DNA from: Methylomarinum sp. Ch1-1
GTDB taxonomy: Bacteria; Pseudomonadota; Gammaproteobacteria; Methylococcales; Methylomonadaceae
Assembly (NCBI RefSeq): GCF_030717995.2
Contig: NZ_CP157743.1
Coordinates: 3,808,501 to 3,872,500 of the forward strand
Length of the DNA stretch: 64,000 nt
Reading direction: 5' to 3'
The number at the start of each line of letters is the position of its first letter. The first letter of the stretch is position 1. Positions 1-64,000 of this stretch are shown here, piece after piece. The position numbers and the translations under genes are program-made. The notes under the pieces were generated by a model. It was not told where the DNA came from. It worked only from the letters and a program-made list of their open reading frames with translations, and ran no database searches.

Positions 1-250
1 CGCGCCGCCTTCGTTTCCTGGATCCATGAGATGCACTGAAACGTAAAGCACGCCGAACACGGGTGCGCTTCCTATCGTCAGCACAGCCCACATCTCATAA
101 CGAAGGACATTAAGAATCATCAAACGCATAAAAAAAGGCAGGAAAACCCTGCCTTTTATAACAAGCCTTGCAGCTATTCAGCGTATCTCTAATTGCACGA
201 TTCCTCACTGAGGACCGATAAGAATTTTATCTGAATAGTTGGCGTGTTTG
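1..250. other. Intergenic stretch with a repeat fragment
   Basis: No gene is recognised here. Positions about 60-95 contain the block 'gtgcgcttcctatcgtcagc', which recurs in the intergenic repeats at 15.1, 17.8, 19.4 and 57.6 kb. A terminator hairpin at 133-157 is listed separately. Confidence 0.6.
131..157 (-). terminator. Rho-independent terminator after the H-NS-like gene
   Basis: A 10-bp perfect stem (AAAAGGCAGG / CCTGCCTTTT, loop of five bases) lies downstream of the minus-strand H-NS-like gene. On the minus strand the stem is followed by an uninterrupted run of T. The plus strand has a shorter T run, so it may work in both directions, but its position fits the gene ending at 251. Confidence 0.8.
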
Positions 251-571
251 TTAAATTAAAAACTCAGACTTATCTCTTCCTGAGTTTAACAGGGCCTGCA
301 TCCATTTAGGCGCAACACCTCTGCCGGTCCATGTTTGTGACGGATCATTCGGATTTCGGTACTTAGGCGCCACCTTCTTGCCTTTACGGGCTGGTTTTTC
401 CTTTTCCTCGCGAATATCCACAGTAACACCGATTGAAGCAGCCAGCTCATTGATTTTGGCTATGACTTCTTTCCGCTTACTGGCCTGTTTTTCTTTTAAC
501 GCTTTCTCGGCATTTTGAATAACTTTTTGCAACTCAGTTTCAGAAAGCTCCTCATACTCGGTCATAATCAT
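251..571 (-). CDS. H-NS family DNA-binding protein
   Basis: This 106-residue protein resembles the H-NS family of nucleoid-associated proteins, which bind curved AT-rich DNA and silence transferred genes. The N-terminal half (about 5-50) is charged and predicted coiled coil, fitting the oligomerisation domain. The C-terminal part (about 70-106) carries the DNA-binding signature: KYRNP, then TWTGRGVAPKW, where the family consensus is T-W-(S/T)-G-R-G-(R/K)-x-P-x-W. Length is normal for the BpH3/Xanthomonas-like branch. Two starts are close together (571 and 565). It stands alone, and a strong terminator follows. With so much AT-rich transferred DNA in the window, a xenogeneic-silencing role is plausible but inferred. 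Confidence 0.88.
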   Translation of the reverse strand: MIMTEYEELSETELQKVIQNAEKALKEKQASKRKEVIAKINELAASIGVTVDIREEKEKPARKGKKVAPKYRNPNDPSQTWTGRGVAPKWMQALLNSGRDKSEFLI

Positions 572-631
572 CCTCTTATCAATAAAAATACTGGATTATT
601 ATAACACCAATTCCAAATAAAATAACAAGCA

Positions 632-1348
632 TTAAATAACTTCAAATTTAATTTCGCTAAATATATGGCCCTTTGAATCGACTAGTTTAACAAGCCATTT
701 TCCTTTTTGTGAAAAAGTTATCAGTTTGCTAGTCGATGCCCGCCAGCGGTTACCCAAAATTTTTATTTTCCTTTTGAATATCAATTTATCATTGCGAAAC
801 CACTGATGAAATAACGACTCACCTTTCATGTTATTTATTTCAGTGAAATAAATAACGGCAACCGCCTTATTTTTATCGGCCACAATAGATTGAGATATTT
901 TACCGCCAGGCTCTTTATTAATTAAAGTATCCGTCAGTAATGCCCGCGAAACACGCGAATCATATATAGAGGACTTAACAATCGCTTTAACCGTTTTATT
1001 ATCAACGTCCGCAATCTCGTCTTTTTCTTCATCAACATGGCGAATATCTTTGACCGGTGCACTACGCTCTTTCTTCTCCGGAGGCGCCTCAATAAGCGGC
1101 GACTTTTTCGCCGCCGACTTTGCTGTGGAAACGGGCTTGATCGGCTTATCTTGTTCAAATTGATTCTGTTCAGCCTGCTCCGGCGCTAATAATAAGTACC
1201 CTCCCCCGACTAAAATCACCAGTAAAAAAACAATGGCGCCGACAATTCTGCCGACATGCCATTCGGTGATCATTTTAGGCTGCATCACCGCCTTGTCGTC
1301 CTCGGTTTTATCGTAATTAATCTTTACAACAACTTTATTTTTTGTCAT
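632..1348 (-). CDS. DUF2914 domain membrane-anchored protein
   Basis: This 238-residue protein has a short cytoplasmic N-terminus, one transmembrane helix (about residues 34-54), a lysine-, glutamate- and proline-rich linker (about 60-125) and a C-terminal globular domain (about 150-238). The C-terminal pattern (HQWFRND, then GNRWRASTSK, then GKWLVKLVD and a final FEV) matches DUF2914, a domain of unknown function probably exposed in the periplasm. The gene is divergent from sucA, with about 140 bp between the starts. The function cannot be named. The family assignment comes from motif recognition only. Confidence 0.75.
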   Translation of the reverse strand: MTKNKVVVKINYDKTEDDKAVMQPKMITEWHVGRIVGAIVFLLVILVGGGYLLLAPEQAEQNQFEQDKPIKPVSTAKSAAKKSPLIEAPPEKKERSAPVKDIRHVDEEKDEIADVDNKTVKAIVKSSIYDSRVSRALLTDTLINKEPGGKISQSIVADKNKAVAVIYFTEINNMKGESLFHQWFRNDKLIFKRKIKILGNRWRASTSKLITFSQKGKWLVKLVDSKGHIFSEIKFEVI

Positions 1349-1492
1349 TTTTTTCCTGCAAACTAATCGCTTCGCCGGCGTCTGTACGCCGAGAAAAATA
1401 ATTTTCCAATTTATCCGCCTGATTGGACTTGGTAATATATCATTTTAGCCCTAAGATACGGGTTAAGACTTGCTGAAAAACTGGAACTTTAC

Positions 1493-4321
1493 ATGAGCAA
1501 CCTTCTTAAACTGTTTCGAGATTCTTCCGCGTTGTACGGCAACAATGCCGTCTATATCGAAGATTTGTACGAGCAATATCTGGAAAACCCCGACTCGGTT
1601 CCGGAAAGCTGGCGAGAGAAATTCAGCAAGATTCAAGACAAAAGCAAGGTCGACATTCCCCATAGCCCGATTGTCGAACGCTTTGAGCAATTAGCCATCA
1701 GCTCTCCCGGAAGACTGGCCAAGTTACAAGGCTTCACCGAAGAAAGCGTCAAGAAACAATCGGCCGTCGCCCGCCTGATCAACCATTACCGGGTCAGGGG
1801 CCATCAGATCGCGGCGAACAATCCGCTGAATAAAGACATTCAGATTCCGTCCGATCTGGAGCCGGCCTATTACGGCTTAGCGGAACCCGATATGGACACG
1901 CTGTTTGACGCCGGCACCCTATATGGGGTTGACCGCCTGCCGCTACGGGAAATTATTAAAACGCTTAAAGAAATTTATTGCGGCAGTATCGGCGCCGAAT
2001 ACATGCATATCGTCGATACCGAATCGAAGCGCTGGATTAAAAACAAGCTGGAAAGCAGCAAGCCGGGATTGGCCGACAATCCCGAGAAACAACAATGGCT
2101 GCTGAAACAGCTCACATCGGCGGAAGGCATCGAAAAGCACCTGCATCGTAAATATGTCGGGCAGAAACGTTTTTCCCTGGAAGGCGGGGAAAGCCTGATC
2201 CCGATATTGGACGAATTGATTCAACGTTCCGGCGAAAACAATGCCAAGGAAGTCGTGATAGGCATGGCCCATCGCGGCCGCCTCAATGTGTTGGTCAACA
2301 TCCTGGGCAAGAGTCCGGCCGCTTTATTCGGGGAATTCGAAGGCACCCATGTGTCCTCGCCCGGCGTTTTGACCGGCGACGTCAAGTATCATCTGGGTTT
2401 TTCCTCCAATATCGCCACGCCGGGCGGACCGATACATATCACCTTGGCCTTCAATCCGTCCCATTTGGAAATCATTAACCCGGTGGTTGAAGGCTCGGTC
2501 AAGGCTCGACAGGACCGGCGCGGCAAAGGCAGTATCGATACCGTGATACCGGTGCTGATCCACGGTGACGCCGCCTTCGCCGGCCAGGGCATCGTCATGG
2601 AAACCCTGAACATGTCGGAAACCCGAGCCTTTTCCACCGGCGGCACGGTGCATATCGTCATCAACAACCAGATTGGCTTCACTACCAGCCATCCGTTCGA
2701 CGCCCGATCCACCCTCTATTGCACCGATGTCGCCAACATGATTCAGGCGCCTGTCTTTCATGTGAACGGCGATGATCCGGAGGCGGTGTTATATGTCACC
2801 CAAATGGCATTGGATTATCGCATGCAGTTTCACAAGGACGTCGTCATCGACCTGATCTGTTACCGCCGACTGGGCCATAACGAAGCCGACGAACCGTCGA
2901 CGACTCAACCGATGATGTACAAACAAATCAAACATCATTCCAGCACACGCCAACTCTATGCGCAAAAACTGATTGAGGCGGGCATCATCAGCGAACAAGA
3001 CGCCCAAGCGATGGAAACCGATTATCAACAAAAGCTGGACCAACAGCAAGTCGTTTCCAGACCGATTCTGGGCAGTGAAATGTATTCATATTCGCAACAA
3101 TGGGATATTTTTCTGCACAGCGATTGGGACAGTCCCGCCGATACTCGAGTGGCCTTGGAGCGTATCCGTTATTGCAACGATAAGATGCAATGCTTGCCCG
3201 CCGGCTTCGAAATGCACCCCCGGGTTGCCAAGGTCATGGAAAACCGTAATAAAATGGCGGCCGGCGCCCTGCCCCTGGACTGGGGCTTCGCCGAAAACTT
3301 GGCCTACGCCACCTTGTTACTGGAAAACCACGAAGTCCGCCTGACCGGACAGGATGTCGGGCGCGGCACGTTTTCCCATCGTCACGCCATCCTGCACAAT
3401 CAAATCAATGGCGAATCCTATATCCCCCTTCAGCATCTGGACAAAAACCAAGCCCGGGCGCAAATCTTCGATTCTTTACTCTCGGAAGCCGGCGTACTCG
3501 GTTTCGAATATGGCTACAGCTCGACGGAGCCGAATAAGCTGGTGGTCTGGGAAGCGCAGTTCGGCGACTTCGCCAACGGTGCGCAAGTCGTCATCGATCA
3601 GTTCATCAGCTCCGGCGAAACCAAATGGGGCCGCTTGAGCGGCCTGGTCATGTTGCTGCCGCATGGTTTTGAGGGCCAAGGGCCCGAGCATTCATCGGCC
3701 CGTCTAGAGCGTTTCCTGCAACTGTGCGCAGACCATAACATTCAGGTCTGTTATCCGACCACGCCGGCGCAGATCTTCCACCTGCTCAGACGACAGCTGA
3801 TCAGACAATACCGCAAACCGTTGATCGTCATGAGCCCGAAAAGCCTGCTGCGGCATAAATTGGCCGTCTCCACGCTGGAAGACTTGACCAATGGCCGCTT
3901 CCTAACGGTCATTGGAGAGCAGGACGACATCAAGCCGGCCGAAGTCAGCCGCTTGATCTTATGCGCCGGAAAAATTTATTATGACTTGCTGGAAGTGCGG
4001 CGTCAGGATGAGCTGAAACATATCGCCATCGTCCGTATCGAACAGCTATACCCTTTTCCCGATAAACTTTTCAGAAAAGAATTGAAAAAATATCCGAATC
4101 TCGAATCGATCGTCTGGTGTCAGGAAGAGCCGAAAAACCAGGGAGCCTGGTATCAAAGCAAACATCACTTCTACAATAACCTGGAAAAAGACATCACCAT
4201 TACCTATGCAGGGAGGGCCCCGTCGGCGGCGCCCGCGGTCGGCAACTTCAGAACCCATATCAAAGAACAAAGAGCCGTCGTGCATGCGGCCTTATACGGA
4301 CAAAACAAAGGTAAACAATAA
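1493..4321 (+). CDS. sucA: 2-oxoglutarate dehydrogenase E1 component
   Basis: This is the thiamine-diphosphate-dependent E1 subunit, which decarboxylates 2-oxoglutarate and succinylates the lipoyl group of E2 in the TCA cycle. At 942 residues it has the family length (E. coli about 933). It starts with the typical E2-binding segment ([19 protein letters not shown]). The ThDP and active-site regions follow in order: [11 protein letters not shown] near residue 258, GDAAFAGQG near 355, the [12 protein letters not shown] segment near 390, [11 protein letters not shown] near 460, and the C-terminal transketolase-like half with [10 protein letters not shown] and [15 protein letters not shown]. The ATG at 1493 gives the conserved N-terminus. 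Its stop overlaps the sucB start (TAATG), so the two genes are translationally coupled. Confidence 0.97.
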
Positions 4322-5544
4322 TGAGCTTTGAAATTTTGGTGCCGGAACTTCCCGAATCAGTCTCCGATGCAACCCTGGTCAGCTGGCATAAACAACCCGG
4401 CGATTGGGTCGACAAAGATGACAATCTGGTTGATTTGGAAACCGACAAGGTCGTGCTCGAAGTTCCGGCGCCGGTGTCCGGCATCTTGAGCAAGATATTA
4501 AAAACCAACGGCTCGACGGTGATCGGCGGCGATTTGCTGGCCTTGCTGGAAGAAAAGGAAAAACCGGAAAAAGCGCCCGCCGAAAGCATGCAAATCAGCG
4601 AGACCCATGTCGACGACATTCCTCTGAGTCCGGCGGTGCGCCGTCTGATCCAGGAGAATCAACTCGACCCGAGCGCGATACTGGGTTCCGGCAAACATGG
4701 CCGCATCCTGAAGAGCGATGTGCTCGAATACTTGGAAAAACAAGCCGGCAGTACTGAAAAAACCAAAGGCGAAGAAAAAGCCAAGGAAACGACAAAAACG
4801 GAGCAGAAAAAAAGCCCGCAGCCATCGACTGCCGTCTCCAGCTTGCGTCCGGAACAACGCGTGCCGATGACGCGCTTGCGGGCAAAGATCGCCGAGCGCT
4901 TGTTGCAAGCCCAGCAGAATGCCGCCATGCTGACCACCTTCAACGAAGTCAACATGCAGGCCGTCATCGACCTGAGACACCAATACAAAGCGCGCTTCGA
5001 ACAAAAACACGAGGTCAAACTCGGCTTCATGTCTTTCTTTGTCAAGGCCTCGATCGAGGCGTTGAGGCGTTTTCCGGCGATCAATGCTTCGATTGACGAC
5101 AACGATATTATTTATCACGGCTATTACGATATCGGCATCGCCGTCACCACGCCTCGCGGCCTGATCGTGCCGGTCCTGCGGGACGCCGACCAGCTGGACT
5201 TCGCCGGCATCGAAAAATGCATCGCCGAATATGGCAACAAGGCGCGCGAAGGCTCGCTGAGCGTCGACGATTTGACCGGCGGCACCTTCACGATCACCAA
5301 TGGCGGTATTTTCGGATCCATGTTGTCCACGCCGATTCTAAACCCGCCGCAATGCGCGATCTTGGGCATGCATGCCATCAAGGAGCGCCCTGTCGTCGAA
5401 GACGGCGAAATCGTCATTCGTCCGATTATGTACCTGGCGCTATCCTATGATCATCGCCTCGTCGACGGCAAAGAAGCGGTGCAGTTCCTAGGAACTATCA
5501 AGGAATGCCTGGAAGCCCCCGCCCACCTGTTACTAAATATATAG
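4321..5544 (+). CDS. sucB: Dihydrolipoyllysine succinyltransferase (E2 of 2-oxoglutarate dehydrogenase)
   Basis: This 407-residue core subunit of the complex transfers the succinyl group from lipoate to CoA. The single lipoyl domain (about 1-77) has the lipoylated lysine in [14 protein letters not shown] peripheral-subunit-binding domain (about 100-137, [10 protein letters not shown] ... GRILKSDVL) docks E3. An Ala/Lys/Glu-rich linker follows, and then the catalytic domain with the active-site histidine and aspartate in SYDHRLVDG near residue 378. All key residues look intact, so E2 itself appears functional. It shares one base with the sucA stop and is followed after 7 bp by the E3-like gene. 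Confidence 0.97.
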
Positions 5545-5551
5545 AAAGCTT

Positions 5552-6991
5552 ATGTCTACAGCCCATTATGATGTCATAGTTATCGGTGCCGGACCCGCGG
5601 GTTACGTGGCCGCGATTCGTTGCGCGCAATTGGGCCTGAAAACCGCTTGCGTGGACAATTGGCGCAACCATAATGGCGACGCCAGACTCGGAGGCACTTT
5701 CATTAACGCCGGCTGCATTTCCTCGATGGCCTTATTGGAGTCGGCGAAAATTTATCAATTGCTGCGCGGGGATATCAAATCACACGGCATCAAATTCGAT
5801 AACTTGACGCTGGACGTCGGCAAGATGGTAGAGCGAAAAAACCAGACCACGGCAAAATTGAGCCGCCAAATCAAGGATATTTTCGATCACCTCGAGATCG
5901 AATGCATCCATGCCCATGGCAAATTACTGTCTGCTAAACAGGTCGAAATCAACCCGTTGAACGAGCAGCCGCGTTATGTTGTCGAAGCGGATAACATCAT
6001 ACTGGCGACCGGCTCGAAACCCATAGGACTGCCCTGCGCGGCTCAACACCATGATTTGATCATCGATTCCTCCCAAGCCTTGAATCTGAGATCGGTGCCG
6101 AAGAAGCTCGGCATCATCGGCGCCGGCATCATCGGTCTGGAACTGGCCGGCATCTGGAATAAACTGGGCGCCAAGGTAGTGGTGCTGGAAGCGCAGGAAT
6201 CTTTCTTGACCGCAGCCGACCAGCAAATCGCCCAGGAAGCCTATCTGATTTGCAATCAACAGGGTCTCGATATCCGTCTCGGCGCTAGAGTCGTTTCCAC
6301 CCTTGTCAAGGATGGCCGCGTCAAACTCGAATACCAGGATCACGAAGGCACACATAGTCTGCAGCTCGATAAACTGATCGTCGCCTCCGGGCGGCAACCC
6401 AATTCGGATAACCTGACGGCAGCGGAAGTCGATTTGCTGCTGGACGAAAATGGCTTCGTGCATGTCGATGAAAACTGCAGCACCTCCTTACCCGGAGTCT
6501 ATGCGATCGGCGACCTGACGCTGCTGGGACCGATGTTGGCGCATAAAGGCCTGGAAGAAGGCGTTTTTGTTGCCGAACAGATTGCCGAACAACACAACTC
6601 CATCAATTATGCCATCATCCCCAATGTCATCTATACCGATCCGGAAATCGCCTGGGTCGGACAAACCGAACAGGCCCTAAAAGCCATCGGCGAAAACTAC
6701 AGGGTCGGCATTTTTCCCTTTAAGGCCTCGGCCCGAGCGCAATCCTTGGATAAACCCGAGGGCATGGTCAAAATTATCACCCAGGCCGATACCGATATTA
6801 TCTTGGGCGTACACATCATCGGCGTACGCGCCTCCGATCTGATCGCCGAAGCGGTGCTAGCGATGGAGTTTTCCGCCAGCGCCGAAGACCTGGCCAGAAC
6901 GATACACGCCCACCCGACTATGTCGGAAACCCTGCATGAAGCCGCTTTGGCATTGGCCGACCGCGCCCTGCATTTGCCGCCAGGTTATTAA
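5552..6991 (+). CDS. lpdA: Dihydrolipoyl dehydrogenase-like E3 lacking one redox cysteine
   Basis: This 479-residue flavoprotein has the E3 layout: FAD-binding GAGPAG at residues 12-17, NAD-binding GAGIIG near 190, a second FAD motif with YAIGDLT near 315, and the C-terminal interface pair H454/E459 in HAHPTMSE. The expected redox disulfide motif GGTCLNVGCIPSK reads GGTFINAGCISSM. The first cysteine is therefore Phe50, the second (Cys55) remains, and the usual lysine is Met59. The codons are unambiguous (act ttc att aac ... ggc tgc att). E3 normally reoxidises dihydrolipoamide through that Cys pair, so ordinary E3 chemistry should be impaired. It sits 7 bp after sucB, as a normal operon member. 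It may be a repurposed or inactive E3. Confidence 0.85.
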   Translation: MSTAHYDVIVIGAGPAGYVAAIRCAQLGLKTACVDNWRNHNGDARLGGTFINAGCISSMALLESAKIYQLLRGDIKSHGIKFDNLTLDVGKMVERKNQTTAKLSRQIKDIFDHLEIECIHAHGKLLSAKQVEINPLNEQPRYVVEADNIILATGSKPIGLPCAAQHHDLIIDSSQALNLRSVPKKLGIIGAGIIGLELAGIWNKLGAKVVVLEAQESFLTAADQQIAQEAYLICNQQGLDIRLGARVVSTLVKDGRVKLEYQDHEGTHSLQLDKLIVASGRQPNSDNLTAAEVDLLLDENGFVHVDENCSTSLPGVYAIGDLTLLGPMLAHKGLEEGVFVAEQIAEQHNSINYAIIPNVIYTDPEIAWVGQTEQALKAIGENYRVGIFPFKASARAQSLDKPEGMVKIITQADTDIILGVHIIGVRASDLIAEAVLAMEFSASAEDLARTIHAHPTMSETLHEAALALADRALHLPPGY

Positions 6992-7000
6992 CCCAAAGAT

Positions 7001-7645
7001 ATGAGTCTTAGATATTCCATTATTCCAGTCACGCCCTATCAACAAAACTGTTCGCTGCTGATCTGCGAACAAACCGGCAAAGCCGCCGTCGTCGACCCCG
7101 GCGGCGAACTTGAACTTATCTTACAAAAGGCGGCCAAGGAAAATGTCACGTTGGAATCCATTCTAGTCACCCATGGCCATCTCGACCATGTCGGCGGCGT
7201 TGCCGAACTGGCCGACAAACTAACTCTGCCGATATACGGCCCGCAAGCCGAGGACGCCTTCTGGATAGATTCGCTGCCGGAACAATGCCGTTCCTTCGGC
7301 TTTCCGCATTGCGATAGTTTTATCCCGGACCGCTGGCTGAACGATGGCGATAGCGTTGAAGTCGGCAATGAAACGCTGCAGGTTCTGCACTGTCCCGGTC
7401 ATACCCCCGGCCATATTGTTTTCTTCAGCCCAAGCGCCCGTCTGGCGGTGGTCGGCGACGTCTTATTCAACGGTTCGATAGGCCGCACCGACTTTCCGAA
7501 AGGCGATTTCCAAACTCTGATTGCATCGATTCAGCATAAACTCTGGCCGCTGGGTGAGGATGTCGCCTTCATCCCCGGCCATGGACCGATGTCGACCTTC
7601 GGCGAGGAAATGCGTACGAACCCTTTCGTCGGCAACCGGGATTAA
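7001..7645 (+). CDS. Metallo-beta-lactamase-fold hydrolase (glyoxalase II-like, YcbL type)
   Basis: This 214-residue protein has the metallo-beta-lactamase fold. Zinc ligands are visible in THGHLDHVGG (about residues 48-57), HCPGHTPGH (about 131-139), the GD of VVGDVLF and the final histidine in FIPGHGP near residue 190. The order and length fit the small glyoxalase-II-like YcbL group, which cleaves thioesters such as S-lactoylglutathione. It lies 9 bp after lpdA on the same strand, so it is probably cotranscribed with the dehydrogenase genes. The exact substrate cannot be read from the sequence. Confidence 0.85.
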   Translation: MSLRYSIIPVTPYQQNCSLLICEQTGKAAVVDPGGELELILQKAAKENVTLESILVTHGHLDHVGGVAELADKLTLPIYGPQAEDAFWIDSLPEQCRSFGFPHCDSFIPDRWLNDGDSVEVGNETLQVLHCPGHTPGHIVFFSPSARLAVVGDVLFNGSIGRTDFPKGDFQTLIASIQHKLWPLGEDVAFIPGHGPMSTFGEEMRTNPFVGNRD

Positions 7646-7654
7646 TCTCAACAT

Positions 7655-8606
7655 AAGGTCCTCCGTGGAAGTAATGTTTCAAAACTGGTTCCCACGGTCC
7701 TCCGTGGGAACCCATACTTTGCCACTTTAAGCCCCGGTATGCTCAACGCCGGACGGAGTTTGCAACACCGTCCGCAACCTTTCATCGTAGGCCTCTGCTT
7801 CGCGAAGCCGCCCTACCAGCCATCACAATCGTGGATTCGCCGCTAGGCAATCCGCCTGGATACGGACAACGCCCCTTTTGCACCGGAGGCGGGATTTGGC
7901 GGTTTGCTGCGCGAAACCGCCCTACGACATCGCCACCGTCGTGTGAATGCTCAACGCCGGACGGAGTTTGCAACTCCGTCCGCAACCTTTCATCGTAGGC
8001 CTCTGCTTCGCGAAGCCGCCCTACGCGAATTTGTGTGGCCCAAGACCGAATATCGCCGGTGGGTGGATTCGCCGCCAGGCAATCCGTCTGGTACGCACGA
8101 CATCAATTTTCCTGATTAGCAAGTTTCTTCAGCTAAAGCCCAAAGATCAGCATATCCCTAGCAGGACGGGGTTCGCAAGCCATGCGCGTCAAGCTAAAAA
8201 CGGCCAACCCACATCACGCTCTTTCCCAAGCTCCAGCTTGGGAAAGACACCCCGGAAGCTCCAGCTTCCTGAGACCGACACGACCTCCGCACATTCTCAA
8301 TCAACCCTGACTCGCTCGTTCAATCTTTCTTGATTGTCGGGAAGCTAGAGCTTCCTGAACAGGTTACCCAAGCTGGAGCTTGGGTAACAGCATATTTTAG
8401 TTTTTGCGACTACGACTGGCCCCTGCTCGGTCACGTGGCTTCGGCAAGCTGAAGCATCTTGCTAATCAGGTCAATTTTTACCCCCGGAAACATGTGATTG
8501 GCGGAGCCGCTGCGCTTGATCCGCCCTACCGGTGCGGGTAGGGTGTGCTGACGCGAGGAAGCGCACCATGTTTCTCAACGCCGTCCGCAACCTTTCATCG
8601 TAGGCC
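7655..8606. repeat. Intergenic mosaic of palindromic repeats
   Basis: No gene is supported in these 950 bases. The stretch is built from short palindromic modules that recur elsewhere in the window: the 'ggttcccacgg/ccgtgggaacc' hairpin near 7690, two copies of a CTACGATGAAAGGTTGCGG / GGACGGAGTTGCAA-type block (near 7745 and 7950), and four nested hairpins with an AGCTNNAGCT centre (about 8220-8245, 8250-8270, 8338-8358, 8362-8392). The part from 7949 to 8608 recurs in inverted orientation at 17176-17785. Short frames across it are artefacts of the repeats. Confidence 0.85.
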
Positions 8607-8608
8607 TC
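7949..8608. repeat. Left arm of a long inverted duplication (partner 17176-17785)
   Basis: Reading outward, this block matches the reverse complement of 17176-17785 nearly base for base, including the unique-looking part from 'cagcatatccctagcag' through the paired hairpins to 'gggtaacagcata'. The left arm has about 93 extra bases (about 8395-8487) and lacks a short piece near 8580. The arms enclose the DbpA-domain gene, surA, lptD, amgK, murU, dodecin, the Rof-like gene and a membrane protein gene. Confidence 0.85.
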
Positions 8609-9122
8609 AATGCTCTTGCTTGCGAGGCTGACGGAACTTGCGCTGCGGTCTCAGTCGTTTGATTTTCAGCTTTTGCTGTCTTATTTCCACCTCGGCCAAT
8701 AATTGAAAAATATCGGCCGGCATGCCTTCCGGCAATTCGACAATGGTGTAATGATGTCGAATATCGACTCGACCTATCCGCTTTCTTTCGACGCCGGATT
8801 CCGCCACCAGAATGTTCTTGATATCATCGAGCCTGACTTGATGTTTATGCCCTATATCCAGACGATAACGCACCGTTCTGTTTTTCGGCGCGGTCAACGG
8901 TATTTCCAAATCAGTATCGCTCCTGGCCGCGGCTTTACCAATAGATTGATACAGGTTAGGCTGGCTCAAATAAACTAACGCCGCAGCGCAATCAAGCATC
9001 GTCAAATCAAGCTCTGCCGATATCCGCTGGATTAATTCGCGCTGCAGTTGCAGGTTTTCCGACTCCAATACCTTTTGCAGCCGTTTTTTAAATTTTTGTT
9101 CTTTTCTAACTTTTGCCTGCAT
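8607..9122 (-). CDS. Stand-alone DbpA-type RNA-binding domain protein
   Basis: This 171-residue protein carries a domain otherwise found at the C-terminus of DbpA/DeaD RNA helicases. Residues about 80-155 contain VRYRLDIGHKHQV, GVERKRIGRVDI and TIVELPEGMP, typical of the RRM-like DbpA domain that recognises structured RNA. No helicase motor motif (DEAD, SAT, Walker A) is present. The N-terminal part (about 1-75) is helical and resembles the region just before the RRM in DeaD proteins, and the C-terminal tail is very basic. It lies 14 bp downstream of surA on the same strand, so it is probably in one operon with surA and lptD. A structural RNA or ribosome role is an inference. Confidence 0.78.
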   Translation of the reverse strand: MQAKVRKEQKFKKRLQKVLESENLQLQRELIQRISAELDLTMLDCAAALVYLSQPNLYQSIGKAAARSDTDLEIPLTAPKNRTVRYRLDIGHKHQVRLDDIKNILVAESGVERKRIGRVDIRHHYTIVELPEGMPADIFQLLAEVEIRQQKLKIKRLRPQRKFRQPRKQEH

Positions 9123-9136
9123 GTCTATTCGATGTC

Positions 9137-10423
9137 CTACAAACGATCCAGGTTTATATCGACAAATGCTTCGTCACGCATACGTCTGAGCCATAATTCG
9201 GTTTCTTCTTCGATCTTACGCTTGCGGATCTCCTCGCGCACCTGCTGCTTCTTAAATTCCGCACTGTCGTCGCGGTTCTCGCGATCCAATACCTGAATCA
9301 AATGCCAACCGAACTGCGTTTGCACCGGCTCACTGATTTCATTAATCGACAACTTATTCATCGCCGCCTCAAATGGAGGCACTAGCGCGCCAGGCCCAAC
9401 CCAATCGAGATCACCGCCGTTAATCGCCGAGCCCTTATCATCGGAATGCGCTTTCGCCAAGGTCGCGAAATTATCGCCATCGGCAATCCGTTGCTTCAGC
9501 GCCAACAACCGTTTTTGGGCCTCCTCATCATCGATCAGTTCATTGGTTTTGATCAGAATATGCCGCACTTTGGTCTTAGTCACGATATGCTTGTTAAGCC
9601 CCTCCATCTCCAGCATTTTAATGATATGAAAGCCGCTGGGACTGCGTATCGGTTCCGAAACGTCTTCGCGACTCATTTTACTCACCGTTTCCACAAACAA
9701 GGTCGGGATCTGTCCCAAGGTGCGCCAGCCCAAATCACCGCCGTTAAGCGCATTGCCGCCATCCGAAACGGTCAACGCCATTTGTTTGAAATTCTCGTCG
9801 TTACGCAGATCCTTGACCACCTGATTAGCCTTGTCGCGCGCTTTCTGGATTACCGTCGCCGAAGCCGCTTCCGGCACTGAAATGAGAATATGTCCAAGTC
9901 GGTATTTGATCTTTTCCTGACCGACCCGTCCTTGCGTTTCCAGGTAATGGGCGACCTCTCTGTCCGTCACCTTGATGCGGGAGCCGATTTCCCTCGCCCT
10001 CAGCTGGTTGATAATGATTTCACTGCGTATGCTTTCCTGGAATTTTGCAAAGCTCATGCCTTGATTTTCCAACTCTTGGCGAAACTGTTCGACCGTCATA
10101 TTATTGCGGGCGGCGATATCGACGACGGAACTGCGCAACATTTCATCGCTGACCCGAATCCCCGATCTTTCCGCCATCTGACGCTGCAGCCTATCGATAA
10201 TCAGGCGCTCCAACACTTGTTTACGGAGTACGAATTCGGGCGGCACCATGACATTGTTGGCGCGCAATTTTTGCGCAATCGCATAGACTTCTTCGGACAG
10301 TTCCCGATCGAGAATAATGTCGTCCTCAACGACGGCGACGATTCTGTCCAATAATTCGGCCCTGACGCTGAATACGCTAAACGATAACAACAGCAACATG
10401 GCCAGTAGATAAATTTTCTTCAT
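9137..10423 (-). CDS. surA: Periplasmic chaperone/peptidyl-prolyl isomerase SurA
   Basis: This 428-residue periplasmic protein escorts outer-membrane proteins to the BAM complex. It has an N-terminal signal peptide (about 1-22, ending in VRA), a SurA N-domain (LDRIVAVVEDDIILDREL ...), and two parvulin domains (about 170-275 and 283-385). Both parvulins show the expected HILI ... GGDLGW and HILIKTNE ... GGDLDWVGPG ... FGWHLIQVLDR patterns. A helical C-terminus follows. Length equals E. coli SurA (428). The gene follows lptD by 14 bp. LptD is itself a SurA client, so the operon groups chaperone and substrate. Confidence 0.96.
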   Translation of the reverse strand: MKKIYLLAMLLLLSFSVFSVRAELLDRIVAVVEDDIILDRELSEEVYAIAQKLRANNVMVPPEFVLRKQVLERLIIDRLQRQMAERSGIRVSDEMLRSSVVDIAARNNMTVEQFRQELENQGMSFAKFQESIRSEIIINQLRAREIGSRIKVTDREVAHYLETQGRVGQEKIKYRLGHILISVPEAASATVIQKARDKANQVVKDLRNDENFKQMALTVSDGGNALNGGDLGWRTLGQIPTLFVETVSKMSREDVSEPIRSPSGFHIIKMLEMEGLNKHIVTKTKVRHILIKTNELIDDEEAQKRLLALKQRIADGDNFATLAKAHSDDKGSAINGGDLDWVGPGALVPPFEAAMNKLSINEISEPVQTQFGWHLIQVLDRENRDDSAEFKKQQVREEIRKRKIEEETELWLRRMRDEAFVDINLDRL

Positions 10424-10437
10424 AGTTCGCTTAAACT

Positions 10438-13038
10438 TTAATTTTCCGGCTTACGATAGCCATACAGGTTTTTTTCCAGGAAGTTATCGACCTTGTCGCC
10501 GAAGCTGGCCAACCCTTTCAGCTCCAGCTGAACGAACACGCCATTCTCCGCCTTGGCTTCCTCGGAATTACTGATATTGTTGACAAAACGCCTGCCGATC
10601 ACGCGAAAACGCCAACAGCAACTTTCCTTCTCCAGTCCCAGAAAGCTTTCCACGGTCTGATTGAATTTCAATGAATACTGCCAGCGCCCGACGGCAAACC
10701 AATTATCATAAAGCGGCCAACGGAACGACATATCGCTTTGGATGATGGTCGCCTCCAGGTTCGGGTTATCCCGGCGATAACGGTATCCGAGATTAATAAT
10801 TTGTTCAGGCTGATTCCGATAACGAATAGTTCCCTGTCCCCTGGTAATATCGTTTACATCGGGATTCCACTGCACGGATGACGAGAAAGACAGATGATCG
10901 GTCAACTGGCCGCTGAGCTCGGCGATCAAATTAGACAGACTGTTGGTTTCCGGCGTGTTGCCGCGCAGCAGCACTTCCCGATCACGGAAATAGAAAATTT
11001 CCCCGACGCTGAGCTTCAAGCGTTCGCGGCCGCTGTCGCTGTCGATCAAACGCGACGTCAACGCCAGCGTCACCTGATTGGCATCCTGCACTCTGTCAGG
11101 ACCGTTGAAGCGATTGTCCCGGAACAAGCTGAAAAAATTCAAATCGTAGAGCGAGGTATCGAACAGCGGGATATCGCTTTGGTCCTCATGTGGGATATAC
11201 AAATAGAAGGCGCGCGGCTCCAGGGTATGCAGATAGGAGCTATCGCCGAAATCGAAATCGCGCTCAAAAAACAGGCCGCCGTCCACCGACACGATCGGCA
11301 AAGTGCGGCTAATATCCTCCGCCCTGCCGGGGAGCTGGTCTTCAAGCGCATATTGAGTGTGTTGCAGCGAGAATTTGGGAGTGAAAAAAGCGCCCGCGGT
11401 CTGCCACGGAAAACTGATCGACGGTTTCAGGTTGAGACGCTGACCGCTGACCCGTCCGCTGCGGTAAAAATAGGTATATTGATTTTCCATCGCCAAATTC
11501 AACGGGAAATCGTCCATCTCATGATGCAAATTCAGTTGCAGCTGAGGATATTTCTGATAGGGTCGGGCGCCGGGCGGGATACTGCGGTCGATGGTCTGAT
11601 AATTTTCCAGGCGGGCGACAAACGACATCCAACTCTGATTATAGCGCAGATCAGCCAGGCTTCTGACATGACGGGTGTCGGAAAAGCCGAGAGCGTTGTT
11701 CAAGTCATTGAAATAATCGTCATCGGACACGTAATTCAGATCCAGATTGGAGGAGACGCCATAACCGAAATTCGATTGCGCCTGCACGCTGGCGGAATAA
11801 CGCGACTCTTCCCTCAAGCTGTCATAGGGCATATATTCGAGGCCGATATTGCCGCGGGAGATTTCGGTCAGATAACGAAACTGAGTGCGCAACATGCCGC
11901 CGCGCTTGGTCATATAACGAGGCGTGATGGTGGCATCGTAATTCGGTGCGATATTCCAGTAATAAGGCACCTCTAAATCGAAGCCGTTTTTCTCGGTGCT
12001 GCCGAAGCTTGGCGGCAAGATGCCGGATAGACGGCGATCATCCAGAGGAAATGAGATATAGGGCGTATAGAGCACCGGCAGGCCCTTGAATTCCAGCCAA
12101 GCGTGCTTGGCCGACGCCTGCCCGGTGGCCCGGTTCATCTTCAAGCGATCGGCATGAACGACCCAATCCTGATTACCGGGCCGACAACTGGTGAACGATG
12201 CTTCCGTGTATCTCGACAAGACCTTGCTGTCCCGGTAGACGACATCGGCGCTGCCACGAATCGGGCCGGACGGCGAAATGAACAAGGCCTCACGCAATCG
12301 CGCTTCATCGGTGGCCAGATTCAACAGCGCGGTTTCGCTGTAGAGAGAAATTTCATTTTCGGAATAAAAAACATGGCCCTGCGCGTCCATCGTTTCGGAG
12401 ACGGTATCATAACTGGCCATATCGGCCTGCACATGTTGATCGGCGCGGGTAATATCGACATTGCCGAAGAAGCTGGTGATTTCCTTATCGAAAACCTCCG
12501 AATAATCGGCATGCACATCCATCGGCGCGGTATTGCGCAGGTCTTTATCGCCAACCAAGGCCGGCTGGGAAACGGAAGGGCCCAGACAATTCTGCCAGGG
12601 ATCATAGGGCAGCTGCGCTTGCAGGGCTTTAAAGATTTCCTCCTCCGAGAAATCATAGGCAGGGTCCAGCAAGCCGGCGTCATGTTCGGCATGTTCGACG
12701 ACTCTGGCCCTACCCTTCGGATCGGCCCCAATCAGGCTGCAATTCCAGGTTTCATCCTGTTCATTGGCGCTACACGTCCAACCCGGACGTTTGGCGACGG
12801 TGCGCGGCGGCTTCATGAAAACCGGACGCGCTTTTTCAGCCGCCGGCTCGCTCTCGGCCAAAGGCTGAGGCACCGGCATGTCGGGCGCCGGTTGAGTCTC
12901 GACCGGTTCTTTTTGCCCCTGACTGACGCATGACCATTCGCCCGCTTTGTTTTTTTCACAATCCCAAACATTGTCTTCTGCAATAACCGACCTGGCAAAA
13001 AGACAAAGAAAAAAAACAAAAAAGAAACGGAAATGCAT
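10438..13038 (-). CDS. lptD: LPS-assembly protein LptD
   Basis: This 866-residue outer-membrane beta-barrel inserts lipopolysaccharide into the outer leaflet together with LptE. A signal peptide covers residues 1-20 (ending in VIAED). An N-terminal cysteine-containing extension (WDCEK, WSCVS, WTCSA, WNCSL) and a linker precede the periplasmic OstA/LptA-like domain (about 170-290). The C-terminal barrel carries the conserved adjacent pair ESCCWRFRV near residue 805. The CC pair normally forms the long-range disulfides needed for maturation. The two extra WxC pairs at the N-terminus are more than the usual single cysteine pair. The gene is divergent from amgK, with 93 bp between them. Confidence 0.95.
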   Translation of the reverse strand: MHFRFFFVFFLCLFARSVIAEDNVWDCEKNKAGEWSCVSQGQKEPVETQPAPDMPVPQPLAESEPAAEKARPVFMKPPRTVAKRPGWTCSANEQDETWNCSLIGADPKGRARVVEHAEHDAGLLDPAYDFSEEEIFKALQAQLPYDPWQNCLGPSVSQPALVGDKDLRNTAPMDVHADYSEVFDKEITSFFGNVDITRADQHVQADMASYDTVSETMDAQGHVFYSENEISLYSETALLNLATDEARLREALFISPSGPIRGSADVVYRDSKVLSRYTEASFTSCRPGNQDWVVHADRLKMNRATGQASAKHAWLEFKGLPVLYTPYISFPLDDRRLSGILPPSFGSTEKNGFDLEVPYYWNIAPNYDATITPRYMTKRGGMLRTQFRYLTEISRGNIGLEYMPYDSLREESRYSASVQAQSNFGYGVSSNLDLNYVSDDDYFNDLNNALGFSDTRHVRSLADLRYNQSWMSFVARLENYQTIDRSIPPGARPYQKYPQLQLNLHHEMDDFPLNLAMENQYTYFYRSGRVSGQRLNLKPSISFPWQTAGAFFTPKFSLQHTQYALEDQLPGRAEDISRTLPIVSVDGGLFFERDFDFGDSSYLHTLEPRAFYLYIPHEDQSDIPLFDTSLYDLNFFSLFRDNRFNGPDRVQDANQVTLALTSRLIDSDSGRERLKLSVGEIFYFRDREVLLRGNTPETNSLSNLIAELSGQLTDHLSFSSSVQWNPDVNDITRGQGTIRYRNQPEQIINLGYRYRRDNPNLEATIIQSDMSFRWPLYDNWFAVGRWQYSLKFNQTVESFLGLEKESCCWRFRVIGRRFVNNISNSEEAKAENGVFVQLELKGLASFGDKVDNFLEKNLYGYRKPEN

Positions 13039-13131
13039 AAAAGCGTTAGGGTTATAGTGGCTTAACGGGTCAGAAATCGAATAAAATGCAGTTTTGTATT
13101 TTACCTTAGTTTACTAACTGAATAATAAATA

Positions 13132-14133
13132 ATGTTCCCGGCATCATCAGATATCCGCGCGGATGCGATTATGGACTGGCTCAACGAAGAACTACGCTTC
13201 GAGATTAATAGCTTCGAACCCGCTTCCAGTGATGCCAGCTTCAGGCGTTATTTTCGCGTCAAACACGCAGGCGGCCAACATATCGTCATGGACGCGCCAC
13301 CGGACAAGGAAAATACCGAGCCTTTCATACGCATCGCCGGTTTGTTGAAAAAAATGAACATACACGTTCCGGCAATCTATCAGCAAAACCTGGCCGAGGG
13401 CTTTCTGCTGTTAGAAGACTTAGGCTCCCGCAGTTTTCTCGATCAACTCACGCTGGAAAGCGCCGATATACTCTATCAGTCGGCGTTCGACAGCCTGTTC
13501 AAACTACAGACACAATCTGATTTAGCCTATGCTCAGTTGCCGGAATACAGTGCCGACCTGTTGCAACGCGAACTGGAGATTTTTCAACAATGGTTTCTTG
13601 GCGAGCTGCTTGCCATTGCCCTGCCAGCCCCTCTAAAAAACTCATTGACCACAACATTAATCGACTCGGCGCAGGCGCAACCGCGCGTCTGCGTGCATCG
13701 CGATTTCCACTCCCGCAACCTGATGGTGCTGAAACGGCATTCCCCCGGCGTCATTGATTTTCAGGACGCCGTCATCGGCCCGATCACCTATGACCTCGTG
13801 TCATTATTGCGCGACTGCTATATCAGCTGGCCCCCGGAGCAAGTCGAACAATGGATGCAACGCTATTATCGACGCCTCGATGACGCCGAACTCATCGACG
13901 CCGATCTCGACACCTTCCGACGCTGGTTTGATCTGATGGGTCTTCAGCGCCACCTGAAAGCCGTCGGTATTTTTGCCCGTCTGAACCTACGCGACGACAA
14001 ATCCACCTATTTGGCCGACATCCCCCGCACAATGAGCTATATCGTGCAGATCAGCCGGATTTATCCGGAACTGGCGGATTTTTACCAATTTTTGCAAGAT
14101 CGAGTTTTGCCGATTTACCCGGACAGACTATGA
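13132..14133 (+). CDS. amgK: Anomeric MurNAc/GlcNAc kinase AmgK
   Basis: This 333-residue aminoglycoside-phosphotransferase-fold kinase phosphorylates the anomeric carbon of N-acetylmuramate, in the recycling route that bypasses fosfomycin-sensitive de novo synthesis. The Brenner-type catalytic motif VHRDFHSRNLM is at about residues 188-198, and the metal-binding aspartate follows in GVIDFQDAVIGP. The overall pattern (ASSDASFRRYFR near the N-terminus) matches the family. Its stop overlaps the start of the next gene, murU, by 4 bp. The arrangement lptD / amgK-murU is the same as known in Pseudomonas, which makes the assignment firm. Confidence 0.9.
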   Translation: MFPASSDIRADAIMDWLNEELRFEINSFEPASSDASFRRYFRVKHAGGQHIVMDAPPDKENTEPFIRIAGLLKKMNIHVPAIYQQNLAEGFLLLEDLGSRSFLDQLTLESADILYQSAFDSLFKLQTQSDLAYAQLPEYSADLLQRELEIFQQWFLGELLAIALPAPLKNSLTTTLIDSAQAQPRVCVHRDFHSRNLMVLKRHSPGVIDFQDAVIGPITYDLVSLLRDCYISWPPEQVEQWMQRYYRRLDDAELIDADLDTFRRWFDLMGLQRHLKAVGIFARLNLRDDKSTYLADIPRTMSYIVQISRIYPELADFYQFLQDRVLPIYPDRL

Positions 14134-14813
14134 AGGCGATGATACTGGCCGCCGGACGCGGCGAACGAATGCGTCCGCTCACCGATTTCACCCCAAAACC
14201 GCTGCTTCCAGTCGCCAATAAGCCGTTGATTCAATACACGATAGAAAACCTGGTCGCCGCCGGTTACCCCGACATCGTCATCAACCTTGCCCATCTTGGT
14301 CAGCAGATCAAGGATTATTTCGGCAACGGCCACGCCTTGGGGGCGAACATCGCCTACAGTGACGAAGGAGAAAAGGGACTGGAAACGGCCGGCGGCATTA
14401 TCAATGCATTGCCTCTGCTGGGAAAACAAGCTTTTTTAGTCGTCAATGGTGACATCGCCTGCGATTTTCCTTTATCCTCACTAAGACGGCAACGTTTTGA
14501 TCTGGCCCATCTGGTCCTAGTCGACAATCCGCCTCATCATCGCGATGGCGATTTTCATCTGGCGAATGACGGCCATCTATCGGAACAGGGGGAGAACATG
14601 CTGACCTTCAGCGGCATCGGCCTTTACAAAGCGGAACTCTTTGCCGGAATCGTTCCCGGCGAATACAAGCTGGGCCCGCTATTAAGACGCTTTATGCAAG
14701 ACCGCCGCATCAGCGGCGTAAAACACCACGGTTTCTGGATGGATGTCGGCACGCCCGAACGCCTGAAGGAACTGGACAATCATTATCAACACCGAGGAAC
14801 ACGCCATGTCTGA
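14130..14813 (+). CDS. murU: N-acetylmuramate-1-phosphate uridylyltransferase MurU
   Basis: This 227-residue nucleotidyltransferase converts MurNAc-alpha-1-phosphate and UTP to UDP-MurNAc, the step after AmgK. The N-terminus shows the sugar-nucleotidyltransferase signature [15 protein letters not shown], followed by [14 protein letters not shown] with the catalytic lysine. VVNGDI near residue 110 gives the metal-binding aspartate, and [11 protein letters not shown] lies near the C-terminus. It overlaps amgK by 4 bp and the dodecin gene by 8 bp, so the three genes are one transcript. Confidence 0.92.
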
Positions 14814-15012
14814 ACATGTTTATAAAAAAATCGAATTAACAGGTTCTTCCAGCGCCGGCATACAACAAGCCATCGAAAATGCCGTAGAGAAAGCCGCGCT
14901 AACGATCAAGAACATGCGCTGGTTTGAAGTCGTCGAAACTCGCGGTCATATCGAAGACGGCAAAGTGGCACACTGGCAGGTCACCATCAAGGTCGGCTTC
15001 ACCATCGAATAA
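14806..15012 (+). CDS. Dodecin flavin-binding protein
   Basis: This 68-residue protein matches dodecin along its whole length: [20 protein letters not shown], the tryptophan in [11 protein letters not shown] that stacks on flavin, and the terminal strand [15 protein letters not shown]. Dodecins form hollow dodecamers that store or buffer flavins. Its start lies inside the end of murU. There is no obvious functional link with peptidoglycan recycling beyond cotranscription. Confidence 0.93.
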
Positions 15013-15689
15013 TGGAAACGGCCTGTCGCCCCGGCGGCAGGCCCCAACCGCCGCCTCACCTTAAGTGCTAAACAACGTGAAGCGCATCGAAACAAGGTGC
15101 GCTTCCTATCGTCAGCACACCCTACCCGCATCCGTAGAGTGGATCAAGCGCAAGCGGATCCACCTATAAGCCCCGTAAAAATCCATGCCGAAACATGGAA
15201 TTGTATTGCTTGTCCCACCCTACAGGGCGACATCAAGACAACAATGTAGGGATTCGCCGCCAGGCAATCGGTAAAAGGTTGCGGACGGAGTTGCAAACTC
15301 CGTCCGGCTTTGGGAATTTTTGCCCCGGTGGCGATGTTTGGCGGCTTGCTTCGCGAAGCCGCCCTACGCGTTCATCCCAAACGTCGGTTAGACCCACCGT
15401 TTCCTGGTTCCCACGGTCCTCCGTGGGAACCCATACCCTAAGCTGGACGGAGTTTGTAACCTGAGCAGGCCGGGGTTTGTAGCCCCGGCCTGAATCTTTC
15501 AAGCCTATGCCAAACTAAAAACCGAAACGTTCGGGGCGGGTTGAATAACCCGCCCCGCTTAGGACGCAGGAGCGTGGGAACGAGGGTCAACTTGTTCAAC
15601 CCTAAGCTGGACGGAGTTTGTAACTCCGTCCGCAATATTTCGCGAAGCCGCCCTACGTTGGCCGCAGCCGTAATGGATCCGCCAAAAAA
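15013..15689. repeat. Intergenic mosaic of palindromic repeats
   Basis: No gene is supported. Just after the dodecin stop there is a GC-rich hairpin (about 15020-15043) without a clear T run. Then come modules shared with other intergenic regions: 'gtgcgcttcctatcgtcagc' near 15095, 'gtagagtggatcaagcgc' near 15135, 'ttgcggacggagttgcaaac' near 15280, the 'ggttcccacgg/ccgtgggaacc' hairpin near 15405, and a 'ggggcgggtt/aacccgcccc' palindrome near 15535. Confidence 0.85.
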
Positions 15690-15938
15690 CTAGAAATCCA
15701 CCTTCTTAAACGCCGGATTAGCGGAAAGCACCTCCATTCCTGCTAACTTGTTCAACTCGACCTGGCGTTTTTCGCCGTCATCGAGCAACAAATATTCGCG
15801 CTTATCGGCATCGACGCAGGTGTCTAGCGCCCGCCCCTCGATTACTTCCCTGTTTTTTAGCGTCAGCCTGATCCGATAATGATACATACAGGCTATTTCG
15901 ATGTAATCATGTAACTGGCAGGAAATCAGCTTACTCAT
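15690..15938 (-). CDS. rof: Rof/YaeO-like Rho-binding antiterminator
   Basis: This 82-residue protein resembles Rof (YaeO), which binds the hexameric Rho factor and inhibits Rho-dependent termination. The shared pattern is an N-terminal ISC ... DYIEIAC segment, a LTLKN strand, KREYLLLDDG and a following VELNKL strand, as in E. coli Rof (DYDNLELAC ... LTLELKD ... EYLVVE ... RLDKI). Length is typical. It overlaps the upstream membrane protein gene by 4 bp on the same strand, so both are cotranscribed. The match is by motif and length only. Confidence 0.75.
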   Translation of the reverse strand: MSKLISCQLHDYIEIACMYHYRIRLTLKNREVIEGRALDTCVDADKREYLLLDDGEKRQVELNKLAGMEVLSANPAFKKVDF

Positions 15939-16981
15939 AACTTGAAACGGATGTATTGCCTAAGCGGGGAGCCGGCAGACCAGACAAAGGATTCGGTGTA
16001 ATAATGCATCAAGGCCAGATAACCTAACAACCCCAGCGTGATCGCCTTATAAATCTCGGTGCCGAACAATGTTTGCGTGATGAAATTGACCAGCTCATCG
16101 CCATAGGCCTGCAACAAAAAAGCCAACAAAAACGACAGCACCGGCAGCACGATGAAAACATGGACATTACAGCGCGCCGCATATTGATACAACCAATTCC
16201 TTGGCTGCCGGTGATGTTTATTGTAATCATGGGTGACATAGAAAATATAGGCGGTCGCATCATGAACCAGCCGCGGAATCAGAATCGCCAGGAAATAATA
16301 CTGCTGAGTGTAGAGATAAAAACTGCTAACGATCAACAGCGTATTCCCCCACATGAAAAACTTTCCGAAGGTTGTCTGCACCTGACGCTGACTGGCAATC
16401 GATGCGACGACCAGCAGCGCCGTCAACGTCGCGGCAATCTGCCTGATCCATTCCGACTGCTGGGCATCGAGACTGTTCTTCAGAAAAATACCGACATAAA
16501 TAAAAATTCCGGCCGCGACGCTTAGCCACAGCAACAGATAAAAGGCCCATGCAGGCAATCGGCAGACGCCTTTGCCGATGCCATGCTGCTGTTTCAAGAC
16601 ATGATAAACCGTCCAACTGGCGGTAATTAAATACAGCACCTTATAGGGAATAAACAAACTGCCTATGCCGAAAAAAACAATAATAAAGGCCGTCATCGCC
16701 AATATTTTGTTTTTGTAAAAGTGAACATATTCGCTGTTGCTCGCCAGAAGAATTGCGCTGGCGACGATATGCGGCGTTCCGAATAAAATCTGAAACAACA
16801 GATAATGGGTCGGACTGCTGGGAAGATGGGTCAGCAAATAGCCGCCCCAAAACCAGCCATCGACCCACTTAATCAACAAACATAAGGGGATGATGAGATA
16901 CAAACCCATCAACAGCCGAAACGAGACCGCCAGTTTGTTCTCATTAATATCCCGCTGAATGGAAAAACTTTGCGCTGACAT
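15935..16981 (-). CDS. Polytopic membrane protein of unknown function
   Basis: This 348-residue protein has about nine or ten predicted hydrophobic helices. I do not recognise the family. Distinctive conserved-looking elements are FGTPHIVAS near residue 70, YHVLKQQHGIGK near 125, RLVHDATAYIFYVTHDYNKHH near 245 and HYYTESFVWSAGSPLRQY near the C-terminus. The many intramembrane or membrane-edge histidines could bind a metal or cofactor. The gene is followed by the Rof-like gene with a 4-bp overlap. The start at 16981 is a plain ATG. Confidence 0.65.
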   Translation of the reverse strand: MSAQSFSIQRDINENKLAVSFRLLMGLYLIIPLCLLIKWVDGWFWGGYLLTHLPSSPTHYLLFQILFGTPHIVASAILLASNSEYVHFYKNKILAMTAFIIVFFGIGSLFIPYKVLYLITASWTVYHVLKQQHGIGKGVCRLPAWAFYLLLWLSVAAGIFIYVGIFLKNSLDAQQSEWIRQIAATLTALLVVASIASQRQVQTTFGKFFMWGNTLLIVSSFYLYTQQYYFLAILIPRLVHDATAYIFYVTHDYNKHHRQPRNWLYQYAARCNVHVFIVLPVLSFLLAFLLQAYGDELVNFITQTLFGTEIYKAITLGLLGYLALMHYYTESFVWSAGSPLRQYIRFKL

Positions 16982-17906
16982 ATCAAGACCTTTGTTTTTA
17001 TAGTTATATTGGACCGATAGAAGAGTTTAACCGAATATAGGTCAATAATTAACTAAATCGTCCAACATAAAACAAGCCTTAAGGGAGGCTATGTTACGCA
17101 AACCGCCGCCTTACCTTCGTAATACGTGCTGAACAGCGCGAAGCGCATCAAAAACGGCTGCAATTCCAACGTAGCGAATGTAGGGCGGCTTCGCGAAGCA
17201 GAGGCCTACGATGAAAGGTTGCGGACGGAGTTGCAAACTCCGTCCGGCGTTGAGAAACATGGTGCGCTTCCTCGCGTCAGCACACCCTACCCGCACCGAT
17301 AGGGTGGATCAAGCGCAGCGGCTCCGCCAAACACATGTTTATGCTGTTACCCAAGCTCCAGCTTGGGTAACCTGTTCAGGAAGCTCTAGCTTCCCGACAA
17401 TCAAGAAAGATTGAACGAGCGAGTCAGGGTTGATTGAGAATGTGCGGAGGTTGTGTCGGTCTCAGGAAGCTGGAGCTTCCGGGGTGTCTTTCCCAAGCTG
17501 GAGCTTGGGAAAGAGCGTGATGTGGGTTGGCCGTTTTTAGCTTGACGCGCATGGCTTGCGAACCCCGTCCTGCTAGGGATATGCTGATCTTTGGGCTTTA
17601 GCTGAAGAAACTTGCTAATCAGGAAAATTGATGTCGTGCGTACCAGACGGATTGCCTGGCGGCGAATCCATCAATCGGCGATATTCGGGGCTTGGGCCAC
17701 ATAAATTCGCGTAGGGCGGCTTCGCGAAGCAGAGGCCTACGATGAAAGGTTGCGGACGGAGTTGCAAACTCCGTCCGGCGTTGAGAAACATGGTGCGCTT
17801 CCTATCGTCAGCACACCCTACACGCCCTGTAGCCCTGTAGGGTGGATCAAGCGCAAGCGGATCCACCAAAAGCATTCAATGCACTCCGCTTTTCGCGTCG
17901 CCCTGA
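16982..17906. repeat. Intergenic mosaic of palindromic repeats
   Basis: No gene is supported. Two copies of the 'gtagggcggcttcgcgaagc' + 'aggcctacgatgaaaggttg' + 'cggacggagttgcaaactcc' block occur here (about 17180-17250 and 17712-17785). Between them are the nested hairpins and the Rho-like unique spacer shared, in inverted orientation, with 7949-8608. 'gtagggtggatcaagcgc' near 17838 closes the mosaic. Confidence 0.85.
17176..17785. repeat. Right arm of a long inverted duplication (partner 7949-8608)
   Basis: This block is the reverse complement of 7949-8608 apart from scattered substitutions and two indels. The shared part includes non-palindromic sequence, for example from 'gattgaacgagcgagtcagg' to 'ttgggctttagctgaag', so this is a true duplication and not just similar REP modules. 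Confidence 0.85.
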
Positions 17907-17981
17907 ATGATTAACCCTATAATTGCGCTAATAAGGTTGTTAATTTATCATGACCGGAACGACACAATAAAAAGAGCCGTC

Positions 17982-18401
17982 ATGAATTTCCAACTACATC
18001 CCCGCCTGGAACAGGACTGCATAGAAATAGGCCGGCTTAGTTTGTCGCGCCTTTTGTTGATGAATGACAGCCAATATCCCTGGTGCATATTGGTGCCGGA
18101 AAGAGAAGATATCAGCGAAATTTATCAGCTTTCGCCAACCGATCAACAGCAATTACAACAGGAATCCTGTTTACTCAGCAAAACGCTGGCCGAAATTTAC
18201 AATGCCGATAAGATGAATATTGCCGCCATCGGCAACATGGTCCCTCAACTACATATTCATCACATCGTCAGATACCGGAACGACCGTGCCTGGCCGGCTC
18301 CGGTTTGGGGACAATTCGATGCGATACCCTACGGTAAAAAACAACTAAAAGAACAGATCTCTGTGATCAAACTGGCCATGAAAGCCGCCTTAATTGACTA
18401 G
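17982..18401 (+). CDS. HIT domain protein
   Basis: This 139-residue protein belongs to the histidine-triad superfamily of nucleotide hydrolases and transferases. The signature QLHIHHIVR lies at about residues 92-100, preceded by NMVPQ, a combination typical of a gammaproteobacterial HIT subfamily. I chose the ATG at 17982 because it follows a purine-rich stretch and gives the usual family N-terminus (MNFQLHPRLEQD). An in-frame ATG at 17907 would add 25 atypical residues. It converges on the FliL-like gene, and the two coding ends overlap by 12 bp. Confidence 0.87.
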   Translation: MNFQLHPRLEQDCIEIGRLSLSRLLLMNDSQYPWCILVPEREDISEIYQLSPTDQQQLQQESCLLSKTLAEIYNADKMNIAAIGNMVPQLHIHHIVRYRNDRAWPAPVWGQFDAIPYGKKQLKEQISVIKLAMKAALID

Positions 18402-18788
18402 GAACTCGGTAAAAAAGACATCGCGAAAGCCATCGCTGTTTTCATATTTATCCAAGGCGTTCACGATCCGTCTTTTCGTTTTCAACCGCAGCGCCTCGCG
18501 TTGCTCCATGGTTTGCAGCTGATCGGCGGGCAGACCGCTATATAACATAATCAATTCATGCCTCAACAAAGGCATGTGTTTTTTCACCTTTTCAATATAG
18601 CGCTCGCCTTCGATCAGCAATTGCACATTGATCATCAGATATTTTCTGCGCTCCGCCAGATTGACGGTGAACTTAGGCTTCATTTCCAGATACGCCATTT
18701 CCGACGCCTTTTCCTGCTCCGCGGCCTCCTCGGCATAAGCGAAGGAAGAGAACGTCAATAAACAAAACCACAAAACAAAAACTCGCAC
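18390..18788 (-). CDS. FliL-like protein with signal peptide
   Basis: With a GTG start at 18788 the product is 132 residues. An AGGAG ribosome binding site (18794-18798) with 5-base spacing supports this start. The longer open frame upstream runs through intergenic repeats and is not coding. Residues 1-21 form a hydrophobic signal ending in FAYA-EE. The rest (FTVNLAERRKYLMINVQL ... VKKHMPLLRHELIMLYSG ... TKRRIVNALDKY ... VFFTEFLVN) matches the periplasmic FliL domain that supports flagellar stators. No other flagellar gene is nearby, and the usual N-terminal membrane anchor looks like a cleavable signal. It may be a FliL paralogue outside the flagellum. Confidence 0.78.
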   Translation of the reverse strand: MRVFVLWFCLLTFSSFAYAEEAAEQEKASEMAYLEMKPKFTVNLAERRKYLMINVQLLIEGERYIEKVKKHMPLLRHELIMLYSGLPADQLQTMEQREALRLKTKRRIVNALDKYENSDGFRDVFFTEFLVN

Positions 18789-18834
18789 CGAGACTCCTCT
18801 TGAAATTAAAACAATACAGTCATCGCCTTTCGCG

Positions 18835-19425
18835 CCGAATCCACCCGACGGTTGCGATGCCAACGTGGCCAACGTAGGGTGGCTTCGCGAAGCAAGCCAC
18901 CAAACCCCGCCACCGGAGGCAAAATTGGCATTGTGCGTATCCAGGCGGATTGCCTGGCGGCGAATCCACCCTACGGTTGCGATGCCAATGTAGACGCGTA
19001 GGGCGGCTTCGCAACGTAGGGTGGCTTCGCGAAGCAAGCCACCAAACCCCGCCACCGGGGCAAAATTGGCATTGTGCACATCCAGGCGGATTGCCTGGCG
19101 GCGAATCCACCCTACGGCGGGCCAGCCGACGGTTGCGATGCCAACGTCACCAATGTAGGGTGGCTTCGCGAAGCAAGCCACCAAACCCCGCCACCGGAGG
19201 CAAAATTGGCATTATGCGCATCCAGGCGGATTGCCTAGCGGCGAATCCACCCTACGGTTGCGATGCCAACGTCACCAATGTAGGGTGGCTTCGCGAAGCA
19301 AGCCACCAAAACACGCGCCGGGGCAAAATTGGCATTGTGCGTATCCAGGTGGATTGCCTGGCGGCGAATCCACCCTACGGCGGCTCCAGAAACAAGGTGC
19401 GCTTCCTATCGTCAGCACACCCTAC
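18835..19425. repeat. Tandem array of four intergenic repeat units
   Basis: A unit of about 110-140 bp occurs four times (starting near 18875, 19015, 19156 and 19280). Each unit reads 'gtagggtggcttcgcgaagc', 'aagccaccaaac', 'caaaattggcattgtgc', then 'ggcggattgcctggcggcg' and 'aatccaccctacgg', usually followed by 'ttgcgatgccaacgt'. The array separates the FliL-like gene from tadZ. Two further units occur at 55928-56165. Units begin with GTAGGG and end with CCCTAC, like REP-type palindromes. Confidence 0.9.
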
Positions 19426-19434
19426 AAATCACTT

Positions 19435-20622
19435 TCAGAAAAAGCTGACTAGCCGCTTAAAGAAACTATGCTCTTTGTACTTTTCCTTGATATCGACATC
19501 CAGGTGGCTGGCCAATTTAATCATCGCTCTGGTAATCGGCGCCTTAGGGGAATAATCGAATAGAGGCACGCCCAAGTTGCAAGCATTCGCCACCCGGTCA
19601 TAATCATTCGGAATCAAATATACCCTGGAACAATTCAACGTGGATTTAATATCTTTAATTTGTAAATTAGCTTTTGGATTAAAGCGATTAACGACGATGA
19701 TGATATTTTTGTCGCTGACATTCAATTCCAGCTTCAAGATCTGCACCAAACGTTTCGCGTCACGCAAATGCGCCAAACTTTGTTGAATCACAATGGCAAT
19801 CTGATCCGACTTATCCAAGACCGAAGCCGTTAACAAATCGATATGGCGAGGCAGATCGATAAAGACCCTGTTATAACGCTCGGCGCAAAGCGATAACATT
19901 TTATCCAAGTTTTCAACCGGAATATCGCCCGGTAAGACGATTTGCTGCTGTAACGTCGACAGCAGACGCAAACCGCTTTGGGTCCGCGTCATATAACCAT
20001 CGATGGCGTCGAAATCGAGATCGTTGATTTCGGTCAAGGCTTCGACGACAGTATGCTGGGGATGCAAATCCAGGTTTAACGATTGGGTGCCAAACTGAAA
20101 ATCCATATCCATTAAAACAACCGATTCATCGGAGGCTATCGACGCGATATGCGCCAAATTACAGGCGATCACACTGGCGCCCGAGCCGCCCTTGGCATTG
20201 ATCAAGGTCGTCAACGTTCCCTTCTTGGCTCCGGTTCGTTGGCAATCATGAATAATCTGCTCCAATGCCTTATGCAATTCATCTGAATCGACCGGGTCGG
20301 TGAAAAAATCACGCGCGCCCGCCTGCATCGCCAACCGCATCTGATGATTGTCGTTTTTTGCCGAAATAATCAACAGCATGGGACGCGTTATGCTGGGTAA
20401 CGCAGTCAGTTCATAGAGCACCGGAAGCGTGGCTTCATCGAGCAGCAAGATCAAAATCTTCGGCAGTTCCCTGTCATTCACATAACTGGTTGATTTATTG
20501 CCATCCACACAATGCTGCTCAATGTCCTGATGGATAAAATTAGAAACCATTGAGTGGTATTGTGTAATCTTAGCCTGATTACTTCCCAGTATTTGTATTG
20601 ATATGGGATTCGTATGCATCAT
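19435..20622 (-). CDS. tadZ: Tad pilus assembly protein TadZ/CpaE
   Basis: This 395-residue protein is the MinD/ParA-like localisation factor of Tad pili. Residues about 1-130 form an atypical receiver-like domain (ILILLLDEA ... ISAKNDNHQMRLAMQAGARDFF). From about residue 142 there is a deviant Walker A (NAKGGSGASVIA), and then the VVLMDMDFQFGTQSLNLDL motif near 186, typical of CpaE/TadZ ATPases. It is the last gene of the minus-strand Tad gene run. About 250 bp separate it from the TadE-like gene upstream, so it may have its own promoter. A small hairpin of the 'gttgggttacg' type sits in that gap. Confidence 0.9.
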   Translation of the reverse strand: MMHTNPISIQILGSNQAKITQYHSMVSNFIHQDIEQHCVDGNKSTSYVNDRELPKILILLLDEATLPVLYELTALPSITRPMLLIISAKNDNHQMRLAMQAGARDFFTDPVDSDELHKALEQIIHDCQRTGAKKGTLTTLINAKGGSGASVIACNLAHIASIASDESVVLMDMDFQFGTQSLNLDLHPQHTVVEALTEINDLDFDAIDGYMTRTQSGLRLLSTLQQQIVLPGDIPVENLDKMLSLCAERYNRVFIDLPRHIDLLTASVLDKSDQIAIVIQQSLAHLRDAKRLVQILKLELNVSDKNIIIVVNRFNPKANLQIKDIKSTLNCSRVYLIPNDYDRVANACNLGVPLFDYSPKAPITRAMIKLASHLDVDIKEKYKEHSFFKRLVSFF

Positions 20623-20874
20623 TTAATAAATGTTCATTGACAATAAAAATCATTAAGAGATTTGAAATCTCGCTTAAGCGAGCGCTAAGACTGTTGGGTT
20701 ACGCTACGCTGACCCAACCTACGTCAAACACTCGTTATTAAAGCTAGTATAGCTGACAAATGAAAACTCTAAACCCGTTCAAAATTAACTAAAAAATTCT
20801 AATTTTCAGAAGGAATGCCTTGTTTTCTGGAAGATCGGAAACAACAAATATTGCTTAGCGATTGCGGTTATTTA

Positions 20875-21399
20875 TTAACTGACGCACACCCCGTAGCAGC
20901 ATCGTTGCGTCACCGGATTCTCCGGAGAAACCCGGCCCAGGCTTTCGCTGGGCAGTTTCGTCACAACCGGAGGCACCGAAAATGTGTTGCCAATTAACGG
21001 TATTATTAACGTATGAGTAAATGTAGGAAGGATCTCCACTTGTACAAAATCAATTTTATCATAATCTTCCGAGATTATATTTCCGATCGGCGCAGCGACT
21101 TCCGTCATATCATCCTCATAGTACTTCACATCGACATCTGCCGTTGTCAAACCTAGCAAAGGATTGCCGCCGCCGGCGGGGTCATCGAAAATCGTGACCC
21201 GCTGGGCTTGAAGTATCCCCCCGGCGGACACCGGACAGACGGCGGCGACCCGGGCGCCCCGCCGTGTCGCTTCGACCAGAGTATTATAAACAAACATCAC
21301 CCGGGCGAACTCGATGATGCCAAAGATGAGGGTGAAAAACACCAGCGCGATCAACGCGAATTCGACCATCGATGCACCCCGTTGCAGTTTCCTCATCAT
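20875..21399 (-). CDS. TadE/TadF-like minor pseudopilin
   Basis: This 174-residue protein begins with a basic segment and the pseudopilin signature RGASMVEFALIALVFFTLIFG, with the conserved glutamate five residues after the cleavage glycine. That places it in the TadE family of Flp-pilus minor pseudopilins. The remainder is a small periplasmic domain ending in an unusual cysteine-containing tail (RCCYGVCVS). The start overlaps the upstream TadE gene by 4 bp. Confidence 0.87.
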   Translation of the reverse strand: MMRKLQRGASMVEFALIALVFFTLIFGIIEFARVMFVYNTLVEATRRGARVAAVCPVSAGGILQAQRVTIFDDPAGGGNPLLGLTTADVDVKYYEDDMTEVAAPIGNIISEDYDKIDFVQVEILPTFTHTLIIPLIGNTFSVPPVVTKLPSESLGRVSPENPVTQRCCYGVCVS

Positions 21400-21893
21400 T
21401 CAACCCTCATCGCAGTTGATGCCGTTAACGTCATAGTCGCCGGCACCGTCCCATTGGTCAAGTTGCTCAGCAGACCGCCCAGAATCAATTGATGATCATA
21501 ACTGGCGGTCACGAAGATATGATCGGTATAGGTCGCATCGGTTGTTATCGAAGGTACAGGCGTGTAATTGGCGACATTAGGCAATAATGAATCGGTCGAG
21601 GCATCTGTCGAGCCGTAGATGATCAGGTTGGTCGTCGCATCGACGTTATCCTGATTGCTACCTGTCACATCGATTGCGTCGTCTATAACGCCGTTTCTAG
21701 CCTGTTTCGGATCGGCAAAATAGCGCGCACCGTCCTGCACCGACTTGTTTAAGATATCGAGATGATAAAAGGCGAAGCCAAATTCCACCACACCTATCAC
21801 CAACAGCATAAGCAACGGCAATATGATAGCGAACTCTATTAAGGCCGCGCCTTTTTGGTTGTGAAGCTTATCTAACACAACCATCGACATCAC
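21396..21893 (-). CDS. tadE: TadE family minor pseudopilin
   Basis: This 165-residue protein has the class-III-like leader KGAALIEFAIILPLLMLLVIG, with glutamate at the +5 position, followed by a hydrophobic helix and a periplasmic domain (DGARYFADP near residue 60). Tad pseudopilins of this type are processed by the TadV peptidase and are needed for pilus biogenesis. It is translationally coupled at both ends, with 4-bp overlaps to both neighbours. Confidence 0.88.
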   Translation of the reverse strand: MMSMVVLDKLHNQKGAALIEFAIILPLLMLLVIGVVEFGFAFYHLDILNKSVQDGARYFADPKQARNGVIDDAIDVTGSNQDNVDATTNLIIYGSTDASTDSLLPNVANYTPVPSITTDATYTDHIFVTASYDHQLILGGLLSNLTNGTVPATMTLTASTAMRVE

Positions 21894-23311
21894 GAATGCC
21901 CACCCATAGGGTCTTTATACAAGATCACTTTATAAAAACCGAAATCGTCGACCGATGTTAGATCTCCGGTCGCCCTGCAAACTTCATCGCCGACAAACTG
22001 ACCTAAGATAAACACCTCGCTGCCATTTTTTTCCGGCAACGCGGAAAGATAAAAACAACCGTAGCCTTTCACCGGTAAATCGGCGGTGCCGCCCGTTCCA
22101 AATTCAGTGCAATCGACAAATGGCACGCCTAAAATCCGCTTACCATATTCAGCATCGGGCGATATATCACTGTCTACCGTGCCCTGCCCCTTCAAACTCT
22201 CGTATTTAGCGTACGGATCAACCAAGCCAGTACCGGACAAGGAAATACCCGCAGTAGGTACGACATAGGAGGCGCCAAATTCAGCCTCAAGATCGCTATA
22301 GTCGAGATAAGTATCTTCGGTCGTGGGAGAGGTCGTCGTGCCGAGGCCTGTCAGTTTATCGGATGTATATCCCAAATCAGGGCTATCCTCATTAAAAAGA
22401 CTTCCCAGGCCTTCTCGGAGTGGCCCCCAATCAACACCCGTTTTAGAGGGAATCGTGCCTGGACTAGGCACTTCACAAAGCTTCTTACATTCAGGGGCGC
22501 CCGCCAGACATTTTTTGACGGTATTGGCGCCATTATCCAAACCTGCATCCGGAAAAGCCGAACCAAAATTAGCTAATCCGATATTGCCCGCCCCGTACTG
22601 TGAATTGTGAGTCGCCGCACAACGACTAGGCGCACCTCCTGTCCCCGAACTTATTTCCGCAGACATGCAATAGAGATTATCCATCGTATAACCATAACAC
22701 TCACCATCGGAACAGTCCGTGTCCGGCGCCGAAGGATTGTCGGTGCACATCATGATTGGAGTCAGATCGCAAGGCGCGATCGGCGCCGTCCCGGCGACGG
22801 CGGTGGCGGCGACGGTCATTTGACTGAAATCGCCGGGTATCATGATACTCAACACACTCATGAACCAGGTGCCGATCGACATCGGACTGACGACCACCCG
22901 GGCGAATATCGCATCATCAACAGCACCTGCAGCCCCCCAATCAGCCGCATTAGCACTTATCGGCGTTTTTTTCGAAAAGGTGAAAGCCAACTCGGCACCG
23001 CTGATTCCCGATGCAACCTCGCCATTGCCGTCACTACCGGTAAAGGCGGGAAAGGTATTGTTCCTAGCAAAGTTTTCCGCGAACGTTTCGACATCCGGTA
23101 TCGTGCTGCTGCTTTCCTGTTTGGCCAGCGAGATTGCCGCACTCAGAGCCAACGCATCGGCCAGGTTTTGCAAGCGGGTTTTATTGACATAGGCATGACT
23201 GATATCGATGGCCAGGCCGGCCATCGCCACCAAAAGCACAAGGGCGAGCGCGGTAAAAACCAGCACCGCGCCCTTTTCCTTCTTAGGAATTTTATTAATC
23301 CTCGCGTTCAT
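21890..23311 (-). CDS. tadG: TadG-like Flp pilus assembly protein
   Basis: I place the start at the ATG at 23311, which follows an AAAGGTGG ribosome binding site. A GTG nine bases upstream is also in frame. The product is about 473 residues. The N-terminus is KEKGAVLVFTALALVLLVAMAGLAIDISHAYV, a TadE/TadG-type membrane segment and Tad-domain start, followed by NLADALALSAAISLA. A long cysteine-rich periplasmic region follows (many C pairs between about 170 and 290), and the C-terminal region ends near EVFILGQFVGDEVC. It lies in the middle of the tad run and overlaps the following tadE gene by 4 bp. Confidence 0.85.
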   Translation of the reverse strand: MNARINKIPKKEKGAVLVFTALALVLLVAMAGLAIDISHAYVNKTRLQNLADALALSAAISLAKQESSSTIPDVETFAENFARNNTFPAFTGSDGNGEVASGISGAELAFTFSKKTPISANAADWGAAGAVDDAIFARVVVSPMSIGTWFMSVLSIMIPGDFSQMTVAATAVAGTAPIAPCDLTPIMMCTDNPSAPDTDCSDGECYGYTMDNLYCMSAEISSGTGGAPSRCAATHNSQYGAGNIGLANFGSAFPDAGLDNGANTVKKCLAGAPECKKLCEVPSPGTIPSKTGVDWGPLREGLGSLFNEDSPDLGYTSDKLTGLGTTTSPTTEDTYLDYSDLEAEFGASYVVPTAGISLSGTGLVDPYAKYESLKGQGTVDSDISPDAEYGKRILGVPFVDCTEFGTGGTADLPVKGYGCFYLSALPEKNGSEVFILGQFVGDEVCRATGDLTSVDDFGFYKVILYKDPMGGHS

Positions 23312-23362
23312 AGCAGCCACCTTTCGAGAAAGCTCGTGTTTTTGGATTAAACGATAAGCGCA

Positions 23363-23659
23363 TTAATTTCCGCTCGATGAGCCGCCCACATCGATGATCA
23401 CCGGCTGAGAAATAACCTGTTGGCCATAAGCATCCCGATAGCCTTGCATCGTATTGGTGCCCGACTCGCCGTCCATCTTGCGCGGCGAATCCGGAAGCGG
23501 ATGTTCGGCCGCATCCGGATTTGCGATCTGGGCCCGTGTCAATTGCCTGACCGATTGACCAAAATTGCGGTCCATCTCAACGGGCCGGTGATTGGCATCG
23601 CCGCAGGCCGCCAAAATGATGCTGACTGTGCCGACTAACACTAGTGATTGACTGTTCAT
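23363..23659 (-). CDS. Small Tad-locus lipoprotein
   Basis: This 98-residue protein has a lipoprotein signal with lipobox LAAC (cysteine near residue 19). The mature part contains NFGQSVRQLTRAQIANPDA and a C-terminal YRDAYGQQVI. Short lipoproteins with an 'FG-x-SVR ... AQI-x-NP' stretch are common next to Tad secretins, where they may act as pilotins or RcpB/CpaD-like partners. That role is inferred. Its ATG overlaps the secretin stop by one base (TAATG). Confidence 0.72.
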   Translation of the reverse strand: MNSQSLVLVGTVSIILAACGDANHRPVEMDRNFGQSVRQLTRAQIANPDAAEHPLPDSPRKMDGESGTNTMQGYRDAYGQQVISQPVIIDVGGSSSGN

Positions 23660-25167
23660 TACATGCCCTCCGCATTGATTTGGTGACCGAACTGCCCTAC
23701 CGTTCCGCCGGATGATGGATTATAGGTCGGCGCCGAACGCGTTTTTTCAGTTGCCCGGCCTTCCATTCGTCCCAGCAAATAGAAATCGATATCGTCGGGC
23801 TGTACATAATTATCGGTCGGCAGGCGGATTTGGTGACGCGGAATTGGCCTCGCCAGATGAGGCGTCACCAGTATCACCAATTCTTTTTTCTCATTGAACG
23901 ACTGTCGATTGCGAAACAGCGAACCCAGCAACGGCAGATCGGCCAAGCCCGGGGTATGCTGCTGAGTATGATCGTTTTGCTCGCTGATCAAACCGGCAAT
24001 CGACATGGTCTGCCCATCGGCCAGCTCCAACGTCGTATCGGCTTCGCGAGTCGACAAACTCGGCGTTACGCTTTCGACTTCGGTCACGATGGCGGCATCA
24101 TTGGTCAATGAACTGACCGAAACATGCGTTTTCAAGCTGATCCGATTGGCATCCAACACAATAGGAGTAAATTCCAGTCCGACACCGAATTTTTTGAAGT
24201 CCACCTCACAATTGCCTAGACTACAATCGGCCGCATACGGAAACTCCCCGCCGGACAGGAATGCCGCTTTTCGGCCACTTATCGTCGTTAGATTGGGTTC
24301 GGCCAATATCGTGGCGATATCCGAGTCACGGCTGAAAAGCAAATCCCAACTGAACATTGCCTCCCCGGCGACATAGGAACCGGTGAAAAGCCCCGCCCCG
24401 ACGGAAAGCACATCCCAAAAAAACGTGCCGTCATTACCACCGGTCTTACTGGCGCTAGTGTTGATCGCCAATTCCCGTGCGATAGTGCGCTGCACTTCGG
24501 CGATCTTGACTTCCAGCATCACCTGCTGTTCGCCGCCGACATGCATCATGTTGACCACGAATTGTCTGGCCTGGTTGCTGCCGCCACCACCGCCGCCACC
24601 GCCGCCACCGCCGCCACCGCCGCCACCGCCGCCGGAAGAATTGGTGCAGCCGCCGCGGGTTCCACCGCCACCGCCACCGCCTTGTAACGAGGGCATCGCA
24701 TAGCCTTGGGCAATCTTCATCGCGAAATCCATATTGACCAGGTTGGAGACTTCGCCACTCAGCACGATACATTTTTGCGCGCTACGAACCTCGATGCGTT
24801 CATTCGGCATCAATTCGTAGAGTTTCTGCTTCAAGCCTTCTAGATCATGCGTCACCTCGATATCGAATACTTTGGTCACATTTTGATTAGCGTCCAGAAT
24901 CATCAAATTGGTGGTGCCCATTTGCTCGCCATAAACCAACAGCTTTCGTCCACCTCTGATCAGCTCCATTCTCAATTTGGCGATTTCCGGCTTGCTGGAG
25001 GTGACGCCTCTATCGCTACTGTCCAAGGGGATGATTCTGGATTTATTGATCGGAACCTGATAGCTAATCGGCTCGATGGAATGGTCATAAGCCGACGCCT
25101 GCCCTTGCCATAGAAAAGCCGACATCATCACGAGGAAATTAATGGGCTTCTTGAATTCGATGTTCAT
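23659..25167 (-). CDS. cpaC: Tad pilus secretin RcpA/CpaC
   Basis: This 502-residue outer-membrane secretin forms the Flp pilus exit pore. It has a signal peptide (1-26, ending in ASA), the pilus secretin N-domain (about 30-160) and the secretin domain (about 215-455) with VMLEVKIAEV, EPNLTTISGRKAAFLSGGEFPY and the C-terminal VILVTPHLARPIP. Between the two domains, near residues 165-205, lies a glycine-rich insert with one run of about 7 glycines and another of about 18. The longer run is encoded by tandem 9-bp repeats (24580-24634). Such a run is not a normal part of the family. It follows cpaB with a gap of about 70 bp. Confidence 0.92.
   Translation of the reverse strand: MNIEFKKPINFLVMMSAFLWQGQASAYDHSIEPISYQVPINKSRIIPLDSSDRGVTSSKPEIAKLRMELIRGGRKLLVYGEQMGTTNLMILDANQNVTKVFDIEVTHDLEGLKQKLYELMPNERIEVRSAQKCIVLSGEVSNLVNMDFAMKIAQGYAMPSLQGGGGGGGTRGGCTNSSGGGGGGGGGGGGGGGGGGSNQARQFVVNMMHVGGEQQVMLEVKIAEVQRTIARELAINTSASKTGGNDGTFFWDVLSVGAGLFTGSYVAGEAMFSWDLLFSRDSDIATILAEPNLTTISGRKAAFLSGGEFPYAADCSLGNCEVDFKKFGVGLEFTPIVLDANRISLKTHVSVSSLTNDAAIVTEVESVTPSLSTREADTTLELADGQTMSIAGLISEQNDHTQQHTPGLADLPLLGSLFRNRQSFNEKKELVILVTPHLARPIPRHQIRLPTDNYVQPDDIDFYLLGRMEGRATEKTRSAPTYNPSSGGTVGQFGHQINAEGM
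24580..24634 (-). repeat. Tandem 9-bp microsatellite coding for polyglycine in the secretin
   Basis: On the plus strand the unit gccgccacc repeats about five times within a pure gcc/acc stretch, coding for glycine codons ggc/ggt on the minus strand. A shorter related tract is at about 24661-24681. Because the unit is a multiple of three, copy-number change would alter linker length without breaking the frame. Confidence 0.9.
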
Positions 25168-25236
25168 AGTAAACGATCCCTTACTTGAATTTGGATAATT
25201 AATTTAGCCATCTGCTCTAGCAAAATGCGCATGTCA

Positions 25237-25986
25237 TCAAGGCCAACGAATGACCTTAAATTTTGCCGGCGCCGAATAACGGACCACCTTACGTTTAACA
25301 GCTGGAGCGGGCGTGTCTTCTTTGATGGCCAAGTTAACTTCAGTATCATCCATCGGATTTCTGAGGGTAAACTGCAACGTGCCTGTTTTCATCGCTTGCA
25401 CCAAGGTTTCCGCTTGTTGCGGAGTCACTTCCAGGGTGAGCGCTCTGACCACGGCCGGCTTGTCTTGATCCCGCGACGCCGTTTGGTCGATGGCCAATAC
25501 CTTGATATTTCTAAGCAGCGTGTACGTGCTTCCCCCTCTACGCGTGGCGATTATATCGGCCCGGTTGCCGGGCAAAATAAAACCCGCCACCCCGACGACA
25601 TCATTGACTCGCACACTCATCGCGCGCTTGCCTTGCTCGATGATGGCGGATAGGGTGCTGCCGCCGACATGATCGGTCACCTGGGGTTGCAATAAAAGTT
25701 CATTGGCGTAAAAGTCGCGCTGGGTGACTTTGCCTATCACCGGCTCCAACTCGGTAAAGACGCCCTCGGGTACATTATCCTTAGGCCATTCCGTCAATTT
25801 GATATGAGTCGCCTCGATGCGCGTCGCAAACGGAATTCTGGCTGCGGCCACCACCACCGAGGTCGTGTCGGGCTGAGCGACTTCAACATTACCGGTCTGC
25901 GAATCGACCCAACGTTTTGCCAACCAAGCCGCCCCGCCCGCCATGACGACGGCGATAATCAGCATTACTGCAAATCGACTGTTCAT
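25237..25986 (-). CDS. cpaB: Flp pilus assembly protein CpaB/RcpC
   Basis: This 249-residue protein has one N-terminal transmembrane helix (about 5-24) and then the SAF-type domain: VVVAAARIPFATRIEATHIKLTEWP at about 45-70, followed by the RcpC/CpaB core with ISVRVNDVVGVAGFILPGNRADI near 115-140. CpaB/RcpC proteins connect the secretin with the inner-membrane machinery. The basic C-terminal tail (VKRKVVRYSAPAKFKVIRW) is slightly long. It overlaps the upstream ATPase gene by 4 bp. Confidence 0.9.
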   Translation of the reverse strand: MNSRFAVMLIIAVVMAGGAAWLAKRWVDSQTGNVEVAQPDTTSVVVAAARIPFATRIEATHIKLTEWPKDNVPEGVFTELEPVIGKVTQRDFYANELLLQPQVTDHVGGSTLSAIIEQGKRAMSVRVNDVVGVAGFILPGNRADIIATRRGGSTYTLLRNIKVLAIDQTASRDQDKPAVVRALTLEVTPQQAETLVQAMKTGTLQFTLRNPMDDTEVNLAIKEDTPAPAVKRKVVRYSAPAKFKVIRWP

Positions 25987-27272
25987 ATATCCACCCTTGC
26001 ATTTTCCAAATTAATAAAATATGTGTCCCAAGCTATATCCAGTCGTTCGGCGGTGGCCATATTTTCATCGCCGACATATTGACACTGATCCTTGACGATT
26101 CCCAATAAATCCCGGGGATGGCAAGGCAACATGGGCTTATTATCTTGCCTATAGCGGGCAAATAATCTTGCCAAAAGATCATCGGAACATGCCACGTTGA
26201 GTTCTTGCATATACTGATGCCAAATCTCTCTATATTCTGACTCGCTGACTGGCGAAAATTTTATTTTATAGCCTAAACGACGCAAAAAAGCCTCATCGGC
26301 CAGATCGACAGGATTAATATTGGACGAAAAAATCAAAATGACGTCGAAAGGAAATTGAACCCGTTTGCCGGTATCGAGGCTTAAATAATCATGCTTTTCT
26401 TCTAAGGGCACGATCCAGCGATTGAACAATTCGAGCGGAGAAACCCGTTGTCGGCCGAGATCATCGATGATGTACATGCCATTGTTCGCTTTCAGCTGCA
26501 ATGGCGCCGTGGAAAGGCGGGTATTTCGGTTGTGATCGATTTCCAACATATCCAACGTCAACTCACCGCCGCTGATCGCCACCGGCCTTTCACATTCGAC
26601 ATAGCGTGGATCATGTCCCTCATGCAGCAGCGCGCTGGTGCTAGTGCTTTCTTTTTTAATCGGGAAATGCACCACCGGATCGAACATCTGTATCACGCTC
26701 TCACCAATGGTGATCGCATAGGGAATCAATATGGATTCGCCCAGTAACTTGGTCAATTGTTTACAAATATAGGTTTTACCGGTGCCGGCATGACCATAAA
26801 TCATGATCGCGCGCCCCGAGTGCATCGCGGAACCCAACTGATCCAGCAGTCTGGGGTTGATGGTAACCTCTTTAAATTGGGCTTGAACCTGATCATGCGT
26901 GATCTTACAGTTCTGCACCGATTGCGACGCGACGACGCGATTATATTGTTCGAGAGGAACAGGAGCCGGCCCCACATAACCGCTTTTATTACTGGCCGAT
27001 AAGGCTTCCACTTTGCCCTTGTCGGTCAAATTATAGCGCTCGCTATTGCCTTTGACCGGCGCCAACACCTCCACTTTATGCTCTTTTCTTAAGAAATCCA
27101 GCGCTTGTTCCAGCAACGTGCCGGACAGTTTTATGCTTTCCGTTAATTGATGGAGGTCCATAACGCCATTGAAATACAGGTGCTTGCACAGCAAATCCCT
27201 GACGAATTCCTCGGACAAACCGGTTTCCGCCGGATTGCGAGGTCGAGGCGCTATAGAGTTGTAAATGGGCAT
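25983..27272 (-). CDS. AAA ATPase with N-terminal winged-helix-like domain, Tad-associated
   Basis: With the ATG at 27272 the product is 429 residues; a TTG at 27293 is also in frame. Residues about 12-95 look like a winged-helix domain (LSEEFVRDLLCKHLYFNG ... ESIKLSGTLLEQALDFL ... YNLTDKGK). The AAA module follows, with Walker A YGHAGTGKTYI near 165, Walker B MYIIDDLGRQ near 260, and an arginine-rich sensor region FLRRLGYKIKF near 325. It is not the pilus motor TadA. It lies between flp and cpaB and overlaps cpaB by 4 bp, so it is very likely cotranscribed with the pilus genes. Its role in the pilus is unknown. Confidence 0.72.
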   Translation of the reverse strand: MPIYNSIAPRPRNPAETGLSEEFVRDLLCKHLYFNGVMDLHQLTESIKLSGTLLEQALDFLRKEHKVEVLAPVKGNSERYNLTDKGKVEALSASNKSGYVGPAPVPLEQYNRVVASQSVQNCKITHDQVQAQFKEVTINPRLLDQLGSAMHSGRAIMIYGHAGTGKTYICKQLTKLLGESILIPYAITIGESVIQMFDPVVHFPIKKESTSTSALLHEGHDPRYVECERPVAISGGELTLDMLEIDHNRNTRLSTAPLQLKANNGMYIIDDLGRQRVSPLELFNRWIVPLEEKHDYLSLDTGKRVQFPFDVILIFSSNINPVDLADEAFLRRLGYKIKFSPVSESEYREIWHQYMQELNVACSDDLLARLFARYRQDNKPMLPCHPRDLLGIVKDQCQYVGDENMATAERLDIAWDTYFINLENARVDI

Positions 27273-27293
27273 AGGCGATTCCGTTTGACTCAA

Positions 27294-28051
27294 TTTTTTT
27301 AATTATATTTTAAGATAGTACAGAAAGCCCAATTTGTCTGCATGATAATTGAAAATAATAGGCTGGAATTCAATGATGAGTCGTAATGCATTTCCTTAAT
27401 GAGCCAATATTAGAATTTAAGCAACAAAGATTTTCTGATCAAACAATTAGACAACTCTATTTCTTGTTTATGTAATCCATTAATGACAAACACCCAACGA
27501 GAGAGTCAAATTGTTTCTCATTATAAAACGGTCTTCTGTACTCAACAAAGAAGCCTAAGACATTGGCTTAACATAGAGACTAATAAAAAACTTGAACCCC
27601 ATCGTAAATTGGTTTCGCTCGCTGCGGCTGACCCGGAGGGTAAAATGGACACAGCGATGAACTGAGATGAATTTCAAAAGGACATGTTGACGGGATCAAG
27701 TACCGCACGGATGTTTTATTGCGATGTTGTTAACGTTACTGTTAAGTGTCTAGAAAAAAGTCAGACCGCCTTAGATGGACTTCGTCATTCCGGCATGGGT
27801 TACCGGAAACCAGCCATCATGCTAGATATCTTATGCAACTGTTTGGTTTTTATGAAAAAACCCATTAACTGATATTGAATTGAACTTGCTGAAAGCAGGT
27901 GAAAAGGATCTTGATATCTTAACGGTAAAGCATCGTCTATCAGAAACGATGCCTGCCAACCATCTTGACCTTGACAAACAAACGCAACCAACAATTACAG
28001 AAAATGGACGGAGTCAGAATTTCTAGCCCCGCCCAATCTCATTTGCCCTCG
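27294..28051. other. Intergenic stretch with one REP-like element
   Basis: About 750 bp contain no convincing gene. At about 27747-27830 there is a copy of the 'cattccggcatgg...ccggaa...ccagttatcatg' element (see 54517-54602 for the best copy). The rest looks like unique AT-rich DNA that should include the promoter of the AAA-cpaB-cpaC run. The short open frames in it resemble nothing I know. Confidence 0.6.
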
Positions 28052-28222
28052 TTAGCCGTTAGCATTAGAGAGAGAACTTTCAACAGTGCTAAATGTTGTA
28101 CTAACTTCTTGACCTAAACTAGTAATAATTGTAATTGAAACGATGGCGATAAGGGCAACCATAATGGCATATTCGACCATGGTAGCGCCTCGTTGTTTTT
28201 TGTTTGTGATAAGTTTTTTCAT
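28052..28222 (-). CDS. flp: Flp type IVb pilin
   Basis: This is the major pilin of the Tad system. The ATG at 28222 has a GGAGG site with 5-base spacing and gives 56 residues. Basic leader MKKLITNKKQRG is followed by the processed sequence ATMVEYAIMVALIAIVSITI with the +5 glutamate and the Glu-Tyr pair that are hallmarks of Flp pilins. A short serine-rich tail follows. A small pilin with a strong ribosome binding site fits high expression. No TadV prepilin peptidase gene is present in the window. Confidence 0.95.
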   Translation of the reverse strand: MKKLITNKKQRGATMVEYAIMVALIAIVSITIITSLGQEVSTTFSTVESSLSNANG

Positions 28223-28301
28223 ATCGACCTCCAAAGTTTTATAAGAAATACTTCATGTATGCAGATCTAAGTATAGCAAGGAATTTTTGACTCTCCTATA
28301 T

Positions 28302-29828
28302 TTAATGATAAACAATTTCTAAGTCTTCATTTTTCTGAGTTTCTAAAGCCCGAATTTCCAATGACCTGATTGCAGCTATCGATTCTGAGCTTAATTTTAC
28401 TGATTGATGTATAAATATTGTAATATACTTATCTTTGTAGAGTTTTAACCATTGCGGTTGCAAGCCAAAGTAAGTGTTAGCCGGTGACGACGTCAAAAGT
28501 AATGTCCATTTAATTTGATACTCTTTGAGAATTGATTCCAATTTCGTCGCATCTTCACCTAGCGACATGGCCTCAAAATATGCTTTAATAAATTTATCAC
28601 CATAGAGCTCTGCACGGGTATCGATGAGGGTTGAATAACCGGCATATATCATAAATTGTGAAACATTATAATCATTTAAAGCGTTACCCAAAACATCCTG
28701 CTCCCTCTTAAGCGTTTTAAGAACTTTTTGCACTTGCATCGCCTGATCACTTTCTATCTTCCTAACTTCAGCTAAATAAAAGAATATTCCCGCAAAACTC
28801 CCCCCAATAAATAACCAAGCCTTCCAGCCTCTAAAACCCAATTCTCGAAAGTTAAGGTCCGATTGAACTTCTAATTGTTTCGCTAATGGAGTAGCCAATA
28901 TCAAGGGCGACAACACCGACAACAAATCGCTTGCATGACGAACATGCTTCAGAGACAAATGAATCAATCCCAGCATGAAAACAAGTCGAAATAAAGGTAG
29001 CTTGATGCCTCGCCATAAGGCGATCGCTAAAAATGTCAGCAGCCACACTTCCAATGGCTGAAATTTATGAAAATTAGGCGACAGCCATTCAACTATTCTA
29101 CTTAACGCCACGCCTTGGTCAGCCAACTGAAACGGCAACAGAAGACCGTTGATTCCATGCGGGCTAATCATCGCGCAGATAATGCAAATAAAAGTAAAGC
29201 AACTCCATTGCAGAATCAAGACTTTTCTTTTTTCTATGCTAGCGTTAAAAATAGCTTCCACCGCAAAGAAAACACTAAATGCTATACCTACTATAAAACT
29301 TCCATGAAAATTAACCCAAAAGATCATTAACGGCAACATGAAAAAGGGGGGAGAACTTTGTTTTTCACTCGCCTCGACCAACTGGATGCTCCAATAGATC
29401 ATGACAGGCATCACAAACAAGTGCGGCCTTGGTGATGTATGAAATGCCACCAATAAGAATGCAAACAATACAAAAATTAGGCTTTGGACGGTATTGAGGC
29501 GCTTTAATAAAAATTGTAGTAACAGCACCATCGAAAGGAAAAGACTGATTATCATGGCCGTATAAAGCCCAGCCCAGCCACTGTTGTGAAAAATTAGATG
29601 CAGAAATACGGCAGCTAGCCATTCATGCGAAGTCCAAGGTGTTTCTGCATTGCTATATGAAAATATACCCGTAGAGGGTATTTCATGATGCTGCAGAATC
29701 CACTCTCCTACTTTAACATGCCAATAAGTGTCATCAATGACGCCAAGTTTTACAGCTGACAACGCAATCATTAACGACAAAACCCCCCAAACCAGCAAGT
29801 GCAAGTTATCTTTCTGCTTTTCTACCAT
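28302..29828 (-). CDS. Polytopic membrane protein, GT-C glycosyltransferase-like
   Basis: This 508-residue protein has about eleven predicted transmembrane helices. The first extracytoplasmic loop carries DDTYWHVKVGEWILQHHEIPSTGIFSYS and PWTSHEWLAAVFLHLIF. A 'D-x-W/Y-W-H ... G-x-W-I ... P ... D/G-x-F-S ... W-x-x-H-E-W' pattern like this is seen in uncharacterised GT-C-type membrane proteins that may move polyprenol-linked sugars. The specific function is not known. It lies just downstream of the glycosyltransferase gene at 30180-31286 on the same strand and ends 80 bp before the flp gene. Confidence 0.65.
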   Translation of the reverse strand: MVEKQKDNLHLLVWGVLSLMIALSAVKLGVIDDTYWHVKVGEWILQHHEIPSTGIFSYSNAETPWTSHEWLAAVFLHLIFHNSGWAGLYTAMIISLFLSMVLLLQFLLKRLNTVQSLIFVLFAFLLVAFHTSPRPHLFVMPVMIYWSIQLVEASEKQSSPPFFMLPLMIFWVNFHGSFIVGIAFSVFFAVEAIFNASIEKRKVLILQWSCFTFICIICAMISPHGINGLLLPFQLADQGVALSRIVEWLSPNFHKFQPLEVWLLTFLAIALWRGIKLPLFRLVFMLGLIHLSLKHVRHASDLLSVLSPLILATPLAKQLEVQSDLNFRELGFRGWKAWLFIGGSFAGIFFYLAEVRKIESDQAMQVQKVLKTLKREQDVLGNALNDYNVSQFMIYAGYSTLIDTRAELYGDKFIKAYFEAMSLGEDATKLESILKEYQIKWTLLLTSSPANTYFGLQPQWLKLYKDKYITIFIHQSVKLSSESIAAIRSLEIRALETQKNEDLEIVYH

Positions 29829-30179
29829 ATCTTAACTATTTAAAAATTTATTATTTATTGATACTGCATCATCTAGATGCCTAAGAGCTTAGAAATAAAT
29901 ATGACTGCCTTAGGCGCTTCGGCATTCCGGCATGGATTGCCGGAATCCAGTTATCATGGATTTAGATGAACAACTAAGTTCAAAGGTTATAGCCCTTGCG
30001 TTATACACAATTATGCCGTAGATCGAGCTGAGCGACAGCAAAGCCCGACATTTCCGGCGCACCTCAATTTGTTGGGCTTCATTTTATTTAGCTCAATCTA
30101 CACAAATTCAAGACATCCCGCAATTTATGTATAAAGATGAGATTATAGCCCCTCGTCTCAACTTAAAGATCATAAATAA
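29829..30179. other. Intergenic stretch with a REP copy and a MITE
   Basis: The 350-bp gap holds a copy of the 'cattccggcatggattgccg' REP-like element (about 29877-29962) and then a 147-bp MITE (29996-30142, listed separately). I see no gene. Confidence 0.75.
29996..30142. mobile_element. 147-bp MITE with IS4-like ends and 9-bp target duplication
   Basis: The element is bordered by direct repeats TTATAGCCC (29987-29995 and 30143-30151). Its ends contain TTATACACAA on the left and TTATGTATAA on the right, resembling the terminal repeats of the IS4 copy at 43443-44858 (CATCCCGTTATACACAAG). A related but older copy lies at about 52585-52730. It has no coding capacity, so transposition would need a transposase in trans. 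Confidence 0.72.
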
Positions 30180-31286
30180 TCATAGCTCCTCCATGTTTTT
30201 AAAGGTCCAATATGAATTTAAAAAATAATTAACTAAAGTGGCTGGCATAATGCCGATGAACTGATTTAGCTGAGGCGGCCATGTTGGAAACATAAATGAA
30301 AGAAAGACAAAGGTGCTATAGCTTAGGCTAAGCGCCAGCAACGACACAAAATTAAACTTGAGACCTCGAATTTGAAGGGTATCTTTAGTTTGCCGCGAAC
30401 GAAAAGTCCAGCCATTATTTAAGGCAAAGTTTGACAATATCGAAGTTTCAATGGCAATCGGTGAGGCAATATATTTGTTGACGCCAAAATAAAGTAGCGC
30501 TGTAAACATGCCAAGATTGACAATAACGCCCGAGGCCCCGGTAATTAGAAATTTCAAAAACGTGGCAGAAGCCCTAAACCTCAACCACCAAGCATTGATA
30601 ATAAATTCAATGATATCGGACATGCCAAGCTTTGATTCCCCATGAATACGATCAACAAACTCTACAGGAATTTCCTTTATTTTTGCCTTATGGATGAGCG
30701 CCTCAAACAATAAAGCAACTTGGAAAGCATAGCCTTGTACTTTCAAATTAGAAAGATCAATTTTTTTTAGCAATGTTGACCGAATAGCGCGAAAACCGGC
30801 AGTACAATCGCGTACTTGATAAAGACCTGCCAAATATCTAGCCACAATATTCCCATAGCGAGAATTCATTCTACGGTGCCACCCCCATTCATCGGGTATG
30901 CTTCCCCCTTCCACATAGCGACTGCCAATAACAAAATCAGCCCCCTCATCTAGCGCCTGATGAAGCCGAGGCACATCAGATGGCTTGTGTGAAAAATCAG
31001 CATCCATTTCGAAAACAACATCGGCTTTTAGTACATTCAACGCATGAGTCATCCCACGAACATAAGCAGCACCTAGACCTTGTTTACGACCTCGTAACAA
31101 GTGGATATTGGGGTACATAGACTGAAGTTGTTTAACGGTTTCTGCGGTTCCATCAGGGGAATTATCATCAACAACAAGAATGTGCATATCGTGCGCGATA
31201 TTGAGGAACTGTTGCTGAAGTTCTTCAATCAAGCGGCTTATATTCTTTTGTTCATTCCAGGTGGGAATAATTATGACAGTCTTCAT
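30180..31286 (-). CDS. Family 2 glycosyltransferase with C-terminal GtrA-like membrane domain
   Basis: This 368-residue protein combines a polyprenol-phosphate mannose/glucose synthase-like GT2 domain (about 1-225) with a GtrA-type four-helix membrane domain (about 240-365). The GT2 part shows IIPTWNEQKNI, the nucleotide-binding VVDDNSPDGT, EMDADFSHKP (DxD-type site) and the RYVEGGSIPDEWGWHR region. The GtrA part begins FLKFLITGASGVIVNLGMF. The combination suggests synthesis and flipping of a polyprenol-linked sugar at the inner membrane. The gene belongs with the membrane protein at 28302-29828, and a surface or pilin glycosylation role is possible but inferred. Confidence 0.88.
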   Translation of the reverse strand: MKTVIIIPTWNEQKNISRLIEELQQQFLNIAHDMHILVVDDNSPDGTAETVKQLQSMYPNIHLLRGRKQGLGAAYVRGMTHALNVLKADVVFEMDADFSHKPSDVPRLHQALDEGADFVIGSRYVEGGSIPDEWGWHRRMNSRYGNIVARYLAGLYQVRDCTAGFRAIRSTLLKKIDLSNLKVQGYAFQVALLFEALIHKAKIKEIPVEFVDRIHGESKLGMSDIIEFIINAWWLRFRASATFLKFLITGASGVIVNLGMFTALLYFGVNKYIASPIAIETSILSNFALNNGWTFRSRQTKDTLQIRGLKFNFVSLLALSLSYSTFVFLSFMFPTWPPQLNQFIGIMPATLVNYFLNSYWTFKNMEEL

Positions 31287-31937
31287 GCTTAATAAATCTC
31301 AGTGATTGGTATGATATGATTTCATATCATACCAGAGCATTTATACAGCACCGCCTTAAGTTATAAATTTCCTTTAATGCAATTCCAAACGACAAGAAAA
31401 ACAGCAAAAACAAGAAAAAACGCAATCATGCCCTGGAGCGACTACACTAAACAGGATACAGCACATAAATAAACCGGAAGAAAAACAGCGTCTCCCAAAT
31501 GAACGAAAAAAGACGAAACCTAACACCTATAAGTGAAGTGGCCTGACAAAAGTTTGCATGTCATTGGCTACGTCGTTCCGGCATGAATTTCCGGAACCCA
31601 GTTATCATGGAAGATGATTTATACCAATTAAACTTATTTCGAAGGACTTAGCTCAGAATTTAAAGAGCCAACAGTCAAGTTAGCGATTGAATCAAATCAA
31701 TCCATCGCCCAAACTGCTAAAGACTTAGGCGCAAATCCGAATACGTTATATTGCTGGATCAACAAATATTCGAAACCTATTACAGTCGCCGAAAGAACCG
31801 ATGAACATCTTTATGAAGAGTTGAAACGGTTAAAAAAGGAATTAGCTAAGGCTGCCCAGGAGAGTGATTGAAACATAATCAATGTTGTCTTTTTTGGTCG
31901 GCGCTTATATATACATTTTAATTAAAATAATCTTATT
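31287..31937. other. Intergenic stretch with REP-like and IS3 remnants
   Basis: The stretch holds a degenerate REP-like copy ('cgttccggcatg...ttccgg', about 31560-31612) and a truncated IS3-type orfA (31641-31871). Nothing else is recognised. Base composition becomes strongly AT-rich toward 31938. Confidence 0.65.
31641..31871 (+). pseudogene. Remnant of an IS3-family OrfA transposase
   Basis: The frame reads EFKEPTVKLAIESNQS, then IAQTAKDLGANPNTLYCWI and DEHLYEELKRLKKELAKAAQ before a TGA. This is the HTH and leucine-zipper part of IS3/IS911-type OrfA. The N-terminal start codon is missing, the usual ERDILKKA continuation is replaced by ESD-stop, and no orfB follows. It is a decayed fragment directly upstream of the AT-rich gene block. 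Confidence 0.82.
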
Positions 31938-33539
31938 ATGAATTTATTGAATTTAATTATAAATAACAGGAAACATTCATATTTTCTATTTTTTTTAGCA
32001 TTAATTATTTCATTAACATTCTTTGTAGGCACTGTACCCACTCATATTTTTGGTCATGATATTTTCTTTCTACTGGATAATGGATGGAGGGTTTATAATG
32101 GACAATCGCCACATGTCGACTTCACGAGCGCATGGGGTCCAGTTACATTTTTGATCACGGCTCTGGGAATGAAGATTTCTGGAGGCTCTATTGATGCTGT
32201 TGGTTATGGGAGCGCACTATATGGATTGATAATAGGCTTATGGAGTTATTGGTTATGTGGGAATAGATTGGTACCAGCGGTACGAATTCTACTTTGTCTT
32301 TATCTCGTATGTTTAGCAGTCGCACCCTTTCCACTGGGCGTTAACTTTAAAATGTCGAGTCATGCAATGGTATATAACAGATATGGCTATACCTTGCTTG
32401 CTCTTATTTTAATAGACATATATTGCTTCAAAGAAAACAAAGAAAATTATAAAGATTTATTAATAGTTGGAGCATCATCTGGGATAGCTATAGCAATTGC
32501 TTTATTTTTAAAAGCCAGCTATTTTGGAGCCGCTATCATTCTTACACTTTTTTCATTGTTATCTAAAAATATATCAAGACCTTATTTACTTGGAATCATT
32601 GCAAGTTTCACAATCACCACTATTTTTCTTCTATATTTTATTCAATATGATATTATAGCTATACTTAATGATTTAAAAATAGCAGCAGGCGCTAGATCAA
32701 ACAGCGTTTTTATAAATATCATTCTCATTAAAATATTATACAACCTTCCAGTTATATTTTTTATAATTTTACTAGGAATAAAATCACATCATGCTGAGCC
32801 AAACAAATCATATTCACTTAGCTTCAATATAATTTATTTTTGTCTAGTTATTTTATTCGTAGACATATTAATTATATCAAGCAACCAACAATACTTAACT
32901 CTACCTCTCAGCATTATTTTTTCCTTACTACTGTATAATAACATAAACACATTACCACCCCCTAATAAAAACAAAAGCCCTAGCTACTTCAGTACAATTA
33001 AGTTACATCTTATTACTCCTGAAATCATATTCTTCCTAATTTTCTTTGGATTTGACATATCTGGCTTAAGCTATGGCGCTTTACAAAAGTCAAAAGACCC
33101 AGAGACCTTTTCCACAAAAAGGTTTTCTGAATCAAGAATTTCTTCACTTATTCTATTTGACAATAACACAGAGCCAAAAACCAATGGCTCTTTATATACT
33201 GAATATATTAACGATGGCATAGACTTAATTAAAAAAAACAGCAAACCTAATGAAAAAGTATTAGCAATGGAAATGTTTAATCCATTCTCGTATGCTTTAG
33301 GAAGACAGCCAGCCAAAGGTGGTATTGCAGCGGCCGCATTTAACTACACTATAAGTGACAAATACCACCCTTCTGAAAATAAGTTTTTTGGAACTTCTGA
33401 TATTTTAATGGTACCGAAAAGACCAGCATCACCAAATATCTTTTACGATGGTTTCTACAAAATATACCAGCCTTCAATTAAAAAAAAGTTCAAGCTTATA
33501 GCTGAATCAAAGTTCTGGTACTTTTATCGAAAAAAATGA
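31938..33539 (+). CDS. Polytopic membrane protein of unknown function
   Basis: This 533-residue protein has about eleven hydrophobic helices, with a soluble C-terminal domain (about 400-533). The loop after the first helix has GHDIFFLLDNGWRVYNGQSPHVDFTSAWGPV, resembling the first loop of GT-C-type or polymerase-like membrane proteins. I do not recognise a specific family. It is clearly AT-richer than the pilus genes and starts an apparent operon with the next glycosyltransferase (4-bp overlap). Transfer from another organism is likely. It may build or transfer a surface glycan. Confidence 0.65.
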   Translation: MNLLNLIINNRKHSYFLFFLALIISLTFFVGTVPTHIFGHDIFFLLDNGWRVYNGQSPHVDFTSAWGPVTFLITALGMKISGGSIDAVGYGSALYGLIIGLWSYWLCGNRLVPAVRILLCLYLVCLAVAPFPLGVNFKMSSHAMVYNRYGYTLLALILIDIYCFKENKENYKDLLIVGASSGIAIAIALFLKASYFGAAIILTLFSLLSKNISRPYLLGIIASFTITTIFLLYFIQYDIIAILNDLKIAAGARSNSVFINIILIKILYNLPVIFFIILLGIKSHHAEPNKSYSLSFNIIYFCLVILFVDILIISSNQQYLTLPLSIIFSLLLYNNINTLPPPNKNKSPSYFSTIKLHLITPEIIFFLIFFGFDISGLSYGALQKSKDPETFSTKRFSESRISSLILFDNNTEPKTNGSLYTEYINDGIDLIKKNSKPNEKVLAMEMFNPFSYALGRQPAKGGIAAAAFNYTISDKYHPSENKFFGTSDILMVPKRPASPNIFYDGFYKIYQPSIKKKFKLIAESKFWYFYRKK

Positions 33540-34549
33540 AAATAAATAACAATACTTTAAATATCTATTTAGATAAATTTTATAGATTTCCATTTTGTCT
33601 TTATGGCCTTTTAATTTCCAGCCTTGGACTTTTATTATATATATTTGGCGTTCTACTTGGATTCTTTCGTATTTTTTTTGACCCTTCTGGTCATTTATTA
33701 TGGGTTATAGATAGAACCATATGGTATAGCGGCTCCCCTGTTGTTTTGGGTCTAATTTTAATTATCGTCGACCTGTTTTTATTTCTACCAAAAAAACGCA
33801 ATAAAAATGGGATAAAATGGGCCCCTTTAAAAAATAATTCACTTACTGTAGTTCTTACTGCTTATAATGATGAATCAAGTATTGCCTTAGCTGTAAAAGA
33901 CTTTTATAACCACCCCAATGTCAATCGAGTCATAGTGATCGACAATAACAGCACTGATAATACATCAAAAGTTGCCTTAGAAGCTGGGGCATTAGTATTT
34001 AAAGAATATGAGCAAGGGTATGGTCATTGCGTCTGGCGTGCATTGAAAGAAGGCTGTAAATTTGATGACACCGACCTCATATTATTATGTGAAGGAGATA
34101 TGACGTTTCGCTCTTATGACATTGATAAATTTCTAGCTTACTTACCTCATGCCGAGATAGTTAATGGAACAAGAATTTGCGAGCAACTTAGAGCAAAAAA
34201 CACTCAGCTGACTACTTTCATGTATTACGGAAATTTTTTCGTCGGCAAACTTCTTGAGATAAAACATCTTAGTAAAGGCACTTTTACCGATGTTGGAACA
34301 ACATATAAGTTATGTAGAAAAAGCACCCTCACACATCTATTGCCGCTTCTTAATAAAAACATAAACCTCGAATTTAATGCTCATTTTTTAGATACCGCAC
34401 TGACTAATGGAATAAAAATAGTTGAATGCCCAATAACTTTTCATAACCGAATAGGTGCAAGCAAAGGAGGTAATATAAATAACTATCGAGCAATGAAGGT
34501 AGGATCTAATATGATACTTGGAATTCTATTTGGCTGGAGAGAAAAATGA
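33536..34549 (+). CDS. Membrane-associated family 2 glycosyltransferase
   Basis: This 337-residue protein starts with two hydrophobic helices (about 15-45 and 60-85), followed by a GT2 catalytic domain. VVLTAYNDESSI near 105, VIVIDNNSTDNT near 130, and LLCEGDMTFRSYD near 182 are the nucleotide-sugar and DxD-like sites. FTDVGTTYKLCRKSTL near 245 resembles the acceptor-side region of dolichyl-phosphate-glucose synthases. It overlaps its two neighbours by 4 bp each, so the three are translated together. The substrate is unknown. Confidence 0.85.
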   Translation: MKINNNTLNIYLDKFYRFPFCLYGLLISSLGLLLYIFGVLLGFFRIFFDPSGHLLWVIDRTIWYSGSPVVLGLILIIVDLFLFLPKKRNKNGIKWAPLKNNSLTVVLTAYNDESSIALAVKDFYNHPNVNRVIVIDNNSTDNTSKVALEAGALVFKEYEQGYGHCVWRALKEGCKFDDTDLILLCEGDMTFRSYDIDKFLAYLPHAEIVNGTRICEQLRAKNTQLTTFMYYGNFFVGKLLEIKHLSKGTFTDVGTTYKLCRKSTLTHLLPLLNKNINLEFNAHFLDTALTNGIKIVECPITFHNRIGASKGGNINNYRAMKVGSNMILGILFGWREK

Positions 34550-35178
34550 CAGGATATCACAATACACGTTTAGCCTACGATGACCGTAGAGAACTGCTCT
34601 GGAAAACACTTTGTGAATCATATTTTCAGAATTTAGTTTCAGAAGATGCTTCTGTACTAGAGCTAGGAGCAGGTTACGGCCATTTTATTAACAATATTCA
34701 ATGCAAACGTCGTATTGCTATTGACAAATGGAAGGATTTTCCAAATTTTGTTAAACCAGAGATAGAATATCATATTGGAAATGCAGCCAATCTTGATTTT
34801 ATAGAAGATCAATCTATAGATTTTGTATTTGCCAGCAATTTATTCGAACATTTAACACAAGATGAGTTTTCGTTAGTTCTTGAAAATCTTCACAATAAAT
34901 TAAGCAAACATGGCACCTTGAATATCCTTCAACCAAATTTTCGCTTTGCTTATCGTGAATATTTTGACGATTATACCCATATATCAATTTATTCAGATAG
35001 AAGTTTAGTTGATTTTTTGGAATCTAATGGATTTAAAGTTATTTATTGTAAACCTCGATTCCTACCTTTAACAATAAAATCAAAGATTCCTGTGATACCA
35101 TTCTTAATTAAGTTATACCTAAAACTTCCTATTAAACCTATGGGAAAACAGATGTTTGTAAGAGCAAAAAAATTGTAG
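34546..35178 (+). CDS. Class I SAM-dependent methyltransferase
   Basis: This 210-residue protein has the Rossmann-type methyltransferase motif I VLELGAGYGHFINNI at about 40-54. Motif II follows, with the acidic residue in RIAIDKW, and then motif IV FVFASNLFEHL near 100. The pattern fits Methyltransf_11/23 proteins that often methylate sugars or lipids in glycan clusters. It overlaps the preceding glycosyltransferase by 4 bp. No cofactor-independent clue to the acceptor is visible. Confidence 0.87.
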   Translation: MTGYHNTRLAYDDRRELLWKTLCESYFQNLVSEDASVLELGAGYGHFINNIQCKRRIAIDKWKDFPNFVKPEIEYHIGNAANLDFIEDQSIDFVFASNLFEHLTQDEFSLVLENLHNKLSKHGTLNILQPNFRFAYREYFDDYTHISIYSDRSLVDFLESNGFKVIYCKPRFLPLTIKSKIPVIPFLIKLYLKLPIKPMGKQMFVRAKKL

Positions 35179-35243
35179 ACTTAGCTTATAAAATCATCTT
35201 AAATAATGAATCAATGATCTCTTATCATATGTAACATCTATCA

Positions 35244-37019
35244 ATGCTTGACAATCTAGCCTCCCCTTTTCAGTCATTTCTTTCCGTTAACGATAGACTG
35301 TACTGGCTATACATTCTTTCATCTATCACGGTTGCATACTTTTTATATGTTTCTTATAAAAACAAGCATACTGGAGTCATCTTAAGTCCTTTTGCGTTTC
35401 TCTTCCCCAAAAAAGTCATCTTACATCCTTCCGCCATTAATGATTATTTCTTCTTTTACGCCAATACATTGTTTCAAGCTATGTTCATGGGGGTCTTTTT
35501 TTCTTCAACTTCCATAATCATTTCTGGTCATACACAAAATCTATTAACGGCGTCACTTTTCCACTATAAAGGGATCTTTAGCAATATTGCCTACAAAGAC
35601 GTTATTATTGTCGTTATATTAACCCTTATTGGTGATTTCGCCTTATTTATTAGCCATTATTGCCAACATAAGCTTCCTTGGCTATGGGAATTCCATAAGG
35701 TTCACCATTCCGCGGAAGTCATGACGCCAATCACCGTCTATAGGATGCACCCTGTTGATAACATTTTCACCGCAAGCACTGTCGGTATTTTAAATGGTTT
35801 AGCTCTAGGTACTATCTTTTTTTTCATTGGCGAGAATTTTAATTTTGTAAATATTGCCGGTTCCAGCGTGGTTTTAATCTTATTTTATTTATTTGGATAT
35901 AACTTAAGACATTCACATATTTGGCTCAGTTATGGCCCCTTCTTCAGCAAACTGCTGATCAGCCCGGCTCAACATCAAATTCATCATAGCGCCAACCCGA
36001 CTCACTTTGATAAAAACTTTGGTTTTATTTTTGCAATCTGGGATGCCTTATTTAGATCTTTGTATATTCCTAAACAACGGGAAATTCTGTTATTTGGCCT
36101 GGGAGGCCATGAAAATAAACAATTTTCCAGCTTTTGGAGCCTTTATTTAATGCCTTTTAAGAATCTTGCCAGCTCATTTCGACTCTCAATGTTCCTTGAA
36201 CCAAAACGCTATCTTTCCGTTTTAGTTTTTTTATCGATTGTTTTTCCCTCAGTTTATTTAAATTTACGAAGCGCAAAGCCATTGGAAGCTCCTGGAGACG
36301 TTTTCATGGAAGACATGACTTGGAAGGAGATCCAAAAAGCAATCAACTCCGGAACGAATACCGTGTTAATCCCGACAGGCGGAACGGAGCAAAACGGCCC
36401 ACATATGGTGCTCGGCAAGCACAATTACATCGTGAAATATACAGCTGGAAAAATTGCCGAACAACTGGGAGATACCTTGGTTGCCCCCGTTTTAACGTAT
36501 GTCCCAGAGGGCACCATCACCCCTCCCGATGAGCATATGCGTTTTTCCGGAACATTATCGGTATCGGATAAGGTTTTTTCGCAAACGCTTGAATTTACGG
36601 TAAGAAGTTTGAAACAACATGGTTTTAAAACGATAGTTTTTATTGGAGATAGCGGCGGCAATCAGCCGATGCAAGCGCTAGTAGCGGCTAAATTAAATGC
36701 ATTATGGCAAAAAGAAGACATTCGCGTCTTACACATTGATGATTACTATAACAATAATCATCAAATTGAATACCTAAGCAATCATGGCTTTTCGGCAAAA
36801 CAAATAGGCGGCCATGCAGGCATTCGAGACACCTCAGAGCTTTTGGCTATTTTTCCGGACGGAGTTAGAACGTTCGCATTGCAGGATTATTCTCAGTCGA
36901 CTTTCCTTAAAACCGGAGCTAATGGCGATGCAAGCAAAGCGAATGCGATTTTAGGACGGTATTTATTAAAACTTAAAATAGAGGCCGCGGTAAAACAGAT
37001 ACGAGAAAAGAGTCATTAA
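35244..37019 (+). CDS. Sterol desaturase-creatininase fusion protein
   Basis: This 591-residue protein joins two enzyme families. Residues about 20-290 are a membrane-bound sterol desaturase/fatty acid hydroxylase with the di-iron histidine boxes HYCQH (138-142), HKVHH (151-155) and HQIHH (244-248). A further hydrophobic helix (about 323-340) leads to a creatininase-family domain (about 355-580) with GGTEQNGPH (379-387), GKHN (391-394), GDSGGN (468-473) and GGHAG (522-526). Two classical creatininase metal-ligand positions differ (Asn384 for His, Lys-His for Asp), as in a subgroup I recall with a similar motif. The reaction is unknown. The frame is open throughout and the DNA shows no join artefact. 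The 3' third is duplicated at 42968-44889. Confidence 0.82.
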   Translation: MLDNLASPFQSFLSVNDRLYWLYILSSITVAYFLYVSYKNKHTGVILSPFAFLFPKKVILHPSAINDYFFFYANTLFQAMFMGVFFSSTSIIISGHTQNLLTASLFHYKGIFSNIAYKDVIIVVILTLIGDFALFISHYCQHKLPWLWEFHKVHHSAEVMTPITVYRMHPVDNIFTASTVGILNGLALGTIFFFIGENFNFVNIAGSSVVLILFYLFGYNLRHSHIWLSYGPFFSKLLISPAQHQIHHSANPTHFDKNFGFIFAIWDALFRSLYIPKQREILLFGLGGHENKQFSSFWSLYLMPFKNLASSFRLSMFLEPKRYLSVLVFLSIVFPSVYLNLRSAKPLEAPGDVFMEDMTWKEIQKAINSGTNTVLIPTGGTEQNGPHMVLGKHNYIVKYTAGKIAEQLGDTLVAPVLTYVPEGTITPPDEHMRFSGTLSVSDKVFSQTLEFTVRSLKQHGFKTIVFIGDSGGNQPMQALVAAKLNALWQKEDIRVLHIDDYYNNNHQIEYLSNHGFSAKQIGGHAGIRDTSELLAIFPDGVRTFALQDYSQSTFLKTGANGDASKANAILGRYLLKLKIEAAVKQIREKSH

Positions 37020-37065
37020 ATATCACTAGTGTCCGGTTAACCAAATTGTATCGCAAGCGCTCCCG

Positions 37066-38765
37066 GTAACTTCTCAATAACTCATGGCACGAGCGGCCGC
37101 GCGTTGACGTATCAGTTCGGGTAGTGGCGGAATCGTATTCGTTCCCTTGGTCCGGTCCAATAGATATTGCCAAAACGAGATACCCAGTTTTCGGCAGGTC
37201 TTTTTGAGGCTCAAAAACGTGTCTCGACACTGTCGCCCCAAATCACTGCGGGTACCGCCACTGATTTTCTTCCGAATGACTTGTTCGCGAATATCCCGTT
37301 CGCTACCATTGGTGTGGAGCGGTGTCTGCGGATAATCGAGCACTTGCAGCAACTCGGCTTTATTGCGGTATAGCCGCTTGAGTAGGCTATTTAATGTGGC
37401 AAAGTCGGTTTTCTGGGTAAAAATAGCGTCAAACCGGGCGCCCAATGCGCTTTTTTGAGCGGCATCCGGCGCCATGGCATACTGTTTGAGGTCACGGTAA
37501 AGTTCCCACAGTTGGCCACGCACTAAGGCTTGGGCTTGGCGGTGCGGCTCGTTGAGCGGAATCAATTTGTGGATCAAGCGCTCGCTATGGACCCAACATA
37601 AGGCATGCAGGAGTCCCGGCACATGGAATTGGCCGGCATCATCGCTGACGATCACCAGTCGCCGCCACAGGTCGTTTTGTAACAGGCAGCCGCACTGTAT
37701 GCCTTCGCTGGCGATCCGTTGGTGGCGTTCTTTGTCGATGCCTAATGCGGCCAGATGCGCTTGCCAGGCGGTTTCATCGGCAAAGTCTTGGACTGCATGC
37801 GTTGCTAAACGCTCGATCAGTTCCTGCGGTAAGCCTTGCTGTTGCATGTAGGCCAGGCCTTCCAGGGTGATTGTGCGCTGGGTTTCGCCGGCTCGCAGCA
37901 GGGTCAGAAAATTCAGACGGTTTTTATGCGCTGTACTGGCAAACCAGGCAAAATCGTCGTTGCCTATGTGGGTGGTGTAGCCGTTTTGGCCTTGATGGCG
38001 GTGCCCTGTGTCATCCACCGTGATGGCCGGCGAAACTTCAAGCCCAGCCCTGAGCAATTCCTCTTTCTCCAACTGGAAACGCGCCTGCTGTCCTGTCAAC
38101 AGCGCATCGATTTGACCGACCGAAATGTCGATGCCCCATTCCAGCAGCATCTCCCTTAACAGCGGCTGCGGAATGCGACTGTGGTGATGCAGGTATTTGA
38201 CGGTCGCCTGTAAATGCGGGCCAAAATGCCCGTCCACCTCGGGCGGTAATTCACCGCTCACGAATTGGCCTTCCGGCGTTTGCCAGCATTCGAGTCGGTA
38301 ACGGGTATTACGGGATTCGAGCAGCAAATCTTGGACGACAGTGTCCCGATAGCCCTTAAAACGCGAGCCAGAGGCCAGATCGGGCGGGCGAATCACTTGT
38401 TCTTCATGGATAACCAGCTGTTGCGTCTTACTCCGTTTCTTCGAGCCCGCCCGTTTTTTCTTGTCCTTGCCGGTTTCCGACGTCGGTTTGCCATCGGTTT
38501 CTTGCGCCATGCCACTCGGCTTGAATTTTGGACGCGCTTTTTCGCCCTTCAAGATGGCTATTTCGTCTTTCAAGCAGCCGATTTCTTCGTCCTGGCGCTG
38601 GACTGTTTCTGACAAAGATTCGATGATGCCCAGCAACGCATCCACTAATGGGGTGCGTTCGGAATCCGGAATCTCTGGGAGGCTTAGACGTTTACTCATA
38701 GGGTGCTAGCATCGCATAATGTTGCTTATTTTGCGAGAAGTTGCCTCGACTTTTTGAGAAGTTAC
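37066..38765 (-). mobile_element. IS66-family insertion sequence (single-ORF type)
   Basis: The 1700-bp element has perfect 12-bp terminal repeats (GTAACTTCTCAA ... TTGAGAAGTTAC) beginning with the GTAA typical of IS66, and an 8-bp target duplication CGCTCCCG (37058-37065 and 38766-38773). It encodes only the large transposase and no tnpA/tnpB accessory genes, as in ISBst12-like members. It landed about 45 bp after the fusion gene stop. Confidence 0.9.
37074..38699 (-). CDS. IS66-family transposase
   Basis: This 541-residue transposase has an N-terminal coiled-coil and basic linker (about 30-100), a zinc-finger-like/HTH region (about 110-200, GHFGPHLQATVKYLHHHSRIP) and the DDE core: AITVDDTGHRHQG near 230, VSDDAGQFHVPG near 345, HALCWVHSERL near 360 and TNGSERDIREQVIRKK near 470. 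The frame is complete, and the ends and target duplication of its element are intact. It may still be active. Confidence 0.92.
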   Translation of the reverse strand: MSKRLSLPEIPDSERTPLVDALLGIIESLSETVQRQDEEIGCLKDEIAILKGEKARPKFKPSGMAQETDGKPTSETGKDKKKRAGSKKRSKTQQLVIHEEQVIRPPDLASGSRFKGYRDTVVQDLLLESRNTRYRLECWQTPEGQFVSGELPPEVDGHFGPHLQATVKYLHHHSRIPQPLLREMLLEWGIDISVGQIDALLTGQQARFQLEKEELLRAGLEVSPAITVDDTGHRHQGQNGYTTHIGNDDFAWFASTAHKNRLNFLTLLRAGETQRTITLEGLAYMQQQGLPQELIERLATHAVQDFADETAWQAHLAALGIDKERHQRIASEGIQCGCLLQNDLWRRLVIVSDDAGQFHVPGLLHALCWVHSERLIHKLIPLNEPHRQAQALVRGQLWELYRDLKQYAMAPDAAQKSALGARFDAIFTQKTDFATLNSLLKRLYRNKAELLQVLDYPQTPLHTNGSERDIREQVIRKKISGGTRSDLGRQCRDTFLSLKKTCRKLGISFWQYLLDRTKGTNTIPPLPELIRQRAAARAMSY

Positions 38766-38893
38766 CGCTCCCGGGATTAACTGATTGATTTACATGAGGT
38801 TTAATTACTAGGAAACAAGTTTCAAGGTTCAAAAGACAGCTTCAAATTCAATATATTGATGCTTCTGTTTTAGCTGTGTACGTCATGTTGGTA

Positions 38894-39796
38894 TTAAACC
38901 CCGTGAACGCTTACGTTCGCGGCACGGTTCGTCAGCAATCGCCATTCCAAGGGCTTTTCACCCGCCGGCGGATCGACTTCTTTGGCTAAAATCGCGGTCG
39001 CCTCGAACGTTCCTCCATTTTCGGCGGGAAAACTGATGCGCAGTGTTCGCATCTGTTGGACAATCTTTCGCCCTTGGCGGCCAGCGCGTGGTGGTAGGTA
39101 AAAACTCAGCTCGCCGAGGGTATCGGTTTTGGCGACTTTATCCCATAGCTTGTCCGTTTCTCCGGTCAACTTACGGTTATGCTTCGCTCGAATCAGCCAA
39201 TCCGCCGGATTGCCAAGCGCATCCGCTCGTTGCATTAAAGCCAAGATATCGGCCTCTCGATCCGCCACGTACACCAAGCGGGTCTCCGGCAACTCGGTCG
39301 CTCGTTCGGCTATCCGTTCGTAGCCCTCGATCCAGCGTAAACTCTCCAAAATACCGGGGCGTTCACCTTGTTCATCTTTCGCTTCGCGCGCCCACATCCA
39401 AGCATCCAGGACGCCTAAGGGTAAACGCTCTGGCGTCACCGCATAGGTCGGATGCACATACATTCCGCGTTGCGCTTCATACGATAACGGGCCCAACCCT
39501 TGCGTTTGGCGACCGTTGAAATCCAACTCCGTGGTATCTTGTAAACATAACACCACCGGTTGCGCACGCATCCGCGTGAACGAGCAGTCTATATGCGGCT
39601 GCAGAATATCGCGCCAATCGATCTCTTCTTGAGCAAAGAAGCGATAGGCGGCTATGGTTTCCGCCCAGCCGCCACAGGCCCCAGGAATACTGGCCGCCGG
39701 CTTTGCGGCAAACTGTTGAAGCAGTTTGATTGAACGTGCATTCAACCGTTGATCTCCAAGATCGATCCGTGATAATTCTTCCTTTGCCCATCCCAT
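38894..39796 (-). pseudogene. 3'-truncated IS4-family transposase (copy A)
   Basis: The first 295 or so residues are nearly identical to the complete transposase at 43520-44839 (two or three substitutions). At base 38915 the match stops abruptly in LLTNRAAN, and the frame runs a few foreign codons to a stop. The lost part contains the third catalytic region (the YREK-like motif), so this copy cannot be active on its own. Confidence 0.92.
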
Positions 39797-39866
39797 GGTG
39801 ATTCACTGCTCCTCATGCAAAAAATTCAGATCATACCGTTTTTAGTGACTTGTGTATAACGGGATG
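38915..39866 (-). mobile_element. Truncated IS4-family element, copy A
   Basis: The left end of the element (on the minus strand) is intact, with the terminal sequence CATCCCGTTATACACAAG reading inward from 39866. The other end is missing beyond 38915. It is inverted with respect to copy B at 43443-44858. The IS110 unit is inserted immediately next to its preserved end. Confidence 0.88.
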
Positions 39867-39874
39867 CTTTATGC

Positions 39875-41512
39875 CAGCAATTCTCAGTTTGAGCATTTTT
39901 GCTGTGTTTAGGGCATGGGGTGTGTCCGTCGAGGAGCGCCGTATACCCATCCCTGGGGGCTTGACGGCAGCATCCTTGCTGCCGACATCCTCGCCAAACA
40001 CACCCCATGCCCTTTTTGAACGCCAAACTGATGACATGGACTCCTCTCCACCCTCCAACGGTGTCACAATGCACCTACAATAAATTAAACAGAGCAAAGA
40101 GGAGTTCGAGATGAATCTTAACGTAGTGGGTTTAGATATTGCAAAACTAGTGTTTCATATGTTCATGATGCAAGACGGCAAAGCAAAGAAAAAGAAATTG
40201 AAACGGTCGGAACTGTTGGCCTTTGTGGCTCAGATGCCGGTGAGCGTGATCGCGATGGAAGCCTGCGGCGGTGCCCATTATTGGGCCCGGGCATTTCAGG
40301 CCCTGGGCCACGAAGTAGTGCTGTTGAATACTCGCTTCGTGAAGGCATTCGTGGTTGGCAATAAAAACGATTACAACGACGCCGAGGCGATTTACACGGC
40401 GGCCTGCCAGCCGAACAAACGCAGCGTGGCGATCAAAGGCATTGAGCAGCAAGACTTAGCCATGCTGCAAGGTGTCCGGCGAGGTAAGGTGGACGAACGC
40501 ACGGCCTTGGTCAATCAAATGCGCGGTTATCTGGCTGAACGAGGCATCGTGCTGCCGCGTAGCGTGAATCAGTTCAGAAAACAACTGCCCAGTATTCTGG
40601 AGGACGGGGAAAATGACCTCAGCACGCTGAGCCGGAAGCTGTTTGCCGAGCAGTATCAAGCGCTGAAAGCCTTGGACGAAGCGATCCGGGCTCTGGACCG
40701 GGAAATTACGGCAGTATGCCAAAACAATGCCTTAGCCCGACGATTGCTTGACATACCGGGTATCGGTCCTTTGACCGCCATTTTGGCCACGGCTGACGTC
40801 GGCGATGGCAAGGGTTATGATTCGAGCCGAGATTATGCAGCTAGCTTGGGCGTGGTGCCAAGGCAGCACAGCAGCGGCGATAAGCAGGTATTACTGGGCA
40901 TCAGTAAACGCGGCAACCGCCAATTGCGCACATCCTTGATTCACGGGGCAAGAGCGGTGCTGAAATACTGCGGTGACAAGAGTGACCCCTTGAGCCTGTG
41001 GCTCAAAGGCTTGATTGAACGGCGAGGCTTCAACAAAGCGGCCGTGGCTTTGGCCAACAAGAACGCCCGGATCATTTGGGCGCTGGCAACGCGTGGCGGC
41101 GATTACGTGCCACAAATGGCCTAAGCCGATGAAAACCGGGTTATCCACCCTTTGCCCACAAGCTCCGAGCACGATTGAAGGGCTCTACGCATGTGGACAA
41201 AGCGTGGATAACCCTAACAACACTGTAGTAAACGAGTTCAACCAAATTGCGGAGGCAAGACTCTCAAAGTGATGACATTCAACAGGTCAGACCGGCGCTT
41301 TTAAAATCCGTTATTCCCAAAGATTTCTTGAAATCGGCAAATTGATAGAGATAAAAGCGCGCGGATAGCTTCATCAGGGCCCGAAGGTCGATAAATACCT
41401 TCATCAAGAGGCCGAATATATGGATGGCGGCAATCTCGATCTCTGTTGGAAACATCATTTTTGAACAATCTTGGCTTGCAATTGGAGAGGAGTCCATATA
41501 TGGGAATTGCTG
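39875..41512 (+). mobile_element. IS110-carrying unit, copy 1, with inverted ends and 9-bp target duplication
   Basis: The 1638-bp unit begins CAGCAATTCTCA and ends TGGGAATTGCTG, and it is flanked by direct repeats GCTTTATGC (39866-39874 and 41513-41521). The left 230 bp hold a large palindrome (gggcatggggtgtgt ... acacaccccatgccc) with a nested hairpin. The transposase gene follows, then about 390 noncoding bases. Inside, the inverted 14-mers ending in GGACTCCTCTCC (40035-40049) and GGAGAGGAGTCC (41484-41499) may mark the real IS1111-type element. A second copy is at 61696-63329. Confidence 0.87.
40111..41124 (+). CDS. IS110/IS1111-family transposase (DEDD recombinase)
   Basis: This 337-residue protein has the N-terminal DEDD domain (VVGLDIAKLVFHMF, then AMEACGGAHYWAR and NDYNDAEAI) and the C-terminal domain with LLDIPGIGPLTAILA and the catalytic-serine-type region SLGVVPRQHSSGDKQVLLGISKRGNRQLR. 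A clear AGAGGAG site precedes the ATG. These recombinases are known to use a structured bridge RNA from the element. The long noncoding ends would be the place to look for one. The frame is intact, unlike the copy at 62080-63092. Confidence 0.94.
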   Translation: MNLNVVGLDIAKLVFHMFMMQDGKAKKKKLKRSELLAFVAQMPVSVIAMEACGGAHYWARAFQALGHEVVLLNTRFVKAFVVGNKNDYNDAEAIYTAACQPNKRSVAIKGIEQQDLAMLQGVRRGKVDERTALVNQMRGYLAERGIVLPRSVNQFRKQLPSILEDGENDLSTLSRKLFAEQYQALKALDEAIRALDREITAVCQNNALARRLLDIPGIGPLTAILATADVGDGKGYDSSRDYAASLGVVPRQHSSGDKQVLLGISKRGNRQLRTSLIHGARAVLKYCGDKSDPLSLWLKGLIERRGFNKAAVALANKNARIIWALATRGGDYVPQMA

Positions 41513-41528
41513 GCTTTATGCTAGGTTC

Positions 41529-42713
41529 TTACAGAGAGCGACAATATACTTTGCGAAAACGTAAGAAAGGTGTTTCAATAAATCTATAACTGATATAACC
41601 AATTGGCACCATCACTAGAAAACATAAAATAGAAAATAGTATAGCTAAGTTAATATTAGATAGATCAATAATATGAGCATTAATTGCTTTTGACATTCGG
41701 AACACAACAAAAAAATGAAGTAAATATATTGAATATGAATATGTCCCAATGAGAGCAATAAACCGCGATATTTTCCCAGTAGAGTGTCTAAAAGAATTAT
41801 CATACCAGGCGATTAACAAAGCATAAGTAAAGCCCTCAATCGTTGGCATGTAAATCCATATTGAGCTTGGAGATGGATATGAAGGACTTTTATAGAACCC
41901 ACCCATAGAGTCAAAGTACCAATAGAAGTATGCAAATATAAAAAAACAGAAAAATACTACAAGGTGTTTGTTGGCAATACTATTCCTGAATTGAAAGGCT
42001 AAAATACCTAATACGAATTGATCGACACGACCTATGATTGTCCAGTATGAAAGAGTTTGTATTTGACCAAGTTCATGATGGAGAAAAGCTCTCATAGTAA
42101 CAGCAAGCATAAGAACAAGCAGCAGAGAATATTTCCATCTACTAGTCAAAAATAACAGAAGCGGAAAAATCAAATAGAAGTGAAACTCGGCAGTGATTGA
42201 CCAGCCGCCATTCGGTAGCAAAGGCCTTATAAATCCAGCCAAAATACTTTTTGCATAAGAGTATATATCCTGACCCGCGAAATAATTTTTTAGCCCAACA
42301 ATGAATATTATAATTAATAGCAGAGGGGCAAGACGTAAAAAGCGATTCCATATGAACTGAGTATATATAATACTTTTTCCATCCAATAGCTTTGCAAACA
42401 AATAACCACTCAAAGCCATAAATAAGGCTACTCCAGTATGCCCTTCTGTTAATAGCGACAATGGAAATGTCGGCGGTGGAGCATTATGACCATTATTTAC
42501 ATGGATGAAGTGCCATGTAAATACCATAAAAGCAGCAAGAGCTCTCACATGGTCTAGTCCAATATAATATTTTCCTGTTGATGATTTCAAATACAGTACC
42601 CCGCTTCTTTGATGTTTAACGTCTCGCTCAGCCGCTCGGCTTTTTCGCGTCGGCTGCGGTGCCTTATTGCGCGACCGAACACTGGCTTTTGTTGCATACA
42701 AACTCTGGATCAA
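41529..42713 (-). CDS. Acyltransferase 3 family membrane protein
   Basis: The family core starts near residue 46 with KYYIGLDHVRALAAFMVFTWH and contains EGHTGVALFMALSGYLFAKLL, NRFLRLAPLLL and the C-terminal SYSIYLLHFFVVF. This is the ten-helix OafA/YrhL-type O-acyltransferase that acetylates surface polysaccharides or peptidoglycan. The first 45 residues are basic, GC-richer and unlike the family, so translation probably starts lower down, at a TTG or GTG near 42590. The gene is AT-rich and lies isolated between IS elements. It fits a glycan-modifying cargo of this island. Confidence 0.82.
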   Translation of the reverse strand: MIQSLYATKASVRSRNKAPQPTRKSRAAERDVKHQRSGVLYLKSSTGKYYIGLDHVRALAAFMVFTWHFIHVNNGHNAPPPTFPLSLLTEGHTGVALFMALSGYLFAKLLDGKSIIYTQFIWNRFLRLAPLLLIIIFIVGLKNYFAGQDIYSYAKSILAGFIRPLLPNGGWSITAEFHFYLIFPLLLFLTSRWKYSLLLVLMLAVTMRAFLHHELGQIQTLSYWTIIGRVDQFVLGILAFQFRNSIANKHLVVFFCFFIFAYFYWYFDSMGGFYKSPSYPSPSSIWIYMPTIEGFTYALLIAWYDNSFRHSTGKISRFIALIGTYSYSIYLLHFFVVFRMSKAINAHIIDLSNINLAILFSILCFLVMVPIGYISYRFIETPFLRFRKVYCRSL

Positions 42714-42967
42714 GGTCTGTTCTTAAATCCCACTCTATGGTGTCAAATGACACACGAACTCGGTTGAATGAATTGCAATCCTTGAGTATCGCGAAAAGAC
42801 CAAAGTCCAAATATGACTTTATATCCAGAATTCCTGTGTCCTCCCCGTTGTCAAAAAGTCAATTGACAGCAGATAATCCTTAGTCGGAGTGACATTTTTT
42901 CACAGATGGATATATAATTTTACCTCTTACTGTAACGGCTAAATTTTCAATGTTTCCGTACCACCCC
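42714..42967. other. Short intergenic stretch, nothing recognised
   Basis: About 250 AT-rich bases between the acyltransferase start and the duplicated creatininase fragment. I see no gene or repeat here. Confidence 0.5.
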
Positions 42968-43442
42968 CCTCCCGATGAGCATATGCGTTTTTCCGGAACA
43001 TTATCGGTATCGGATAAGGTTTTTTCGCAAACGCTTGAATTTACGGTAAGAAGCTTGAAACAACATGGTTTTAAAACGATAGCTTTTATTGGAGATAGCG
43101 GCGGCAATCAGCCGATGCAAGCGCTAGTAGCGGCTAAATTAAATGCATTATGGCAAAAAGAAGACATTCGCGTCTTACACATTGATGATTACTATAACAA
43201 TAATCATCAAATTGAATACCTAAGCAATCATGGCTTTTCGGCAAAACAAATAGGCGGCCATGCAGGCATTCGAGACACCTCAGAGCTTTTGGCTATTTTT
43301 CCGGACGGAGTTAGAACGTTCGCATTGCAGGATTATTCTCAGTCGACTTTCCTTAAAACCGGAGCTAATGGCGATGCAAGCAAAGCGAATGCGATTTTAG
43401 GACGGTATTTATTAAAACTTAAAGTAGAGGCCGCGGTAAAAC

Positions 43443-44858
43443 CATCCCGTTATACACAAGTCACTAAAAACGGTATGATCTGAATTTTTAATTTTTTGCA
43501 TGAGGAGCAGTGAATCACCATGGGATGGGCAAAGGAAGAATTATCACGGATCGATCTTGGAGATCAACGGTTGAATGCACGTTCAATCAAACTGCTTCAA
43601 CAGTTTGCCGCAAAGCCGGCGACCAGTATTCCTGGGGCCTGTGGCGGCTGGGCGGAAACCATAGCCGCCTATCGCTTCTTTGCTCAAGAAGAGATCGATT
43701 GGCGCGATATTCTGCAGCCGCATATAGACTGCTCGTTCACGCGGATGCGTGCGCAACCGGTGGTGTTATGTTTACAAGATACCACGGAGTTGGATTTCAA
43801 CGGTCGCCAAACGCAAGGGTTGGGCCCGTTATCGTATGAAGCGCAACGCGGAATGTATGTGCATCCGACCTATGCGGTGACGCCAGAGCGTTTACCCTTA
43901 GGCGTCCTGGATGCTTGGATGTGGGCGCGCGAAGCGAAAGATGAACAAGGTGAACGCCCCGGTATTTTGGAGAGTTTACGCTGGATCGAGGGCTACGAAC
44001 GGATAGCCGAACGAGCGACCGAGTTGCCGGAGACCCGCTTGGTGTACGTGGCGGATCGAGAGGCCGATATCTTGGCTTTAATGCAACGAGCGGATGCGCT
44101 TGGCAATCCGGCGGATTGGCTGATTCGAGCGAAGCATAACCGTAAGTTGACCGGAGAAACGGACAAGCTATGGGATAAAGTCGCCAAAACCGATACCCTC
44201 GGCGAGCTGAGTTTTTACCTACCACCACGCGCTGGCCGCCAAGGGCGAAAGATTGTCCAACAGATGCGAACACTGCGCATCAGTTTTCCCGCCGAAAATG
44301 GAGGAACGTTCGAGGCGACCGCGATTTTAGCCAAAGAAATCGATCCGCCGGCGGGTGAAAAGCCCTTGGAATGGCGATTGCTGACGAACCGTGCCGCGAA
44401 CACGCTATCCGAAGCGGCAGAATATGTGGACTGGTATCGCTGCCGTTGGGAGATTGAAATGTTCTTTAATATCCTCAAGAACGGCTGCCAAGTGGAAGCC
44501 TTGCAGTTATCGGCCATTTCACGGATCGAATTGGCATTGGCTTTGTTTATGATTATTGCCTGGCGAATTGGTTACTTGATGCGCTTAGGGCGGGAATGTC
44601 CGGAGTTGGACTGCGAAGTGGTGTTTGATCGAGAAGAATGGCAAGCGGCTTGGTTAGTGGCCCGTAAACCCTTGCCACCAGATCCACCCAAGCTCAATGA
44701 AGCGATTCGACTGATTGCGAGTTTTGGTGGATTCTTGGGGCGCAAAGGCGATGGTGAGCCTGGCGCCAAATCACTCTGGCAAGGATTGCAGCGTGTCATG
44801 GACTTCGCCATGGGAATACGCGCTGTGAGGGAAACCTAGGTTTATGTATAAAGGGATG
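43443..44858 (+). mobile_element. Complete IS4-family element, copy B
   Basis: The 1416-bp element has ends CATCCCGTTATACACAAG and the inverse of CATCCCTTTATACATAAA, and a 9-bp target duplication CGGTAAAAC (43434-43442 and 44859-44867). The target is the 3' end of the duplicated creatininase fragment. Its terminal repeats resemble those of the MITEs at 29996-30142 and 52917-53201. Confidence 0.93.
43520..44839 (+). CDS. IS4-family transposase (copy B)
   Basis: This 439-residue transposase has the DDE catalytic residues in LCLQDTTELDF (near 85), VYVADREADIL (near 182) and the C-terminal block YRCRWEIEMFFNILKNGCQVE (near 318), matching the Y-(2)-R-(3)-E-(6)-K signature of the IS4/Tn5 group. 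The N-terminus MGWAKEELSRIDLGDQRLNAR matches Tn5-like transposases. The gene and element ends are complete. Confidence 0.94.
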   Translation: MGWAKEELSRIDLGDQRLNARSIKLLQQFAAKPATSIPGACGGWAETIAAYRFFAQEEIDWRDILQPHIDCSFTRMRAQPVVLCLQDTTELDFNGRQTQGLGPLSYEAQRGMYVHPTYAVTPERLPLGVLDAWMWAREAKDEQGERPGILESLRWIEGYERIAERATELPETRLVYVADREADILALMQRADALGNPADWLIRAKHNRKLTGETDKLWDKVAKTDTLGELSFYLPPRAGRQGRKIVQQMRTLRISFPAENGGTFEATAILAKEIDPPAGEKPLEWRLLTNRAANTLSEAAEYVDWYRCRWEIEMFFNILKNGCQVEALQLSAISRIELALALFMIIAWRIGYLMRLGRECPELDCEVVFDREEWQAAWLVARKPLPPDPPKLNEAIRLIASFGGFLGRKGDGEPGAKSLWQGLQRVMDFAMGIRAVRET

Positions 44859-44942
44859 CGGTAAAACAGATACGAGAAAAGAGTCATTAGCTAAAGTTAA
44901 TCGATTCGTAAAGCCAAAATAGTAACCCTGTAAGCCTAGACC

Positions 44943-46351
44943 CACACGATTACCCACAAATTGGAAACATTCGATAAAATAGATGTTTTTGTCTGAATTA
45001 AGATGAGTTGGGTAGCACAGGAATTGGGGGCGTCGATTTGGGCGATGCACGGAGAACGAATAGGTTGATCAAATTGACAGAGCAATTAGCCGTACAACCA
45101 CAGGCGAGTTTGCCATTAGCGGCGATGGGTTGGGGCGAAACGAAGGCCGCCTATCGTTTGCTGGGTAATGAAGCGATTGAGCCTTTGGATATTCTCAAAG
45201 GACATGCGGATCGTAGCCTGGAAAGAGCGCAAGCCCATCCCGTTGTGTTGGGCCTTCAAGATACGACCGAATTGGACTTCAGTAGTCAACCGGGAATTGC
45301 CGGGTTGGGTCGCTTAAACTACGAAGCGCGACAAGGTTTTTATGTGCATCCCACCTTGCTCGTGACGCCAGACGGTCAAGCACTGGGGGTAACCGACGCC
45401 TGGATGTGGTCGCGCAAACCGAAGGATGAACCGGACATCAAAGAGAGTCTGCGTTGGATAGAAGGCTATGGCAGGCTTGCCGACCTGGCCGAACAAACAC
45501 CCGGCACGCGTTTTGTTTATGTGGCGGATCGAGAGGGCGACCTGAGAGACTTGCTGGAAGAAGCCCAGCGTCGTCACCATGCCGCCGATTATTTAATCCG
45601 GGCGCGACACAACCGCAAGCTGGCCGATGAAGACGATAAGCTGTGGGATAGCGTAGCGGCGAGTTCGCCGCTGGGTCAAATTGAGTTTACCCTGGAAGCG
45701 AATGGTGAGCGCAAAGCGCGTCAGGTCAGGCAAAGCCTCTACGCACAACGAGTGACGTTGAAACGCAAACGCAAAACGGATTCCGACTTATCGGTCACGA
45801 TCATTTTAGCGCAAGAAGACAATCCGCCAGAAGGCGTTGAACCGATTGTTTGGCGCTTGCTCACCAACCGGTTGATAGACACCTTGGAACAGGCGGCGGA
45901 ACAGGTCGATTGGTATCGGCGTCGATGGTTGATTGAAATCTTCTTTCGGATTCTCAAAACCGGTTGCCGAGTCGAAAAGTTGCAATTGTCTGAAATTGAC
46001 CGGTTGCAACGCGCTTTGATGATTTATTTGATCATTGCTTGGCGTATATTACACGTTGTCACATTGGGGCAACAGTGCCCCGATTTACCTTGTGATGTGG
46101 TGTTCGACCCCGAAGAATGGCAAGCGGCCTGGATTGTCAAGCATCGCAGTCAGCCACCCGAAACGACACCGTCGTTAAACGACATGATCCGGATTATTGC
46201 CGGTTTTGGTGGTTTTCTGGGGCGAAAGAGCGATGGTCAACCCGGCCCTAAGGCGATTTGGGAAGGGATGGAAAAAGTGAGGCATTATGCCGTTGGCCTG
46301 GAGATTGGAAAGGCTGTTTTCGCTTCGGGGTGAGATGTGGGTAATCGTGTG
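44943..46351 (+). mobile_element. Second IS4-family element, distinct from copies A and B
   Basis: The 1409-bp element has 16-bp inverted ends (CACACGATTACCCACA and its reverse complement) and a 9-bp target duplication GCCTAGACC (44934-44942 and 46352-46360). It lies 53 bp after the duplicated creatininase fragment. The ends differ from copies A and B, so this is a different IS of the same family. Confidence 0.93.
45008..46333 (+). CDS. IS4-family transposase, start region frameshifted
   Basis: This 441-residue frame has the DDE motifs LGLQDTTELDF, VYVADREGDL and YRRRWLIEIFFRILKTGCRVE. It is related to, but clearly distinct from, the transposase at 43520-44839. The natural-looking start (ATG at 45003, MSWVAQELG) is out of frame with the rest. 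The frame joins only if one base is missing in the GGGGG run near 45030. The long frame can start at a TTG at 45008, giving a scrambled first eight residues. It may therefore be weakly expressed or dead. Confidence 0.85.
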   Translation: MGSTGIGGVDLGDARRTNRLIKLTEQLAVQPQASLPLAAMGWGETKAAYRLLGNEAIEPLDILKGHADRSLERAQAHPVVLGLQDTTELDFSSQPGIAGLGRLNYEARQGFYVHPTLLVTPDGQALGVTDAWMWSRKPKDEPDIKESLRWIEGYGRLADLAEQTPGTRFVYVADREGDLRDLLEEAQRRHHAADYLIRARHNRKLADEDDKLWDSVAASSPLGQIEFTLEANGERKARQVRQSLYAQRVTLKRKRKTDSDLSVTIILAQEDNPPEGVEPIVWRLLTNRLIDTLEQAAEQVDWYRRRWLIEIFFRILKTGCRVEKLQLSEIDRLQRALMIYLIIAWRILHVVTLGQQCPDLPCDVVFDPEEWQAAWIVKHRSQPPETTPSLNDMIRIIAGFGGFLGRKSDGQPGPKAIWEGMEKVRHYAVGLEIGKAVFASG

Positions 46352-46540
46352 GCCTAGACCACTTCTATGTCAGCGACAATTTAAAAACTTATTCCTTTAG
46401 AATTAAGTAATATTAATTCTCGCGGCCAAAATATCGACATTTTATTATCTAATTCACTCTTTCCTTGATTTTTTTTGACCTATTTTAATCAACATGCTTT
46501 AATTAAATTTCCTTTTAATAATAAAATTGAGGTCTGCAAT

Positions 46541-46633
46541 ATGAACATAAGTCTAGAATCACTTATTTTAGTCGTAATTGCTTGCGAGTTAGGCTTGATT
46601 TATGTAAGACTCGGAAAATCAGAAGAGGAATAA
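46541..46633 (+). CDS. Possible small single-pass membrane protein
   Basis: The frame encodes 30 residues: MNISLESLILVVIACELGL, then IYVRLGKSEEE. This is one hydrophobic helix with a charged C-terminus. A GAGG sequence lies 10 bases upstream of the ATG, and a terminator-like hairpin follows at 46671. It is too short for homology. The combination of ribosome binding site, helix and terminator makes it a reasonable small-protein candidate. Confidence 0.4.
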   Translation: MNISLESLILVVIACELGLIYVRLGKSEEE

Positions 46634-46670
46634 ATTAAAAGGCGTCAAGTCTTTGTATTAAAAACTTCAT

Positions 46671-46703
46671 AAATTCGCTTTTCCGTCAGGGAAGAGCGAA
46701 TTT
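46671..46703. terminator. Bidirectional terminator-like hairpin before tadD end
   Basis: AAATTCGC and GCGAATTT form the outer stem, with TTCC/GGAA continuing inward around a short loop, followed by TTTT on the plus strand and preceded by AAA. It could end both the small plus-strand frame at 46541 and the minus-strand tad transcript that stops at 46779. Confidence 0.6.
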
Positions 46704-46778
46704 TCCCGTTTATTTGTTCGCGGCGAGGGCGCCGCTCCTACATGATTCTTAGAATACCAACTCTCTGTTCCATTTATT

Positions 46779-48680
46779 CTATTCCGTAAGTTTTACGCTC
46801 TCTTGCTTATCCTGCGCTATTGGCTTCGCCTTGATCGATACGGCCTTTTTATCGCCCATAGCCATGTTTTCAACTGGACCTGCTTGTGCTGAATCACTGG
46901 TCAACCCCCTCTCCAACTCTTCTTTATCTTGCTTTGCTTCCGTCGCCTGGGATTCTGAATTTTTCGTCGTGGAACTAAACTGAACTATTTCGGGTTTAAT
47001 CAGCGGATTCGGCGCCGAATCAGGAGCGACAGACTCGCTCGTCGAATTTTTCGCTTCAGCTTCATTCACTGGCGCAGCCTGTCGATCATGGTCACGTTCT
47101 ATTATCGGCCTTTCGACCGTTGTTGGCTCCTGATTTTCGGCTTTACTAATCCGGTTCTCTTTTTTATGCGCACTGCTTTTGCCTGTTATGCCGGGAACCG
47201 AAGAACTCTCTTGTTTGCTAACACTATCGCTGTTCAACGCCTCCTCATTGAGCCCATCCGCCGATTTTTCATACTCTGCTTCCGCTATCATTTCATTATT
47301 TATTTTTTTCACCGGGGCCGCCTGCGTCTTTTGTGACTTATTTTCTAAATCACTATCCTTGCCAACGGCATTAGTCGTTGACTCGCCACTCTTTACCGGT
47401 ATGTCCGGGACTGACTGGGCTTGCGCCTGTTTTATCGCTGAAGCAGGTAGAGGCTGGGGTGATTTTGTTACCGGTGAATCATCGCTTTTTTTCTCCGCGG
47501 ATATTTGCTTAGCCCCTACTTCAACCGAGCGCTGACTTACTGTTTCCTTGATTGACGATTGTGTTGTTAGCGTCTTTACCGTGGATTTGACAGGCTTTTT
47601 ATTAGCCGGAAGTTTTTCTTTCTTCAACATTTTTAAAGAAACAACTTCTTTCCTTGCGCTCACCGCCTTGGCTTTGCTTTTACCAGCGCTACGCTTATGA
47701 GCTGTCCCGGTAACAACCTGAACATTCTGCTGTTTAGACAACGAATCGCTGGTGGATGAAATTTGATCGCTATTCTCTTTTAGGCTTTTTTTTAAAGACA
47801 CCAGGGTCTTCAAGTTTTCATGCGCCTTGGGAAAATAAACCGGGGATTCGCTAATCGCCCTTCGCAGGAACTTTTCCGCGGGGCCATATTGCTCATTGAT
47901 CATGCAGAGATAACCGATATTATTCCACGCCTCATAAGGCTTCATGACACGGTTAAACAATGCATAGGCATTGGCAAAGGCGTTATGCTTGATCTCGATC
48001 AAGGCCAGATTGTGAATGGCTCTTTCATACTGATGATCGAACCTCAACGCATAATTGAAAAACTCTTTGGCTTTGGCAAGATTTCCGGAAAGATAATAGG
48101 AATAGCCAAGATTATTCAACAATAGCGGATTATTCGGCTGAACGTTCAAGGCCGCCTGATAATGATAAATTGCCGAAACATAGTCTTTGTCCAAGTCGGC
48201 GATGATGCCTAAACCATTATGGGATCGCCAGTGTGTATCGGTTTTTAGCACCGCCTTGGATAAAAATTGTTTGGCGCTCTCCACCCGGCCATTTTTTAAG
48301 GCATAAAGACCGAGTTTTTCATTAGCCGATTGATTCGAGCTATCGATCGCTAAAATTTGTTTGTAAATTTTAGCCGCTAACTCATGATTTCCGTTACGTC
48401 CATGTATCGCCGCGATTTGCTCCAGCGCATGGACATTTTTGTTATTGAACTGTAAGGCCTTGGCAAAATAAAAACGCGCGACTTCTGTGTTGCCTTCCCT
48501 AAGCGCATTTTCCGCCTTTGCCAATGCCTGTTGTTCGGTCTTGGTTTCCGGGTCCAACAGCGTTAATATATCGCCTGATTTTTTCAAACCGGCTTCGGGA
48601 GGATGACGGACGTTTTGCGTACAACCCGCCATTGCAACGGCAACGATGGCAAACAGGCAAAATTTATTGATGTTTATCAT
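46779..48680 (-). CDS. tadD: TadD-like TPR lipoprotein with long low-complexity tail
   Basis: This 633-residue protein has a lipoprotein signal (MAGC, cysteine at about 19) and then tandem tetratricopeptide repeats (about 50-300, with repeated 'A-x-x-x-Y/F-x-x-A-L-x-x-x-P/N' units). The C-terminal half (about 310-633) is a hydrophilic, Lys/Glu/Ser-rich low-complexity region. TadD is the TPR lipoprotein of Tad pili and is normally about 250-300 residues, so the extension roughly doubles it. The gene follows tadC by 15 bp. Confidence 0.83.
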   Translation of the reverse strand: MININKFCLFAIVAVAMAGCTQNVRHPPEAGLKKSGDILTLLDPETKTEQQALAKAENALREGNTEVARFYFAKALQFNNKNVHALEQIAAIHGRNGNHELAAKIYKQILAIDSSNQSANEKLGLYALKNGRVESAKQFLSKAVLKTDTHWRSHNGLGIIADLDKDYVSAIYHYQAALNVQPNNPLLLNNLGYSYYLSGNLAKAKEFFNYALRFDHQYERAIHNLALIEIKHNAFANAYALFNRVMKPYEAWNNIGYLCMINEQYGPAEKFLRRAISESPVYFPKAHENLKTLVSLKKSLKENSDQISSTSDSLSKQQNVQVVTGTAHKRSAGKSKAKAVSARKEVVSLKMLKKEKLPANKKPVKSTVKTLTTQSSIKETVSQRSVEVGAKQISAEKKSDDSPVTKSPQPLPASAIKQAQAQSVPDIPVKSGESTTNAVGKDSDLENKSQKTQAAPVKKINNEMIAEAEYEKSADGLNEEALNSDSVSKQESSSVPGITGKSSAHKKENRISKAENQEPTTVERPIIERDHDRQAAPVNEAEAKNSTSESVAPDSAPNPLIKPEIVQFSSTTKNSESQATEAKQDKEELERGLTSDSAQAGPVENMAMGDKKAVSIKAKPIAQDKQESVKLTE

Positions 48681-48695
48681 AAGGTCAATTTAAGC

Positions 48696-49667
48696 CTAAA
48701 TCCCCAGGGCTTTGTAGATAGAAATAACGGCCGGCCCGAGAATTACGATAAAAATCCCGGGAAAAAAACAAAACGCCAGCGGAAACAGCATCTTGACCGC
48801 CAGTTTCGCGGCCTCTTCTTCGGCTTTTTGCATCCGCTTATCTCTCAGTTCATCGGCGAAGACCCGCAAGGTATCGCCGATGCTGGTGCCGAAGCGCATG
48901 CTTTGCGACAGGGCGGAAACCAATCCCCGGATATCCTCTACCCCGGTTCTGCTCACCAGGTTTCTCAAGGCCCGCTCTCTATCGACACCGGCGCGCAATT
49001 CGGCATTCACCAGTCCTAACTCATAGCCCATCTCTTCATTGCTCAGCGCCGAATCCCTGGCGACCCTTTGCAAGCCGGCATCCAGCCCCAACCCTGCCTC
49101 GGTGCATACAATCAACTGATCGACCACATCCGGAAAGGAATTGCGAATGATGCGTTGACGGGCATTTACCTTGTTGTCCAGATAAAAGCTGGGGCCGATG
49201 AAACCCAACATGAAACCCGCCGCCACCATCATCAATAGAACATTGCCTTGAATTTTCGGAAAAAAAGAACACACGACAAACACAAGCACCGGCAAAAATA
49301 ATGTCAATAGAATCTTGACGCCGTAGTAATGCGAAAGGCTGTTCTTTTTATGATAACCGGCATGCAACAATCGCTCGCGATCGTAAGACATTTTCTCGCC
49401 GGCTCTGTCCCTGATGACAAAATACCCCCCGAGCTGCTCGGTGGTATTGCGGAAAAAGTGGCCTTCTTGCTGGGTGCCGGTAACGGCATGCAGCCTGGTC
49501 CTGACCGGGTTGTACATGCCAAAGATTAAAAAATAAAAAGCCAACACCAGTGCGAAAACCGACAAGGCGAACAAGCCGATCACCACGTAACGACCGATCA
49601 CCGGGTCGCCGGTGACGCCGATGATGAATTGCGTCAGCTGTTCAAAAAATTGTGTAATTTGCCCCAT
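48696..49667 (-). CDS. tadC: Tad pilus inner-membrane platform protein TadC
   Basis: This 323-residue membrane protein of the type II secretion F family has hydrophobic helices near residues 25-48, 115-150 and 295-320. The T2SF domain (about 160-290) includes FPDVVDQLIVCTEAGLGLDAGLQRVA and MRFGTSIGDTLRVFADELRDKR. It forms the inner-membrane platform with TadB. It lies 8 bp after tadB and 15 bp before tadD. Confidence 0.92.
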   Translation of the reverse strand: MGQITQFFEQLTQFIIGVTGDPVIGRYVVIGLFALSVFALVLAFYFLIFGMYNPVRTRLHAVTGTQQEGHFFRNTTEQLGGYFVIRDRAGEKMSYDRERLLHAGYHKKNSLSHYYGVKILLTLFLPVLVFVVCSFFPKIQGNVLLMMVAAGFMLGFIGPSFYLDNKVNARQRIIRNSFPDVVDQLIVCTEAGLGLDAGLQRVARDSALSNEEMGYELGLVNAELRAGVDRERALRNLVSRTGVEDIRGLVSALSQSMRFGTSIGDTLRVFADELRDKRMQKAEEEAAKLAVKMLFPLAFCFFPGIFIVILGPAVISIYKALGI

Positions 49668-49675
49668 AATCCCGC

Positions 49676-50650
49676 CTAAATATCAAAATTGATCTGTTTC
49701 CTGACCCACAAGGCGCCGATCACCTGCAACACCAGTCCTCCGCCCAAGATAAGGTTCCCCATCTCTGTATCGAATAACGGCTTGACATAATCAGGTGTTC
49801 TTAAGGTAATCACCAGAAACACAAAGAAAGGCAACAGCGACAGCACCCAGGCCGACATTCTCGACTCTGCGGTAATCGTTTTCACGCGTCGTTGAAATCG
49901 GAAACGTTGCCGCAGTATGCCGCTGATTTTGCCGAGCAATTCGGCTAAGTTGCCGCCGGTTTCCCGCTGAATCAGAATGGCGGTGGTCGCCGCCACCAGA
50001 TTGGTGCTCGGCACCCGCATCAACAAATAGTTAAACGCCTGTCTGACATCGCGGCCATAATTGATTTCTTCAAAGGTAATGCCGAATTCATGTGCGATAG
50101 GCTCTTCCATTTCCTCTGCGATATAATGCATCGCTTCATTGAAGGGATAACCGGCCCGCAAGGCCCGGGTCATCATGTCCAACGCCTCCGGCAACTGTTC
50201 TTCGAACAAATCCAAGCGTTTTTTGCGATCGCTTTTTAACTTCATATAGGGCACGAAGCCGGCGAATAAACCCGCCAGCGGAGCGGCAATGATATTGGTT
50301 GTAAAAATCCAGGTAATGATCCCGACGATAATCGCCAACCCAATCATCGCGAGTATCACCCGATAAGCGGGATAGGTTTTACCCGCCTGCTCCAACAAAT
50401 CCTGAACCCGATCCGTTCCCGGCAGGCTCTCCAGTATGCGTTCCAGCGTCGATAATTCGCGTAAATATTTTTTCCGAACCAGCGAATACTCTCCAGCCCG
50501 CCCCGCCTCGGTCATATTCTTCAGGCGCCTTTTAATCAAGCGACTTTCGACGGAGCGCGTGCCAAACGAGGGCACTAAAATAAGCTGCGACAATAAGAAC
50601 ACCGCGCCGGCAATCAGCAGCAAGAAGATAATTAACGTCTTTTGATCCAT
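49676..50650 (-). CDS. tadB: Tad pilus inner-membrane platform protein TadB
   Basis: This 324-residue membrane protein has one N-terminal helix (about 5-27), a pair of helices (about 100-135) and two C-terminal helices, with a T2SF domain (about 150-275) that contains LPEALDMMTRALRAGYPFNEAMHYIAEE and TAILIQRETGGNLAELL. This is the classic TadB layout. It sits 11 bp after tadA. Confidence 0.93.
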   Translation of the reverse strand: MDQKTLIIFLLLIAGAVFLLSQLILVPSFGTRSVESRLIKRRLKNMTEAGRAGEYSLVRKKYLRELSTLERILESLPGTDRVQDLLEQAGKTYPAYRVILAMIGLAIIVGIITWIFTTNIIAAPLAGLFAGFVPYMKLKSDRKKRLDLFEEQLPEALDMMTRALRAGYPFNEAMHYIAEEMEEPIAHEFGITFEEINYGRDVRQAFNYLLMRVPSTNLVAATTAILIQRETGGNLAELLGKISGILRQRFRFQRRVKTITAESRMSAWVLSLLPFFVFLVITLRTPDYVKPLFDTEMGNLILGGGLVLQVIGALWVRKQINFDI

Positions 50651-50661
50651 AATTTTTTGCC

Positions 50662-52068
50662 TTAAATAGTCTGCATACTCTGATCGCTATAAACGTCCAT
50701 GCTGACATTCATGCCGCGTTTTTTCATCCGCTCATGGAATCTCGGCACTATACCGGTAGAAATAAAATTACCGAGGACATTGCCATGTTCATCGAGTCCC
50801 GTGCGTTCAAATCTGAATATTTCCGACATCGTGATGATGTCCCCTTCCATGCTGTTGATTTCGCTGACACTGACGACTCGCCGCTTGCCGTCTTCCATGC
50901 GCTCCAACTGAATCACCACATTGATGGCCGATGAAATTTGCGAGCGGATGGTCTTGACCGGTAAGTCGAAGCCCGCCATCGTCACCATATTCTCCACCCG
51001 CGCCAGCGCATCCCGAGGCGAGTTGGCGTGCACCGTCGTCAACGAACCATCATGCCCGGTATTCATCGCCTGCAGCATATCGAACGATTCCTCGCCCCTG
51101 ACCTCGCCGAGGATGATTCGGTCCGGCCGCATCCTCAAGGCATTCTTGACCAAGTCGCGCTGATTGACTTCGCCTTTGCCTTCGATATTCGCCGGCCTCG
51201 TTTCCAGACGCACCAGATTGTCCATCCGGAGCTGTAATTCGGCGGAGTCTTCGATCGTCACCACCCGTTCTTTTTTAGGAATGTTGTTTGAAAGCGCGTT
51301 GAGCATGGTCGTCTTACCGGTGCCCGTCCCGCCAGAGACGATAATATTCAGCCTGACTTTCAACATATTGGCGAACACCTCGGCCATCGCCTCGCTCAAA
51401 CTGCCGATCGCCACCATGTCTTCTAATTGCATTTTATCCTGGGTAAAACGACGAATGGATAATGAGGGGCCGTCGATGGCCAACGGCGGAATAATTGCAT
51501 TCACCCTAGAGCCATCCTTCAAGCGCGCATCGACCAACGGCGATGACTCGTCTATTCGGCGCCCGACCTGGGTGACGATTCGGTCGATAATTTTTAATAA
51601 ATGCTCGTCATCTTTAAAGGTAACGGGGGTTTTTTCTAACGTGCCAAAACGTTCTATATATATGGAATTGTGGCCATTGACCAGAATATCGGCTATCGAC
51701 GGTTCATATAACAAGTGTTCCAGCGGCCCTAAGCCGAGAATATCGTTAATGACCTCATTGACAATCAGTTGCCGTCGTTGCGCGGCAATGGGTACCGGCT
51801 CCTCATCGATCAAGCGCCGGGTAATTTCACTGATCTGCTTACGCGCATCCTCGTCAGGCATTTTCACGATCAAAGACAGATCCAATATATCCATTAATCT
51901 GTCATGAATACTTTCCTTAAAATCAAATTCCTTGGCCGTTAACAAATCAAATTTCAAGGACGGCCTGCCTTCCTCCTGCGGTGTTGAAGATTTCTCTGCA
52001 GATTCCTGGGTGGTGGCTATCTGAGCATGTTGTTTGAGATTTTTTTGTATACGACCTTTTAAATTCAC
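50662..52068 (-). CDS. tadA: Tad pilus ATPase TadA/CpaF
   Basis: This 468-residue hexameric secretion ATPase powers Flp pilus assembly. The N-terminal domain (about 40-150) precedes the VirB11-like ATPase core with Walker A SGGTGTGKTTML near 245, the Asp box VVTIEDSAEL near 272, Walker B RPDRIILGEVRGEE near 310 and the His box TGHDGSLTTVHANSPRDAL near 337. All motifs are intact. It is the first gene of the tadA-B-C-D run. About 1.3 kb without a gene lies upstream. Confidence 0.96.
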   Translation of the reverse strand: MNLKGRIQKNLKQHAQIATTQESAEKSSTPQEEGRPSLKFDLLTAKEFDFKESIHDRLMDILDLSLIVKMPDEDARKQISEITRRLIDEEPVPIAAQRRQLIVNEVINDILGLGPLEHLLYEPSIADILVNGHNSIYIERFGTLEKTPVTFKDDEHLLKIIDRIVTQVGRRIDESSPLVDARLKDGSRVNAIIPPLAIDGPSLSIRRFTQDKMQLEDMVAIGSLSEAMAEVFANMLKVRLNIIVSGGTGTGKTTMLNALSNNIPKKERVVTIEDSAELQLRMDNLVRLETRPANIEGKGEVNQRDLVKNALRMRPDRIILGEVRGEESFDMLQAMNTGHDGSLTTVHANSPRDALARVENMVTMAGFDLPVKTIRSQISSAINVVIQLERMEDGKRRVVSVSEINSMEGDIITMSEIFRFERTGLDEHGNVLGNFISTGIVPRFHERMKKRGMNVSMDVYSDQSMQTI

Positions 52069-52436
52069 GATGTTGCTCCATTCAAATTATTAATAACTTC
52101 ATCTTCTCTAAAATCTAGCATCCTCAGGCCATTTATATTTAAGATCAGACAAGCAATTTTAAATCTGGATACATTTAAAAATAAACGAAGCGTTTTAATA
52201 TATTCATTATAGACGTTCATATTATTATCACTTTCTTTTCACCCGTTCCTGTTTCGCTAGGCTTCTCAGGTTCTCAGATTTTTGCTCCTGCATTTTCATC
52301 CACTGTGGCGAATCAAAACAATCGTTCCGGTTCGCCCCCCCCCTAACAAAGCCCGTAGATCACCGCGTTGTTTTATTTCCAAACATCGATGATATGGAGC
52401 CGCAGACTCGTTTAGCAACAAAGCCACTATAAATCC

Positions 52437-52568
52437 GTAATTGCTCGCCCACTTATCGAATGCGTCGGGCATGTAGGGTGGATAAGCCTGAAGGGCGCAT
52501 CCACCAAAGGTGCCGACCCGGTGGATGCGCTCCGCTTATCCACCCTACGAATAGGGATAAGTAGTTAC
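52437..52568. mobile_element. 132-bp palindromic MITE, copy 1
   Basis: Ends are GTAATTGCTCG and the inverse of GTAACTACTTATC. Inside is the palindrome gtagggtggataagc ... gcttatccaccctac. The flanks ATAAATCC (52429-52436) and TTAAATCC (52569-52576) match at seven of eight positions, an aged 8-bp target duplication. Other copies are at 54373-54506 and 61523-61656. Confidence 0.85.
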
Positions 52569-52916
52569 TTAAATCCTTAAGGACTTGCCGTTATACGCAA
52601 GCATATCGCAGGTGGACTGAGCGATAGCGAAACCCAATATTTCCGGCGCGCCTCAATGTGTTGAGGCTTCATTTTATTCAGCCCAAGCTACACAAATTTA
52701 AAACATCCCGCAATTTGTGTAAACGATGGGCCTCAAGGAAGTACACACCTTATAATCAATTTCATGATCTATTGAAGTTTTTCGTCTACGGAGTCGAATT
52801 TCCTTATCTGATTTGTATTTCAGAGTATAGCAATGAAAGCAACATGGCGCTAAAGATTGCTCAATTAAATGAACGTGCGCCGAGACCACCTCCTTCCACC
52901 TATACGAGGTTTTAGG

Positions 52917-53201
52917 CTCATCGTTATACATAAGTCAAAAAACCAATGCGCTTTCTATATTGTCACAGGATTGATTGATAAGATGTATTCCGATCGGCGT
53001 AAAGAGTGAGCGTTCCGTTGGAGATTGATGGGATTGAATGTTTATGGATGTCCTCACAAGCATGCCTGCGCTCTGTGCCGGAATGCTCCTGGGAGTGCAA
53101 AAGCTTGAGCTTTTGCTTAAAAAAGCTCAAGCTTTTTTACTCCGACGTCATTGCGCATGAGGCTCAACGCGATGTCGAGACAAGATGTGTATAACGATGA
53201 G
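52917..53201. mobile_element. 285-bp MITE with IS4-like ends and 9-bp target duplication
   Basis: The 14-bp terminal repeats CTCATCGTTATACA are perfect, and GGTTTTAGG is duplicated on both sides (52908-52916 and 53202-53210). The ends resemble the IS4 copy B ends (CATCCCGTTATACACAAG). Inside is a strong hairpin at 53092-53142 (ggagt...aaaagcttgagctttt...aaaagctcaagctttt...actcc). There is no transposase, so mobilisation in trans by an IS4-type enzyme is the simplest reading. Confidence 0.85.
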
Positions 53202-53368
53202 GGTTTTAGGGGATGGATCGCCTCCCTATTGAATATCGGATAAAATTTCATCGCTTGCACATCCACAATTGCCGCCCAGGTAAATGAAATACGACGGCAG
53301 ATGATTTTTTCAATTTTTAGTGCGAAAACTTCAGTAAAATATGCACTGATAAAAAATAAATAACCGTT

Positions 53369-54376
53369 ATGTCATCACAACAATCCATAGGCCCGGTCAT
53401 GCTTGATATCGAGGGAGTCACTCTCTCTGCGTATGAGCGGGAAAAAATCAGCCATCCCAATACCGGGGCGGTCATCCTGTTTTCGCGCAACTACGAGTCC
53501 CCAGAGCAAGTCACCGAACTGATCAAAGCCATACGCGACAGCCGCGACGGAGACATTTTAATCGCCGTCGACCAGGAAGGCGGTCGGGTGCAGCGCTTTC
53601 AAAACGGTTTCACCCGCCTGCCCGCGGCCCGTCATTATGCCGATAAACCGGAACTGGCCGAGCCGGCCGGCTGGCTAATGGCGATGGAATTATTGGCGGT
53701 GGGCGTGGATTTCAGTTTCGCTCCGGTGCTGGATATCGATTGCGGCATCAGCGAAATCATTGGCGACCGCTCATTTTCGCAGGACAGCCGTTTGGCCGCG
53801 CAATATGCCGGAGACTTCCGCAAAGGCATGCGCAAGGCCGGCATGGCGGCGACCGGCAAACATTTCCCCGGCCATGGCGCCGTCGCGCTGGATTCCCACC
53901 TGGCCTTGCCGATCGATGAACGCGATCTGGCAACGATCCGCGCCAAGGACCTGCTGCCTTTCCGGCAATTGATTGCGGAAGGCCTTGAGGCGGTGATGCC
54001 GGCCCATGTGGTTTATCCGGCTGTCGATGATTTGCCGGCCGGCTTTTCCCACACCTGGATACAGCAAATCTTACGCGATGAATTGCATTTCAACGGCGTC
54101 GTCTTCAGCGATGACCTAAGCATGGAAGGCGCCGCCAGCGTCGGCGATTTTCCGGAGCGCGCCCGCCTGGCCCAACAAGCGGGTTGCGACATGATATTGG
54201 TGTGCAATAATCCGCAAGCGGCCGACCAGGTTCTGGAAAACCTGCCGATTAACAACGATCCGACCCGCAACGCCAGACTGAACAATATGCGCGGCAAGTC
54301 GACAATGAATCGAGAGCAATTACTCGCCTCGCCGCAATGGCGACAAGTTTCCGCCCAAATCAAACAATTTTTGTAA
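53369..54376 (+). CDS. nagZ: Beta-N-acetylhexosaminidase NagZ
   Basis: This 335-residue cytosolic family 3 glycoside hydrolase removes GlcNAc from GlcNAc-anhydroMurNAc muropeptides in peptidoglycan recycling. Motifs are VDQEGGRVQRF near residue 71, KHFPGHGAVALDSHLALP near 168 (the loop carrying the general acid/base His), and the nucleophile aspartate in VVFSDDLSMEGA near 250. The last codon and the stop (ttg taa) come from the terminal repeat of the MITE inserted at 54373. Without it the frame would have run three codons further, so the C-terminus is slightly altered. It links with AmgK and MurU elsewhere in this window. Confidence 0.96.
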   Translation: MSSQQSIGPVMLDIEGVTLSAYEREKISHPNTGAVILFSRNYESPEQVTELIKAIRDSRDGDILIAVDQEGGRVQRFQNGFTRLPAARHYADKPELAEPAGWLMAMELLAVGVDFSFAPVLDIDCGISEIIGDRSFSQDSRLAAQYAGDFRKGMRKAGMAATGKHFPGHGAVALDSHLALPIDERDLATIRAKDLLPFRQLIAEGLEAVMPAHVVYPAVDDLPAGFSHTWIQQILRDELHFNGVVFSDDLSMEGAASVGDFPERARLAQQAGCDMILVCNNPQAADQVLENLPINNDPTRNARLNNMRGKSTMNREQLLASPQWRQVSAQIKQFL

Positions 54377-54506
54377 CTGCTCACCCCCATTCGTAGGGTG
54401 GATAAGCGGAGCGCATCCACCGGGTCGGAATCTTAGGTGGATGCGCCATTCAGGCTTATCCACCCTACATACCCTGCCGCGTTCGATAAGTGGGGCGAGC
54501 AGTTAC
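54373..54506. mobile_element. 134-bp palindromic MITE, copy 2, overlapping the nagZ stop
   Basis: Ends are GTAACTGCTC and GAGCAGTTAC, with the inner gtagggtggataagc palindrome. The perfect 8-bp target duplication CAATTTTT (54365-54372 and 54507-54514) shows an intact insertion. The left target copy is the end of the nagZ coding region, and the element supplies the nagZ stop codon. Confidence 0.92.
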
Positions 54507-54516
54507 CAATTTTTAA

Positions 54517-54602
54517 ATGTCTAAGCGCCTAGAAAAAAATCAGACGGTCTTAGGAGCTTCGTCATTCCGGCATGGATTGCCGGAATCCAGTTATCATGGA
54601 TG
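54517..54602. repeat. REP-like element 'cattccggcatggattgccg'
   Basis: An element of about 85 bp whose core palindrome is ttccggcatgg...ccggaa, followed by 'tccagttatcatgga'. Other copies are near 27747-27830, 29877-29962 and 31540-31612, each in a different intergenic region. It lies in the nagZ-hpt gap. Confidence 0.82.
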
Positions 54603-54637
54603 ACGGCTTATACAACTGAACTTATTACCAATCACTT

Positions 54638-55183
54638 ATGCTTAACGAAATCAAACAAGTACAACAAACCGCCTTGCTATTGCACAGCGAAGAGGAAGTG
54701 GAACAAGCCATCGACAACATGGCGACGGAGATCAATACGATGCTCGGCGATCGCAATCCGGTGTTGCTTTGCGCGATGAACGGCGGCCTGGTCACCACCG
54801 GCAAGCTGTTGACTCGGCTAAATTTTCCGTTGACCGTCGATGCGATCAACGCCAGTCGCTACCGAGACGAAATCAGAGGCGGCGAAATCAAATGGTTGTT
54901 AAAACCGGCCACGCCATTAAAAGACCGCACGGTGCTGATTGTCGACGACATCCTCGATGAAGGCTACACGATGGAGGCATTGTTCGAATTTTGTCAGCAA
55001 CAAGGCGCTAGCTCGATATACACCGCGGTGCTGATCGACAAGAAATTGGAACAAGCAAAGCCGATTAGCGCCGATTTTGTCGGCCTGGAAGTCGAAGACC
55101 ATTATCTATTCGGCTACGGCATGGATTACAAGGGTTATCTCAGAAATGCGGCGGGCATTTACGCCTGCAAGGAGTCCTCATGA
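54638..55183 (+). CDS. hpt: Hypoxanthine/guanine phosphoribosyltransferase
   Basis: This 181-residue type I phosphoribosyltransferase converts hypoxanthine (and probably guanine) with PRPP to the nucleotide. The PRPP loop VLIVDDILDEGYTMEA is at about residues 98-113, and the purine-binding region near DFVGLEVEDHYLFGYGMDY matches HGPRTases. Its stop overlaps the next gene start (ATGA). The next enzyme releases hypoxanthine from methylthioinosine, so the pair is functionally coupled. Confidence 0.9.
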   Translation: MLNEIKQVQQTALLLHSEEEVEQAIDNMATEINTMLGDRNPVLLCAMNGGLVTTGKLLTRLNFPLTVDAINASRYRDEIRGGEIKWLLKPATPLKDRTVLIVDDILDEGYTMEALFEFCQQQGASSIYTAVLIDKKLEQAKPISADFVGLEVEDHYLFGYGMDYKGYLRNAAGIYACKESS

Positions 55184-55917
55184 CACTGGCGATTATCGGC
55201 GGCACCGGCCTGACGCAACTCAGTGAACTGAACATTACCGGACGACAAACACTGACGACGCCTTACGGCGACCCTTCGGCGGATTATGTCACCGGTGAAC
55301 TGAACGGCCAACAAATCATATTTCTGGCCAGGCACGGCCACCCTCATACGATACCGCCGCATAAGATCAATTACCGCGCCAATATCTGGGGCCTAAAAGA
55401 TTTGGGGGTGACGAAAATCGTCGCCGTCGCCGCGGTCGGCGGAATCACGGCCGATATGGCGCCGGCTCGCATCGCCATTCCCGACCAGTTGATCGATTAC
55501 AGTTACGGGAGAGAGCAGACTTTTTTTGCCGACGATCTGGATGAAGTAACGCATATCGATTTCACCCATCCCTACACGCCCTCGTTACGTCAGCAGCTGT
55601 TGAGCGCGGCGGACAGTGCGGCAATTTCTATCGTCAGCACAGGCACCTACGGCTGCACCCAGGGCCCAAGACTGGAAACCAGCGCCGAAATCCTGAGGAT
55701 GGAGCGAGACGGCTGCGACCTGGTCGGCATGACCGGCATGCCCGAGGCGGCCTTGGCCAGAGAATTGGGTATCGATTACGCCGCCTTGGCTGTCGTCGCC
55801 AACTGGGCGGCCGGTAAAGGCGCGGGTGAAATCAGCATGGAGGAAATCGCACAACATCTTGAAGCCGGCATGAGCGATGTATTGAATTTGCTCAATTGTT
55901 TAATCAGCGCATCGTAG
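55180..55917 (+). CDS. S-methyl-5'-thioinosine phosphorylase
   Basis: This 245-residue purine nucleoside phosphorylase of the MTAP/MTIP group cleaves methylthioinosine to hypoxanthine and methylthioribose-1-phosphate. Motifs are IIGGTGLTQL at 4-13, the phosphate-binding RHGHPHTIPPHKINYRANI near 57, TYGCTQGPRLETSAEI near 150 and GMTGMPEAALARELGIDY near 180. The location close to nagZ and next to a hypoxanthine phosphoribosyltransferase matches the Pseudomonas methylthioinosine phosphorylase neighbourhood, which favours methylthioinosine over methylthioadenosine as substrate. Confidence 0.87.
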   Translation: MTLAIIGGTGLTQLSELNITGRQTLTTPYGDPSADYVTGELNGQQIIFLARHGHPHTIPPHKINYRANIWGLKDLGVTKIVAVAAVGGITADMAPARIAIPDQLIDYSYGREQTFFADDLDEVTHIDFTHPYTPSLRQQLLSAADSAAISIVSTGTYGCTQGPRLETSAEILRMERDGCDLVGMTGMPEAALARELGIDYAALAVVANWAAGKGAGEISMEEIAQHLEAGMSDVLNLLNCLISAS

Positions 55918-56418
55918 GGCGGCTTCGTGTAGGGTGGCTTCGCGAAGCAAGCCACCACAGCCCTCCTCCGGCGACAAATTTGGCATTGTGCATATCCAGG
56001 CGGATTGCCTGGCGGCGAATCCACCCTACGGCTGCGATGCCCATGTCACCAACGTAGGGCGGCTTCGTGTAGGGTGGCTTCGCGAAGCAAGCCACCACAG
56101 CCCGCCTCCGGCGACAAATTTGGCATTGTGCGTATCCAGGCGGATTGCCTGACGGCGAATCCACCTTACGATTGTGTATCACTGATTGCAATCTTATGTT
56201 CGATAGCGGAATGAATAACCCGCCCCGCCCAGAATTGAAGGAAGCCATAGAGACCTTCCTATGACCACTTTTCGTCAGCTAACGGCGAAAACCAATCCAT
56301 CATGAGGAAATTCCGGCATCATCAAGGTTCTATGCAATTGATAATAGCGGGATTGTGAAATCGCATTCACTTACTCGATCCAAATACTTTGCTGCCTCTT
56401 GTCATTCTATGACTTCTA
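55918..56418. repeat. Two more units of the 18.8-19.4 kb repeat, then unique sequence
   Basis: Units at about 55928-56035 and 56068-56165 read 'gtagggtggcttcgcgaagc', 'aagccaccacag', 'aaatttggcattgtgc', 'ggcggattgcctggcggcg'. They are the same type as the array at 18835-19425. A short 'aacccgccccgcc' repeat follows near 56217. Beyond it I see nothing up to the small gene at 56419. Confidence 0.85.
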
Positions 56419-56568
56419 CTACATGGGCCTTCGACCTCGAATGATGCGAAGCACAATCACGATGACGGCAATGACCAACAGAATGTGAATGAATCCCCCC
56501 AGCGTGTACGACGAGACCAAACCAAGCAGCCAAAGGATAATCAAGAGGATTGCTAGCGTTTCAAGCAT
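56419..56568 (-). CDS. Small lmo0937-family membrane protein
   Basis: The ATG at 56568, preceded by GGAGAAG, gives 49 residues (MLETLAILLIILWLLGLVSS ... GFIHILLVIAVIVIVLRIIRG). Two hydrophobic helices and a basic end match the lmo0937 family of tiny membrane proteins, which are of unknown function and often stress related. Codons upstream of this ATG look non-coding. It heads a group of three such proteins near the Crp/Fnr gene. Confidence 0.8.
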   Translation of the reverse strand: MLETLAILLIILWLLGLVSSYTLGGFIHILLVIAVIVIVLRIIRGRRPM

Positions 56569-56703
56569 GATTGCTTCTCCGTAAGGGGCCGTCCATTGAC
56601 GGCATTTGCATTTCATAACCGGCAGCGCTGCCGCCGACCAAACACTGGCCAAAGAGGGCTTCCGAAATGAAACCTTATGAAAGCCCTCCGACTGAGATCA
56701 AGG

Positions 56704-57069
56704 CTACGGATTTCCGATATTAAACCTCGGAATTCCACTCAACACGCCAAAAGCACTCAGAAGCCACAAAACCACCACGATAATCACTACGACGTTCAGA
56801 ATCTGCTTGATGCGCGCATCCATGGGGATATAGCTGTTGACCAGCCACAACAGCAAACCGACAACGGCCAGGGACACCACTATTGAAAGCAATGCATTCG
56901 GGACCAGTCCCAAGACACCGAATACGCGCAGCAGCCACAGCACTACCGCGATGATCACTACGATGTTCAGAATATTCTTGATGCGCGCCTCCATCGGGAG
57001 GTAGCTGTTGACCAGCCACAGCAGCACACCGACGACGATAAGTACTACCACAAGTGAAATTAAATCCAT
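56704..57069 (-). CDS. Duplicated Thivi_2564-type membrane protein
   Basis: With the ATG at 57069 (GGAG upstream) the product is 121 residues with four hydrophobic helices. The two halves are close copies: LWLVNSYLPMEARIKNILNI near residue 20 and LWLVNSYIPMDARIKQILNV near 78, each followed by VVLWLL and an FGVL. The Thivi_2564 family usually has one such unit of about 60 residues, so this is an internal tandem duplication. The function is unknown. Confidence 0.82.
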   Translation of the reverse strand: MDLISLVVVLIVVGVLLWLVNSYLPMEARIKNILNIVVIIAVVLWLLRVFGVLGLVPNALLSIVVSLAVVGLLLWLVNSYIPMDARIKQILNVVVIIVVVLWLLSAFGVLSGIPRFNIGNP

Positions 57070-57906
57070 AGTTTTCTCCAAAAAAATGATTGATGTATAC
57101 TTCCATACCCAAGATCGAATCGCGGCGGCGCACGGAACAAGAAATCATGCCAAATGATTAACCCAGCACCACCCGCACCTGATGCAACTGCTTGTCCTCC
57201 GTTCGTTGCTAAACAACTCGAAACGGATGAGCGCTTCGTCACCTCCCGGATGATCGAGCCTAACACGTCGCCTTTGTTCTCGTCGCCTAGCCATGGTTTA
57301 CTTCTCCAAGCTCAAATAAAAATACGCGTGCGCCTACTTTGTGATTGATCGACTCACTAAAGCGATAACCTCATATTGCTTTAGGGGGGGCTGGGCGGGG
57401 CGGGTTATTTAACCCGCCCCAAACGTTTAACTTACGCTAGTCACGGCTGAATCGTTCAGGACCTCGTTGACCCGCATTTCGCATAGCGATATGCGGACTA
57501 CTTGCGCCGCGGCTCCGCCAAAGTCTGCCCGTAGGAGGCCCGCCCTCGGGCCGAATGGCTCTTTTCGCGCCGAGGGCGGCGCTCCTACGCAAAGCACCGG
57601 TCTTGCCTTCGGATGTTGAACAGCGTGAAGCGCATCAAAAACCGGTGCGCTTCCTATCGTCAGCGCACCCTACCCACATCCGTGAATTGGATCACGCGCA
57701 GCGGATCGACTAAAAGCATTCAATGTACGCGGGGCGGGTTATTTAATTCATGTCGGACTCCCTGGGAAAGGAGAGGAGTCCATATCATCATCCTGCCTGG
57801 CGTATTTGTTGTTAATTTTCTGTTTTGCCACTCATTCATTTAATGAGGTAGCCCTGGTCTCTCAGCGCCCGGTAGTTGCCCCGCATAGCGGAAAAGCCCT
57901 TCGCGG
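57070..57906. repeat. Intergenic stretch with palindromic repeats and the left arm of a long inverted repeat
   Basis: No gene is supported. Around 57395-57420 is the 'gggcgggttatttaacccgccc' type palindrome. The left arm of a long inverted repeat is 57527-57854 and contains a gtaggagg...cctcctac hairpin, the 'gtgcgcttcctatcgtcagc' block, and a copy of GGAGAGGAGTCCATAT at 57770-57785. Confidence 0.8.
57527..57854. repeat. Left arm of the long inverted repeat around the DUF3309-Crp/Fnr segment
   Basis: The reverse complement of this arm is found at 59488-63606, where it is interrupted by the MITE, group II intron and IS110 unit. The uninterrupted left arm allows the insertion points in the right arm to be read exactly. 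One internal REP module (about 57680-57722) differs between the arms. Confidence 0.9.
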
Positions 57907-58065
57907 CTAGATTACGCCCAATAAGACCAGGATCAGTAAGATGATCAGTATTGCCCCGAGTCCGCCGCTGGGCCCATACCCCCATCCCCGGCTATACGGC
58001 CAGACAGGAATAACGCCAACGAGGATCAGGATAAGAATGACGAGTAAGATTGTACCGATTGACAT
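57907..58065 (-). CDS. DUF3309 family small membrane protein
   Basis: The ATG at 58065 with an AGGAG site six bases upstream gives 52 residues (MSIGTILLVILILILVGVIP, then VWPYSRGWGYGPSGGLGAI, then ILIILLILVLLGVI). Two hydrophobic helices flank a Gly/Tyr/Pro loop, the pattern of DUF3309 proteins. The function is unknown. It lies inside the long inverted repeat together with the Crp/Fnr gene, on the opposite strand. Confidence 0.87.
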   Translation of the reverse strand: MSIGTILLVILILILVGVIPVWPYSRGWGYGPSGGLGAILIILLILVLLGVI

Positions 58066-58641
58066 GACAGACTCCTGTTAGGATAAAGATTCTTGGATAG
58101 CGCCTCACGTAAGATTCTGGTGCATGAGCCCAGGATCCGACGAGGATCAAATACACCGATGCCGGCGCCACCCCGAGCCCGGCTCCCGGACACTCCCTCG
58201 TCATTGGCTCACTTGAATTTGGAAGCCGCATTGGCTATGCCGGACCTGAGGTCACCCCAAACCTTATCCGCGGTTTGGTTGACCGCCGCCCAAGCCTTTG
58301 GTCTTCATGGAATTCCCGTTGTTATTGATAGGGACTCTCGGGCTGGTGCCGGTTTAAGTTCGATTAAGCCGATATCATCTGGCAAGAAACCCGTTTTGTG
58401 GTTAAGCACCCCGCTCATCTCTTCGCTATCTGGAAAATAATTTAACAGCAATATTTAGCATCGTCGGTACGGTAACGCACATAAAACCGCAGTCGCTGCC
58501 CTATAGGGATTGGTAAGCTGCAAGGCACCGTCCCTCACAGTTTTCTAAGACCGGCTTGCCGGGGTAACGCACGGACTTCTGAACCAAACATCATGTGCTA
58601 CAATTTATTGACTGTATCCCATACGTTTAACCAGGAAGTTT
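58066..58641. other. Intergenic stretch, nothing recognised
   Basis: About 575 bp between the divergent DUF3309 and Crp/Fnr genes. An open frame at 58093-58440 has no family resemblance and no good ribosome binding site. The stretch probably contains both promoters. Confidence 0.55.
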
Positions 58642-59424
58642 TTGTTGAACGCAACGATTGAACCGTTCGAACTTAACCTACAAATTCTGAGATTGCCGAT
58701 GACGAGTCAGGATGCTAACAGACAAAACCTCCTTCTCAACTTACTGCCCGCAGCCGTTTACGAACGCCTTGCCCCTCATCTAGAAGAGGTCGCGCTACCG
58801 CTCGGAGAAGTCATTTACGAGTCCAGCGACATTTTGAGTCACGCCTATTTCCCGACAACCAACATCGTATCGTTGCTTTATGTCTTGGAAAATGGCGCGT
58901 CAGCCGAAATCGCCGTGGTCGGTAACGATGGCATGCTCGGCGTCGCCCTCTTCATGGGTGGCGAAACCATGCCTAATCGGGCCGTCGTGCAAAGCGCAGG
59001 CCACAGCTACCGACTGCGGAAGCATTTGCTGCTGAAGGAGTTCGACCGCTCCGGGGGACGCCGTACCGGCGCATTGAATAATTTGTTGCTGCGCTATTCC
59101 CAGGCGCTGATTACCCAGATGGCACAGACGGCGGTCTGCAATCGCCATCATTCGGTGGATCAGCAACTTTGTCGCTGGCTACTACTCAGCCTAGACCGAC
59201 TCTCATCGAACGAGTTAGCCATGACCCAGGAACTGATCGCCAATATGCTGGGCGTGCGCCGCGAAGGCGTCACCGAGGCCGCCATAAAATTGCAGAAAGC
59301 GGGCTTGATTCATTATTGCCGAGGCCGTATCACGGTGCTGGATCGGCCGGGATTGGAAGCGCGCGTCTGCGAGTGTTACCGCGTGGTTAAAATGGAATTC
59401 GATCGTCTGCTCCCCCCACCCTGA
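58642..59424 (+). CDS. Crp/Fnr-family transcriptional regulator
   Basis: This protein has a cyclic-nucleotide-binding-like beta-barrel (about 45-160; LGEVIYESSDILSHAYFPTTNIVSLLYVLENGASAEIAVVGNDGMLG) and a C-terminal winged helix with TQELIANMLGVRREGVTEAAIKLQKAGLI at about 205-233. It lacks the Fnr cysteine cluster and the classical cAMP-binding RSS motif, so the ligand is unknown. The TTG at 58642 has an AGGAAG upstream; an ATG at 58699 (241 residues) is equally plausible. It is divergent from the DUF3309 gene and could control the nearby small membrane protein genes. Confidence 0.85.
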   Translation: MLNATIEPFELNLQILRLPMTSQDANRQNLLLNLLPAAVYERLAPHLEEVALPLGEVIYESSDILSHAYFPTTNIVSLLYVLENGASAEIAVVGNDGMLGVALFMGGETMPNRAVVQSAGHSYRLRKHLLLKEFDRSGGRRTGALNNLLLRYSQALITQMAQTAVCNRHHSVDQQLCRWLLLSLDRLSSNELAMTQELIANMLGVRREGVTEAAIKLQKAGLIHYCRGRITVLDRPGLEARVCECYRVVKMEFDRLLPPP

Positions 59425-59487
59425 CACAGGGGGCGACCGGGCGCACTCGGACAGTTTCCATGTCACCGATATATTCCTGGCCACTCA

Positions 59488-59532
59488 GGGGCTACCTCAT
59501 TAAATGAATGAGTGGCAAAACAGAAAATTAAC
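59488..59532. repeat. Right arm of the long inverted repeat, first piece
   Basis: The first 45 bases of the right arm match the reverse complement of 57810-57854. The arm is then interrupted by the group II intron and MITE, continues at 61657-61695, and resumes after the IS110 unit at 63330-63606. Bases 59525-59532 (AAATTAAC) are one copy of the MITE target duplication. Confidence 0.88.
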
Positions 59533-59666
59533 GGTTGAGTAGACCGGTTTCTTTCGACCAAATAACATCGTACTTGCCATGCTTCTCTGGAACGCCCCGC
59601 CGCACGCGGCTACTACGTGATTGCAAATAGTTTGTTATTTCATCAATTGTTACCAAGCCCCTCACA

Positions 59667-59699
59667 GAACCGTGCTTGCGCTATTTACGCACACGGCTC
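59667..59699 (-). ncRNA. Group II intron domain V
   Basis: On the minus strand the segment begins GAGCCGTGTGCG, has a short TAAATAG loop region, and ends CGCAAGCACGGTTC. That is the 34-nt hairpin with the catalytic bulge typical of domain V. It lies 26 bases after the maturase stop, as expected near the intron 3' end. Confidence 0.88.
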
Positions 59700-59724
59700 C
59701 TCATTAAGAACCCTATTCACGGAT

Positions 59725-61044
59725 TCAGAATAGATTCACCAAGATTTTAGGTTTCGGCAGTGGAAAACGCGCTAACAATAGAGCAAACTTTGCCCAACTA
59801 CAGCAGTTTCTCCGACCTCGCCGATTCAGCCATTTGTGTAGAATGCGTTGCACTTGATAAAAGTACAGGTTTATTCCTCGACTGTTATCGGTGACGCCAT
59901 AGTAGCCGTAATGGCCTCGCAGTTTGCGGGCGGTTCGCTTGAGTATTTCGGCGGTCGGCAGGTTTCGGTTTGCCTTAAGCCATGCACGGTAGGCTTTCAG
60001 CTTCGCCGTTAGGCGTTTACCGATCGTCTTCCGCTTCATCCGAAAGCGTTTTCCGTCTCGCGTCCGTGAACAGTAATGGGTAAACCCCAGAAAATCAAAG
60101 GTCGCCGCCTTTTCGCCACGCGCTCTCGCACGTTTGACCGCTAACGGGCCAAATTCAATGCATTGCGTTTTCTCCGGTGCTAACGTCAGCTCAAACAGGG
60201 CGAGCCGTGCTTCTAGCTCGTTCCGGAATCGTTTGGCATCCGCTTCCTGCTGGAAGCAGACGACAAAGTCGTCCGCATAGCGTATCATTCGGGCGACTCC
60301 ACCGCAGCTTTTCGCAAACTTGCGGGTCATCCACAAGTCTAGGCTGTAGTGCAAATAGAGATTAGCTAGCAAGGGCGATATCACGCCACCTTGCGGCGTA
60401 CCTGTTTCACTGGCTTTAAACTGTCCGTCTTCGACGATACCCGCTTTCAAGAAGCGTTTGATGTAGCGCAATACGCGTTTGTCGGCGATACGATGCGCGA
60501 GAAAAGTCATCAGCTGCTCTTGGTCAACCGTATCGAAAAAGCCTTTTATATCGGCTTCCACAATGTGGTTTATCGGTCGATTTTCGACTGTTTGGCTTAA
60601 CGCTCGCAGCGCATCATGACAGCTTTTACCCGGCCTGAATCCATACGAGTCGTCTATAAAGTCTTGCTCATAGATAGCCTGTAAGATTTTGACCAGCCCG
60701 GCTTGCACCAGTTTGTCTTCCAGCGCCGGTATCCCTAAGGGCCTTAACTTATCAGTCCCGGGCTTGGGGATGTAAACCCGTTGCACCGGTTGGGGTAGGT
60801 AGGCCATTCGGTGCAGTTTACCAACTAGCTGCTGAAGGTTTTCCAGTAAGTTGTTCTCGTACTGTTGCTTGGTGACTCCATCAATACCTGACGCAGCATG
60901 ATTCCTCAGCACGTCAAAGCATCCCCATAACATTTCCACTGTCATCAGATGAAACAAGCTGGTGAACTGACAGTTCGGTTCGTTACGGGCTTTCTCCGCT
61001 ATACGTTGCAGTTTCGTGGTTACCGTTTCTTCGTTTCTGGGCAC
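59725..61044 (-). CDS. ltrA: Group II intron reverse transcriptase/maturase
   Basis: This 439-residue intron-encoded protein has the RT domain (about 60-300) with GIDGVTKQQYE, RPLGIPALEDKLVQ, SYGFRPGKSCHDAL, the TPQGGVISPLLANLYLH block and the catalytic MIRYADDFVV (YADD near 258). The maturase X domain follows (about 320-410, FLGFTHYCSRTRDGKR). It ends soon after, without an obvious HNH endonuclease domain, as in class C/D-type proteins. All RT blocks are intact, so splicing support is plausible. Confidence 0.95.
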   Translation of the reverse strand: MPRNEETVTTKLQRIAEKARNEPNCQFTSLFHLMTVEMLWGCFDVLRNHAASGIDGVTKQQYENNLLENLQQLVGKLHRMAYLPQPVQRVYIPKPGTDKLRPLGIPALEDKLVQAGLVKILQAIYEQDFIDDSYGFRPGKSCHDALRALSQTVENRPINHIVEADIKGFFDTVDQEQLMTFLAHRIADKRVLRYIKRFLKAGIVEDGQFKASETGTPQGGVISPLLANLYLHYSLDLWMTRKFAKSCGGVARMIRYADDFVVCFQQEADAKRFRNELEARLALFELTLAPEKTQCIEFGPLAVKRARARGEKAATFDFLGFTHYCSRTRDGKRFRMKRKTIGKRLTAKLKAYRAWLKANRNLPTAEILKRTARKLRGHYGYYGVTDNSRGINLYFYQVQRILHKWLNRRGRRNCCSWAKFALLLARFPLPKPKILVNLF

Positions 61045-61521
61045 GTTCGGTATGTCTCCTTAACGTTGTTTCTTAATGTAACGGTCTTCCCTCCCGCAGC
61101 ATTACCCGCGTTCATCGGTACTACACCGTTATCCGACTACCTATAGGCATTTGTCTTTCTTACTTTATGATCGCTTGTCCGACATACTCGCTTCCTTGTG
61201 AGGCCTGATAGGTTCTCCCAGGTTGCCGTTTATTCCCGGTGTCCAACATGCCATGCTCTTCGACCCCGGAGAGGCAGAGTAAGACTTGTCATGACGCCTC
61301 ACTCTGTGTTGATTTCCGCATAGTTAACTACGTCATCCCTCTCTTGTCTCTGCTTTCGAGGCTCAATCACTTCAGCTTTCGCTTACGGCCTGTTGTCTTG
61401 AGTTGCTTTGTGCTTAATCTTTGGGGTTACCCCCGCCGACCCAAAGACTCTACCCAGTGGCTGACCGGCCTTCTGGGACGGGATTCTCGCCCGCTGGAAT
61501 AAACGACCTTGCCTGGCCGCA
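61045..61521 (-). other. Group II intron 5' ribozyme domains
   Basis: The 480 bases between the intron 5' end and the maturase start are noncoding and should fold into domains I to III/IV of the ribozyme. Frames across them have no family resemblance. Confidence 0.75.
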
Positions 61522-61522
61522 C

Positions 61523-61656
61523 TAACTACTCACCCCCATTCGGTAGGGTGGATAAGCGGAGCGCATCCACCGGGTCGGCATCTTTGGTGGATGCGCCCTT
61601 CAGGCTTATCCACCCTACATGCCCTGCCGCGTTCGATAAGTGAGGCGAGCAGTTAC
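61523..61656. mobile_element. Palindromic MITE, copy 3, interrupted at its end by the intron
   Basis: The element reads TAACTACTCACCCCC ... GGCGAGCAGTTAC here. Its first base (G) is at 59533 on the other side of the intron. The target duplication AAATTAAC is at 61657-61664 and 59525-59532. It is about 135 bp long, like the copies at 52437 and 54373. Confidence 0.9.
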
Positions 61657-61695
61657 AAATTAACAACAAATACGCCAGGCAGGATGATGATATGG

Positions 61696-63329
61696 CAGCA
61701 ATTCCCATATATGGACTCCTCTCCAATTGCAAGCCAAGATTGTTCAAAAATGATGTTTCCAACAGAGATCGAGATTGCCGCCATATATTCGGCCTCTTGA
61801 TGAAGGTATTTATCGACCTTCGGGCCCTGATGAAGCTATCCGCGCGCTTTTATCTCTATCACTTTGCCGATTTCAAGGAATCTTCGGGAATAACGGATTT
61901 TAAAAGCGCCGGTCTGACCTGTTGAATGTCATCACTTTGAGAGTCTTGCCTCCGCAATTTGGTTGAACTCGTTTACTACAGTGTTGTTAGGGTTATCCAC
62001 GCTTTGTCCACATGCGTAGAGCCCTTCAATCGTGCTCGGAGCTTGTGGGCAAAGGGTGGATAACCCGGTTTTCATCGGCTTAGGCCATTTGTGGCACGTA
62101 ATCGCCGCCACGCGTTGCCAGCGCCCAAATGATCCGGGCGTTCTTGTTGGCCAAAGCCACGGCCGCTTTGTTGAAGCCTCGCCGTTCAATCAAGCCTTTG
62201 AGCCACAGGCTCAAGGGGTCGCTCTTGTCACCGCAGTATTTCAGCACCGCTCTTGCCCCGTGAATCAAGGATGTGCGCAATTGGCGGTTGCCGCGTTTAC
62301 TGATGCCCAGTAATACCTGCTTATCGCCGCTGCTGTGCTGCCTTGGCACCACGCCCAAGCTGGCCGCGTAATCTCGGCTCGAATCATAACCCTTGCCATC
62401 GCCGACGTCAGCCGTGGCCAAAATGGCGGTCAAAGGACCGATACCCGGTATGTCAAGCAATCGTCGGGCTAAGGCATTGTTTTGGCATACTGCCGTAATT
62501 TCCGGTCCAGAGCCCGGATCGCTTCGTCCAAGGCTTTCAGCGCTTGATACTGCTCGGCAAACAGCTTCCGGCTCAGCGTGCTGAGGTCATTTTCCCCGTC
62601 CTCCAGAATACTGGGCAGTTGTTTTCTGAACTGATTCACGCTACGCGGCAGCACGATGCCTCGTTCAGCCAGATAACCGCGCATTTGATTGACCAAGGCC
62701 GTGCGTTCGTCCACCTTACCTCGCCGGACACCTTGCAGCATGGCTAAGTCTTGCTGCTCAATGCCTTTGATCGCCACGCTGCGTTTGTTCGGCTGGCAGG
62801 CCGCCGTGTAAATCGCCTCGGCGTCGTTGTAATCGTTTTTATTGCCAACCACGAATGCCTTCACGAAGCGAGTATTCAACAGCACTACTTCGTGGCCCAG
62901 GGCCTGAAATGCCCGGGCCCAATGATGAGCGCCGCCGCAGGCTTCCATCGCGATCACGCTCACCGGCATCTGAGCCACAAAGGCCAACAGTTCCGACCGT
63001 TTCAATTTCTTTTTCTTTGCTTTGCCGTCTTGCATCATGAACATATGAAACACTAGTTTTGCAATATCTAAACCCACTACGTTAAGATTCATCTCGAACT
63101 CCTCTTTGTTCTGTTTAAGTTGTTAGTAGGTGTATTGTGACACCGTTAGAGGGTGGAGAGGAGTCCATATCATCACTTTGGAGTTCAAAAAGGGCATGGG
63201 GTGTGTTTGGCGAGGATGTCGGCAGCAAGGATGCCGCCGTCAAGCCCCCAGGGATGGGTTTACGGCGCTCCTCGACAGACACACCCCATGCCCTAAACCC
63301 CGCAAAAATACTCAAACTGGGAATTGCTG
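61696..63329 (-). mobile_element. IS110-carrying unit, copy 2 (frameshifted)
   Basis: The 1634-bp unit has perfect 12-bp ends CAGCAATTCCCA / TGGGAATTGCTG and a 9-bp target duplication ATGATATGG (61687-61695 and 63330-63338). The uninterrupted target can be read in the inverted copy at 57770-57795. It is nearly identical to 39875-41512 but carries a frameshift in the transposase. The same ends and the same length of target duplication occur in both copies. Confidence 0.9.
62080..63092 (-). pseudogene. IS110/IS1111-family transposase with a one-base deletion
   Basis: Compared with the intact copy at 40111-41124, one G is missing near 62504 (gaccgggaaa becomes gaccggaaa). The frame therefore switches from LDRE to LDRKLRQYAKTMP and stops. 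The C-terminal half continues in another frame from 62460 downward. Everything else is nearly identical, including the start and the AGAGGAG site. Inactivation is recent. Confidence 0.93.
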
Positions 63330-63606
63330 ATGATATGGACTCCTCTCCTTTACCAGGAGTCCGACATGAATTAAATAACCCGGCCCCGCGTACACGGCCA
63401 ATTTTGCCCCGGAGGCGGTTTTTGGCGGCTTGCTTCGCGAAGCCGCCCTACGGGTGCGGGTAGGGTGCGCTGACGATAGGAAGCGCACCGGTTTTTGATG
63501 CGCTTCACGCTGTTCAACATCCGAAGGCAAGACGGTGCTTTGCGTAGGAGCACCGCCCCCCGGCGCGAAAAGAGCCATTCGGCCCGAGGGCGGGCCTCCT
63601 ACGGGC
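63330..63606. repeat. Right arm of the long inverted repeat, last piece
   Basis: This piece matches the reverse complement of 57527-57795, except that the REP module near 63390-63450 is 'gtagggcggcttcgcgaagc'-type, while the left arm has a different module at the same place. It contains another GGAGAGGAGTCCATAT copy (63333-63348, inverted). It ends inside the remains of nhaA. Confidence 0.88.
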
Positions 63607-63988
63607 TCTCAATGGCTAAGCGGCGACGCATGCGCCCCCACCGACCGTGTGTCCGACCAAATTCATATAGGGCGACCAGAAAAAAGAACAAAGTCATTAA
63701 GGCGTCGTTGATCCATTCGCGCAGCGAACGGGTGAATTCGAACGCACCGATCTTAATACCCGCAGGCGTTTCTCAGGCTTCCAGGAACAGATGAGCCCAC
63801 GCTGAGTTGGATAAAACCAACGCGGCAATGGTAAACAGCAGAAGAACTGTGCCCGCAGTCGCCTCTATCCGCAAGAATCGTATAATGGGCTTTGTCAGCC
63901 AATCAATCAGTTCCGAGGGATGGGGAGTTCCTTCATTAATCTGTCGACCTTTATTCTTTTTTTCTGCCACCACATTTTGTTCCATCAC
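63607..63988 (-). pseudogene. nhaA: Broken 5' part of a Na+/H+ antiporter gene (NhaA)
   Basis: The frame starts MEQNVVAEKK at 63985 (GTG at 63988 also in frame) and contains the NhaA N-terminus PIIRFLRIEATAGTVLLLFT followed by ALVLSNSAWAHLFLEA. A TGA then stands where the family has tryptophan. The same frame continues with FEFTRSLREWINDALMTLFFFLVAL, the next conserved NhaA segment, then leaves the family and stops beside the repeat at 63606. It therefore has both a nonsense codon and a 3' truncation. Confidence 0.85.
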
Positions 63989-64000
63989 TGATGGTATCCT

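Follow-up and report, generated by a model that had tools for sequence, protein, structure and literature searches.

The E3 position in the sucAB operon of Methylomarinum sp. Ch1-1 is occupied by a gene whose product resembles dihydrolipoyl dehydrogenase (Lpd) but lacks the first of the two redox-active cysteines. This locus raises the question of whether such a protein can serve as the E3 of the 2-oxoglutarate dehydrogenase (OGDH) complex, and whether it has a bearing on the low OGDH activity reported for type I methanotrophs. A sequence-only reading had suggested a catalytically altered or regulatory subunit, or a complex that borrows another E3. The window, the whole stretch of 64,000 nucleotides that was analysed, contains the following features of interest.

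1493..4321, plus strand: sucA, 2-oxoglutarate dehydrogenase E1, 942 aa (NCBIfam NF006914, 1346 bits, cut-off 764)
4321..5544, plus strand: sucB, dihydrolipoyl succinyltransferase E2, 407 aa (NF004309, 578 bits, cut-off 449)
5552..6991, plus strand: disulfide-less E3 homolog (pseudo-E3), 479 aa (sequence, NCBIfam and ortholog comparison)
5585..5602, plus strand: FAD GxGxxG motif, residues 12-17 (sequence; alignment of 97 pseudo-E3 rows)
5690..5728, plus strand: altered active-site loop, residues 47-59, GGTFINAGCISSM (translation, alignment)
6119..6136, plus strand: NAD GxGxxG motif, residues 190-195 (sequence; alignment of 97 pseudo-E3 rows)
6911..6928, plus strand: His454-Glu459 pair, both present (His454 at 6911-6913, Glu459 at 6926-6928)
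7001..7645, plus strand: metallo-beta-lactamase-superfamily gene (PF00753), downstream of pseudo-E3

The open reading frames of sucA and sucB overlap by one base, and pseudo-E3 starts 7 nt past the end of sucB. Codon 50 is TTC (5699-5701) and gives Phe50 where canonical E3 has its first cysteine (Cys1). The second cysteine (Cys2) is retained as Cys55, encoded by TGC (5714-5716). Codon 59 is ATG (5726-5728), which places Met59 where canonical E3 has the flavin-side lysine of GCxPSK. The sequence-only reading had described both substitutions, together with intact FAD and NAD sites, an intact His454-Glu459 pair and normal sucA and sucB. All of this was borne out, the first four points in the ORF at 5552-6991 and the last by scores above the equivalog cut-offs. 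A further change, absent from that reading, is Ser57 in place of the proline that follows Cys2 in 36/36 canonical rows.

The predicted fold is unchanged, the model of pseudo-E3 (pLDDT 83.8) having a TM-score of 0.94 to Pseudomonas LpdG. At the loop, the Lpd from Pseudomonas that is the nearest enzyme of known structure reads GGTCLNVGCIPSK. Pseudo-E3 resembles canonical Lpd (Pseudomonas LpdG, 5u8u; Azotobacter, 3lad) in length and fold, in its motifs for FAD and NAD and in the His-Glu pair, with 50-51 percent of residues identical when the folds are aligned, and differs in the loop and in a one-residue insertion at position 323 that is absent from 36/36 canonical rows. The lipoamide_DH model TIGR01350 gives it 473 bits (cut-off 409), higher than the soluble pyridine nucleotide transhydrogenase model NF003585 (299 bits, cut-off 465), and an identity as that transhydrogenase was rejected. 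Since sucA, sucB and pseudo-E3 all lie above curated NCBIfam cut-offs, the label of dihydrolipoyl dehydrogenase would come automatically. The protein has the family sequence and fold and the His-Glu pair of an E3, and has neither the CxxxxC nor the flavin-side lysine. Judged by its sequence, it is not an E3 by the defining redox centre, and annotations or metabolic models that treat the gene as a functional lpd are probably wrong.

The alteration extends across the family. The family sample comprised 151 genomes, of which 116 have an ortholog covering the loop, 2 have pieces only (G008, G064) and 33 have none; in L040, L122 and L339, which belong to the 116, the match stops short at one end. 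The loop was read in all 116, and both Cys1 and the lysine are missing from every one (0/116 each). This rules out a sequencing error at codon 50 as well as a lone mutant. The alignment of many Methylococcales E3 proteins, put forward by the sequence-only reading as a check, finds the loss of Cys1 fixed in the family, with Cys2 kept in 90/116.

Position 50 is Tyr in 60 orthologs, Phe in 27 and His in 27 (114 together), with one Asn and one Val. Where Cys2 is lost, in 26, position 55 holds Ser (15), Gly (7), Asn (2), Asp (1) or Thr (1). The proline of canonical Lpd at position 57 is lost in 106 of the 116, which have Ala (65), Ser (34), Gly (4), Glu (2) or Thr (1), and remains in 10. Position 59 is occupied by Met (48), Ile (35), Leu (18) or Val (14), 115 in all, and once by Phe. 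The catalytic pair is less uniformly altered: position 454 is His in 96, Arg in 13, Tyr in 6 and Asn in 1, and position 459 is Glu in 98, Lys in 11, Asp in 3 and Ser in 3, with one unaligned. In five loci (L058, L059, L216, L218, L340) the GG ahead of the lost Cys1 has become KD (KDTHLNTG). The copy in G008 (L342; G008:C2:2248000-2252000), with Tyr50, Ser55 and Met59, aligns as three pieces with breaks near A runs, which may be a lesion or a sequencing error.

At the level of the order, 57 of 121 genomes match at 1e-100, and the motifs of all 24 that lie outside the family were read. Cys1, Cys2 and Lys are kept in 20/20 from families f7 and f8, the former including Cycloclasticus (G173, G176). 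Cys1 and Lys are lost in f2 (G151) and f5 (G154), and f6 (G166, G178) has Ser for Cys1 with Lys kept. No sucAB was seen beside the two f6 homologs (L054, L055), whose motifs are GGTSLLNGCIPAK and GGASLLNGCIPAK; the neighbours of L054 are what we take, from their sequences, to be lysyl-tRNA synthetase-, threonine synthase- and citramalate synthase-like genes. Matches to PF02461, the AMO/pMMO family of copper monooxygenase A subunits, occur in 25/26 family genomes tested and also, with weaker scores, in 9/11 f7 and f8 genomes; there was none in G003, G154, G151 and G178. As most of the f7 and f8 genomes tested carry PF02461 yet have a canonical E3, the cysteine loss need not be tied to methane oxidation as such, the label 'methanotroph' resting on named genera.

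In the wider class, the canonical motif was present in 28/28 loci of each of two reads, 54 genomes in total (G241 and G282 are in both). The second read took the best 28 loci among 144 matching genomes, and sucB lies beside E3 in 27 of these 28. Named loci were matched with alignment A1 as query, a single-protein query having given no match. Among the best 80 of 589, the site is lost in 16, every one of them titled Methylococcaceae, Methylococcales, Methylobacter, Methylovulum or Crenothrix; it reads Cys, Cys and Lys in the other 64, which include two Cycloclasticus.

Of the 137 rows in the tree, 101 lack Cys1, and all of these fall on one side of one branch, with support of 99. When the loop and His-Glu columns were removed, position 50 changed once on the tree, Cys2 nine times, His454 seven times and Glu459 six times. 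Both trees were made by a quick method and contain some long branches, and neither has its root placed. The direction is read as loss rather than gain from the cysteine that class-level relatives and the E3 of pyruvate dehydrogenase (PDH) have. The Cys-less state is thus old, with later repeated loss of the remaining thiol machinery.

The rest of the protein is maintained by purifying selection. The median omega of pseudo-E3 is 0.091 (Nei-Gojobori, 69 pairs, dS 0.2-1.2), a value that lacks a canonical counterpart since no canonical E3 pairs lie in the chosen dS range. Medians for sucB and sucA, over the fewer pairs that have them, are 0.084 and 0.047. The 20 closest pseudo-E3 pairs give 0.02-0.13. 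Residues G190, G192, G195, G320, D321, H331 and K332 are present in 97/97 pseudo-E3 rows; the FAD glycines G12 and G14 are present in 96 of these rows and G17 in 93. Loop 44-62 exceeds canonical E3 in entropy by a factor of 3.3, the factor being 0.65-1.2 for five other compared stretches; the two sets are of unequal breadth (58 versus 55 percent mean identity after subsampling), and the comparison is relied on for nothing but the large difference at the loop.

Genomic context was counted in 97 loci fetched with flanks, one of which (L040) begins at a contig end; 19 other orthologs with short flanks were left out. The sucB gene lies just upstream of pseudo-E3 in 92/97, at 8-66 nt in 88 and at 365-426 nt in 4, measured between aligned ends. 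It was not found upstream in four loci, within the 1.5 kb seen for L015 and L017 and the 5 kb seen for L096 and L108. These four genomes have sucB elsewhere, in G016 at 1.7 Mb on the same contig, and an intact pseudo-E3 gene. When segments from 18 loci were compared, the window's sucB resembled the other rows both in its lipoyl sequence, ETDKVVLEV, and in the region of the E3-binding domain, at what we take to be the positions of these domains.

Downstream, a metallo-beta-lactamase-type gene follows pseudo-E3 in five same-genus loci, which are the only 5 of the 97; a downstream flank of at least 700 nt was available in 36/97. In L015 (1-1486), the metallo-beta-lactamase-type gene after E3 is divided in two by a transposase-like ORF.

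Every sampled genome of three family genera lacks pseudo-E3, which must therefore have a function that these genera can do without. In Methylomonas (g12, including Methylomonas sp. LL1, G094), sucA and sucB are adjacent in 14/14 genomes, none of which has a match to pseudo-E3 at 1e-100. A metallo-beta-lactamase-type gene is also found 3' of sucAB in this genus; in G061, sucB is followed by an unrelated 179-aa ORF and then by this gene. The simplest reading of the G061 arrangement would be that E3 was lost from between sucB and the metallo-beta-lactamase-type gene. Beside sucB, an E3 was found neither in g12 nor in the flanks fetched from G153, G160, G063, G013, G047, G021, G155 and G158. The sucA-sucB pair of genus g21 (G047, G021; L319, L320) is more divergent, with an identity of about 55-60 percent, and has no E3; in L319 it adjoins what are presumably topoisomerase IV-like genes.

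A second lpd, which the sequence-only reading had proposed to look for, is present in the genome. The canonical E3 L002 lies in an aceE-E2-E3 cluster (L002/L284), has the motif GGVCLNVGCIPSK and scores 515 bits with lipoamide_DH. The aceE of this cluster scores 1517 bits (cut-off 860), and the acetyltransferase-type E2 scores 551 bits, 1 bit below its cut-off. A PDH-type E3 was found in 32/32 tested genomes, with Cys, Cys and Lys intact in the 30/30 loci read.

Other disulfide reductase relatives in the same genome were considered as E3 candidates. L003 (787-2934; G000:C2 near 2891999) is a protein of 715 aa that joins a VTT membrane domain to a disulfide reductase carrying GGDCLNTGCVPSK. It is 4 bits over the lipoamide_DH cut-off, and was rejected as a clear E3 since FAD-containing oxidoreductases score higher. 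L004 and L005 were rejected for scores over the cut-offs for FAD-containing oxidoreductase and glutathione reductase, respectively, and L006 was scanned as a piece only. From these sequence scores, L002 is the clear E3 of the genome, but not provably the sole one. L006 and L007 (G000:C2:3168659-3170015) are two overlapping matches in different frames to one disulfide-reductase-like gene, as if frameshifted. L010 (1477-2808; G000:C2 near 143174) encodes a second Lpd-like protein of 443 aa (NF004939, 300 bits, cut-off 435), in whose sequence the position normally taken by the cysteine pair has none.

Flavoproteins of the Lpd type without a complete disulfide are found elsewhere, among them yeast Irc15p, the soluble transhydrogenase (NF003585) and the LpdA of Mycobacterium tuberculosis, which we take to be Rv3303c. 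Irc15p is an Lpd1 paralog and FAD-binding dimer in which the Cys pair is replaced by Tyr and Ala and the His-Glu pair is kept (PMC6296175). Its flavin is reduced by NADH, with menadione and ferricyanide accepting electrons and O2 doing so slowly, and the protein is unreactive with lipoamide (PMC6296175). The sequence of pseudo-E3 is similar in its broken Cys pair and in keeping the His-Glu pair and FAD site, but still has Cys2. The comparison is one of working likeness and not a claim of family. Irc15p is a eukaryotic microtubule-associated duplicate that is not encoded with OGDH, whereas pseudo-E3 is, and the two probably arose independently. According to the same paper, LpdA is an Lpd homolog that, like pseudo-E3, lacks one Cys, and acts as a quinone reductase; unlike pseudo-E3, it also lacks the His-Glu pair (PMC6296175). 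The transhydrogenase is described there as an Lpd-related flavoprotein without at least one redox Cys (PMC6296175), a trait that pseudo-E3 shares.

The explanation we favour, and regard as moderately probable, is that pseudo-E3 has no thiol route for oxidising dihydrolipoamide, that the PDH E3 serves OGDH, and that pseudo-E3 is a redox-sensing or structural subunit. A true E3 of the sucAB operon would have lost Cys1 once, in the ancestor of the family and some related families of the order. The active-site loop would then have drifted, with the fold, FAD site and NAD site kept under selection. By established Lpd chemistry, pseudo-E3 should be unable to move electrons from dihydrolipoamide to FAD via a disulfide. 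Gene content suggests that E3 turnover of OGDH is carried out by the canonical PDH E3. Most likely, pseudo-E3 has kept the ability to bind FAD and NAD(H), and it probably also retains its docking on SucB. Its chemistry would be expected to be like that of Irc15p, reducible by NADH, active with quinone-like acceptors, slow with O2 and dead with lipoamide. Against this explanation, the retention of Cys2 in 90/116, His in 96/116 and Glu in 98/116 suggests that some thiol or proton chemistry could persist. Against borrowing from PDH in particular, L003 has an intact CxxxxC and is also over the lipoamide_DH cut-off.

The reported physiology agrees with an OGDH complex that relies on the PDH E3, and pseudo-E3 may also act as a brake. 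In the latter case pseudo-E3 would be a dominant-negative subunit docked on the OGDH E2, filling the E3 seats of SucB, excluding the PDH E3 and so throttling the TCA cycle at 2-oxoglutarate. The block may be tuned by NAD(H), and would explain low OGDH activity where the protein is present. This we consider rather unlikely, although the E3-binding domain region of sucB looks ordinary and sucB lies just upstream in 92/97 loci. In M. alcaliphilum 20Z, NAD-linked OGDH is given as N.D. and PDH as 120 nmol/min/mg on methane and 290 nmol/min/mg on methanol (PMC5802761). This strain (Methylotuvimicrobium alcaliphilum 20Z, G037) has the pseudo-E3, its sucAB-linked L027 reading GGTYINAGCVSSM, and a canonical PDH E3 (L297). 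Methylomonas, without the gene, is argued in the case of strain DH-1 to have OGDH as the sole route at 2-oxoglutarate; an sdh mutant accumulates succinate, but that paper does not show these mutant data (PMC6373157). It has also been reported that nearly all type I methanotrophs, including M. capsulatus, which has the OGDH genes, lack OGDH activity (PMC517821). Given this report and the several genomes of the order without any E3 beside sucB, pseudo-E3 is not needed for low activity everywhere. The intact pseudo-E3 genes apart from sucB in four loci likewise argue against a brake.

An alternative in which pseudo-E3 is a working E3 by another route is improbable. The dihydrolipoyl dithiol would reduce the flavin directly, or electrons would pass to quinone, giving an NAD-independent OGDH. 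Such a route would agree with the retained FAD, NAD and, for the most part, His-Glu sites, with the N.D. entry for NAD-linked OGDH in 20Z (PMC5802761) and with the complete TCA cycle reported for M. buryatense, where the figure for an oxidase mutant is 45 percent of de novo malate and that for the wild type is similar (PMC5652258). It is opposed by Irc15p, which has a similar site and is described as unreactive with lipoamide (PMC6296175), by the seven and six changes on the tree of the His and Glu it would need, and by the other routes at the 2-oxoglutarate node described for 20Z and M. buryatense (PMC5802761, PMC6373157). That the gene is functionless and decaying is very improbable: its absence from three genera and its broken copy in G008 would suit decay, but the omega of 0.02-0.13 in the closest pairs, the 116 orthologs without internal break and the intact copies in four loci away from sucB speak for a maintained protein. 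The proposal of the sequence-only reading is partly supported: the E3 is changed in its catalytic centre, the change has become fixed across the lineage, and the genome encodes a canonical E3 that the complex could borrow. The link between pseudo-E3 and low OGDH activity is only suggestive.

The sucAB operon of this Methylococcales family thus holds a disulfide-less E3 homolog under selection that is real, conserved and apparently undescribed, no earlier description of a disulfide-less sucAB E3 having been found in the open-licence literature. To the yeast example Irc15p it adds an Lpd pseudoenzyme from bacteria that is encoded in an operon. The family-wide loss of the redox centre, the intact PDH copy and Methylomonas without the gene provide natural controls for the old OGDH puzzle.

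A bypass through 2-oxoglutarate:ferredoxin oxidoreductase was also sought in the genome, where TIGR03710 had no match over its cut-off; sub-cut-off matches to this model arise in all 14 control genomes. A weak 2-oxoacid:ferredoxin oxidoreductase-like cluster (L283; G000:C2:3712500-3720500) adjoins an amino-acid dehydrogenase-like gene.
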